DNA from: an uncultured Bacteroidota bacterium
GTDB lineage: Bacteria; Bacteroidota; Bacteroidia; UKL13-3
NCBI GenBank assembly: GCA_903927505.1
Contig: CAIYNF010000164.1
Location: 1 to 36,482 of the forward strand
Direction of reading: 5' to 3'
DNA: 36,482 nucleotides
Translations under genes and position numbers: made by a program
In this document: positions 1 to 36,482 of the stretch, one piece after another
Layout of the letters: the number at the start of each line of letters is the position of its first letter
Numbering within the stretch: the stretch's first letter is position 1
The notes under the pieces: model-generated
What the model was told of the DNA's origin: nothing
Seen by the model: the letters and a program-made list of their open reading frames with translations, nothing else
Databases searched by the model: none

Positions 1-384
1 ACACACGGCACCCATGTAACAGTGGCACATTCTATGGGAACCACCATAGGTATTAATACAATGATCATTTTTGCTATGGCATTTTTTGCGTATGAAAAAA
101 ACAATCCGCGCGACTTAAAAGAAAAAATTTGGCTTCGTCGTTTCTTTTGGACCATGCAAATTAGCTTATTGGTATTTTGGCTTTCTCTTATTTCTGCTGG
201 TATTCAAAAAGGATTTTGGCAATTAGACGCAAATAAAAATGCTTTTGGAGATATGATGCTAAACTTAAAACCTTGGTTCATCCTATTCTTTATAAGTGGT
301 ATTACATTAGGCATTTCAATAAGTGGCGTGCTATTTCAATTACTCAAAGCACAATTTGCCAAACCCATAAATTCTAGCAATTAA
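1..384 (+). CDS. norB: NorB-like nitric oxide reductase large subunit, C-terminal fragment
   Basis: Partial gene. The reading frame is open from base 1, before the first ATG of the ORF track, and starts with THGTHVTVAHSMGTTIGIN. This resembles the late-helix segment of NorB-type haem-copper oxidases (THGTQVTxAHGHxAFxGAY from memory), where the first His of the HxH pair binds haem b3 and the second binds haem b. Here the first His is kept and the second position is Met. Two further hydrophobic helices follow, around residues 50-75 and 95-120 of the fragment. The family reduces NO to N2O in the cytoplasmic membrane, which would feed the NosZ encoded 6.6 kb downstream. The assignment rests on this short tail, so a related cbb3-like oxidase subunit is the main alternative. 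The rest of the gene is outside the window. queD starts 9 bp after the stop. Confidence 0.65.
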   Translation, partial: THGTHVTVAHSMGTTIGINTMIIFAMAFFAYEKNNPRDLKEKIWLRRFFWTMQISLLVFWLSLISAGIQKGFWQLDANKNAFGDMMLNLKPWFILFFISGITLGISISGVLFQLLKAQFAKPINSSN

Positions 385-393
385 ATTTCGCTC

Positions 394-813
394 ATGTTAA
401 GTATTACCAAACAATTTCGCTTTGAAGCAGCGCATGCCATTTTAAATTATGATGGTTTGTGTAAAAATATTCATGGCCATAGTTATGTCCTCCATGTTTG
501 TATCTCAGGAAAAAAAGATCCCGAAACACAAATGGTGTTAGATTTTAAAATTATTAAAAAAGTAGTTGAAGAGCATTTTTTAAACCTTGTAGACCACGCA
601 TTAATGCTCAATAAAAACAATCCAGGAATAAGCGCAATGGCTGCTTATGAAGGCAAGAAATATTGGCTCAATGGCGAACCAACAGCGGAGAATTTATTAG
701 ATACTATTGCAGCATTAATTCAAACAAAATTCCCTGAAGGTATTGTGTTAAAAAGCCTGCGTTTGTATGAAACCGAATCATCCTTTGCAGATTGGAAACC
801 AGACCAAAACTAA
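394..813 (+). CDS. queD: 6-carboxy-5,6,7,8-tetrahydropterin synthase (QueD/PTPS family)
   Basis: Member of the 6-pyruvoyl-tetrahydropterin synthase/QueD fold, 139 residues, a normal length. The zinc ligands are visible as H14 (EAAH) and H27/H29 (HGH). The catalytic Cys is C23 in CKNIHGH, the D67-H68 pair is in LVDHA, and the substrate-binding Glu is probably E126 in YETES. In bacteria this enzyme makes 6-carboxytetrahydropterin from dihydroneopterin triphosphate for queuosine and other 7-deazaguanines. A PTPS role in pterin synthesis cannot be excluded from sequence alone. It follows the NorB-like gene by 9 bp, so it is probably co-transcribed with it, although the functions look unrelated. 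Its stop overlaps the stop of convergent nadB by 4 bp. Confidence 0.9.
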   Translation: MLSITKQFRFEAAHAILNYDGLCKNIHGHSYVLHVCISGKKDPETQMVLDFKIIKKVVEEHFLNLVDHALMLNKNNPGISAMAAYEGKKYWLNGEPTAENLLDTIAALIQTKFPEGIVLKSLRLYETESSFADWKPDQN

Positions 814-2267
814 TGAATGAGTTGGTGACAGCCAATGCTTTCTTTTCTTTGAATGGCAGCATTGGCAATTGCTTTGGCTGTTTCAATTCTATTTCCTAAA
901 CGTTTCGCAAATAAATAAGTTGCTTCAAAATATTCAATTGTAGCATGGAACACTTCCAATTCACCAAGTGCTTTTTCCATCTGTCCCGCATTCCGGCAAA
1001 TACCAAATGAATGCCACATTAATTCTTTAATGGCATTTTCCATCTGCAAAAGTTCAGAAGGTATTTCAACAATTAAAGGCTTTAAATCATCTTCACCTGC
1101 ACCATAATTATTTGTCTGAATAATTTCACTACTTGCAAGTTTAGCTGCAAAATGAAACAACTCTAATAAGGAATTACTTGCCAATCTATTGGCGCCATGC
1201 AAACCGGTTCGAGCCACCTCCCCAATAGCAAATAAGCCAGGAATAGCTGTGGCAGAATTTCCATCTACATCAACTCCTCCACATTGGTAATGAGCAGCTG
1301 GTGTGACAGGAATTTTCTCATGCGATAAAAAACCTCCCCGCTTCACTGCATCAAACAAAAATGGAAAAGAGCGCATAAAATGTTGCGTATCCACTTTCGA
1401 AAAATCTAAGTAAACGTGTTTCGCTTGCGTTTCTTCCATCTTTAAAAACATTCCTAAAGAAACTATATCTCGTGGCGCTAAACTTGCCAATGGATGCAAG
1501 TCTTTCATAAATTCATAGCCATTGTTATCGCGTAATATAGCACCAGCCCCTCTAAAGGCCTCAGTTACCAAAATATTCTCAGATTTATTTTCTAAAAACA
1601 TCTTAGTGGGGTGAAACTGAATAAAAGCCATATCCTGCAAAGCAATACCAGCGCGCTTTGCCATACCAGCACCCTCGCCATTTGCCCCTATGCCATTGGT
1701 ATGTTGTGCATATAAATTACCACAACCTCCACTTGCCAAAACAACACTATCAGCAAAAATATTCTTACAAGTACCTTCCAAATAATTAGCAATGGTAAGC
1801 CCTTTGCAAATACCCTTTTCAATAATTAATTGGGTAGCAACAGTATGATATAAAAAATGGGTATTTTTTCTTTTCTTTAAATCTGCCCATAACTTTTCAA
1901 GTAAAAACTTTCCGGTCTGATCCGAAATATGCTGAATACGCGCAATGGCATGTCCTCCTTCTTTGCTCGGATTTGGATCGAAATACAAACCACGCGCTTT
2001 TAAATCTTGTAAAAGACGACTGCTATTTTCAATTACCTCTTTAACAATTTGCGGATTGCATAAACCCGCACCAGCAACTAATGTGTCTGCTATATGGGCT
2101 GCTTGGTCTTCTATATCTAATGAAACGGCAATCCCTCCCTTTGCCAAATAACTATTTGATTCCTCTGGACCTTCACCCAAAATTAAATACAATTCAACTT
2201 CTTCACTTAACAACAAAGAAAAATAAATTGCCGCTAGGCCGCCGCCAATACAAACTACTCTTTTCAT
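810..2267 (-). CDS. nadB: L-aspartate oxidase
   Basis: FAD-dependent oxidase converting L-aspartate to iminoaspartate, the first step of de novo NAD synthesis. The N-terminus has the dinucleotide-binding glycine motif (CIGGGLAAIYFSLLL). Family blocks follow in order: SYLAKGGIAVS, a GGHAIARI segment, ASGGCGNLY, FIQFHPT, TEAFRGAGA, TPAAHYQCGGV and GLFAIGEVARTGLHGANRLASNSLLE. At 485 residues it is shorter than the roughly 520-540 usual for NadB. The helical C-terminal domain stops at RKESIGCHQ, where homologues (from memory) read ESRGLHY...DYP and continue. The core active site looks intact. It lies 35 bp downstream of nadA on the same strand, so the two form a nadAB operon. No nadC is in view. 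Confidence 0.93.
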   Translation of the reverse strand: MKRVVCIGGGLAAIYFSLLLSEEVELYLILGEGPEESNSYLAKGGIAVSLDIEDQAAHIADTLVAGAGLCNPQIVKEVIENSSRLLQDLKARGLYFDPNPSKEGGHAIARIQHISDQTGKFLLEKLWADLKKRKNTHFLYHTVATQLIIEKGICKGLTIANYLEGTCKNIFADSVVLASGGCGNLYAQHTNGIGANGEGAGMAKRAGIALQDMAFIQFHPTKMFLENKSENILVTEAFRGAGAILRDNNGYEFMKDLHPLASLAPRDIVSLGMFLKMEETQAKHVYLDFSKVDTQHFMRSFPFLFDAVKRGGFLSHEKIPVTPAAHYQCGGVDVDGNSATAIPGLFAIGEVARTGLHGANRLASNSLLELFHFAAKLASSEIIQTNNYGAGEDDLKPLIVEIPSELLQMENAIKELMWHSFGICRNAGQMEKALGELEVFHATIEYFEATYLFAKRLGNRIETAKAIANAAIQRKESIGCHQLIH

Positions 2268-2302
2268 TTATTTCGAACCAAAAAGTTAATAGCAAAACAA
2301 AC

Positions 2303-3298
2303 CTAAATTTTTACTGCTAGCATGCGCTCAACTGGCAATTTTGCCTTTGCAATAATATCGGCATCTAAATCAATTCTATAATCAGCCTCTGTTTCTCCGC
2401 CAATGGCCTCCAGCGCCTCAAGTAATTTTAATAGGGAATTTTGCTTCATGTAAGTACACTTTACACAAGGTGTAATAAATTCTTTATCGGCATTTTCTTT
2501 TTTTAAGGCTACAGACAAATCACATTCAGAGGCTAAATAAAAACGGGAGGCATTACTTTCTTTTACATATTTTAAAATATCGCCTGTACTACCTATAATT
2601 CCCTTTCTACCATCATCCATCATATTGGTAATCTCTTCCGGAACTTCCCAATGAAACAACATTTCTGCATTGTTTTCTGCGGCCATTTGCGGTAAGAAAT
2701 TTCTAAATTGCTCGTGCACTTCACAACTGCCATTCCAAAGAATTAAATCTTTACCAAGTTCTTTCTTTATTACTTTTTGCAAGTTTTGACCCATGTATAA
2801 ATCGGGCACAAAAATAATTCTATCGCCTTCTAAGGAAGCGGCTACAGCAATGGCATTCCTAGAAGTACAACAAATATCCAATTCGGTTTTGGTTTCAGCA
2901 TAAGTGTTAATATAGCCCATTACAGGCACACCAGGATATTGTTCTTTAAGCGTTCTTACATCAGCAGCACTTATGGAAGAAGCCAATGAACAACCTGTAC
3001 TTGGATCGGGCATAAAAACATTCTTACCATTGTTTACCAATAAAGCTGTTTCTGCCATAAACCTAACGCCACAAAATAAAATATTTCGCGCATGTGTGTT
3101 ACTCGCTTGAACACTCAATCCCAAGGAATCACCAACAAAATCAACAAATCCACCATCAGCCAATTCAAATTGTAATTCAGCCGGCATATAATAATGAGAA
3201 AGTATTACAACATCCTTCTCCTGCTTCAAACGCTTAATACGTGAAACAATCTCTTCTTTTTCTATCATCATGAAGCGCGAATTTCGCCTTGAAAACAC
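2303..3298 (-). CDS. nadA: Quinolinate synthase A
   Basis: 4Fe-4S enzyme that condenses iminoaspartate with dihydroxyacetone phosphate to give quinolinate. The three family cysteine contexts are present: FCGVRFMAETA, WNGSCEVHEQF and CVKCTYMKQNSL. Also seen are the N-terminal HYYMPAELQ segment and DPSTGCSLA. The length fits the family. The longest ORF begins MFSRRNSRFMMIEKEE. A start at Met10 or Met11 (about 3271 or 3268) is more likely, because the first nine residues are polar and unlike the family N-terminus. It is first in the nadA-nadB unit and diverges from the MbnP-like gene. Their shared intergenic region contains the palindrome at 3308-3321. Confidence 0.94.
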   Translation of the reverse strand: MFSRRNSRFMMIEKEEIVSRIKRLKQEKDVVILSHYYMPAELQFELADGGFVDFVGDSLGLSVQASNTHARNILFCGVRFMAETALLVNNGKNVFMPDPSTGCSLASSISAADVRTLKEQYPGVPVMGYINTYAETKTELDICCTSRNAIAVAASLEGDRIIFVPDLYMGQNLQKVIKKELGKDLILWNGSCEVHEQFRNFLPQMAAENNAEMLFHWEVPEEITNMMDDGRKGIIGSTGDILKYVKESNASRFYLASECDLSVALKKENADKEFITPCVKCTYMKQNSLLKLLEALEAIGGETEADYRIDLDADIIAKAKLPVERMLAVKI

Positions 3299-3307
3299 GC
3301 ATTTTTT

Positions 3308-3321
3308 ATGACCTAGGTCAG
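3308..3321. promoter_or_regulatory. Crp/Fnr-type palindrome upstream of the mbnP-like gene
   Basis: ATGACCTAGGTCAG contains a perfect 12-bp palindrome with the core TGAC-N4-GTCA. The same core recurs at 5802-5815 and 6406-6419. Its centre (3314.5) lies 36.5 bp before the last base of the -7 box at 3344-3351. That places it near -42 relative to the likely transcription start, a class II activator position. The regulator identity is inferred from geometry only. Confidence 0.55.
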
Positions 3322-3343
3322 TTATTTAAAGTTTTTCATAACA

Positions 3344-3351
3344 TAACTTTG
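3344..3351 (+). promoter_or_regulatory. -7 promoter box of the mbnP-like gene
   Basis: TAACTTTG matches the Bacteroidota -7 consensus TAnnTTTG exactly. I see no TTG-type -33 element at normal spacing, which fits a promoter that depends on an activator bound at 3308-3321. Only 7 bp separate the box from the ATG, so the transcript would be leaderless or nearly so. Confidence 0.55.
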
Positions 3352-3358
3352 AGATATA

Positions 3359-4102
3359 ATGAAAACAAGAAATCAGGGACTTTTTGTACTCCTATTTTCA
3401 AGCATATTATTTGGTACTGCTTGCAAAAAAAATGTAAGCTTAGAAGCTATTAAACCCAATACCAATGTTAGAATTGAAATATCACATGTTGTAGACAATA
3501 CTCCGCTACTATTCGACAGTATAAACTATGCAAATAAAGGAGGCAATAAATACAGCGTAACACGTTTAAATTATTACATATCTGATATCATTCTTCAAAA
3601 CAACAAAGGTGAAACTTATAATAGCAATAGCACCTATTATGTAAATGGAAGAAATGCTTCAAATGTGATAAATTTACTAGAAATGCCAACTGGAAACTAT
3701 ACCAGTATGCGCTTCCTAATTGGATTAAACCCAACACAAAACACAAGCAATTCTCTTGAAAACAATGTAGACAATTTAAACATGGCTTGGCCAGAAGTTA
3801 TTGGTGGTGGCTACCACTTCCTAAAATTTGAAGGCTATTACCTAGATTCGGCTCGAACCAAACAAGGTTTTACAATGCACCTAGGAACAAACGACATGCT
3901 GGTTGTGCACCAAAGTTTACCTATTTCTTTGGTAATTGAAGAAAACAAACCAGATACCATTGGCTTACAAATGAACTTAAATGAATGGTTTCAAAATCCA
4001 CATACATGGGACTTTAACGTAGACGGAAATTATACCATGGCCATACCAGAATTAATGACACTCCTAAAAAACAACGGAACAGATGTATTTACCATTAAAT
4101 AA
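3359..4102 (+). CDS. MbnP-like copper-binding lipoprotein
   Basis: A 247-residue secreted lipoprotein. It has a signal peptide, lipobox-like LFGTAC at about residues 17-22, then KKN. The body resembles the MbnP family: repeated YYISDI/YYVNG strands, a GNYTSMRFLIGLN motif and MAWPEVIGGGYHFLKFEGYYLD. Characterised MbnP proteins bind copper through a site that needs a Trp-to-kynurenine modification made by the di-haem partner MbnH. Candidate Trp residues here are in MAWPE, LNEWF and HTWDF; I cannot say which aligns with the modified one. The di-haem gene overlaps its 3' end by 20 bp, the usual pairing. No methanobactin precursor or mbnB/C gene is in the window, so the pair probably serves general copper handling. 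Confidence 0.75.
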   Translation: MKTRNQGLFVLLFSSILFGTACKKNVSLEAIKPNTNVRIEISHVVDNTPLLFDSINYANKGGNKYSVTRLNYYISDIILQNNKGETYNSNSTYYVNGRNASNVINLLEMPTGNYTSMRFLIGLNPTQNTSNSLENNVDNLNMAWPEVIGGGYHFLKFEGYYLDSARTKQGFTMHLGTNDMLVVHQSLPISLVIEENKPDTIGLQMNLNEWFQNPHTWDFNVDGNYTMAIPELMTLLKNNGTDVFTIK

Positions 4103-5132
4103 AAATATTGCAGGATTTGTCTTTATAACAAGTGTATTTTTTGCCTGCAAGCAAAACGACACTCCTAAACAGGTGAACACCTACCCAACACCATACGAAA
4201 TGAGTGTACCACCAGGCTTTCCAAAACCAGAACTATCCAGCATTAACCCACTTACCGTTGAAGGAATTCAACTGGGAAAAATGCTGTATTCAGATTCAAT
4301 ATTATCAACTAATGGAAGATCTTGCACCAGTTGCCATCTCGCAATTAACTCTTTTTCATTGCCTATTTTCAATTCATGGAGTGGCAGAAAATTTAGCGTA
4401 CCTGCACATATCAATTTAGGATTCAAAAAACAATACAATTGGGAAGGTTCACAAGAATGTTTAGACACCTTGGCTATGGACGATTTTGATCCGGAGTTTT
4501 TTAATACAAATCCTGAAATTTTGTATAAAAAACTAGCTGCTCATCCTATTTATCCAACACTCTTTAACCAAGCATTTGGCATTTCTGATATAAGCAAAAT
4601 ACCCTTTCAAGAATTAAAAAGAAAAATCGCTTATTCTCTTGCGCAATATTTAAGATCTAAGGTATCAGTCAATTCAAAATTCGACCAATATAGAAACAAA
4701 AAAGCCTTATTAAACAATTTAGAATACGAAGGTTATGTGATATTTTACTCTGAAAAAGGAGATTGTTTTCATTGCCATTCAGAGCCACTTTATACAGATC
4801 AACAGTTCCATAATAACGGTGTAAGCAATACTTATGTGGGCTTTGATTTGGGCCGGCAAAACATTAGCAACAAAGAGGAAGACAAAGGTAAATTCTTTAC
4901 CCCAACCCTTAGAAATATAGAACTCACAGCGCCATACATGCATGATGGCAGATTTAAAACATTACAAGAAGTAGTTGATTTTTACAGCGAAGGAGTTGCA
5001 GAAAATCAATATGTAGATCCTTTAATGACCAAACGAAATGGCACAAGGAAATTAAATTTAACAACATTAGAAAAAATACAACTTATAGCATTCTTAAAGA
5101 CATTAACAGATTTAGATTATTTGAATAAATAA
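4083..5132 (+). CDS. Di-haem cytochrome c peroxidase-like protein (MauG/MbnH family)
   Basis: Secreted protein of 349 residues with an N-terminal lipoprotein signal (FITSVFFAC, Cys about 22) and two c-type haem sites, CTSCH at 81-85 and CFHCH at 228-232. The C-terminal block TPTLRNIELTAPYMHDGRF is typical of bacterial di-haem peroxidases, MauG and MbnH. The ATG at 4083 lies inside the 3' end of the upstream gene. It is the only start that keeps the signal peptide, so translation is probably coupled. The partner argues for an MbnH-like oxidase acting on the MbnP-like protein rather than a stand-alone H2O2 peroxidase. Deciding needs alignment of the second axial ligand (Tyr in MauG-type, Met in CcpA-type), for which QYVDPLM near the C-terminus is the relevant region. 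Confidence 0.8.
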   Translation: MYLPLNKNIAGFVFITSVFFACKQNDTPKQVNTYPTPYEMSVPPGFPKPELSSINPLTVEGIQLGKMLYSDSILSTNGRSCTSCHLAINSFSLPIFNSWSGRKFSVPAHINLGFKKQYNWEGSQECLDTLAMDDFDPEFFNTNPEILYKKLAAHPIYPTLFNQAFGISDISKIPFQELKRKIAYSLAQYLRSKVSVNSKFDQYRNKKALLNNLEYEGYVIFYSEKGDCFHCHSEPLYTDQQFHNNGVSNTYVGFDLGRQNISNKEEDKGKFFTPTLRNIELTAPYMHDGRFKTLQEVVDFYSEGVAENQYVDPLMTKRNGTRKLNLTTLEKIQLIAFLKTLTDLDYLNK

Positions 5133-5150
5133 TTGGTATAAGCATAAAAA

Positions 5151-5178
5151 AAGAAAGACTGCAATTGCAGTCTTTCTT
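5151..5178. terminator. Bidirectional terminator between the di-haem gene and the fasciclin gene
   Basis: A perfect 28-bp palindrome with half-site AAGAAAGACTGCAA lies between two convergent genes. A run of A on its left becomes a U-tract for the minus-strand transcript, so it is a better terminator for the fasciclin gene than for the plus strand. Confidence 0.75.
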
Positions 5179-5200
5179 AATCTAAACATAAACCTCGAAA

Positions 5201-5752
5201 TTATTTCGGTAACAACACCTTATTAATTACATATACAATGCCATTTGTAGCTTTTACATTTCCCAAAAGCTCAGCATCGTTAATAAATGTTTTACCATCT
5301 TTAATTGAAATAGTGGCTATTCCTCCATTAACCATTTCAATTTTCTGTCCATCAGTAAACATCGTTGGCTGATAAACAGCTACGGCAACATGGTATTGCA
5401 AAATATTTTGCAAATCAGCTTTCTTTTCTGGTTCCAATAAGCCCTCAACAGTTCCTGCTGGCAATGCAGCAAAAGCATCATTCACTGGAGCAAATACTGT
5501 AAAAGGTCCAGCATTAGATAAAACATCAACTAGTTCGGCTGCTTTTATAGCCGTTACCAAAGTTGAATGGTCTTTAGATCCAATTGCAACCTTTACAATG
5601 TCCTTTTGGGAATCATCATCTTGCACTCCCGATTGACCTGACAAAGCAGATTCAGTGACGGTTGTTTCAGCCTTTTCTTCGTTTTCACCTCCACATGCCG
5701 ATAAAAAAAACAAAGCTAAAATGGCGGTTGTTGTAAAAATTAATTTCTTCAT
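5201..5752 (-). CDS. Fasciclin-domain lipoprotein
   Basis: Small secreted protein. The true start is most likely the ATG at 5752 (MKKLIFTTTAILALFFLSACGG), not the 63-nt-longer ORF. It gives 183 residues with a clear lipoprotein signal (FLSAC) and places the start 20 bp after a perfect -7 box. A short acidic linker follows, then one fasciclin (FAS1) domain: STLVTAIKAAELVDVLSNAGPFTVFAPVNDAFAALP, LLEPEKKADLQNILQYHV, and a final NGIVYVINKVLLPK. FAS1 domains usually mediate adhesion or matrix contacts; no substrate can be inferred. It diverges from the Rrf2 regulator. Its promoter carries both a TTCGGA inverted repeat and a TGAC-N4-GTCA palindrome, so it probably belongs to the same nitrogen-oxide regulon. 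That link is inference. Confidence 0.88.
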   Translation of the reverse strand: MKKLIFTTTAILALFFLSACGGENEEKAETTVTESALSGQSGVQDDDSQKDIVKVAIGSKDHSTLVTAIKAAELVDVLSNAGPFTVFAPVNDAFAALPAGTVEGLLEPEKKADLQNILQYHVAVAVYQPTMFTDGQKIEMVNGGIATISIKDGKTFINDAELLGNVKATNGIVYVINKVLLPK

Positions 5753-5771
5753 ATGATTATAAATTATAAAG

Positions 5772-5779
5772 CAAATATA
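5772..5779 (-). promoter_or_regulatory. -7 promoter box of the fasciclin gene
   Basis: On the minus strand this reads TATATTTG, an exact TAnnTTTG match. The 20-bp inverted repeat at 5781-5800 abuts it on the upstream side. The palindrome centred at 5808.5 is 36.5 bp from the last base of the box, the same spacing as in the mbnP-like promoter. No -33 TTG was seen at normal spacing. Confidence 0.6.
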
Positions 5780-5780
5780 T

Positions 5781-5800
5781 TTCGGACAAATACATCCGAA
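5781..5800. promoter_or_regulatory. Rrf2-candidate operator, copy 1
   Basis: TTCGGACAAATACATCCGAA has 6-bp arms TTCGGA/TCCGAA around an 8-bp centre. It matches 17 of 20 positions of the repeat at 6439-6458; only the AAA/TTT triplet differs. It sits directly upstream of the fasciclin -7 box and between divergent fasciclin and rrf2 genes. This placement suits a repressor encoded by the adjacent Rrf2 gene. Identity of the binding protein is inferred. Confidence 0.6.
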
Positions 5801-5801
5801 A

Positions 5802-5815
5802 ATGACAATTGTCAT
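5802..5815. promoter_or_regulatory. Crp/Fnr-type palindrome between the fasciclin and rrf2 genes
   Basis: ATGACAATTGTCAT is a perfect 14-bp palindrome with the TGAC-N4-GTCA core. It is placed near -42 for the minus-strand fasciclin promoter and, less certainly, near -65 for the plus-strand rrf2 promoter (weak -7 box TTAATTTG at 5861-5868). It could therefore act on both genes. Confidence 0.55.
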
Positions 5816-5831
5816 AAAAAAAGATAATATT

Positions 5832-5841
5832 GTCGGACTTT
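5832..5841 (+). promoter_or_regulatory. Single half-site of the TTCGGAC operator
   Basis: GTCGGACTTT repeats the left arm and centre of the operator at 6439-6458 (TCGGACTTT identical), but no right arm follows. It lies upstream of the Rrf2 start codon. It may be a degenerate autoregulatory site or chance. Confidence 0.25.
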
Positions 5842-5886
5842 ATTATAAATAATAGAATGTTTAATTTGCACATCAATAATTAGGAT

Positions 5887-6315
5887 ATGTTTTCAAAATC
5901 TTGCGAATACGCTATAAGAGCAGTTATTATTATAAGTAAAAACTCCAAGTCCAATTTAAAGACCAATGTTAAGGAGATTTCTATAAGTGCTGGGGTACCT
6001 GAACAATATATAGCAAAGGTTTTGCAGATTTTAAGCAAACAAAATATTATTCAATCCTATAAAGGGCCTCACGGGGGATTTTTTATTGATGAAAAACATC
6101 AAAAAATCAAACTCATAGAGATTGTTACAGCAATAGATGGCGAATCACTTTTTACTTCTTGCGGCTTAGGTTTACACGAATGCTCTGAAAAAAATCCTTG
6201 CCCTCTTCATAATAGTTTCAAAGGGATTAGAAACGATATTAAAAAAATGCTTCAGAAAACAAGTCTTAACGAATTATCTGAAAATCTCCAAGAATCCCTT
6301 TTTAAAGCCAAATAA
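5887..6315 (+). CDS. Rrf2-family Fe-S transcriptional regulator (NsrR/IscR-like)
   Basis: A 142-residue Rrf2 regulator. It has an N-terminal winged helix (SKSCEYAIRAVIIIS, then VKEISISAGVPEQYIAKVLQILSKQNII, wing GPHGGF) followed by three cysteines at C92, C99 and C105 (C-x6-C-x5-C) that match the Fe-S ligand region of NsrR and IscR. NsrR proteins sense NO through the cluster and lose DNA binding. IscR, with C-x5-C-x5-C, senses Fe-S status. The location between the fasciclin gene and the cytochrome c-nos operon, and the repeated TTCGGAC inverted repeats in both flanking promoter regions, favour NO sensing and control of N2O reduction. The effector is not proven by sequence. The ATG is the only good start and sits after a weak TTAATTTG box. 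Confidence 0.85.
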   Translation: MFSKSCEYAIRAVIIISKNSKSNLKTNVKEISISAGVPEQYIAKVLQILSKQNIIQSYKGPHGGFFIDEKHQKIKLIEIVTAIDGESLFTSCGLGLHECSEKNPCPLHNSFKGIRNDIKKMLQKTSLNELSENLQESLFKAK

Positions 6316-6364
6316 TAAGTACGTTTTTTCCTTTTACTATTTCAGTTTAAACTTTATCCTATTT

Positions 6365-6380
6365 AAGATATTAATATCTT
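6365..6380. promoter_or_regulatory. 16-bp perfect palindrome upstream of the nos operon
   Basis: AAGATATTAATATCTT is perfectly symmetrical and lies 50 bp after the rrf2 stop, 3 bp before the next palindrome. It could be a third regulator site, or a weak terminator for rrf2; the following TTT run is short. Its AAGAT arms recall the AAGATG half-site described for NsrR in other bacteria, but the spacing is different. Confidence 0.3.
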
Positions 6381-6383
6381 TTT

Positions 6384-6397
6384 ATGATAAATATCAT
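6384..6397. promoter_or_regulatory. Fnr-type palindrome upstream of the nos operon
   Basis: ATGATAAATATCAT is a perfect palindrome whose TGAT-N4-ATCA core equals the core of the FNR/DNR box (TTGATnnnnATCAA). Its centre is 22 bp, about two helical turns, from the next site at 6406-6419. The two could bind dimers on one DNA face. Confidence 0.45.
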
Positions 6398-6405
6398 GCC
6401 TTATA

Positions 6406-6419
6406 TTGACCATTGTCAT
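6406..6419. promoter_or_regulatory. Crp/Fnr-type palindrome upstream of the nos operon
   Basis: TTGACCATTGTCAT has the same TGAC-N4-GTCA core as the sites at 3308-3321 and 5802-5815. It lies upstream of the TTCGGAC repeat and the cytochrome c start. No perfect -7 box follows at the 36.5-bp spacing seen elsewhere; the best candidate, TATAATTC at 6434-6441, is weak. Confidence 0.5.
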
Positions 6420-6438
6420 TTGTAACAAGGCGCTATAA

Positions 6439-6458
6439 TTCGGACTTTTACATCCGAA
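6439..6458. promoter_or_regulatory. Rrf2-candidate operator, copy 2
   Basis: TTCGGACTTTTACATCCGAA is the second copy of the 20-bp inverted repeat found at 5781-5800. It ends 13 bp before the cytochrome c start codon and overlaps the probable -7/transcription start region. A bound repressor here would block the whole cytochrome c-nosZ operon. Confidence 0.6.
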
Positions 6459-6471
6459 TTAAATTAGTAAA

Positions 6472-6951
6472 ATGAAAAATAAATTATTAATCGGAGCCTC
6501 CATGTTAGCGCTCATTTTTTTAGGTGCTTGTGGAGATGGAAACCCAAATGAAGAAGGAACATCTAACCAAAGTAATCCAGAAGTAAATGCTGCTGAAAGC
6601 AAAACTGAAGACAACAAAGGTCTTGGTAAATTTACCAATGTTGAACTAAGCCATCCACTCGATCAAAAAATGATTGATGCTGGAAAGCAAGTTTACGATG
6701 TTAAATGTGGTTCGTGCCACAGACTAACAAATGAAAAACTTGTTGGCCCAGGATGGAAAGGTGTAACCAGCAGAAGAAAGCCTGAATGGATCATGAATTT
6801 TGCAACAAATGCAGAAGAAATGCTCGCAAAAGATGCCACTGCTATGGCATTATTAGAAGAATGTTTAATACGTATGCCCAATCAAAATTTAAGTGATGAG
6901 GACGCTAGAAATATTTTAGAATTTATGAGAAATAATGACGGAGATAAATAA
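6472..6951 (+). CDS. Mono-haem cytochrome c lipoprotein of the nos operon
   Basis: A 159-residue lipoprotein. Its signal ends in FLGACGDG (lipid Cys about 20), followed by a low-complexity acidic linker to about residue 55 and one class I cytochrome c domain. The haem site is CGSCHRL and the probable axial Met is in the MPNQNLSDEDARNILEFM segment. Small c-type cytochromes often precede clade II nosZ and are thought to carry electrons to the CuA site of NosZ; that role is inferred here. The gap to nosZ is 14 bp, so the two are co-transcribed. The promoter region carries four palindromes, described separately. Confidence 0.88.
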   Translation: MKNKLLIGASMLALIFLGACGDGNPNEEGTSNQSNPEVNAAESKTEDNKGLGKFTNVELSHPLDQKMIDAGKQVYDVKCGSCHRLTNEKLVGPGWKGVTSRRKPEWIMNFATNAEEMLAKDATAMALLEECLIRMPNQNLSDEDARNILEFMRNNDGDK

Positions 6952-6965
6952 ACCAATTTAATTAT

Positions 6966-8951
6966 ATGAGAATTACAATAAAACCGCTAATTGCCATTGC
7001 TATAGTAATGGTTAGCATTTTAGGAACCAGTTGCAAAAACAAAGGTTCAAAATCTGGAAGCGCAAAAGATGCTGCCTCTAAAGTTTATGTTGAACCAGGT
7101 AAATACGATGAGTTTTACAATATTGTATCTGGTGGATTCAGTGGACAAGTTTCTATTTATGGCATTCCCTCAGGGCGCCTATTTAGAGTAATTCCTGTTT
7201 TTTCTGTTAACCCCGAAAGTGGTTATGGCTTTAATGAAGAAACAAAACCAATGTTAAATACTTCTCATGGATTTGTTCCTTGGGACGATTCACATCATAT
7301 TGCACTGTCACTTACAAATGGCACACATGATGGTCGTTGGACATTTATCAATGGTAACAATACGCCACGTATTGCACGTATTGATATGAAAACATTTAGA
7401 ACTGCCGAAATTATTGAAATTCCAAATAGCAGTGGAAACCATAGCTCTCCATTTATTACCCAAAATTCAGAATATGTGGTTGCAGGTACACGTTTTAGCT
7501 ACCCTATGGATGATGACAATAGCAATCCTGATGTTCCAATAAATACCTACAAACAAAATTTTAAGGGAACCGTAAGTTTTATTTCTATCGACCCAAAAGC
7601 AGGTACAATGGGATTAGGTTTTCAACTTCTATTACCAGGCTTTAATTTCGATTTAGCGCGTGCCGGTAAAAAAGCTTCAGGTGACTGGGTTTTCTTCTCT
7701 TGCTATAACACAGAACAAGCAAACACTTTATTAGAAGTGAACGCCTCACAAAAAGACAAAGACTTTATTATGGCCGTTAATTGGAAAAAATGTGAAGAGC
7801 TTGTAAAAGCAGGAAAAGGAACCAAGAAAAAGGTAAAATATGCCCATAATATATATAATGAAGAAACACATTCTGCAAAAAGTGAAATATTAACAGATGT
7901 AACCATGTTGGATTCAAAACAATTTGAAGGTTTGGTTTATTTTATGCCATGTCCTAAATCACCGCATGGTTGCGATGTGGACCCAACTGGCCAATACATT
8001 GTAGGCTCAGGAAAATTAGCTGCAATTATTCCTGTATTCTCATTTGATAAAATGTTAAAAGCCATAGCAGCAAAAACATTTGAAGGCAATTTTGAAGGTA
8101 TTCCTGTTTTAAAATATGATGCAGTTCTTCACGGGGAAGTTAAAAAACCAGGATTAGGCCCATTGCATACAGAATTTGACGACAAAGGAAATGCCTATAC
8201 CTCCTTCTTCGTTTCATCTGAAATAGTAAAATGGAATATTGAAAAATTAGAAGTTCTTGATCGTGTTCCTACCTATTATTCTATTGGACATTTATGTGTA
8301 CCAGGTGGACCAACAACCAAACCATGGGGAAAATATGTAATTGCTTACAACAAAATCACCAAAGACAGGTATTTGCCAACAGGTCCTGAATTAACACAAT
8401 CAGCTCAATTGTATAGCATTGATGGAGATAAAATGAAATTATTACTTGATTTCCCAACCATTGGTGAACCGCATTATGCAGAAGCAATTCCTGCTGAATT
8501 AATTGTAAAAAATAGCACCAAAATGTTCAAAATTGAAAACAACAAACATCCCTATGCCGCTAAAGGAGAAGGAATGGCTAAAGTTGAAAGAAAAGGCAAG
8601 GAAGTACATGTTTGGATGACTTCAATTCGCTCACATTTTACACCAGATAATATTGAAGGAATAAAAATGGGTGATGTGGTTTATTTCCATATCACAAACC
8701 TTGAACAAGATTGGGATGTTCCTCATGGATTTGCTATTAAAGGTGCAAACAATGCAGAACTACTAATTATGCCAGGTGAAACCGCAACACTAAAATGGAC
8801 GCCAGATAGAGTTGGTGTGTTTCCAATGTATTGCACAGACTTCTGCTCTGCCTTACACCAAGAAATGCAAGGATACGTTCGCGTATCACCAGCAAGTTCA
8901 ACAGTACCTATTAGCTTCTCTACTGGTACAAATACCGCAGCTAAAAACTAA
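6966..8951 (+). CDS. nosZ: Nitrous oxide reductase, clade II (Sec/lipoprotein type)
   Basis: Terminal reductase of denitrification, N2O to N2, acting outside the cytoplasmic membrane. All seven candidate CuZ histidines are present: H110, H111 (DSHHIA), H121 (NGTHDGRW), H334 (SPHGCDVD), H401 (PLHTEF), H442 (IGHLCVPGG) and H503 (EPHYAEAIP). The C-terminal cupredoxin domain has H587 (VPHGF) and the CuA motif C623-x3-C627-x3-H631-x2-M634 (YCTDFCSALHQEM). The 661 residues therefore look fully functional. There is no twin-arginine signal. The N-terminus is a Sec signal with a possible lipobox (LGTSCKN), as expected for clade II, so copper is loaded after export. It is followed by a hairpin and then by nosL, nosD, nosF and nosY. 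Confidence 0.97.
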   Translation: MRITIKPLIAIAIVMVSILGTSCKNKGSKSGSAKDAASKVYVEPGKYDEFYNIVSGGFSGQVSIYGIPSGRLFRVIPVFSVNPESGYGFNEETKPMLNTSHGFVPWDDSHHIALSLTNGTHDGRWTFINGNNTPRIARIDMKTFRTAEIIEIPNSSGNHSSPFITQNSEYVVAGTRFSYPMDDDNSNPDVPINTYKQNFKGTVSFISIDPKAGTMGLGFQLLLPGFNFDLARAGKKASGDWVFFSCYNTEQANTLLEVNASQKDKDFIMAVNWKKCEELVKAGKGTKKKVKYAHNIYNEETHSAKSEILTDVTMLDSKQFEGLVYFMPCPKSPHGCDVDPTGQYIVGSGKLAAIIPVFSFDKMLKAIAAKTFEGNFEGIPVLKYDAVLHGEVKKPGLGPLHTEFDDKGNAYTSFFVSSEIVKWNIEKLEVLDRVPTYYSIGHLCVPGGPTTKPWGKYVIAYNKITKDRYLPTGPELTQSAQLYSIDGDKMKLLLDFPTIGEPHYAEAIPAELIVKNSTKMFKIENNKHPYAAKGEGMAKVERKGKEVHVWMTSIRSHFTPDNIEGIKMGDVVYFHITNLEQDWDVPHGFAIKGANNAELLIMPGETATLKWTPDRVGVFPMYCTDFCSALHQEMQGYVRVSPASSTVPISFSTGTNTAAKN

Positions 8952-8960
8952 TTTAATAAT

Positions 8961-8992
8961 GCCCAACAGTTTTATAAATAAAGCTGTTGGGC
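8961..8992 (+). terminator. Intra-operon hairpin after nosZ
   Basis: Arms GCCCAACAG and CTGTTGGGC enclose an AT-rich loop whose ends can also pair. It is followed by TTAAATTTT, a poor U-tract. It could be a partial terminator or a 3' stabiliser that raises nosZ mRNA above the accessory genes. It ends 13 bp before the nosL-fusion ATG. Confidence 0.6.
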
Positions 8993-9005
8993 TTAAATTT
9001 TAACA

Positions 9006-9992
9006 ATGAAATTCAATAAATATTTCCGATTTTTATTAGGTGCCTCTTGCCTTTTAGCTATCTATTCACTCTACCTACCCATATGGGAAATATACCTATG
9101 GGCACCACAATATCCAGAGGGTTTATCTGTTCAGATCTGGCATAATGATGTAAGAGGAGATGTGGATATTATCAATGGACTAAACCATTACATTGGCATG
9201 AAACATATAAAAACAGAAATGTTTCCTGAATTTAAGGTGTTAATTTATCTTATCCTTGCCTTCATAGGTTTTGGTTTCCTAACCGCTTTAATTGGTTCCG
9301 TTAAACTATTAAAAGCATTTCTCATAACATGTGTGCTTGGTGGTATCATTGCCTTGGCAGATTTTTACAGATGGGGATACGATTATGGCCATAACCTAGA
9401 CCCAACTGCTCCCATTCAAGTACCTGGCATGGCCTATCAACCACCAATAATTGGCTATAAAGACTTATTGAATTTTACTGCATTATCAATGCCCTCCAGC
9501 GGAGGATGGCTAATTATTTCAGTTGCTGTAATTGCATTTGTTGCGCTAATTTTCAATTGGCTAAAAAACAAAAAAATGGCAAGCATAGCTCCATTGTTAG
9601 TAGTATTTACATTGCTACAATCATGTCAAAACAATATTCCTAGCATAGCATTTGGAACTGATGATTGCGATTTTTGTAAAATGAAAATAATGGACAAAAA
9701 ATTTGGTATTGCATTTAAAACACCTAAAGGAAAAGTTTTTAAATTTGATGATTTTCATTGCTACCAATCCTATTTAAAAGACCTGCCTACTAATGAAAAG
9801 TCAACCTATGTAGTTTGCTTCGATCAGCCGGGAGAATTAATAGAATCTAAACTTGCAAGTTTCGCAAATGGGGAACAAATTCACAGTCCAATGGGCGGCG
9901 GAATAGCTTTTTTTAAGGACCCAAATAATATAGAAATAAATTTCCCAGCTATCGAAAAGAAAGGGAAATTCGAAGAATTGACAAATGAATAA
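9006..9992 (+). CDS. nosL: Membrane protein-NosL fusion, copper chaperone for NosZ
   Basis: A 328-residue two-part protein. Residues 1-190 hold four predicted membrane helices (about 8-28, 76-99, 101-121, 166-186) with a 45-residue outer loop; I do not recognise the family with certainty. NosB-type membrane proteins of clade II nos clusters are a candidate. Residues 191-328 are a NosL domain: an internal MASIAPLLVVFTLLQSC segment that looks like a complete lipoprotein signal peptide, then DDCDFCKMKIMD (C-x2-C-x-M copper motif), DDFHCYQSYL and SPMGGG. NosL delivers Cu(I) for NosZ maturation. There is no stop between the parts, so this is a fusion or a gene with an internal start at the ATG at 9576. 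It overlaps nosD by 8 bp. Confidence 0.88.
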   Translation: MKFNKYFRFLLGASCLLAIYSLYLPIWEIYLWAPQYPEGLSVQIWHNDVRGDVDIINGLNHYIGMKHIKTEMFPEFKVLIYLILAFIGFGFLTALIGSVKLLKAFLITCVLGGIIALADFYRWGYDYGHNLDPTAPIQVPGMAYQPPIIGYKDLLNFTALSMPSSGGWLIISVAVIAFVALIFNWLKNKKMASIAPLLVVFTLLQSCQNNIPSIAFGTDDCDFCKMKIMDKKFGIAFKTPKGKVFKFDDFHCYQSYLKDLPTNEKSTYVVCFDQPGELIESKLASFANGEQIHSPMGGGIAFFKDPNNIEINFPAIEKKGKFEELTNE

Positions 9993-11220
9993 ATTTTTTC
10001 TATTTATTACTACCCTACTTCTGCTTATTATAAATGCGAATGCAAAGCAAATAGTAGTTAATCCAAATTCCAAGAAACACCCCATTCAAAACGCTCTCTC
10101 TCAAGCAAAAGCATTTGATACAATCATCATTTTAAGTGGAAATTACTTTGAGGGTAATTTAAAAATCACCAAACCAATAACCATCATTGGTAAAAACTAT
10201 CCTTGCCTTTCTGGTGAAAATAAATATGAATTAATTTCCATTGAGGCAAACAATGTTAACATTAAGGGTTTAAAACTAATTAATTCTGGCTACTCAGACT
10301 TAGAAGACATGGCTGCCATAAGAATTTATGGCAATAAGAATATTATCCTATCCAATAATATACTTGAGAATAATTTCTTCGGAATTTACCTAACAAATGC
10401 AAGTTATTGTTTAGTAGAAAACAACAACATTACAGGTCCAGATAGAGATCAAAATAATGTTGGAAATGGCATTCATCTCTGGAAATCAACCCATAACTAC
10501 ATTTTAAAAAACAAAATCAAAAAACACCGCGATGGAATTTATTTTGAATTTGTAAAACACTCCATCATTGCAAATAATTTTAGCGAATGTAACCAACGTT
10601 ATGGCTTACATTTTATGTTTTCAGATTCTGATACCTATTATAAAAACACATTCAAAAACAATGGAGCAGGTGTTGCTGTAATGTATAGCAAAAATGTAGT
10701 TATGCTCAAAAACACCTTTGTTTTAAATTGGGGTAGTTCTGCTTATGGACTGCTGCTAAAGGATATTAGAGACAGTAAAGTGCTAAATAATATATTCAAA
10801 AAAAATACAGTAGGTATATATATGGATGGTTGCAGCAGGTCGCATTTTATAAAAAATAATTTTTTAAACAATGGTTATGCTTTAAGAATGCAAGCAAGTT
10901 GCGACGATAATATTTTTAATTTCAACAACTTTATAACTAATACATTCGAGTACGCAACCAACGGTTTTACCGTATTAAACGAAATAAACTTTAATTACTG
11001 GGATAAATACCAAGGCTATGATTTGGAAAGGGATGGCATTGGCGACCAAGTTTTTCATCCTATGAATATGTTAACAGGAATCATAGAAGAATATCCAAGT
11101 ACCATTTTATTATTGCAGAGTTTCCTTTCAGACTTACTTAATTTACTCGAAAAAGTAATTCCATCTCTTACCCCAGAAAACCTAAGAGACAATTACCCCC
11201 TAATGAAACCAATCTTATGA
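9985..11220 (+). CDS. nosD: NosD, periplasmic beta-helix copper-maturation protein
   Basis: A 411-residue secreted protein with a signal peptide (about 1-20, ending NANA-K). The long run of parallel beta-helix repeats is visible as recurrent N-I-x-x-N-x-F/I patterns (NNILENNFFGIYLTNAS, NNITGP, GIHLWKS, GIYFEF, YGLHFMFS, GIYMDGCSRSH). The C-terminus has the NosD-like NFNYWDKYQGYDLERDGIGD block. NosD works with the NosFY ABC transporter to assemble the CuZ cluster of NosZ. The start overlaps the nosL fusion by 8 bp and its end overlaps nosF by 4 bp (ATGA), so the three are translationally coupled. Confidence 0.95.
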   Translation: MNKFFLFITTLLLLIINANAKQIVVNPNSKKHPIQNALSQAKAFDTIIILSGNYFEGNLKITKPITIIGKNYPCLSGENKYELISIEANNVNIKGLKLINSGYSDLEDMAAIRIYGNKNIILSNNILENNFFGIYLTNASYCLVENNNITGPDRDQNNVGNGIHLWKSTHNYILKNKIKKHRDGIYFEFVKHSIIANNFSECNQRYGLHFMFSDSDTYYKNTFKNNGAGVAVMYSKNVVMLKNTFVLNWGSSAYGLLLKDIRDSKVLNNIFKKNTVGIYMDGCSRSHFIKNNFLNNGYALRMQASCDDNIFNFNNFITNTFEYATNGFTVLNEINFNYWDKYQGYDLERDGIGDQVFHPMNMLTGIIEEYPSTILLLQSFLSDLLNLLEKVIPSLTPENLRDNYPLMKPIL

Positions 11221-11921
11221 TTGAAATAAATAAGCTTTATAAAAGTTACCATAAACATGAGGTCCTTAATGATATCAACCTAAAACTGGAAAAGGGCATG
11301 ATTGCAGGACTAATTGGACAAAATGGAACAGGCAAAACAACCCTCATTAAATGTATTCTGGGATTAACACAATACCAAAAAGGAGATATTCTCATCGACA
11401 ACAAATCCATTCAAATTGGCCCTGAGTACCGTCAAAAAATTGGCTATATGGCTCAAATTGGTAAATACCCAGAAAACATGAGTATTGCCCAACTGTTTTC
11501 AATGATGCATGAAATAAGACAAGTAAATGAAACAGACAACGAACTCTATGAACAGTTTGAAATAAAAAAAATTGAAAGAAAATTACTGGGACAATTAAGT
11601 GGTGGAACAACTCAGAAAGTAAGTGCCGCATTGGCATTTTTATTTAAACCAGAAATTCTAATATTAGACGAACCAACCGCAGGACTAGATCCAATTGCTT
11701 CAGAAATTTTAAAGGATAAGATAAGCAAAGAAAAAGAAAACAAGCTTATCCTTATCACTTCACATATACTTAACGACCTAGATGAAATAGCCTCACACGC
11801 TATTTTTCTGCAAAATGGTAAACTGCTTTTTTTTGAAACAATTCAAGCACTCAAAGCAAAAAGTGGTCACCACAAATTAGGAAAAACCATTGCTGAAATA
11901 ATGAAGGAAAAACAACAATAG
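11217..11921 (+). CDS. nosF: NosF, ABC transporter ATPase
   Basis: ATP-binding subunit of the NosDFY system, cytoplasmic face of the membrane, 234 residues. Walker A is GQNGTGKTT (about 36-44), the signature is LSGGTTQK, Walker B is ILILDEPTAGLDP and the switch His is in LITSH. The signature deviates from LSGGQ as usual for NosF-like proteins. It energises NosD/NosY during CuZ assembly. The ATGA overlap with nosD and a 2-bp gap to nosY show a tight operon. Confidence 0.94.
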   Translation: MIEINKLYKSYHKHEVLNDINLKLEKGMIAGLIGQNGTGKTTLIKCILGLTQYQKGDILIDNKSIQIGPEYRQKIGYMAQIGKYPENMSIAQLFSMMHEIRQVNETDNELYEQFEIKKIERKLLGQLSGGTTQKVSAALAFLFKPEILILDEPTAGLDPIASEILKDKISKEKENKLILITSHILNDLDEIASHAIFLQNGKLLFFETIQALKAKSGHHKLGKTIAEIMKEKQQ

Positions 11922-11923
11922 CT

Positions 11924-12691
11924 ATGATTAAAATTACCAAATACCTCACAATAAGCATCCTCAAAAGTAAATTCATTATTGGATATGGCTTGCTCCTATT
12001 TAGTATATGTATTGGTTTATTTGCAATTAGCAACGACCAAGACAAAGCCATTATTGGAATCAATAATGTGCTACTAATTATTATTCCTATTGTAGTAATG
12101 ATTTACACAGTGAGTCAAATTTACCAATCAACTGATTTTATTAGACTTCTCTTGACCCAACCTATCAAAAGAAAATTTATATTTTTTAGCCAGTTTTTCT
12201 CTTACACAATCGTTTTGGCTTTGATCCAAAGCCTTTCCATTACCTTTTCTTTTATTCTATTCTCAGATGCTTCTTTACTATTTACAGTATTGCTTAATAG
12301 CCTTTTTTTAACCTTTATTTTCAGTGCAATTTCATTTCTAATTGCGTATTCAATAGATGAAAAAGTTAAAGGAATTGGCGTTACTATATTTTTAGGAATT
12401 TACTTTTTAGCTATTTATGATGGCCTATTACTTTTTTTAATTCAAGCTATGAGTGATTACCCTATTGAAAGATTCGGAATCCTTTTGAGCCTCTTCAATC
12501 CTATTGATTTATGTAGGATATTGTTTATTTTCAAAATGGACATCTCCGCATTAATGGGAATAACAGGCGCCATTATGCAAAAAATCATTGGATCGAACCT
12601 CGGTACTATTGTTATATTCATTGTATTGAGCTTGTGGGCTTGTATACCACTTATATTGGCAGGCAGGAAATTCATTAAAAAGGATTATTAA
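11924..12691 (+). CDS. nosY: NosY, ABC transporter permease
   Basis: A 255-residue integral membrane protein with about six hydrophobic helices and an ABC-2-type permease layout. A conserved-looking SQIYQSTDFIRLLLTQPIKRKFIFFSQFFSY segment lies between helices 2 and 3; such TQPI/RxxI segments are typical of NosY. It is the last gene of the tightly packed nos block. A 160-bp gap follows, holding a short palindrome (AGAAATTAATTTCT at 12705-12718) but no convincing terminator, and then a new promoter for the next two genes. Confidence 0.92.
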   Translation: MIKITKYLTISILKSKFIIGYGLLLFSICIGLFAISNDQDKAIIGINNVLLIIIPIVVMIYTVSQIYQSTDFIRLLLTQPIKRKFIFFSQFFSYTIVLALIQSLSITFSFILFSDASLLFTVLLNSLFLTFIFSAISFLIAYSIDEKVKGIGVTIFLGIYFLAIYDGLLLFLIQAMSDYPIERFGILLSLFNPIDLCRILFIFKMDISALMGITGAIMQKIIGSNLGTIVIFIVLSLWACIPLILAGRKFIKKDY

Positions 12692-12802
12692 CGCAACTTA
12701 TACCAGAAATTAATTTCTACAGACCATCCTATAAATAGCATAGAAACAGTAATAAAGTTAAAAATTAATAGGAAGTTTTTTTTTATTACTTGGCTATTTC
12801 GC

Positions 12803-12810
12803 TATTTTTG
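12803..12810 (+). promoter_or_regulatory. -7 promoter box of the lipoprotein-copper receptor pair
   Basis: TATTTTTG matches TAnnTTTG exactly and ends 40 bp before the preferred ATG at 12851. Neither the TGAC-N4-GTCA nor the TTCGGAC motif is seen upstream, so this unit may be controlled differently from the nos operon, or by read-through. Confidence 0.5.
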
Positions 12811-12850
12811 AAATGCAATTCATTTGCAAAATCATTTCCTAACCAATATC

Positions 12851-13693
12851 ATGAGAAAAATATTCTATTTCCTTTGCCTTGGAATTTCATTATTTGAATT
12901 GTCTTCTTGCAAAAAGAATTCAGAGGAACCACCACAATTACCTCCAGTAGTTTTTGCCGAACCAAACACCCCTGAAGGTATGGTAAAAATTGGCACAAGT
13001 TATATCAATGGCGCCAATGCAAAAGCCTATATTTACAGTTATAACAGCCTTTTTGTAGGCTATAACCAATTATTCATAGCCTTGTACGACTCAACAACTG
13101 GCAAACGAATTAACAACGGAACCTTAAATTGCCTTGCACTTAAACATACCGGAAGTGTTGAAAAAGCTTGTCCAAAAGAAATTACAAAAAATACGCTTGA
13201 TTCAAATTTGCTTTACCCCATCAATTTTATTTTTGATGAAGCAAGCTCAACTACTCTTAATTGGGATTTAAATTTCAACTTCTACCAATCAATAGGAAAC
13301 TCATTTAGTGGCAAACTTGACATTTCCGTTGGCAACACAAGTGAACCAAGGGTACTTCATTTCAAAAGTCTAGTTGATTCTCAATCATACGTAATTGCCT
13401 ATATTCCTCCTGTAAAAGTAAAAGTAGGATTAAATGATGCCGAATTTATTATCCACCAAGAAAACAGCAATTACAGTTTTACAGCTGCCGAAAACCTAAC
13501 TACAGTTATTGTATTAAGTATGCCAGCAATGGGACATGGATCGCCAAATAATGTTAGTCCAGTGCATACTCAAAACGGACATTATATGGGTAAAACAAAT
13601 TTCACCATGAGTGGCCTTTGGAAAATCCAATTGAAATTATTCAAAAATGGTATTCTAATTTCAGATCAAGTGATTTTTGATTACACAATTTGA
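12851..13693 (+). CDS. Met/His-rich lipoprotein, possible periplasmic copper-binding protein
   Basis: The ATG at 12851 is preferred over the ORF start at 12824, because it gives a clean lipoprotein signal (MRKIFYFLCLGISLFELSSCKK). The mature protein has about 260 residues and probably two beta-sandwich domains. The second ends MPAMGHGSPNNVSPVHTQ, then NGHYMGKTNFTMSGLWKIQ, resembling YtkA/FixH-like domains in which Met and His cluster near the tip. The position directly before a copper-type TonB receptor, with a 4-bp overlap (TTGA), suggests it hands copper on from that receptor or binds it at the outer membrane. Function is inferred from composition and context; no close family is recognised with certainty. 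Confidence 0.7.
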   Translation: MRKIFYFLCLGISLFELSSCKKNSEEPPQLPPVVFAEPNTPEGMVKIGTSYINGANAKAYIYSYNSLFVGYNQLFIALYDSTTGKRINNGTLNCLALKHTGSVEKACPKEITKNTLDSNLLYPINFIFDEASSTTLNWDLNFNFYQSIGNSFSGKLDISVGNTSEPRVLHFKSLVDSQSYVIAYIPPVKVKVGLNDAEFIIHQENSNYSFTAAENLTTVIVLSMPAMGHGSPNNVSPVHTQNGHYMGKTNFTMSGLWKIQLKLFKNGILISDQVIFDYTI

Positions 13694-15702
13694 TCAAGCA
13701 AATTTTAAAACTTTCAGCATTCCTAGGCATATTATTACTGCCTCATTTATTATGGGCGCAAACAGATACACTTCGTTCCAAAATCTTAGGTGAAGTAACC
13801 ATTCAAGGTGCGGAAAACAACAAACAATTTAATTTCTACCAAAGCTCCAAATTAGCCAGTACGGAAGAAATATTAAGCAAAATGGAAGGCGTAAACCTCA
13901 TCAGAAGGGGTGCTTACGGTATGGAACCTACCCTCAGAAATTACAGCGCCAACCAAATCAATTTAAGTATAGATGGCATGCGCATTTACGGCGCCTGCGC
14001 AGATAAAATGGATCCTGTTTCCATTTATGTTGAACCAATAAATTTACAAGGAATCACCGCCAACCAAGGCGCGCAAGGAAACTTCACTGGAAGCAGCATT
14101 GGCGGCAATATCAATTTAAAGTTTAAAGCACCTGCAACCCTTTGTCATAAACAAGAACTTACACAAGTTATACAATCCTATAATACCAACAACCAGGCCA
14201 TTTCAACAAGTTTTGCATATGAAAAATCTGGACCACTTAATGGCTTGCGTTTAAGTGGAACCTATAGAAAAGCAAACGACTACAATGCACCAGACAGCCT
14301 AATCAAACACAGTGGCTATGAGAAAATAAACTTCGCAATCTCTTTCCAACAAGTTATCGATTCAAGCAACCAAATAAGAATAAATTACTTAGGCGATTTG
14401 GGTCGAAACATAGGATACCCTGCCCTACCCATGGATGTAGGAACAGCCAATGCACATATTTTTTCTTTAAGTCATTTGTATAAAAGTAAATTAGAAGATG
14501 GCTTAACTTCAGAAACCAAAATATATTACAATACCATTTTTCACCAAATGGACGATACGCATAGGGAAACTATTGCCATGCACATGGACATGCCCAGTTG
14601 GAGTAAAACCATGGGATTCTATAATGAGGCTTCCTTCAAATTAAGGAAGCAAAAATTATTAACCCGCATAGATGCACACCATAACACTTTGCGTGGCGAT
14701 ATGACCATGTATCCCAACAATGGCAATCCAAAAATGTACATGCAAAGCATGCCAGAAAACACCATTAAAAACATAGGCTTTGCTTTTCAATACCAAATAG
14801 ACCTGCGCTACAATTATTTCATGAAATGGAATGGCCGTATAGATTATTTCAAACAGCAGGCATTACTTGGAGTTGGTTCGGACCAATGGAATGGAATGGG
14901 CTTTAACATTAATGAGATTAGAGCTAACGCAATTAAAAGTCTTTCTTGGATACATGGCCTACTTATGAAAAAAGGCATGAGCCAAACGCTTATTATGGCC
15001 TATGGAGAGCGTTTGCCTAGCAGCAATGAACGCTATGGATTTTATCTTTTCAATCCAATGGACAATTACGACTACCTCGGGAATCCTGATATTAATACAG
15101 AAAAAAGTGTTCAGGTTGAATATATCTTAAAACAAGATTTAAAAGCTTTTCAATGGAGCGTTCAACCCTTCTATCACCATACCCTAGATTATATTTATAC
15201 TTATATTAAAGACCCAAACGACTACTATCCAATGACCATTGGGGCAAAAGGGGTTAAAACATATAAGAATATTTCCTATGCAAATTCAATGGGTGCAGAG
15301 GCTTCGTTTTCTTTTAAAATAAATAGCAATTGGATTTATAAAAGTAACCTCAAATACATTTACACAGAAACATCAGATGGAAAAGCATTGCCATGGGTTG
15401 CACCCTTTAAAATCCAACAAGCTTTAAGAAGCACCATTGGCGGCATTCAATACCAATTAGAACACACCTTTGCCACAGCTCAAAATAGGATCAATACAGA
15501 TTTTGGCGAACGTAAAAGTCCAGCCTTTCAATTGTGGAATTTACGTGCCTCAAAATCATTCACAAAGAAAAAGCAAACCTTTCAATTTGCAATTGCCATA
15601 GAAAATATACTCAATACCAGCTACCACGAACATTTAGATATTGGCTATATTCCAAGAATGGGCAGGAATTTCAATTTCACTTTCGGATACATTTTAAGGT
15701 AG
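13690..15702 (+). CDS. TonB-dependent copper receptor-like outer membrane protein (NosA/OprC-like)
   Basis: A 670-residue TonB-dependent receptor. It has a signal peptide (to about residue 23, LLWAQ), a plug domain (ILGEVTIQGAENN, STEEILSKMEGVNLIRRG, INLSIDGMRIYGACADKMDP, SSIGGNINLKF) and a 22-strand-type barrel ending in NFTFGYILR. The plug contains C103-x3-M107 (CADKM). OprC, the Pseudomonas copper receptor, uses a CxxxM pair with a His/Met pair from the barrel. Here a candidate is MHMDM around residues 297-301, and another Met-rich loop (MTMYPNNGNPKMYMQSM) follows. It would import copper needed by NosZ. The start is TTG, overlapping the stop of the lipoprotein gene (TTGA), so translation is coupled. 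Confidence 0.85.
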   Translation: MIKQILKLSAFLGILLLPHLLWAQTDTLRSKILGEVTIQGAENNKQFNFYQSSKLASTEEILSKMEGVNLIRRGAYGMEPTLRNYSANQINLSIDGMRIYGACADKMDPVSIYVEPINLQGITANQGAQGNFTGSSIGGNINLKFKAPATLCHKQELTQVIQSYNTNNQAISTSFAYEKSGPLNGLRLSGTYRKANDYNAPDSLIKHSGYEKINFAISFQQVIDSSNQIRINYLGDLGRNIGYPALPMDVGTANAHIFSLSHLYKSKLEDGLTSETKIYYNTIFHQMDDTHRETIAMHMDMPSWSKTMGFYNEASFKLRKQKLLTRIDAHHNTLRGDMTMYPNNGNPKMYMQSMPENTIKNIGFAFQYQIDLRYNYFMKWNGRIDYFKQQALLGVGSDQWNGMGFNINEIRANAIKSLSWIHGLLMKKGMSQTLIMAYGERLPSSNERYGFYLFNPMDNYDYLGNPDINTEKSVQVEYILKQDLKAFQWSVQPFYHHTLDYIYTYIKDPNDYYPMTIGAKGVKTYKNISYANSMGAEASFSFKINSNWIYKSNLKYIYTETSDGKALPWVAPFKIQQALRSTIGGIQYQLEHTFATAQNRINTDFGERKSPAFQLWNLRASKSFTKKKQTFQFAIAIENILNTSYHEHLDIGYIPRMGRNFNFTFGYILR

Positions 15703-15730
15703 AAAAACACCATCTAATTAGACATAAAAA

Positions 15731-15760
15731 AACGGCTTGCTAAATAATTAGCAAGCCGTT
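15731..15760. terminator. Bidirectional terminator after the copper receptor gene
   Basis: A 13-bp perfect stem (AACGGCTTGCTAA) with loop ATAA lies between convergent genes. A seven-A run on the left gives a strong U-tract for the minus-strand lipoprotein transcript. The plus-strand tail TTTAATATT is weaker. Confidence 0.8.
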
Positions 15761-15782
15761 TAATATTAAATAAGCTTAGGAA

Positions 15783-16511
15783 TTATTTCCAAGTATAATC
15801 AGTAATTACTGAAGCTGAAGTTTCATCAGTTTCAGTTTGTTTGGTAACTCTACCTTTGGTATCATATTCATATACATTGCTGGTAAATGTCCCATCATCA
15901 TTAGTAGTTTTCTTAATTAAATTTTTGTTTCCACCCATAAATTGCTCTGCTTTATCTGTAGCAAATAATGAATTAACTTTATCTAAGTAAAAGGTATAAT
16001 CAGAAACACTTGTTGTTGTGCCATCATCAGTTGTTTGTTGAATCATATTGCCATTTGAAAATACGGATGTATAGGTTTGCTCAAATGCAGAACCTAAAAA
16101 GCTACCCGACATAAATGTTGTTACAGGCTCTCCTGCAGCATTGTAAGTAATTACAATGCTAATTTCAATCAATCCAGGATAGCTTATTTGACCACTATCT
16201 GCAGTCCCTTTGCTATTTAAATAGAATTTTTGAGTCATACCACTTGAAGCCTCAGTAACATTTACAACTTTACCGCTATATGTATAAGTAAAATTTTCAG
16301 TAGAGGAATCAATAGCCGAATAAGAAACTTTTGACACCAATTGATTGCTACTATTGTAGGTACGATTGATATAAGAACCATCGTCATCTAAAGATCTAGT
16401 TACCAAATCAACTGCTGTAGGAGTTGTTGTAGTAATTGTGGTACTTTCTTTTTTACAAGCTGTTCCAGCCAGTAAGCTAATGCCAATTAATAAGGCGCTG
16501 ATTTTTTTCAT
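15783..16511 (-). CDS. Lipoprotein of unknown function with YD-repeat-like strands
   Basis: A 242-residue protein with a lipoprotein signal (LLAGTACKKE) followed by a Thr-rich linker (TTITTTTPT). The body is made of short beta strands of the type FTYTYSGKVVNV, VITYNAAGEP, NVYEYDTKGRVTKQTE and ends DYTWK. The repeated Y-x-Y-D/N-x-x-G-x pattern recalls RHS/YD-like or DUF4595-like lipoproteins of Bacteroidota. No enzyme motif is seen. It is convergent with the copper receptor gene and lies about 95 bp downstream of alaS on the same strand. Its rich Asp/Thr/Ser composition fits a surface lipoprotein. Confidence 0.75.
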   Translation of the reverse strand: MKKISALLIGISLLAGTACKKESTTITTTTPTAVDLVTRSLDDDGSYINRTYNSSNQLVSKVSYSAIDSSTENFTYTYSGKVVNVTEASSGMTQKFYLNSKGTADSGQISYPGLIEISIVITYNAAGEPVTTFMSGSFLGSAFEQTYTSVFSNGNMIQQTTDDGTTTSVSDYTFYLDKVNSLFATDKAEQFMGGNKNLIKKTTNDDGTFTSNVYEYDTKGRVTKQTETDETSASVITDYTWK

Positions 16512-16605
16512 ATGTTTGTTTTTAGTTTAATTCGTTTTACAATAATAATACCAAAATCCCCTTAATCAAGAAGGTTTATTTCAAAACCCTCCTATTACTT
16601 TTTTA

Positions 16606-19203
16606 TTAAATAATAGTCTTTGCTCTTTCTAATGCCGCTGCCAAGCCTCCTAAATTATTTCCACCAGCTGTGGCATAAAAGGGCTGTCCACCACCTCCAC
16701 CTTGAATTTCTTTGGCAAGGTCTTTTACAATATTTCCAGCATGTAATTTATGTGAAGTCACCAAAGCATCAGAAATAATTACACTTAGCATTGGCTTGCC
16801 GTTTAGTTCACATCCCAATACACAAAACAAGTTTTCAATTTCATTTTTTAATTGAAAAGAAAGGTTCTTTAATTGATCGGCATTGGAAATAGCAACCATT
16901 GCCACTAATAGGCTAGCGGTTTCGGTTCGAACCAAATTTTGATTCAACTCATTTTTAAGAATGGCCGTTTTTTCATTTTCAAACACTTCCAATTTCTTTT
17001 GCAAATCGGCTTTGTCTTCTATTAATTGCTCTATAGATTTCACCAAATCTTTGGACTTCAATAAATCTTTTATTTGCGCAACAACCGCCTCTTGTTCATT
17101 TACAAAAGCTTCAGCAGCTGCAGCAGTAATGGCTTCTATTCTGCGCACACCAGAGGCTACCGCCCCTTCAGAACTAAATTTAAATAAACCAATTTCACCT
17201 GTTGCCTTCACGTGCGTTCCTCCGCAAAGTTCTCTGCTATATGCTTCATCAAAAGTGATAACACGAACCGAGTCGCCATATTTCTCGCCAAACAAAGCCA
17301 TCGCTCCCATGGTTTTGGCTTCTTCTATTGGAACGTTTCTGCGTTCGTCTAAACTAATATTTTCACGAATCTTTGCATTCACTATGCGCTCCACCTCAGC
17401 CAATTCTTCCTTGGTCATGGCTTTAAAATGAGAAAAGTCAAAACGCAAATAATCACTGTTTACCAAACTACCTTTTTGTTCTACATGCGTACCCAATACC
17501 TTTCTTAATGCGGCATGCAACAAATGCGTGGCAGAGTGATTGGCTTCGGTTAATTTTCTATTTTCTACATTAACCTTAGCTATAAAATTGGCAGATGGAT
17601 TCTCTGGCAATTGCGCCACAATATGTATAATAAGGTTGTTTTCTTTTTGGGTATCTAGTACCTGAATTTTTTCATTTGCACTTTCAATTACACCCGCATC
17701 ACCAACTTGTCCGCCACTCTCAGCATAAAAAGGCGTTTGGTTAAATACCAATTGAAATTGCTCCTTACCCTTTGCTTTTACCTTGCGGTAACGCATAATT
17801 TGAATAGGAGCCACCATTAGGTCATAACCAACAAAAGCTATTTGGTCGTTTTCAACCAACACTACCCAATCATCTGTTTCCAAAGCTGTAGCTTTTCTTG
17901 AGCGCTCTTTTTGTAATTGCAGGTTCTTTTCAAATCCTTCCAAATCAACTTTAGAACCTCTTTCGCGTGCTATTAATTGTGTTAAATCTATGGGAAAACC
18001 ATAGGTATCAAAAAGCTCAAAAGCTTCTTCGCCATTAATATCTCCAGTTATTTTTTCAATACGTTTGATACCATTTTCAAGTGTTCTTAAAAAGCCCAAC
18101 TCCTCCTCTTTTACAACTTGAATAATAAAATCTTGTTTCTGTTTTACTTCCGGGAATATGCTTGCAAAAGAATCGCCTACAAGCGGAACCATTTTGTATA
18201 AAATAGGCTCTTTGGTATCCAAGAAAGAATAATAATACCTAACCGCCCTGCGCAAAATTCTTCTTATTACATAACCCGCACCTGTATTTGATGGCAATTG
18301 TCCGTCCAAAATAGCAAAGGTGATAGTTCTAATATGATCTGACAATACGCGCATGGCTATGTCTGTTGGTTCATCTTTGCCAAACGCCTTACCAGTAGTT
18401 TCTGCTAAAAAGTTTAAATAAGGCATAAAAACATCTGTATCGTAATTAGAATTTTTAGCCTCTATAGCCCGGCACAAACGCTCAAAACCCATTCCGGTAT
18501 CCACATGTTGGGCCGGCAATTTTTCTAAACTGCCATCTGCTTTTCTATTGAATTCCATGAACACATTGTTCCAAATTTCAATCACTTGCGGATGGTCGTT
18601 ATTCACCAAAGTAGACCCATCAACAGCTTTGCGTTCTTCATCCGAACGCAAATCAATATGAATCTCAGAACAGGGGCCACATGGGCCAGTATCTCCCATC
18701 TCCCAAAAATTATCTTTCTTATTCCCATTCAAAATACGGGTCGGGTCGATCCAAAGCGCCCAATTGTCAAAGGCCTCCTGGTCAAAAGCCAATTGCTCTT
18801 TTGCATCACCTTCAAAAACCGTAACATACAAACGGTCTTTGGGTAATTTATAAACCTCCGTTAATAATTCCCAAGCCCATTCAATGGCTTCCTTTTTAAA
18901 ATAATCGCCAAAACTCCAATTGCCCAACATCTCAAACATGGTATGGTGATAGGTGTCTACGCCCACTTCTTCCAAATCATTGTGCTTACCACTTACACGT
19001 AAACACTTTTGGGTATCGGCCACTCTTTTATATTTTGGTTCCTCATTGCCCAAAAACCAATCCTTAAATTGGTTCATACCGGCATTGGTGAACATTAAGG
19101 AAGGGTCGTTTTTAACCACAATTGGAGCCGATGGAACAATTTTATGACCTTTACTTTCAAAAAAATCTAAAAACTGCTTGCGTATTTGACTTGATTTTGA
19201 CAT
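16606..19203 (-). CDS. alaS: Alanine-tRNA ligase
   Basis: Full-length AlaRS of 865 residues. It starts SQIRKQFLDFFESKGHKIVPSAPIV and has the class II catalytic core (FTNAGMNQFKDWFLG, DTYHHTMFEMLGNWSFGDYFK, GDTGPCGPCSEIH). The editing domain has the zinc motif HSATHLLHAAL plus CGGTHVKATGEIG, and the C-Ala domain ends with GGGGGQP. It attaches alanine to tRNA(Ala) and clears mischarged Ser/Gly. It diverges from the M23 peptidase gene across a 145-bp spacer. The long ORFs on the opposite strand inside it are shadows. Confidence 0.98.
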   Translation of the reverse strand: MSKSSQIRKQFLDFFESKGHKIVPSAPIVVKNDPSLMFTNAGMNQFKDWFLGNEEPKYKRVADTQKCLRVSGKHNDLEEVGVDTYHHTMFEMLGNWSFGDYFKKEAIEWAWELLTEVYKLPKDRLYVTVFEGDAKEQLAFDQEAFDNWALWIDPTRILNGNKKDNFWEMGDTGPCGPCSEIHIDLRSDEERKAVDGSTLVNNDHPQVIEIWNNVFMEFNRKADGSLEKLPAQHVDTGMGFERLCRAIEAKNSNYDTDVFMPYLNFLAETTGKAFGKDEPTDIAMRVLSDHIRTITFAILDGQLPSNTGAGYVIRRILRRAVRYYYSFLDTKEPILYKMVPLVGDSFASIFPEVKQKQDFIIQVVKEEELGFLRTLENGIKRIEKITGDINGEEAFELFDTYGFPIDLTQLIARERGSKVDLEGFEKNLQLQKERSRKATALETDDWVVLVENDQIAFVGYDLMVAPIQIMRYRKVKAKGKEQFQLVFNQTPFYAESGGQVGDAGVIESANEKIQVLDTQKENNLIIHIVAQLPENPSANFIAKVNVENRKLTEANHSATHLLHAALRKVLGTHVEQKGSLVNSDYLRFDFSHFKAMTKEELAEVERIVNAKIRENISLDERRNVPIEEAKTMGAMALFGEKYGDSVRVITFDEAYSRELCGGTHVKATGEIGLFKFSSEGAVASGVRRIEAITAAAAEAFVNEQEAVVAQIKDLLKSKDLVKSIEQLIEDKADLQKKLEVFENEKTAILKNELNQNLVRTETASLLVAMVAISNADQLKNLSFQLKNEIENLFCVLGCELNGKPMLSVIISDALVTSHKLHAGNIVKDLAKEIQGGGGGQPFYATAGGNNLGGLAAALERAKTII

Positions 19204-19348
19204 TGATTATCAGTATGTTAAATTAATATTTTCGCTTCTCTATGGAATCACTTATTTTCGTGTTCTTTTTTACTTTATGTTGAAAGTAGAAAGATCCACA
19301 AAACACTTACAAAGAAGATGATTTTGGGGAACACAAAAAAGCAAAACC

Positions 19349-20317
19349 TTGGCAAAAATAAAATACTTTTACAATCCGCATAAACTCGACTTTGAGAAAG
19401 TGGGTACAAGTATTTGGACCATTGTGCTCAGGGTATTTGGGTTTCTTTCAGCATCTGCAGTAGCTGGAGGCATCATTTTCTTCTTAGCTTATAGTTTTAT
19501 TGACTCACCAAAAGAAAGAATTTTAAAGCGCGAAAACGAACAATATAAACTTCAAATTAGGCATTTAAATAAAAAAATAAATGAAATTGGAGGTGTTGTG
19601 GCCGAACTTCAAAACCGTGATGCAAATATATATAGGGCTATTTTTGAGGCAGACCCATTAGATATTACAAGCAATAAAACTAGCCTTGCCAATATTGATA
19701 AATATAAAAACCTGGAAGGGTTTGATAATTCTGAAGATATTATAGCCTTAACAAAAAAGGTAGACGAAATTGCAGCAAAAGTTGGAAAACAAAGTGCTTC
19801 TTTTGACGAATTAAGCAATATGGCAAAAAACAAGAAAGCATTCCTAGCCGCCATACCTGCCATTCAACCAATAAGCAACAAAGACCTCACCCGAATTGCC
19901 TCTGGATTTGGCTATAGAATACATCCCATATTTAGGACACATAAGTTTCATTCAGGAATTGATTTTACCGCGCCACAAGGTACGCCCATTTATGCTACAG
20001 GAAATGGTAGAATTAGTTCTGCCGTGAATGGGAATGGATATGGAAATCATATTATTATAAACCATGGATTTGGCTATTTCTCTTTATATGCCCACATGAG
20101 CAGAATGAAAGCACGCCCAGGACAATTAATTAAACGTGGCGAATTAATTGGCTACGTTGGTTCTACAGGAACCTCCACCGCACCACATGTGCATTATGAA
20201 ATTATTAAAGGAAATAAGAAAGTGAATCCCATTAACTATTTCTTCAACGATTTAACTGAGGCCGAATACCAAGCCATACGCGACATAGCCGCTAGAGAAG
20301 GCAAATCTTTCGATTAA
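19349..20317 (+). CDS. M23-family (LytM-type) peptidoglycan peptidase, membrane-anchored
   Basis: A 322-residue protein with one N-terminal membrane helix (about 27-50), a periplasmic coiled-coil stretch (ENEQYKLQIRHLNKKINEIGGVVAELQNR) and a C-terminal M23 domain. The zinc/catalytic motifs are complete: HSGIDFTAPQGTPIYATGNG, GYFSLYAHM and HVHYEI. It probably cuts peptide cross-links of peptidoglycan during growth or division. The start codon is TTG at 19349; the sequence MAKIKYFYNPHKLDFE is the usual N-terminus of this Bacteroidota family. It heads a run of six plus-strand genes with gaps of 1 to 39 bp. Confidence 0.92.
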   Translation: MAKIKYFYNPHKLDFEKVGTSIWTIVLRVFGFLSASAVAGGIIFFLAYSFIDSPKERILKRENEQYKLQIRHLNKKINEIGGVVAELQNRDANIYRAIFEADPLDITSNKTSLANIDKYKNLEGFDNSEDIIALTKKVDEIAAKVGKQSASFDELSNMAKNKKAFLAAIPAIQPISNKDLTRIASGFGYRIHPIFRTHKFHSGIDFTAPQGTPIYATGNGRISSAVNGNGYGNHIIINHGFGYFSLYAHMSRMKARPGQLIKRGELIGYVGSTGTSTAPHVHYEIIKGNKKVNPINYFFNDLTEAEYQAIRDIAAREGKSFD

Positions 20318-20325
20318 AATTTTGT

Positions 20326-20664
20326 ATGCAAGAGAACATAGACGAAGTTGAAAAAGTGTTTTTTACTATTGGTGAAGTTGCCAAAGATTTAAAGGTAAGT
20401 GTCTCACTTTTGCGCTTTTGGGAAACCGAATTTCCTCAAATTAAACCAAGGAAAACCTCCGGTGGTACAAGAAAATACAGCATAAAAGACATTCAAACAA
20501 TCAAGCAAATCTACCAATTGGTAAAAGTGGAGGGCTTCACAATTCCTGGCGCTAAAGACAAAATGAAGGAAAAAATAAATGAAGTGCCTGAGTTAGAAAG
20601 CATCAAAATAAAATTGTCGGAAATCAAGAATTTCCTATTAGAATTGAAAAATAATTTAGCATAA
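20326..20664 (+). CDS. MerR-family DNA-binding protein
   Basis: A 112-residue protein with a MerR-type winged helix: FFTIGEVAKDLKVSVSLLRFWETEFPQIKPRKTSGGTRKYSIKDIQTIKQIYQ. A short helical tail (IKLSEIKNFLLELKNNL) probably dimerises. There is no effector domain and no cysteine cluster, so it does not look like a metal sensor. It begins 8 bp after the peptidase stop and lies 1 bp before gldC. The target is unknown; orthologues next to this M23 gene are common in Bacteroidota as I recall. Confidence 0.85.
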   Translation: MQENIDEVEKVFFTIGEVAKDLKVSVSLLRFWETEFPQIKPRKTSGGTRKYSIKDIQTIKQIYQLVKVEGFTIPGAKDKMKEKINEVPELESIKIKLSEIKNFLLELKNNLA

Positions 20665-20665
20665 A

Positions 20666-21034
20666 ATGACAGCAGAAAAAAAAGAAATCGCTAAAACATC
20701 ACAAATTAGAATTGATGTTCATTTAGACAATGAAAACCTACCTATAAATATTGAATGGGATGCAGATGATGCAGATTTTTCTGGCAAGGAAAGCGCAAAA
20801 GGAATTATGTTGAGCATCTTTGATGGCCTGCAGCAAAATGCCATGCGCATTGACCTTTGGACGCAAGACATGAATGTAGAAGAAATGAATTTGTTTATGT
20901 TTCAAACACTAGCCACCATGGCAGATACCTTTGAAAAAGCAACTGGCAACAAAGAATTGAGCGACGAAATGAGAGACTTCGTTCATCATTTTGGTCACCA
21001 AGCCAATGTATTTGGACCAGATCACCAGCACTAG
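20666..21034 (+). CDS. gldC: Gliding motility protein GldC
   Basis: A 122-residue protein matching GldC along its length: SQIRIDVHLDNENLPINIEWDADD, AKGIMLSIFDG, MRIDLWTQDMNVEEMNLFMFQTL and MRDFVHHFGHQANVFGP. GldC is a small cytoplasmic protein linked to gliding in Flavobacterium. It is retained widely in non-gliding Bacteroidota, so its presence does not prove motility. It follows the MerR-like gene by 1 bp, and the sigma factor starts 5 bp after its stop. Confidence 0.9.
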   Translation: MTAEKKEIAKTSQIRIDVHLDNENLPINIEWDADDADFSGKESAKGIMLSIFDGLQQNAMRIDLWTQDMNVEEMNLFMFQTLATMADTFEKATGNKELSDEMRDFVHHFGHQANVFGPDHQH

Positions 21035-21039
21035 TATTA

Positions 21040-21561
21040 TTGGATTTTAATTCCATATATGAAACCTTAAAGCACCGCGTTTACAACACGGTGCTTTCTT
21101 ATTTGCAATCGCCTGAAGAAGCGGAGGAAGTAACCCAGGACATATTTTTAATTGTTTATGAGAAACTACCTGAATTTAAGGAAGAAGCACTATTGAGTAC
21201 TTGGGTTTACCGCATAGCCATTAACAAAAGCCTCGACTACCTACGTTTTAAAAACCGCCAAAAGCGCTTTGCCTTCCTGAGTAGCATTTGGAATGAAGAA
21301 AGCGGAGAAATAATGCATGATAAACCTGAATTTGTGCATCCAGGGATTTTATTGGAAAGAAAAGAACAATCCAAATTCCTATTTGCTGCTTTGAATCATT
21401 TGCCCGAAAATCAAAAAACAGCCTTTATCCTCATTTTTATTGAGCAACTCACCTACCAAGAAGCCTCAGAAATAATGGCTATTTCCTTAAAAGCTGTTGA
21501 ATCTTTGGTTCAAAGGGCAAAAAAAACGCTAAGGGAAAAACTACAAAATATGAAACCCTAG
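21040..21561 (+). CDS. ECF-type RNA polymerase sigma factor
   Basis: A 173-residue sigma-70 family factor with region 2 (YNTVLSYLQSPEEAEEVTQDIFLIVYEKL, STWVYRIAINKSLDYLRFK) and region 4 (LNHLPENQKTAFILIFIEQLTYQEASEIMAISLKAVESLVQRAKKTLREKL). There is no region 1 or 3, as expected for ECF factors. The start is TTG at 21040 (LDFNSIYETL), the only start that gives a full region 2. The next gene encodes a small single-pass membrane protein that may be its anti-sigma factor, and the one after that a Spy/CpxP-like protein. This order suggests an envelope-stress module. Confidence 0.93.
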   Translation: MDFNSIYETLKHRVYNTVLSYLQSPEEAEEVTQDIFLIVYEKLPEFKEEALLSTWVYRIAINKSLDYLRFKNRQKRFAFLSSIWNEESGEIMHDKPEFVHPGILLERKEQSKFLFAALNHLPENQKTAFILIFIEQLTYQEASEIMAISLKAVESLVQRAKKTLREKLQNMKP

Positions 21562-21600
21562 CGAAGGGAAATCAATAATTTAACGTCTTAAAACAATAAC

Positions 21601-21897
21601 ATGAATAAGCATAACGAATTCTGGATTAACGAAGTTTTGGATAGCACCAAGGGAATGCGCAAGGCTGAAGCGCCAGTTTACCTCAGTGCTCAAATTCAAA
21701 ACAAAATTAATCAACAAAACCGCAAGGTATTTCATTTGAATACTACCCAAATAAAATGGTTGGTAGCTGCGTCGCTTATTTTGGTGAGCTTTAATGGAAT
21801 TGCTATTTACAAATACCAACAATCAAAACAAGCAGCATCAATAACAAGTCATGTTAACGAATATTCCTTTGATTCCAATGAACTTGTAAAACTATAA
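21601..21897 (+). CDS. Small single-pass membrane protein, probable anti-sigma factor
   Basis: A 98-residue protein. A cytoplasmic N-terminus of about 55 residues begins MNKHNEFWINEVLDSTKGMRKAEAP, then comes one membrane helix (about 57-74, WLVAASLILVSFNGIAIY) and a short outer tail. This matches the layout of small anti-sigma proteins encoded directly after ECF sigma genes in Bacteroidota. No zinc HxxxCxxC motif is present. The role is inferred from position and topology. It is 39 bp after the sigma gene and 4 bp before the next. Confidence 0.7.
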   Translation: MNKHNEFWINEVLDSTKGMRKAEAPVYLSAQIQNKINQQNRKVFHLNTTQIKWLVAASLILVSFNGIAIYKYQQSKQAASITSHVNEYSFDSNELVKL

Positions 21898-21901
21898 AAT
21901 C

Positions 21902-22360
21902 ATGAAAAAAGAACAAGTTTGGAAATTATTGGTGCTCTTATTATTAATATTAAACACCGTAACAATTGCTTATTTTTATTTTTCAAGCCAAAACAAAGAT
22001 ATTCGTCCGGGACAGCCAGATCAATTGATTATTGAAGGCTTGCATTTAGACAAAGAACAAATTGAAGCATTTCAATTACTTAAAATGCGCCACCGCAATA
22101 AAATGGATTCAATAGAAATAATTGAAGCTAACATACGTAAAAACCTTTTCCTTGAAGTTCAAAAAGGACCAGAAAATGAAGGCACTGCAATTATTTATTT
22201 AAATGAGCTAAATGACATCAGAGTTATGAGAGATATGGCAACGCTAGACCATTTTAAAGAAATATACCTGCTCTGCCGCCCCAACCAAATAATTTACTAC
22301 AAAAATACCATAGAGGAGATTTCTAAGATTTTAATGAGACCGCGTCCGCCTCATAACTAA
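21902..22360 (+). CDS. Spy/CpxP-like periplasmic helical protein
   Basis: A 152-residue protein with an N-terminal membrane anchor (about 8-27) and a periplasmic all-helical domain. IIEGLHLDKEQIEAFQLLKMRHRNKMDSIE resembles the LTxxQ-type helix of Spy, CpxP and ZraP. Family members bind unfolded proteins or metals and dampen envelope-stress signalling. With the upstream sigma/anti-sigma pair it could be the output or sensor of the module. The C-terminal RPRPPHN has no strong metal motif. Family assignment is by fold-like pattern, not strong identity. Confidence 0.65.
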   Translation: MKKEQVWKLLVLLLLILNTVTIAYFYFSSQNKDIRPGQPDQLIIEGLHLDKEQIEAFQLLKMRHRNKMDSIEIIEANIRKNLFLEVQKGPENEGTAIIYLNELNDIRVMRDMATLDHFKEIYLLCRPNQIIYYKNTIEEISKILMRPRPPHN

Positions 22361-22404
22361 ATTTTATTACAGAGATTTCTGCCGCTGCTTATTTATTTTG
22401 CAAC

Positions 22405-22911
22405 ATGATAAAAGATGCAGCTTATTATATTCAAAAATTAGGATTAACACGCCATGTAGAAGGTGGATCCTTTGCCGAAACCTACAGAAGTCCTATTTTA
22501 CTTGAACAAAAACTAATAGGCGAAAACTTTAAGGGCAATAGAAATGCCAGCACTGCCATTTATTTTTTATTAGAAGAAGGTCAATTTTCTGCCTTTCACA
22601 AAATTGCCAGCGATGAATTGTGGCATTTTTATGCCGGAAATCCTTTAAGCATTTATGAATTAAACCAGGAAGGCGAATTGCATTGCCACCAATTGGGAAA
22701 TAACCTAGAAGCTGGTGAATCATTCCAAATCCTCATAAAAGCGGGCAATTGGTTCGGCTCAAGATGTGAAGTTAAAAATGGTTTTAGCCTTGTTTCTTGT
22801 ACTGTAGCGCCGGGCTTTGATTTTGAAGATTTTGAAATGGCAAAAAAAGAGGACTTAATTGTGGCTTTTCCAATACACCAAAGCATTTTAAAAGAAATGT
22901 GCCAAGACTAA
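22405..22911 (+). CDS. Cupin protein of the DUF985 (Cupin_5) family
   Basis: A 168-residue single-domain cupin. Signature stretches are HVEGGSFAETYRS, STAIYFLLEEGQFSAFHKIASDELWHFYAGNPLSIYEL, GNWFGSRCEV and SLVSCTVAPGFDFEDFEMAKKEDL. Metal-binding positions are probably in FHKIASDELWHFY. The biochemical role of the family is unsettled, with suggested links to sugar-nucleotide or oxalate-type chemistry. It stands alone with short AT-rich gaps on both sides. Confidence 0.88.
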   Translation: MIKDAAYYIQKLGLTRHVEGGSFAETYRSPILLEQKLIGENFKGNRNASTAIYFLLEEGQFSAFHKIASDELWHFYAGNPLSIYELNQEGELHCHQLGNNLEAGESFQILIKAGNWFGSRCEVKNGFSLVSCTVAPGFDFEDFEMAKKEDLIVAFPIHQSILKEMCQD

Positions 22912-22986
22912 AATTGAGGCCAGCCTTTTTTGATTAGCCAAAATTTAAAAGAAAAGTTTTGTTTCTTTGCTCCTTTCTAATACCAC

Positions 22987-23511
22987 ATGAACATTAACAA
23001 ACCAAACCAAAACGAAGTTGCTCCTTACCAATGGGATTATATAAATACAGTGCCAGATACAAAAGATATTTTAGGCGAACTGCAAATTCAATTAATTGAT
23101 ACAATAGATTTAGTAACCTCGCTAGATGATGAAACCCTTACAAGCAGCTATGCAGAAGGCAAATGGACCATCATGGAAATTTTGGTTCACCTTATGGATA
23201 CAGAACGTGTTTTTGCATATAGAGCGCTTTGCATAGCAAGAAAAGACAAAACCAATTTCCCCGGTTTTGATGAAAACACCTACGCTCCTAATAGCAATGC
23301 CAACAAAAGAAAAATCTTAAATGTGGTGAAAGAATACTCTTTATTAAGAGCCAGCACTATTGAATTATTTCAAAGCTTTGATGAAGAAATGTGGGCAGAA
23401 ATAGGTTCGGCCAGTGGCTTGCATTTACCCGTAAAGGCAATTCCTTATATCCTATGTGGACATGAAATTCACCACAGAAACATCATTGAAGAAAAATACA
23501 TTGGGAAATAA
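22987..23511 (+). CDS. DinB-like (DUF664/DinB_2) family protein
   Basis: A 174-residue four-helix-bundle protein. The metal-binding histidines of the DinB fold are visible: H in ILVHLMDTER and the HEIHHRNIIEE motif near the C-terminus. KWTIMEILVHLMDTERVFAYRAL is typical of DinB_2. Members are often thiol transferases of the bacillithiol/mycothiol type or of unknown function. The gene is separated by 75 bp from the cupin gene and ends at a strong bidirectional terminator. Confidence 0.88.
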   Translation: MNINKPNQNEVAPYQWDYINTVPDTKDILGELQIQLIDTIDLVTSLDDETLTSSYAEGKWTIMEILVHLMDTERVFAYRALCIARKDKTNFPGFDENTYAPNSNANKRKILNVVKEYSLLRASTIELFQSFDEEMWAEIGSASGLHLPVKAIPYILCGHEIHHRNIIEEKYIGK

Positions 23512-23530
23512 TTTCTATTCATTTTAAACA

Positions 23531-23566
23531 AAAAAAGAGCCGTTCAAATTTGAACGGCTCTTTTTT
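23531..23566. terminator. Bidirectional terminator between dinB-like and coiled-coil genes
   Basis: A perfect 36-bp palindrome. The stem GAGCCGTTCAAA is flanked by six A on the left and seven T on the right, giving good U-tracts on both strands. It serves two convergent genes. Confidence 0.9.
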
Positions 23567-23583
23567 TATGTGCCTAAATTATC

Positions 23584-24480
23584 TTATTTCAATAAATAAG
23601 AGCTAGAATGAACCAATACATTTTCGGCATAAACACTTATGCTATAAGTTCCCGCTTCCAAAATGCGTTCATCGTTTTCAAACGACAAACATAAATCTTG
23701 TTTTGCGCCTGTATAAGGAACTTTCTGACTAGCAGTAGCATCAACCGTTTTGCCATCGGCGTCTTTAAACTCCGCTTTGGTAAAACCCATTAATACTTTG
23801 CCATCAGGTGCCGTAATAACCAAGTAAACCATTTTATCTCCAGCACCCGCAATTTTATTGTCCATTAGCGTAAAGCACGATTCAATTTTATTGGTTCTTT
23901 TTGCCAATACACTTTCTACAAACTTACCACTACCGCGCTTTTTGAATGAATTCACCTTTACATACTCAACTTTCAATTGGGATGCTACAGCAACTTTTCC
24001 TTCTAATAAATTCTTTTGCTCATTTAAATTAGTAACAGTTGAATTTAAGGCAGAATTTTCATCTTTCAACTTTTGGTTTTCTGCCATTAAAACGTCAATC
24101 TTTTCAAGGTATTCATCACGCAACTTGCGCAATTCATCCATACTTGATTTGAGTTTTTTATTCAATTTACCTAAGTTTTTTTCATTGGCCATTAACTTAC
24201 GAATCTGTGCTTCCTTCTCCGCAATCTGCCCTTTGGCATCATTTAACATGGTATCTAAATTTCCTGCAATGCCCCGGTATTTCTCTAATTCCATACCAAC
24301 ACTTGTTAATTCATGCTCTACATTAATGCGCGCAGTTATTAAACTATCAACCTCTGCTCCATATTGAATAACAGTGGTAGAGTGGTTTTTCCATTGGTAA
24401 AAATTCGCACCCAATGAAGCAATAAGCAGTATCAACAATAATAAAAGTGTACCGCGATTTTCTTTTTGTGGTTCAGCCAT
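23584..24480 (-). CDS. Membrane-anchored coiled-coil protein of unknown function
   Basis: A 298-residue protein. It has a short cytoplasmic N-terminus, one membrane helix (about 10-28, GTLLLLLILLIASLGANFY), a long coiled coil (about 45-170, for example IAEKEAQIRKLMANEKNLGKLNKKLKSS) and a C-terminal beta-rich domain from about 175 to 298 (VEYVKVNSFKKRGSGKF, MVYLVITAPDGKVL, GTYSISVYAENVLVHSSSYLLK). The last domain looks like an Ig/transthyretin-type fold. No enzyme motif is seen. The architecture suggests a periplasmic scaffold or spacer. It is transcribed alone, toward the terminator at 23531-23566. Confidence 0.8.
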   Translation of the reverse strand: MAEPQKENRGTLLLLLILLIASLGANFYQWKNHSTTVIQYGAEVDSLITARINVEHELTSVGMELEKYRGIAGNLDTMLNDAKGQIAEKEAQIRKLMANEKNLGKLNKKLKSSMDELRKLRDEYLEKIDVLMAENQKLKDENSALNSTVTNLNEQKNLLEGKVAVASQLKVEYVKVNSFKKRGSGKFVESVLAKRTNKIESCFTLMDNKIAGAGDKMVYLVITAPDGKVLMGFTKAEFKDADGKTVDATASQKVPYTGAKQDLCLSFENDERILEAGTYSISVYAENVLVHSSSYLLK

Positions 24481-24593
24481 GATCTTTATTTTTTTGCAAG
24501 TTAAACAATTACCTAATTAGTTTTTATTAAGTTTATTAAACAACGAAACTGTCAATAAATTATTTTTGGTAGCCCCATTTTCCTTTATTTTTT

Positions 24594-24601
24594 TAGCTTT
24601 G
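24594..24601 (+). promoter_or_regulatory. -7 promoter box of lpxB
   Basis: TAGCTTTG is an exact TAnnTTTG match, 40 bp before the lpxB ATG. A second exact match, TATTTTTG, lies at 24561-24568. No TTG at ideal spacing supports either one over the other. Confidence 0.4.
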
Positions 24602-24641
24602 TATACCCTATAATTTTATAGCAACTTACCTTGTTGGTACA

Positions 24642-25748
24642 ATGAAATATTTTTTAATTGCTGGAGAAGCCAGTGGCGACTTATTAGGCGCAAGTTTAAT
24701 GGAAGGTATTATTGCCAAAGACCCAGAGGCAGAATTTAATTTCTGGGGTGGCAATCTCATGCAGGACCAAGCTCCAGGCTTATTGCAACATTACAAGGAA
24801 ATAAACATCATGGGATTTGTGGAGGTTCTAATGAATATCCGCACCATCAAAAACAATATCAACAGGTGTAAACAGCAGGTCCTGGATTTTGCGCCAGATA
24901 TCCTTATCCTTATAGATTACCCTGGATTTAATATGCGCTTAGCGGCTTTTGGAAAAGAGAAAGGAATCAAAACATGCTATTTTATTGCACCTAAAATATG
25001 GGCTTGGAATGAAAACAGGGGCTTTAAATTAGAAAAATACATCGACTTACTTTTACTCATTTTCCCATTTGAAGAAAGCTATTTTAAGAAATGGAAAGTA
25101 AATGCAAAATACATTGGAAATCCTTTGTATAACCAAACCCAAGAATTCAAATTGGATGCAGGTTTTAGAGAGAAATATAGCCTATCTCAAAAACCAATAA
25201 TTGCATTGCTACCAGGTAGTAGAAAACAAGAAATTAAACGCATGTTACCCAATATGGTGGCATTGGCAAAGGCATATCCCAATTACCAATTTATCATTGC
25301 TGGTTCACCCGGTTTGAACCAAGAATTTTATACGCCCTATTTAAACGAAAATGTGAAAATCATTTTCAATGAAACCAGAAGTATATTGGCTGCAAGTGAA
25401 GCTGCTGTTGTATGCAGTGGCACGGCATCACTCGAAACTGCTTTTATGAATATTCCACAGGTGGTAGCTTATGCCGCCCAGCCCCTCACCTACCTCATTG
25501 CTTCAAGTTTTGTAAAGGTGAAATACGCCTCATTGGTAAATCTAAATTTAAATAGAGAAGCAGTTAAAGAACTCATTCAAAAAGAGTTTAACCTAGAAAA
25601 ATTAAAAGAAGAATTTCAATCCATTCTCATCAAAGGTAACAAGCGTGAAATGGTTTTAAATGAATATAAGGCGCTAAATCAATTGTTTTCAGACAAGAAT
25701 GCCAGTGCCGCGGCCGCAGAAGAAATTAAGAAACTTTTACAGGCTTAA
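24642..25748 (+). CDS. lpxB: Lipid-A-disaccharide synthase
   Basis: A 368-residue GT19 glycosyltransferase that joins UDP-diacylglucosamine and lipid X into the lipid A disaccharide at the inner membrane. Motifs are FLIAGEASGDLLGASLM, IMGFVEVL, DYPGFNMRLA, CYFIAPKIWAWNENR, FPFEESYFKKW, YIGNPL, LLPGSRKQEI and CSGTASLETAF. It is complete. It lies alone on the plus strand, facing the minus-strand lpxD/lpxC-fabZ/lpxA set, and its last 23 bp overlap the end of the ABC ATPase gene. Confidence 0.96.
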   Translation: MKYFLIAGEASGDLLGASLMEGIIAKDPEAEFNFWGGNLMQDQAPGLLQHYKEINIMGFVEVLMNIRTIKNNINRCKQQVLDFAPDILILIDYPGFNMRLAAFGKEKGIKTCYFIAPKIWAWNENRGFKLEKYIDLLLLIFPFEESYFKKWKVNAKYIGNPLYNQTQEFKLDAGFREKYSLSQKPIIALLPGSRKQEIKRMLPNMVALAKAYPNYQFIIAGSPGLNQEFYTPYLNENVKIIFNETRSILAASEAAVVCSGTASLETAFMNIPQVVAYAAQPLTYLIASSFVKVKYASLVNLNLNREAVKELIQKEFNLEKLKEEFQSILIKGNKREMVLNEYKALNQLFSDKNASAAAAEEIKKLLQA

Positions 25749-26358
25749 ATTCTAAAATCGATAAGCTTTTTTCACAAAAGTCGTATTCAAACAATTGGTT
25801 GCTGGCAATTACTATTGTTCGCTTACCCAATTGGGATCGAACCAAATCCCGATACCATTGTATTCCCTGATCATCCAAATTAGAACAAGGCTCATCTAAT
25901 AAAAGTAAAGGGGTATCAGCATAAATGGCCAAAACCAATTTCAGCCTTTGTTTCATACCCGATGAAAAATATTTGATTAATTTATTTTCTTGTCCGCTTA
26001 AACCACAACCGGCAATCATTTCCTCAAAACTAATACCATTTTGTAAGGGCATAATTGCAAAATGAAAACGCATCATTTCAAGCAAACTAAAATCGTCTAA
26101 AAGCTCCAAATAGGGCGCTGCCAAAGAGATTTTTCCAACTAAGTTTTCCTCTTCTAAATGTGTATCTTTCCATTCATACAGAATGCTTCCCTTTGAAAAG
26201 GTTTGGTAATTATCTATAATCTGTAATAAGGTAGATTTGCCTGAACCATTATTGCCAATTAAAGCACAAGAAGAATTGGATTCTAACACAAAATTAATCC
26301 CTTTAAATACCCATTGGCGGTTAAACTTTTTACCAATATCATTTAAAGTAATTTTCAA
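25726..26358 (-). CDS. Short ABC-type ATPase, permease not in view
   Basis: A 210-residue ABC ATP-binding protein: Walker A GNNGSGKSTLL (about 36-46), signature FSSGMKQRLKL, Walker B LLLLDEPCSNLD, and an N terminus MKITLNDIGKKFNRQWVFKGINF. The H-loop position reads IASNQ, with Asn rather than the usual His, so ATP hydrolysis may be altered. It is shorter than LptB and no permease gene is nearby, so the partner is unknown. It follows lpxA by 18 bp as the last gene of the lipid A set, suggesting envelope lipid or lipoprotein export. Its 3' end overlaps lpxB by 23 bp. Confidence 0.85.
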   Translation of the reverse strand: MKITLNDIGKKFNRQWVFKGINFVLESNSSCALIGNNGSGKSTLLQIIDNYQTFSKGSILYEWKDTHLEEENLVGKISLAAPYLELLDDFSLLEMMRFHFAIMPLQNGISFEEMIAGCGLSGQENKLIKYFSSGMKQRLKLVLAIYADTPLLLLDEPCSNLDDQGIQWYRDLVRSQLGKRTIVIASNQLFEYDFCEKSLSILEFKPVKVS

Positions 26359-26376
26359 AATAGCGTGCTTAAAAAA

Positions 26377-27159
26377 TTATTTACCGTTAAATCCTTTTAA
26401 TACGCCACGATCCGAACTGCGAATAAATGCAAGTATTTCATCACGTTCCAAAGAGGGCGCTAATTCTGCTTCTACAATATCAAGAGCCTTACCTAAATGA
26501 CGGTTATGTATAAACAAAACGCGGTAAATGTCTTGAATCTCATTAATCTTTTCATTACTAAATCCTGACCGGCGAAGGCCTACAGCGTTTATGCCCTCAT
26601 AAGTTAAAGGATACCTTCCGGCTTTAATAAATGGAGGAACATCTTTGCTCACCATACTTCCACCTTCTATCATTACATGCCTGCCTACCAATCCAAATTG
26701 GTGAATTGCAGATAAACCTCCAATACGTGCACCACTTTGAATGGTTACATGTCCTGCTACCTGAACACCATTTGCAATAATTACATGATCTCCAACAATA
26801 CAATCATGTGCCAAATGCGTATAAGCCATAATTAAACAATTGGCTCCAACTTCTGTCTTAAACTTGTCTTTGGTTCCTCTGTTAATTGTTACACACTCAC
26901 GAATGGTGGTATTATCACCAATAATTGCCAAGGTTTCTTCTCCATCAAATTTTAAATCTTGGGGTATGGCAGAAATAACTGCTCCAGGAAAAATCCTGCA
27001 ATTCTTGCCAATTCTAGCTCCAGGGTAAATGGTTACGTTTGATCCAATCCAAGTACCTTCGCCAATTTCAACATCATGGTGAATTACTGTAAATGGATCC
27101 ACCACTACATTTTCAGCCAAACGTGCTTGTGGGTTTATATACGACAAACTTTGTATCAT
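26377..27159 (-). CDS. lpxA: UDP-N-acetylglucosamine O-acyltransferase
   Basis: A 260-residue left-handed beta-helix acyltransferase, first step of lipid A synthesis. The hexapeptide repeats run from residue 14 to about 190. The catalytic His region is YTHLAHDCIVGDHVIIANGVQVAGHV, followed by GLSAIHQFGLVGRHVMIEGGS and PPFIKAGRYP. The C-terminal helices are typical (GINAVGLRRSGFSNEKINEIQDIYRVLF). The gap to lpxC-fabZ is 2 bp, so the two are coupled. Confidence 0.96.
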   Translation of the reverse strand: MIQSLSYINPQARLAENVVVDPFTVIHHDVEIGEGTWIGSNVTIYPGARIGKNCRIFPGAVISAIPQDLKFDGEETLAIIGDNTTIRECVTINRGTKDKFKTEVGANCLIMAYTHLAHDCIVGDHVIIANGVQVAGHVTIQSGARIGGLSAIHQFGLVGRHVMIEGGSMVSKDVPPFIKAGRYPLTYEGINAVGLRRSGFSNEKINEIQDIYRVLFIHNRHLGKALDIVEAELAPSLERDEILAFIRSSDRGVLKGFNGK

Positions 27160-27161
27160 GT

Positions 27162-28550
27162 TTATTTACTTTTGACAACTTGTGCCATTAAATCGGCTTC
27201 CGCCACTAATTTATCTCCAACAAAAGCACTTCCTTTCATAATACAAATGCCTCTTCTTATAGGACCAATTAAATCCAACCTAAATACCAAAGTATCGCCA
27301 GGAATTACTTTTTCCTTGAATTTGGCATTGTCTATTTTCATGAAATAGGTATTGTAGTTTTCAGGATCTTCTACTTTAGATAAAATTAAAACGCCACCAG
27401 ATTGCGCCATGGCTTCAATAATCAAAACACCAGGCATTACTGGATTTCCGGGAAAATGTCCTTGAAAAAATGGCTCATTAAAAGTCACATTTTTCATGGC
27501 AATTATATGGTTTTGTCCAACCTCAATTACCTTATCTACCAACAAAAACGGAAAACGATGTGGCAATAATTTTGCAATCATTTCAGAGGTATACAAAGGC
27601 GGCTTATTAGGATCGTACCTAGGTACACGAACAGAACTGCGTGATTTTTTAATTAAGGCTTTTATCTTTTTACCAAAGGCAATATTAGCCGCATGTCCTG
27701 GACGAGCAGCCATAATTTGTGCTTTTATAGGAACCCCAATTAAGGCCAAATCACCAATTAAATCAAGTAGTTTATGTCGGGCTGGTTCATTGTGAAACCT
27801 TAAATCAACATTATTCAAAATGCCTTCTTTCTTCACTTCCACTTTTGGCTTGTTAAACATTTTAGCCAAATGTTCCAATTCATTGTCTTCAATAACGCGG
27901 TCAACAATTACTATGGCATTATTTAAATCGCCACCACGAATCAAACCATTGTTATATAGCAATTCCAATTCATGTAAGAAACAGAAAGTACGACAACTGG
28001 CGATGTCTGTCTCAAATTCTTTCATGCTGGTTAAAGAGGCATGTTGAGAGCCTAGTACAGGAGAATTGTAATCAACCATAACCGTTAAACGGTAATCGTC
28101 TAAAGGCATAGCAATCATTTCTACACTTCTATCTGCTTCTGTATAATAAATATTCTGCGGAACAGTAAAATATTCTCTTTGCGCCTCTTGTTCTTGAATA
28201 CCGGCATCCTTCAATGCTTTCATGAAAAACTGAGAACTACCATCCATAATAGGGGTTTCGCCACCATTTATTTGAACAACACAATTGTCAATTTCTAAAG
28301 CAGCCAAAGAGGCCATTACATGCTCTACAGTTGCAATTCGGGCACCATTTTGTTCAATGGTTGTTCCACGTGAGGTATCAACCACATTGTCTACATCTGC
28401 GTCCACCATTGGTTCGCCAGGTAAATCAACACGTTGAAACTTAATGCCATGGTGTTCTGCTGCAGGAACGAAAGTCATGGTAACAATTTGTCCAGTATGG
28501 AGTCCCACACCTTGAACACTGACAGCCTTTTTAATCGTAGTTTGCTTCAT
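27162..28550 (-). CDS. lpxC: Bifunctional LpxC deacetylase-FabZ dehydratase fusion
   Basis: A 462-residue fusion. Residues 1 to about 305 are LpxC: VQGVGLHTGQIVTMTF, VEHVMASLAALEIDNC, GGETPIMDGSS, RHKLLDLIGDLALIG (zinc His and Asp) and ARPGHAANIAFGKKI (catalytic His). Residues from about 320 to 462 are FabZ: IAKLLPHRFPFLLVDKVIEV and FQGHFPGNPVMPGVLIIEAMAQSGG with catalytic His and Glu. LpxC commits UDP-3-O-acyl-GlcNAc to lipid A; FabZ dehydrates hydroxyacyl-ACP and competes for the same acyl pool. Fusion is a known trait of Bacteroidota and could balance the two fluxes. Confidence 0.96.
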   Translation of the reverse strand: MKQTTIKKAVSVQGVGLHTGQIVTMTFVPAAEHHGIKFQRVDLPGEPMVDADVDNVVDTSRGTTIEQNGARIATVEHVMASLAALEIDNCVVQINGGETPIMDGSSQFFMKALKDAGIQEQEAQREYFTVPQNIYYTEADRSVEMIAMPLDDYRLTVMVDYNSPVLGSQHASLTSMKEFETDIASCRTFCFLHELELLYNNGLIRGGDLNNAIVIVDRVIEDNELEHLAKMFNKPKVEVKKEGILNNVDLRFHNEPARHKLLDLIGDLALIGVPIKAQIMAARPGHAANIAFGKKIKALIKKSRSSVRVPRYDPNKPPLYTSEMIAKLLPHRFPFLLVDKVIEVGQNHIIAMKNVTFNEPFFQGHFPGNPVMPGVLIIEAMAQSGGVLILSKVEDPENYNTYFMKIDNAKFKEKVIPGDTLVFRLDLIGPIRRGICIMKGSAFVGDKLVAEADLMAQVVKSK

Positions 28551-28572
28551 AAATAATCTTGCAAAAAAAACG

Positions 28573-28598
28573 AAAAGCGGGCAAATTGTCCCGCTTTT
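28573..28598 (-). terminator. Hairpin between lpxD and lpxC-fabZ
   Basis: Stem AAAAGCGGG/CCCGCTTTT with an 8-nt loop, followed on the minus strand by T-rich sequence. It looks like an intrinsic terminator after lpxD, although lpxC-fabZ begins only 23 bp beyond it. It may act as an attenuator, or lpxC-fabZ may have its own promoter in the T-rich stretch. Confidence 0.65.
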
Positions 28599-28606
28599 TT
28601 TTGCTT

Positions 28607-29644
28607 TTATTCGCTTTTAAGGTTTTTCAATTCTTTTTCTAATGCTTCTATTCTACTTAACAATTCTGGTAAACGCCTATGAATAGCACTCGCGCGAAGT
28701 GAATCACGCACTTCCATGGCTGGCGTTCCGAACCATTTCTTATCCTCTTCTTTAATGCTCGCTTGCACCCCTGCTTGCCCCCCAAATTGATTTCCATCTG
28801 CAATTTGAAGATGTCCGGCTATTGCCACTTGACCTCCAACTACCACATATTTCCCTAATTTGGTAGAACCCGCAACACCCGCCTGACCAGCTAAAACATT
28901 GTGTTCGCCAATTTCTACATTGTGTGCCACTTGAATTAAATTATCCAATTTAGCACCTTTTCTAATAATGGTCGAACCCATAGTTGCTCTGTCAATTGAA
29001 CAATTTGAGCCTATTTCTACATCTGATTCAATAATTACATTTCCTGTTTGAGGAATTTTCTTGTAAGACCTATCTGCCAATGGCGCAAAGCCAAAACCAT
29101 CTGCTCCTACCACCGTTCCAGAATGTATAATACAGTTATCGCCAATTATACATTCATGGTAAATTTTAACGCCAGAAAATAAAGTGCAATTCTTTCCAAG
29201 CTTCACATTCGCACCTAAAAAAACATGCGGAAATATTTTGGCATTTTCTCCTACCTCAACATTTTTACTGATATAAGCAAAAGCACCAACATAACTATCC
29301 TTTCCTATTTGCGCACTTGGATCAACAAAACTCATCTCTTCTATGCCACTTAATTGTGCAGCAGGATTACTAAACTTTTCTAACAAAAAGGTAAAGGCAG
29401 CATATGGATCTTCTACACGAATTAAGGTAGTTAAAACTTCCTGAGTAGCAGTAAATGTTTTGCTTACCAATACAGCTGTTGAACCGGTAGTATACAAATG
29501 TGCTTCATATTTAGGATTAGCCAAAAAAGACAAAGTGCCAGTCTTTCCTTCTTCAATTTTTGAAACCGAATTCAACAATGCCGAAGCATCGCCCTCAACA
29601 GTTCCACTTAGTAAATGCGCCAATTCTTGAACGGATATTTGCAT
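28607..29644 (-). CDS. lpxD: UDP-3-O-acylglucosamine N-acyltransferase
   Basis: A 345-residue LpxD with an N-terminal uridine-binding domain (LAHLLSGTVEGDASALLNSVSKIEEG, SFLANPKYEAHLYTT), a hexapeptide beta-helix from about residue 100 to 300, and a C-terminal helix (RIEALEKELKNLK). The catalytic region contains HSGTVVGADGFGFAP and IQVAHNVEIGEHNVLAGQAGVAGS. It catalyses the third step of lipid A synthesis. It lies between the HD-domain gene and lpxC-fabZ. Confidence 0.96.
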   Translation of the reverse strand: MQISVQELAHLLSGTVEGDASALLNSVSKIEEGKTGTLSFLANPKYEAHLYTTGSTAVLVSKTFTATQEVLTTLIRVEDPYAAFTFLLEKFSNPAAQLSGIEEMSFVDPSAQIGKDSYVGAFAYISKNVEVGENAKIFPHVFLGANVKLGKNCTLFSGVKIYHECIIGDNCIIHSGTVVGADGFGFAPLADRSYKKIPQTGNVIIESDVEIGSNCSIDRATMGSTIIRKGAKLDNLIQVAHNVEIGEHNVLAGQAGVAGSTKLGKYVVVGGQVAIAGHLQIADGNQFGGQAGVQASIKEEDKKWFGTPAMEVRDSLRASAIHRRLPELLSRIEALEKELKNLKSE

Positions 29645-29752
29645 ATGCTACAGGTATTGCTTATTGTAAATTTTGTTTTGCCCAAAAATAGAAAAAAATA
29701 AGCAAGACCTGCCATGCTTTATTCACATCTATACATACAAAAACCCATTATA

Positions 29753-30991
29753 CTATGCGTTTGTATATAATTTAGGGTAACACAAGAAATATTTAGTAAC
29801 AGATTTGGTGAGCGCTTCAATATTTAACTGGTCAGAAGCCTTTGCTATATCAAGCAATTGACCATCTTTATACAAAATTTTTATATTGAAATGAGTTAAG
29901 TTATAAGCCCTATTTTTGATAGAATCAGTAAAAACAAAATAACGTGCGTCCTCCTCACTAATACCCTTATCTGCCATTACCCATTGTTTAATAGACATAA
30001 TTTTCTCCTCCGTAAATGCCTCATTAGACAATTCCACTTTCGGCAAAATACGGTCCTTTAAAATAAGAGCCAAAGTGCTCAATACCTTATCTGGATGATT
30101 GCACCAAACCTTTATTGCCGACATTACATCGTCGTCGTCCAAAAGAGTATAGTTCTCAACCGCAGCAGCAGTTTCAAAGAAATTATCTTTATTTAATTGT
30201 TGTTCCAAAAAAAATGCAAATGGTGGTGAAGCAAATAACTTTTCACCCCTAAGAATGAGTTCACAAGCGCGTTCAATTGTTTTTACCAAAACAGTTTCTG
30301 CCGCAACTACAGTTTTATGCAAATAAACTTGCCAATACATTAACCTGCGTGCAATCAAGAATTTCTCAATACTATAGATGCCCTTTTCATCTACAACCAA
30401 TTCATCATTGCATACATTCAACATTTTGATAATCCTGTCTTGCCCTACCACACCTTCTTGTACGCCACTGTAAAAACTATCCCTGCGCAAATAATCCAAC
30501 CTGTCCATATCCAATTGGCTACTTACCAATTGATGCAAAAATCTTCTTGAATAAGAATCCGTAAATATTTGGATCGCCAAATCCAATCTACCTCCTAAAT
30601 CCTTATTAATAGCATGCATCAAATGCAGAGAAATAGCTTCATGATGCAAAACTTTTATCAAAACATTTTCAAGCGTATGCGAAAATGGTCCATGCCCAAT
30701 ATCATGCAAAAGTATTGCAGCATATACCGCTTCCTTTTCTTGCAAACTAATTACAATCCCCTTTTGCTCCAAAGTAGCTACCGCATCTTGGGTAAGGCTC
30801 ATTGCCCCAATTACATGCTGAAACCGCGTATGCTGTGCTCCCGGATATACATAATTGGATAAACCAAGCTGCTTGATCCTGCGCAAACGCTGAAAATGCG
30901 GATGCGCTATAATGTCGTATACAAGGTCGCAAGGAATGCTTACAAACCCGTATACAGGATCATTAAAATTTTTTAGTTTATTGATGGCCAC
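29753..30991 (-). CDS. HD-domain phosphohydrolase (dGTPase/SAMHD1-like)
   Basis: A 412-residue HD superfamily protein. The metal ligands are visible: H54 or H59 (GAQHTRFQHVIGAM), H96-D97 (LLHDIGHGPFSH) and a later Asp (LDMDRLDYLRRDSFYSG). The N-terminal PVYGFVSIP and HPHFQRLRRIKQLGLSNYVYPGA match the dNTPase-like family often found next to lpxD in Bacteroidota. Probable activity is hydrolysis of (d)NTPs or another phosphoester; the substrate is unknown. The start is GTG at 30991, 30 bp after a perfect -7 box. It diverges from porX. Confidence 0.9.
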   Translation of the reverse strand: MAINKLKNFNDPVYGFVSIPCDLVYDIIAHPHFQRLRRIKQLGLSNYVYPGAQHTRFQHVIGAMSLTQDAVATLEQKGIVISLQEKEAVYAAILLHDIGHGPFSHTLENVLIKVLHHEAISLHLMHAINKDLGGRLDLAIQIFTDSYSRRFLHQLVSSQLDMDRLDYLRRDSFYSGVQEGVVGQDRIIKMLNVCNDELVVDEKGIYSIEKFLIARRLMYWQVYLHKTVVAAETVLVKTIERACELILRGEKLFASPPFAFFLEQQLNKDNFFETAAAVENYTLLDDDDVMSAIKVWCNHPDKVLSTLALILKDRILPKVELSNEAFTEEKIMSIKQWVMADKGISEEDARYFVFTDSIKNRAYNLTHFNIKILYKDGQLLDIAKASDQLNIEALTKSVTKYFLCYPKLYTNA

Positions 30992-31021
30992 AATGTATTT
31001 GTATATTTATACGTTAATTCG

Positions 31022-31029
31022 CAAAGATA
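31022..31029 (-). promoter_or_regulatory. -7 promoter box of the HD-domain gene
   Basis: On the minus strand this reads TATCTTTG, an exact TAnnTTTG match, 30 bp before the GTG start. On the other side, GAGGCA and TGCCTC at 31037-31055 can form a small hairpin in the region between the HD gene and porX. Confidence 0.45.
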
Positions 31030-31080
31030 TAAATTAGAGGCATCATTTTTGCCTCCTACCTACTAATTAAAATAATTGAA

Positions 31081-32631
31081 ATGAACGCAACTATCCTATG
31101 GGCCGACGATGAAATCGACTTGTTAAAACCACATATTTTATTTTTAACCAATAAAGGCTACCAAGTAGATAAGGTTACCAATGGAACAGATGCCATTGAA
31201 AAGGTAAAAGAAAATAAATATGATGTTATTTTTCTAGATGAGAATATGCCTGGTATTAGTGGCATTGAGACCCTTTCGCAAATAAAGGTGCTTAAACCAG
31301 ATGTGCCTGTGGTAATGATTACCAAAAGCGAAGAAGAGCATATCATGGAAGATGCCATTGGTAACCAAATTGCCGATTACCTCATTAAACCGGTAAATAG
31401 CAACCAAATCTTACTTTCCTTAAAAAGAATTTTAGATGGCAAACAATTGGTAACAGAAAAAACAGCACAAAATTACCAACAAGAATTCCGTCAATTAAGC
31501 ATGGACATGTCAGATGTGCGCGATTTTGATGGTTGGGTTGAAATGTACCGAAGATTGGTCTATTGGGAACTCGAATTGGCAAAAAGCGGTGAAACAGGTA
31601 TGGATGAAATTTTAGCCATGCAAAAACGTGATGCCAACAATGGTTGGAGCAAATTTGTGAAAGACAATTTCACCAATTTTCTAAAAAAACCAGATGCCAA
31701 AACACCTGTGATGAGCCATACAGCGGTAAATAAAAAATTGGTTCCTCTCATTAAAGATGAAATTCCAACCTTCCTTATTCTAATAGATAATTTCCGCTAC
31801 GACCAATGGAAAGTGGTACAAAGTCAATTGAACGAATTGTTTAATTTGGTTCAAGACGATGTTTACATGACAATTTTACCCACCACAACGCATTACGCAC
31901 GTAATAGCTTTTTTGCAGGTATGTTGCCCAGTGAAATTGAAAAGTTATATCCTAACCTATGGGTAAACGAAGAAGATGAAGAAGGTAAAAACATTCATGA
32001 GGAAGACTTATTTGCACGCCAATTGCAGCGCTCTGGCATCATGGATAAATTCTCTTATACCAAAATAACCAACCTCAATGCTGGAAAGAATTTGGTAGAT
32101 CAAATTCCAAATATGTGGCACAACAAACTCAACGTAATAGTATACAATTTCGTAGATATGTTAAGTCATGCCCGAACCGAAATGAATGTGATGAAAGAGC
32201 TTGCAGAAAACGAGGCAGCCTACAGAAGCATAACTGCCAGTTGGTTCGAACATTCACCGCTTTTTGATGCCATTAAAAAAATAGCTAGCAAAAAGGCACG
32301 TGTTGTAATTACTACCGATCATGGTTCTATAAGAGTGGGCAACCCAGTTAAAATTGTGGGCGACAGAAGCACAAGTACCAACCTGCGCTATAAACAAGGA
32401 AGAAATTTGAATTACAATGAAAAAGAATTGTTTTCAATTAAAAATCCAAGTGATGCATACTTGCCTAAACAAAATATGAGCAGCAGCTTTGTTTTTGCCA
32501 TGGGTGAAGATTTTATGGCCTATCCAAACAACTATAATTACCATGTAAATATGTACAACAATTCCTTCCAACACGGCGGTATAAGCCTCGAGGAAATGAT
32601 TGTACCTTTTGTGGTATTAGAAACAAAATAA
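31081..32631 (+). CDS. porX: PorX, response regulator with PglZ domain
   Basis: A 516-residue protein. The receiver domain (1 to about 120) has D9/D10, phospho-acceptor D53 in FLDENMPG, T81 and K103 in LIKP. A helical linker (about 125-200) follows, and then a PglZ/alkaline-phosphatase-like domain (about 200-516) with FLILIDNFRYDQW, LPTTTHYARNSFFAGM, TTDHGSIRVG and SFQHGGISLEEMIVP. This matches PorX, which with the kinase PorY controls type IX secretion genes and whose PglZ domain cleaves signalling oligonucleotides. No PorY or T9SS structural gene lies in this window; PorX and PorY are usually unlinked. It diverges from the HD gene and ends at a strong terminator. Confidence 0.95.
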   Translation: MNATILWADDEIDLLKPHILFLTNKGYQVDKVTNGTDAIEKVKENKYDVIFLDENMPGISGIETLSQIKVLKPDVPVVMITKSEEEHIMEDAIGNQIADYLIKPVNSNQILLSLKRILDGKQLVTEKTAQNYQQEFRQLSMDMSDVRDFDGWVEMYRRLVYWELELAKSGETGMDEILAMQKRDANNGWSKFVKDNFTNFLKKPDAKTPVMSHTAVNKKLVPLIKDEIPTFLILIDNFRYDQWKVVQSQLNELFNLVQDDVYMTILPTTTHYARNSFFAGMLPSEIEKLYPNLWVNEEDEEGKNIHEEDLFARQLQRSGIMDKFSYTKITNLNAGKNLVDQIPNMWHNKLNVIVYNFVDMLSHARTEMNVMKELAENEAAYRSITASWFEHSPLFDAIKKIASKKARVVITTDHGSIRVGNPVKIVGDRSTSTNLRYKQGRNLNYNEKELFSIKNPSDAYLPKQNMSSSFVFAMGEDFMAYPNNYNYHVNMYNNSFQHGGISLEEMIVPFVVLETK

Positions 32632-32669
32632 AAAAAAAGCGCTCATGAAATCATGAGCGCTTTTTTTTT
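32631..32669. terminator. Bidirectional terminator between porX and the outer membrane barrel gene
   Basis: A GCGCTCATGA stem with an AA loop is flanked by eight A on the left and nine T on the right. It starts at the porX stop codon and serves both convergent genes. Confidence 0.92.
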
Positions 32670-33270
32670 ATTGGTTAAATGAAAACCCAATATTAAAACT
32701 CAAATAGGATCGATTGCTGAGTTCCGTATTTTTAAAATTAGCATTGTACTTTACAGACAATAACAAACTTTTTCCTGCATCTAAATCATAGGTAAGTCCT
32801 AGCTCTGGCGCCAATAAAAACTGCCAGGTATTGGTACTAATGCGGTAGGAGCCCATATCCACATCTTGCATTAAATACGTAGTTCCAATGCCAGTTCCAG
32901 CCATAATGCGAACACCTTTATTGGTATCCTTAAAATATTGCAACTTGGCTGTCATAGGAAACAAATTTAAATAACGGTATTGCTTTCCGCTCACTGAATT
33001 ATTATCTGAAATATACGTAGCATATGGGAATTTTTGATAAAACACATTCCAATCTACTCCTACGCCAGCAATAACATGCTCGCTCAATTCAGATTGGTAA
33101 CCAATGCCAATTCCACGAAAAGAATATTTAGAAATAAAATCTTTTGTTTCACCCAAACCTTGTCCCATTGAGTAATAAACATTGAAATAGGAATCTTCAA
33201 CCTGTGCTTTCAAATTTTTTGAGGGAGCAAAAAGGCATATAATAGAAAGGCTAAATAATATTTTCTTCAT
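32668..33270 (-). CDS. Small outer membrane beta-barrel protein
   Basis: A 200-residue protein with a signal peptide (about 1-22, cleavage after NLKAQ). Alternating strands are typical of an eight-stranded barrel, such as FRGIGIGYQSELSEHVIAGVGVDWNVFY, VRIMAGTGIGTTYL, FLLAPELGLTYDL, SLLLSVKYNANF, and a final SYLSFNIGFSFNQ. Function is unknown. The gene begins 3 bp after the stop of the DUF4136-like lipoprotein gene, so the two are co-transcribed and may work together at the outer membrane. Confidence 0.85.
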   Translation of the reverse strand: MKKILFSLSIICLFAPSKNLKAQVEDSYFNVYYSMGQGLGETKDFISKYSFRGIGIGYQSELSEHVIAGVGVDWNVFYQKFPYATYISDNNSVSGKQYRYLNLFPMTAKLQYFKDTNKGVRIMAGTGIGTTYLMQDVDMGSYRISTNTWQFLLAPELGLTYDLDAGKSLLLSVKYNANFKNTELSNRSYLSFNIGFSFNQ

Positions 33271-33273
33271 GAC

Positions 33274-33921
33274 TTATTTCTTTAAATAGGGTGATTGTGT
33301 ATAAGCTTGATCGATGCTTTTCTTTACACGTGAATTAAAAGATGTGCTAGAACCCTCCATCATACCATTAACAACGCCCAACCAAACTATAGGCATTTTT
33401 CCATCAATTGTAGAGTCTTTGGGAGAAGCCATTTGCATTAATAAAGTCCCTGTTTTTGTGGTAGAATAGGATGGTGGAAAATACCCCGGGTAATACCAAC
33501 CTCCGCCATAATAAGGATCGCCAAAACCAAAGCCATATCCCATATACCAATTATCATAGTAATAGTAAACATTGGTATTTTCCATGGTAGATAACATCAC
33601 AATCACATCTGGATTTTGGTTACGGTTAACTTTTGTCCAACCATATTTCTGCATATTGGCATCTAATTGGGTAGTAATTAAATTAGCTGCTGCTTGAGAA
33701 ATATAGGAAGGTTTGCCATCTCCATCTGGATCATTGTAATTGTTTGTAGCAATTTTCACAATGGTATCAGGTCTTGCATAAGTATGCTTGGCAGAAAAAT
33801 CTGCTTGCTTATCATATTGTGTGCCCACAATATCCAATTCATCAATGTATTCTGCTCCGCCAGGCCTGCAGGCGGAAAGGGTTAACAATAAACCCAAAAC
33901 AAGTATTTGTGTGTATTTCAT
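33274..33921 (-). CDS. DUF4136-like lipoprotein
   Basis: A 215-residue protein. The lipoprotein signal ends LTLSAC, then RPGGAEY. A DUF4136-type domain follows: VGTQYDKQADFSAKHTYARPD, ITTQLDANMQKYGWTKV, NPDVIVMLS, a Tyr/Gly-rich loop (YYYYDNWYMGYGFGFGDPYYGGGWYYPGY), TGTLLMQMASPK, IVWLGVVNG and a C-terminal IDQAYTQSPYLKK. Function of the domain is unknown. The codons after the lipid Cys are unusually GC-rich and include the palindrome at 33856-33876. Confidence 0.87.
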   Translation of the reverse strand: MKYTQILVLGLLLTLSACRPGGAEYIDELDIVGTQYDKQADFSAKHTYARPDTIVKIATNNYNDPDGDGKPSYISQAAANLITTQLDANMQKYGWTKVNRNQNPDVIVMLSTMENTNVYYYYDNWYMGYGFGFGDPYYGGGWYYPGYFPPSYSTTKTGTLLMQMASPKDSTIDGKMPIVWLGVVNGMMEGSSTSFNSRVKKSIDQAYTQSPYLKK

Positions 33922-33984
33922 TTAGCTAAATAATAGTGCGAGTCTATTCATTTTTTCTAGCATTCGCAATGTGGTAACAAAAAT

Positions 33985-35004
33985 TTATCTTAGCCTTTGC
34001 ATTCCAGCTAAGTACAATTCATTCTCGGGTTCCAGCTCTAAGGCTACTTTATAATTTAAACGGGCATCTTGTTTTTTACCTTTTTCCTCAAATAAAAGTC
34101 CCTTCATATAAAACGCCTTTGCATACCCTGGATTCATTTGAGTACAATAATTCCAGTTGCGCAATGCCTCGTCCATCATGCCCAAATCAAAATTCAAGTA
34201 CCCAACATTGTAATAACTTAAATAATGCTCTGGGTCTATATCTATTACTTTTCTATAATCTTTTAAGGCACTCTTATACAAACCCATACTTTGCTCAAAA
34301 ACAGCTCTCCCAAACCAGGCATCTGCTGCGCGAGGCCTTAATTTAATAGCCGCTGCAAAATAATCCATAGCAATTACCTTTTTCCTAGCAGCATATAAAT
34401 TGGCTATATATAGGTTCGATTCAAAGTCTGTTGGATCATTTTCTATGGCTGTTTGAAAATGATAGATAGCCCTACCCGTATCGCCCATCTCCTTGTAGTT
34501 CATCCCCAACATATGGAAAGTTTCTGGATTAGCTTTGTCTTGCTGCAAGCATTTATTCAATATGGCCACCGACTTTGCATGTTCCTTTACCAAAAAATAC
34601 AAATTTGCCAATTTCATAGATGCTTCAAAATAGTCTGGTTTTAAAAGAATAGCCTTCTCAAACTCTTTTGCGGCCCTTTGTGTTTGGTTCATGGCATATA
34701 AGGTTCGACCCAACTGATAATGGTACAAAGGATTGATAGAATCTAAAACAATGGCCGCCAAATAATCATCCTCTGCCCTGTTCAAATATTTTGTATTTGA
34801 ATAAATTTGCGCCCTTCTATAGAGCAATTCTGCATCCTCAGGGTTCTTTTCAATTTCAATACTGAGCTCCTTTACAACAAGCGTATTGGCAATACTGTCG
34901 GTTGGATCGGGCAATTTATTTTTACCCGTATTGGGCTTGCAACTAATGTAAAAAAACAAGAGGCTGATAAAAATCAGATTTTTATAAGAAAGTATAAGGT
35001 GCAT
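33985..35004 (-). CDS. TPR-repeat lipoprotein
   Basis: The longest ORF (to 35163) overlaps the divergent hmgA gene. The ATG at 35004 (MHLILSYKNLIFISLLFFYISCKPN) gives a proper lipoprotein signal and avoids that overlap; the ATG at 35025 is the alternative. The mature 320 or so residues are tetratricopeptide repeats, about eight units, for example AELLYRRAQIYSNTKYLNRAEDDYLAAIVLDS, PLYHYQLGRTLYAMNQTQRAAKEFEKAILLKPDY and AFYMKGLLFEEKGKKQDARLNYKVALELEPENE. It is probably a protein-protein interaction scaffold facing the periplasm. It is a single gene with no strong context clue. Confidence 0.88.
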   Translation of the reverse strand: MHLILSYKNLIFISLLFFYISCKPNTGKNKLPDPTDSIANTLVVKELSIEIEKNPEDAELLYRRAQIYSNTKYLNRAEDDYLAAIVLDSINPLYHYQLGRTLYAMNQTQRAAKEFEKAILLKPDYFEASMKLANLYFLVKEHAKSVAILNKCLQQDKANPETFHMLGMNYKEMGDTGRAIYHFQTAIENDPTDFESNLYIANLYAARKKVIAMDYFAAAIKLRPRAADAWFGRAVFEQSMGLYKSALKDYRKVIDIDPEHYLSYYNVGYLNFDLGMMDEALRNWNYCTQMNPGYAKAFYMKGLLFEEKGKKQDARLNYKVALELEPENELYLAGMQRLR

Positions 35005-35112
35005 TTTTATATTTTTGTTGGCCATAAATTCAAACAAAGAAAGTGTTTGCCTATTAGTCAAACAAATATTGCTTTGGGTTGAACACAAATTTAAAATAAC
35101 TAATATAAATAT

Positions 35113-36268
35113 ATGCCTTTTTATCACCGCGTAGGTAAACTTCCTGAAAAACGTCATACCCAATTTAGAAAACCAGATGGTAGCCTATATGCCGAAGAAC
35201 TCATTTCTACAGAGGGATTCAGTAGTTTATACTCTTTAGTTTATCATTGCCATCCACCTACTTTGGTAAAAGACATTGAAACTGCAAAAGACCTTAGCCC
35301 AGTTGCTGCGCTTTCTAAGAACCTACAAAACAGAAGCTTCCTTACTTTTAAAACCAAACCTGTAGATGACTATTTAGAATCGAGGGTTGTTATGCTTTTT
35401 AACCGCGATTGCTACCTAAGCGTTGCTGCTCCTAAAAAAAGTATGACGGATTATTTCTATAAAAATGCAGACGCAGATGAAGTAATCTTTGTGCATGAAG
35501 GCAGTGGGACATTAAAAACATTATACGGTCAAATCAAATTTGCCTACGGAGATTATTTGGTAATACCTCGTGGAATTATTTACCAAATGGAATTCAACGA
35601 TGAAAACAACCGATTGTTTATCATCGAAAGTTTCTCGCCTGTTAAACCACCTAAGCGCTACATGAATCAATTTGGGCAATTTTTGGAACATTCGCCTTAT
35701 TGCGAACGTGATATCAAATTGCCTGAAAACCTCCAAACACATGATGAAGTAGGCGATTTCAAGGTGTATATCAAAAAACAAGACCTCCTATATCCATACA
35801 CTTACGCAACCCATCCTTTCGACGCCATTGGTTGGGATGGCTACCAATACCCTTATGGTTTTAGTATCCATAATTACGAACCAATAACAGGTCGTCTGCA
35901 CATGCCACCTCCAATACACCAAACCTTTGAAGGACATAATTTCGTGATTTGTTCTTTCGTTCCAAGGTTATATGATTACCATCCGCTATCCATTCCTGCC
36001 CCATACAACCACAGCAATGTAGACAGCGACGAAATTCTATATTATGTAGATGGCGATTTTATGAGCCGTAAACATGTAGAACGTGGTATGATTAGTTTAC
36101 ATCCTAAAGGAATTCCTCACGGACCTCACCCTGGATCAGTAGAAAAATCTATCGGCAAAACAGAAACCAAAGAATTGGCTGTAATGATTGACCCTTTCCA
36201 TCCGCTTGAAATTACCCAAGCAGCAATGGATTGTGAAGATCCAAGTTATTACAAGTCGTGGGTAGAAT

Positions 36269-36270
<2 letters not shown>
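35113..36270 (+). CDS. hmgA: Homogentisate 1,2-dioxygenase
   Basis: A 385-residue Fe(II) ring-cleaving dioxygenase that opens homogentisate to maleylacetoacetate in tyrosine/phenylalanine breakdown. The iron-binding cupin region is intact: PYNHSNVDSDEILYYVDGDF (His and Glu), ISLHPKGIPHGPHPG. The N-terminal HRVGKLPEKRHTQFRKPDGSLYAEELI and the HPFDAIGWDGYQYPY block fit this shorter bacterial form. It is followed 48 bp later by the preceding enzyme of the pathway, 4-hydroxyphenylpyruvate dioxygenase. Confidence 0.93.

Positions 36271-36482
<212 letters not shown>

Follow-up and report, generated by a model that had tools for sequence, protein, structure and literature searches.

Capture of a substrate by a lipoprotein and its hand-over to a TonB-dependent receptor are known from the BtuG-BtuB, SusD-SusC, and HmuY-HmuR pairs. 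A TonB-dependent copper receptor is OprC of Pseudomonas aeruginosa, whose copper ligands are C143, M147, H323, and M325 (PMC8610252). An OprC-like receptor is also on record for Bizionia argentinensis and is listed near the transcription units of a P-type ATPase, CcoG, and NosL (PMC11213822). Two further systems bear on the locus described here: YtkA, identical with CtaK, a lipoprotein that Bacillus requires to assemble CuA when copper is scarce (PMC9145763; PMC13344008), and the copper-sensing leader peptides CruR and CutF, CutF-like proteins being already known as frequent in Bacteroidota (PMC9426467, PMC9973294). In the 36,482 nucleotides of an uncultured Bacteroidota bacterium that were analyzed (hereafter the window), a YtkA-type lipoprotein gene and an OprC-type receptor gene overlap directly downstream of a nitrous oxide reduction (nos) cluster.

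An OprC-type receptor with a complete copper site

The receptor gene and the parts of it that concern metal binding are as follows.

13690 to 15702, + strand: OprC-type TonB-dependent receptor, 670 aa, TTG start (TIGR01778, 9e-39; nearest PDB entry OprC; AlphaFold2 pLDDT 90.6)
13996 to 14010, + strand: C103 and M107 in the plug, CxxxM half of the copper site, aligned with OprC C143/M147
14542 to 14550, + strand: H285 and M287 in the barrel (sequence HQM), HxM half of the copper site, aligned with OprC H323/M325
14578 to 14751, + strand: Met-rich loops MHMDM (residues 297-301) and MTMYP...MYMQSM (residues 338-354), a candidate methionine track

The initial annotation had likened this receptor to OprC and NosA, and OprC indeed proved to be its nearest solved relative by both sequence and predicted fold. 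The best NCBIfam model was TIGR01778 (TonB-dependent copper receptor; 133.7 bits), matched by all 64 aligned receptors; because the score of the window receptor lies under the curated equivalog cut-off of 472.45 bits, we refer to it as OprC-type rather than as an OprC/NosA equivalog. OprC was also the closest PDB entry by sequence, and a profile of the 64 receptors searched against the PDB placed it (E = 2e-59) more than 30 orders of magnitude in E-value ahead of the next family, PhuR (E = 1e-26). A fold search with the AlphaFold2 model returned OprC (6fok; E = 2e-37, TM 0.81-0.83) ahead of PhuR and ZnuD. The receptor thus groups with OprC and not with siderophore or cobalamin receptors, and an identity as a siderophore, cobalamin, zinc, or heme receptor was rejected on the agreement of PDB profile, family models, and fold.

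All four OprC ligand positions are occupied. C103, M107, H285, and M287 are invariant in the 64 aligned receptors, which bears out the CxxxM motif first noticed in the plug; in a mutant OprC chain (6z8s) the M287/M325 column is occupied by H instead of M, as expected for the published M325H. Also invariant are M97, M248, M299, M301, M338, and M340, with M349 kept in 63 of 64 sequences, and M299, M301, M338, and M340 fall within the two Met-rich loops. Such invariance across 64 sequences is not a matter of chance. The loops (MHMDM and MTMYPNNGNPKMYMQSM, the latter being residues 338-354) had been recognized from the start and their methionines are conserved, but it is H285/M287, and not MHMDM, that provides the HxM motif of the copper site. 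The full ligand set points very strongly to copper as the cargo. A receptor for some other cargo (heme, zinc, or a siderophore), its likeness to OprC being ancestral only, would accommodate the weak matches to heme, ZnuD, and B12 models; set against the invariance of four copper ligands and of the Met loops and against the lead of OprC in the PDB profile, we regard it as very improbable.

A lipoprotein of two YtkA domains

The gene upstream of the receptor encodes a lipoprotein with one conserved and one degenerate putative metal site.

12851 to 13693, + strand: tandem-YtkA lipoprotein, 280 aa (PF13115, 1.7e-8, on domain 2)
13130 to 13174, + strand: degenerate domain-1 site, with M98, M100, M103, and H105 replaced by K, T, V, and K, and C94, H99, and C107 there instead
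13520 to 13609, + strand: domain-2 Met/His cluster M224, M227, H229, and M253 (MPAMGHG...FTM), invariant in 71 sequences

The better start is the ATG at 12851, the TTG at 12824 merely adding nine residues, and a type-II signal peptide (MRKIFYFLCLGISLFELSS, up to C20) precedes the lipidated cysteine (C20, 12908-12910). The mature part is all-beta in the AlphaFold2 model (pLDDT 92.1) and comprises two domains, at about residues 42-158 and 166-280. Domain 2 is a YtkA domain (35.4 bits versus a gathering threshold of 25.9), and all 71 of 71 aligned lipoproteins match PF13115 at E ≤ 0.01; domain 1 is a second, diverged copy, which hhalign aligned to domain 2 (97.2%, E = 3.4e-11), bringing their Met/His motifs into register. 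The MPAMGHG...HTQNGHYM segment highlighted by the initial annotation turned out to be the core of the YtkA domain; W257 of domain 2 is as invariant in the 71 sequences as its Met/His cluster. In domain 1 the family usually carries M98, M100, M103, H105, and M130, and just 2 of the 71 sequences, that of the window and that of its sister locus L094, have lost this Met/His site (residues 94-130) entirely. Neither a SusD nor a BtuG fold was found in the lipoprotein, YtkA being its sole Pfam family, and a fold search gave only weak, generic beta-sandwich matches (TM 0.16-0.29). Its single PDB relative by sequence is a “copper resistance protein” (9ll2; 4.8e-6), for which we found no published paper.

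Lipoprotein and receptor genes recur as a pair

Within the window, the two genes share a TTGA overlap at 13690-13693, as the open reading frame positions had indicated. Across an unselected phylum sample of 297 genomes, a receptor homologue was found in 52, a lipoprotein homologue in 39, and both in 36 (Fisher P = 2.6e-30), and 37 of 44 full-length lipoprotein homologues directly adjoined such a receptor. Querying named genomes with the lipoprotein, an approach that favors close relatives and repeats a few loci of the phylum sample, yielded 80 loci, and in 80/80 the receptor was the next gene on the same strand; both ratios are counts of loci and not of independent events. Pairs also occur in records titled Chlorobiota and Ignavibacteriae, and pairing state changes just four times on the receptor tree (FastTree). 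Among the seven unpaired lipoproteins, one is followed by putative Sco and PCuAC copper chaperones and another lies near a putative heavy-metal-domain protein, both named from their sequences. The lipoprotein resides mostly beside copper genes. As a statement about gene linkage, the proposal of a lipoprotein dedicated to this receptor is therefore upheld. Linkage of this kind makes a functional partnership highly likely and suggests a physical one. That the two are chance neighbors, brought together next to nos without a shared function, has next to no probability given the pairing in 37/44 and 80/80 loci over many families, including the Chlorobiota and Ignavibacteriae records.

Linkage to nos is recurrent but not general

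Upstream of the pair, the window contains the following genes.

3359 to 4102, + strand: MbnP-family lipoprotein (PF20243, 2.3e-31)
4083 to 5132, + strand: MbnH-family di-heme protein (TIGR04039, 1.4e-52, under the curated cut-off; PF03150, 2.8e-26)
6472 to 12691, + strand: nos cluster of cytochrome c, Sec-type NosZ (6966-8951), NosL fusion, NosD, NosF, and NosY (TIGR04246, TIGR04247)

The nos assignment scored above cut-off with both models (TIGR04246, 926 bits; TIGR04247, 404 bits). NosL (9006-9992) is apparently fused behind a membrane domain of ∼200 aa, the two being separate genes in many relatives. The unit had been described as appended to the nos operon: it does adjoin nos in the window, but it is not specific to nos. 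Of the 36 genomes in the phylum sample that carry the pair, 12 (window included), about one-third, have it next to nos genes, and 22 of 130 receptor loci are nos-linked. On the receptor tree (FastTree), nos linkage changes 15 times, at least 12 of these on well-supported branches, and so many changes indicate that the unit joined, or was lost from, nos clusters repeatedly. Co-occurrence of the lipoprotein with nosZ in the 297 genomes was modest (Fisher P = 0.006, kinship ignored), and a role as a nos-specific part was rejected because most pairs lie away from nos. We interpret the unit as a copper importer of general use. In this particular genome, NosZ is probably the main copper client. The contig begins (1-384) inside a gene of the heme-copper oxidase/NO-reductase family (PF00115), and no copper nitrite reductase was found in the genome.

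These associations also bear on which side of the membrane the lipoprotein serves. It could be held by the outer membrane on the periplasmic side, taking copper at the periplasmic exit of the receptor and handing it to CuA-type sites in NosZ or cytochrome oxidase, a task that CtaK performs for the oxidase of Bacillus. The role of CtaK in CuA assembly (PMC9145763; PMC13344008) speaks for such a relay, NosZ has a CuA site, and genes of the heme-copper oxidase family are encoded in the same genome. YtkA proteins with a known role are chaperones on the outside of the cytoplasmic membrane, which would suit a periplasm-facing lipoprotein just as well. Against the relay, the lipoprotein is tied far more tightly to the receptor than to nosZ (Fisher P = 2.6e-30 versus 0.006), a contrast that favors a function at the receptor over one at a single client enzyme, and the family shows an export-like signal. 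The published export signal is C-X-K-(D/E)2 (PMC5080379); the family consensus after the lipidated cysteine, K-K-D-D/E, is close to it, and at least two acidic residues occupy positions +2 to +7 in 65% of the family versus 28% among the remaining lipoproteins of these neighborhoods. For the family as a whole this consensus favors the cell surface; the window protein is undecided, as it reads CKKNSEE, with its acidic pair two places off the optimal signal (SusD genes of the same genome start CKKDFLD and CRKWLE). On balance, a surface position seems somewhat more probable than a periplasmic one, and we consider the periplasmic relay a rather unlikely alternative to the surface model.

Located 5' of nos in the window, the MbnP/MbnH pair (3359-5132) often accompanies the lipoprotein-receptor unit elsewhere and directly adjoins it in several relatives; in the 297 genomes, co-occurrence of MbnP with the unit (P = 4e-7) was stronger than that of nosZ. 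The window MbnP reached 109.6 bits with PF20243 (gathering threshold, 27) and 24.9 bits with TIGR04052, under the cut-off of 140; it is without the WxW stretch of its relatives, reading WPEVIGGGY, and two further MbnP genes are present in the genome. A putative lipoprotein of fasciclin-like appearance, named from its sequence, occupies 5201-5815 (− strand) between MbnH and an Rrf2 regulator. MbnP/MbnH pairs are often found near chalkophore receptors (PMC3621798), and CrtA of Bordetella imports chelated copper (PMC12914433); by analogy, the receptor might import copper bound to a small carrier, with the lipoprotein capturing the complex. The full CxxxM-HxM ionic-copper site is, however, invariant here, and OprC, with the same site, takes ionic copper (PMC8610252). 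Uptake of a copper complex is accordingly an improbable reading beside that of ionic copper import.

A leader ORF in relatives and a possible promoter in the window

Relatives of the unit carry, just upstream, a short ORF of ∼120-150 aa with a hydrophobic start, a cysteine, a CxGxC (CxxxC) motif, and a terminal HPP or PP. It was detected in 69 of 80 named loci (background, 3/265) or, by a broader definition, in 87 of 106 paired loci versus 19 of 681 background ORFs, and it heads most units in Bacteroidota and kin (loci L031-L173). The ORF list held no CutF-like leader between 12692 and 12850 of the window, and a profile search of the genome found none either, which is a weak negative. In raw counts the leader ORF was missing from 9 of 19 nos-linked versus 10 of 87 other loci (P = 9e-4). 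Comparison of independent pairs gave a median P of 0.5, and we do not claim that units embedded in nos clusters generally lack it.

The window has instead a noncoding stretch before the lipoprotein gene.

12692 to 12850, + strand: nosY-lipoprotein intergenic region, 159 bp, with a promoter-like conserved block (ATTACTTGGCTATTT..CTATTTTTGAA.TGCAATT), blocks shared with L094

The conserved blocks include an element resembling the consensus TAnnTTTG. Conservation of these blocks in L094 suggests that transcription of the pair may start from a separate promoter, in which case the unit would be more than an appendage to nos. An imperfect TTGCAA inverted repeat (12813-12829) precedes the lipoprotein gene and is more regular in L094. 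As a regulator site it was rejected: there are 15 matches in the window versus 9 expected, 2 of 100 shuffles reach 15, and since the matches are scattered over the whole window the count is not telling.

Proposed role and comparison with known systems

We propose that the lipoprotein and the OprC-type receptor form an outer-membrane copper-acquisition unit. The tandem-YtkA lipoprotein, most likely placed above the receptor at the cell surface, would collect copper on its Met/His cluster and pass it to the methionine track of the receptor; imported copper would then most likely feed NosZ here, through NosL/NosDFY, and the MbnP/MbnH pair would be a further copper-handling element. This explanation as a whole is likely, and the copper context of the unit (MbnP co-occurrence and CutF-like leader ORFs) adds to the support from ligand set, OprC kinship, and pairing. 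Against it weigh the receptor score (133.7 versus a TIGR01778 cut-off of 472), the loss of the domain-1 metal site in the window, the shifted acidic pair of the window lipoprotein, and the chaperone role of known YtkA proteins. A broader generalization is tentative, its chances being slightly short of even: that a surface lipoprotein of two YtkA domains acts as the lid or feeder of an ionic-copper TonB transporter, in the manner of SusD or BtuG, in an arrangement of long standing among Bacteroidota and kin that mostly follows the leader ORF and has repeatedly become attached to nos, with the leader missing in some of the nos-attached cases including the window.

Among known biological sinks of N2O, NosZ-type reduction is the largest, and it depends on copper supply. 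If correct, the model offers a testable route of copper acquisition for N2O reducers of the Bacteroidota, with an importer that is repeatedly nos-linked; it would extend the principle of lipoprotein plus TonB receptor from sugars, B12, and heme to an ionic metal, and it would point to a function for the many lipoproteins with YtkA domains. A Bacteroidota receptor of the OprC type has already been published (PMC11213822), so the unreported part is the lipoprotein partner; in a search that covered mainly journals outside subscription, we found no literature linking YtkA with TonB receptors, the single paper that mentions both being unrelated, and the novelty of the pair is provisional to that extent.

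Among known systems, OprC of P. aeruginosa and NosA of P. stutzeri are, like the window receptor, TonB-dependent receptors with a CxxxM plug and HxM barrel motif at aligned positions and Met-rich loops, and NosA shares the tie to N2O reduction. Identity to OprC is 18-19% over the fold alignment, and the window receptor comes with a dedicated lipoprotein, whereas the accessible part of PMC8610252 mentions none for OprC. The B. argentinensis receptor is likewise a Bacteroidota TonB receptor with CxxxM-HxM, for which the available portion of the 2024 article mentions no lipoprotein partner (PMC11213822). MbnP/MbnH, known as the metallo-mystery pair, has the two placements given above, before nos in the window and adjoining the unit in several relatives. 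CruR of Bordetella and CutF of Rhodobacter have the layout of the ∼125-aa ORFs of relatives (hydrophobic start, CxxxC, C-terminal PP), a feature of those relatives only and absent from the window. BtuG-BtuB, SusD-SusC, and HmuY-HmuR share a lipoprotein gene placed beside its own TonB receptor and the logic of capture and hand-over (PMC6143338, PMC5080379); BtuG, SusD, and HmuY differ in lipoprotein family and cargo, and the surface position is putative in our case. YtkA/CtaK and the YtkA domain of YcnJ in Bacillus subtilis have in common with the window lipoprotein the PF13115 domain with conserved Met/His residues, CtaK being itself a lipoprotein, and, under the model proposed here, the delivery of copper to respiratory enzymes. 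CtaK, however, is a membrane lipoprotein of a Gram-positive bacterium, whereas the window protein carries two such domains in tandem and belongs to a family paired near-constantly with an outer-membrane receptor.
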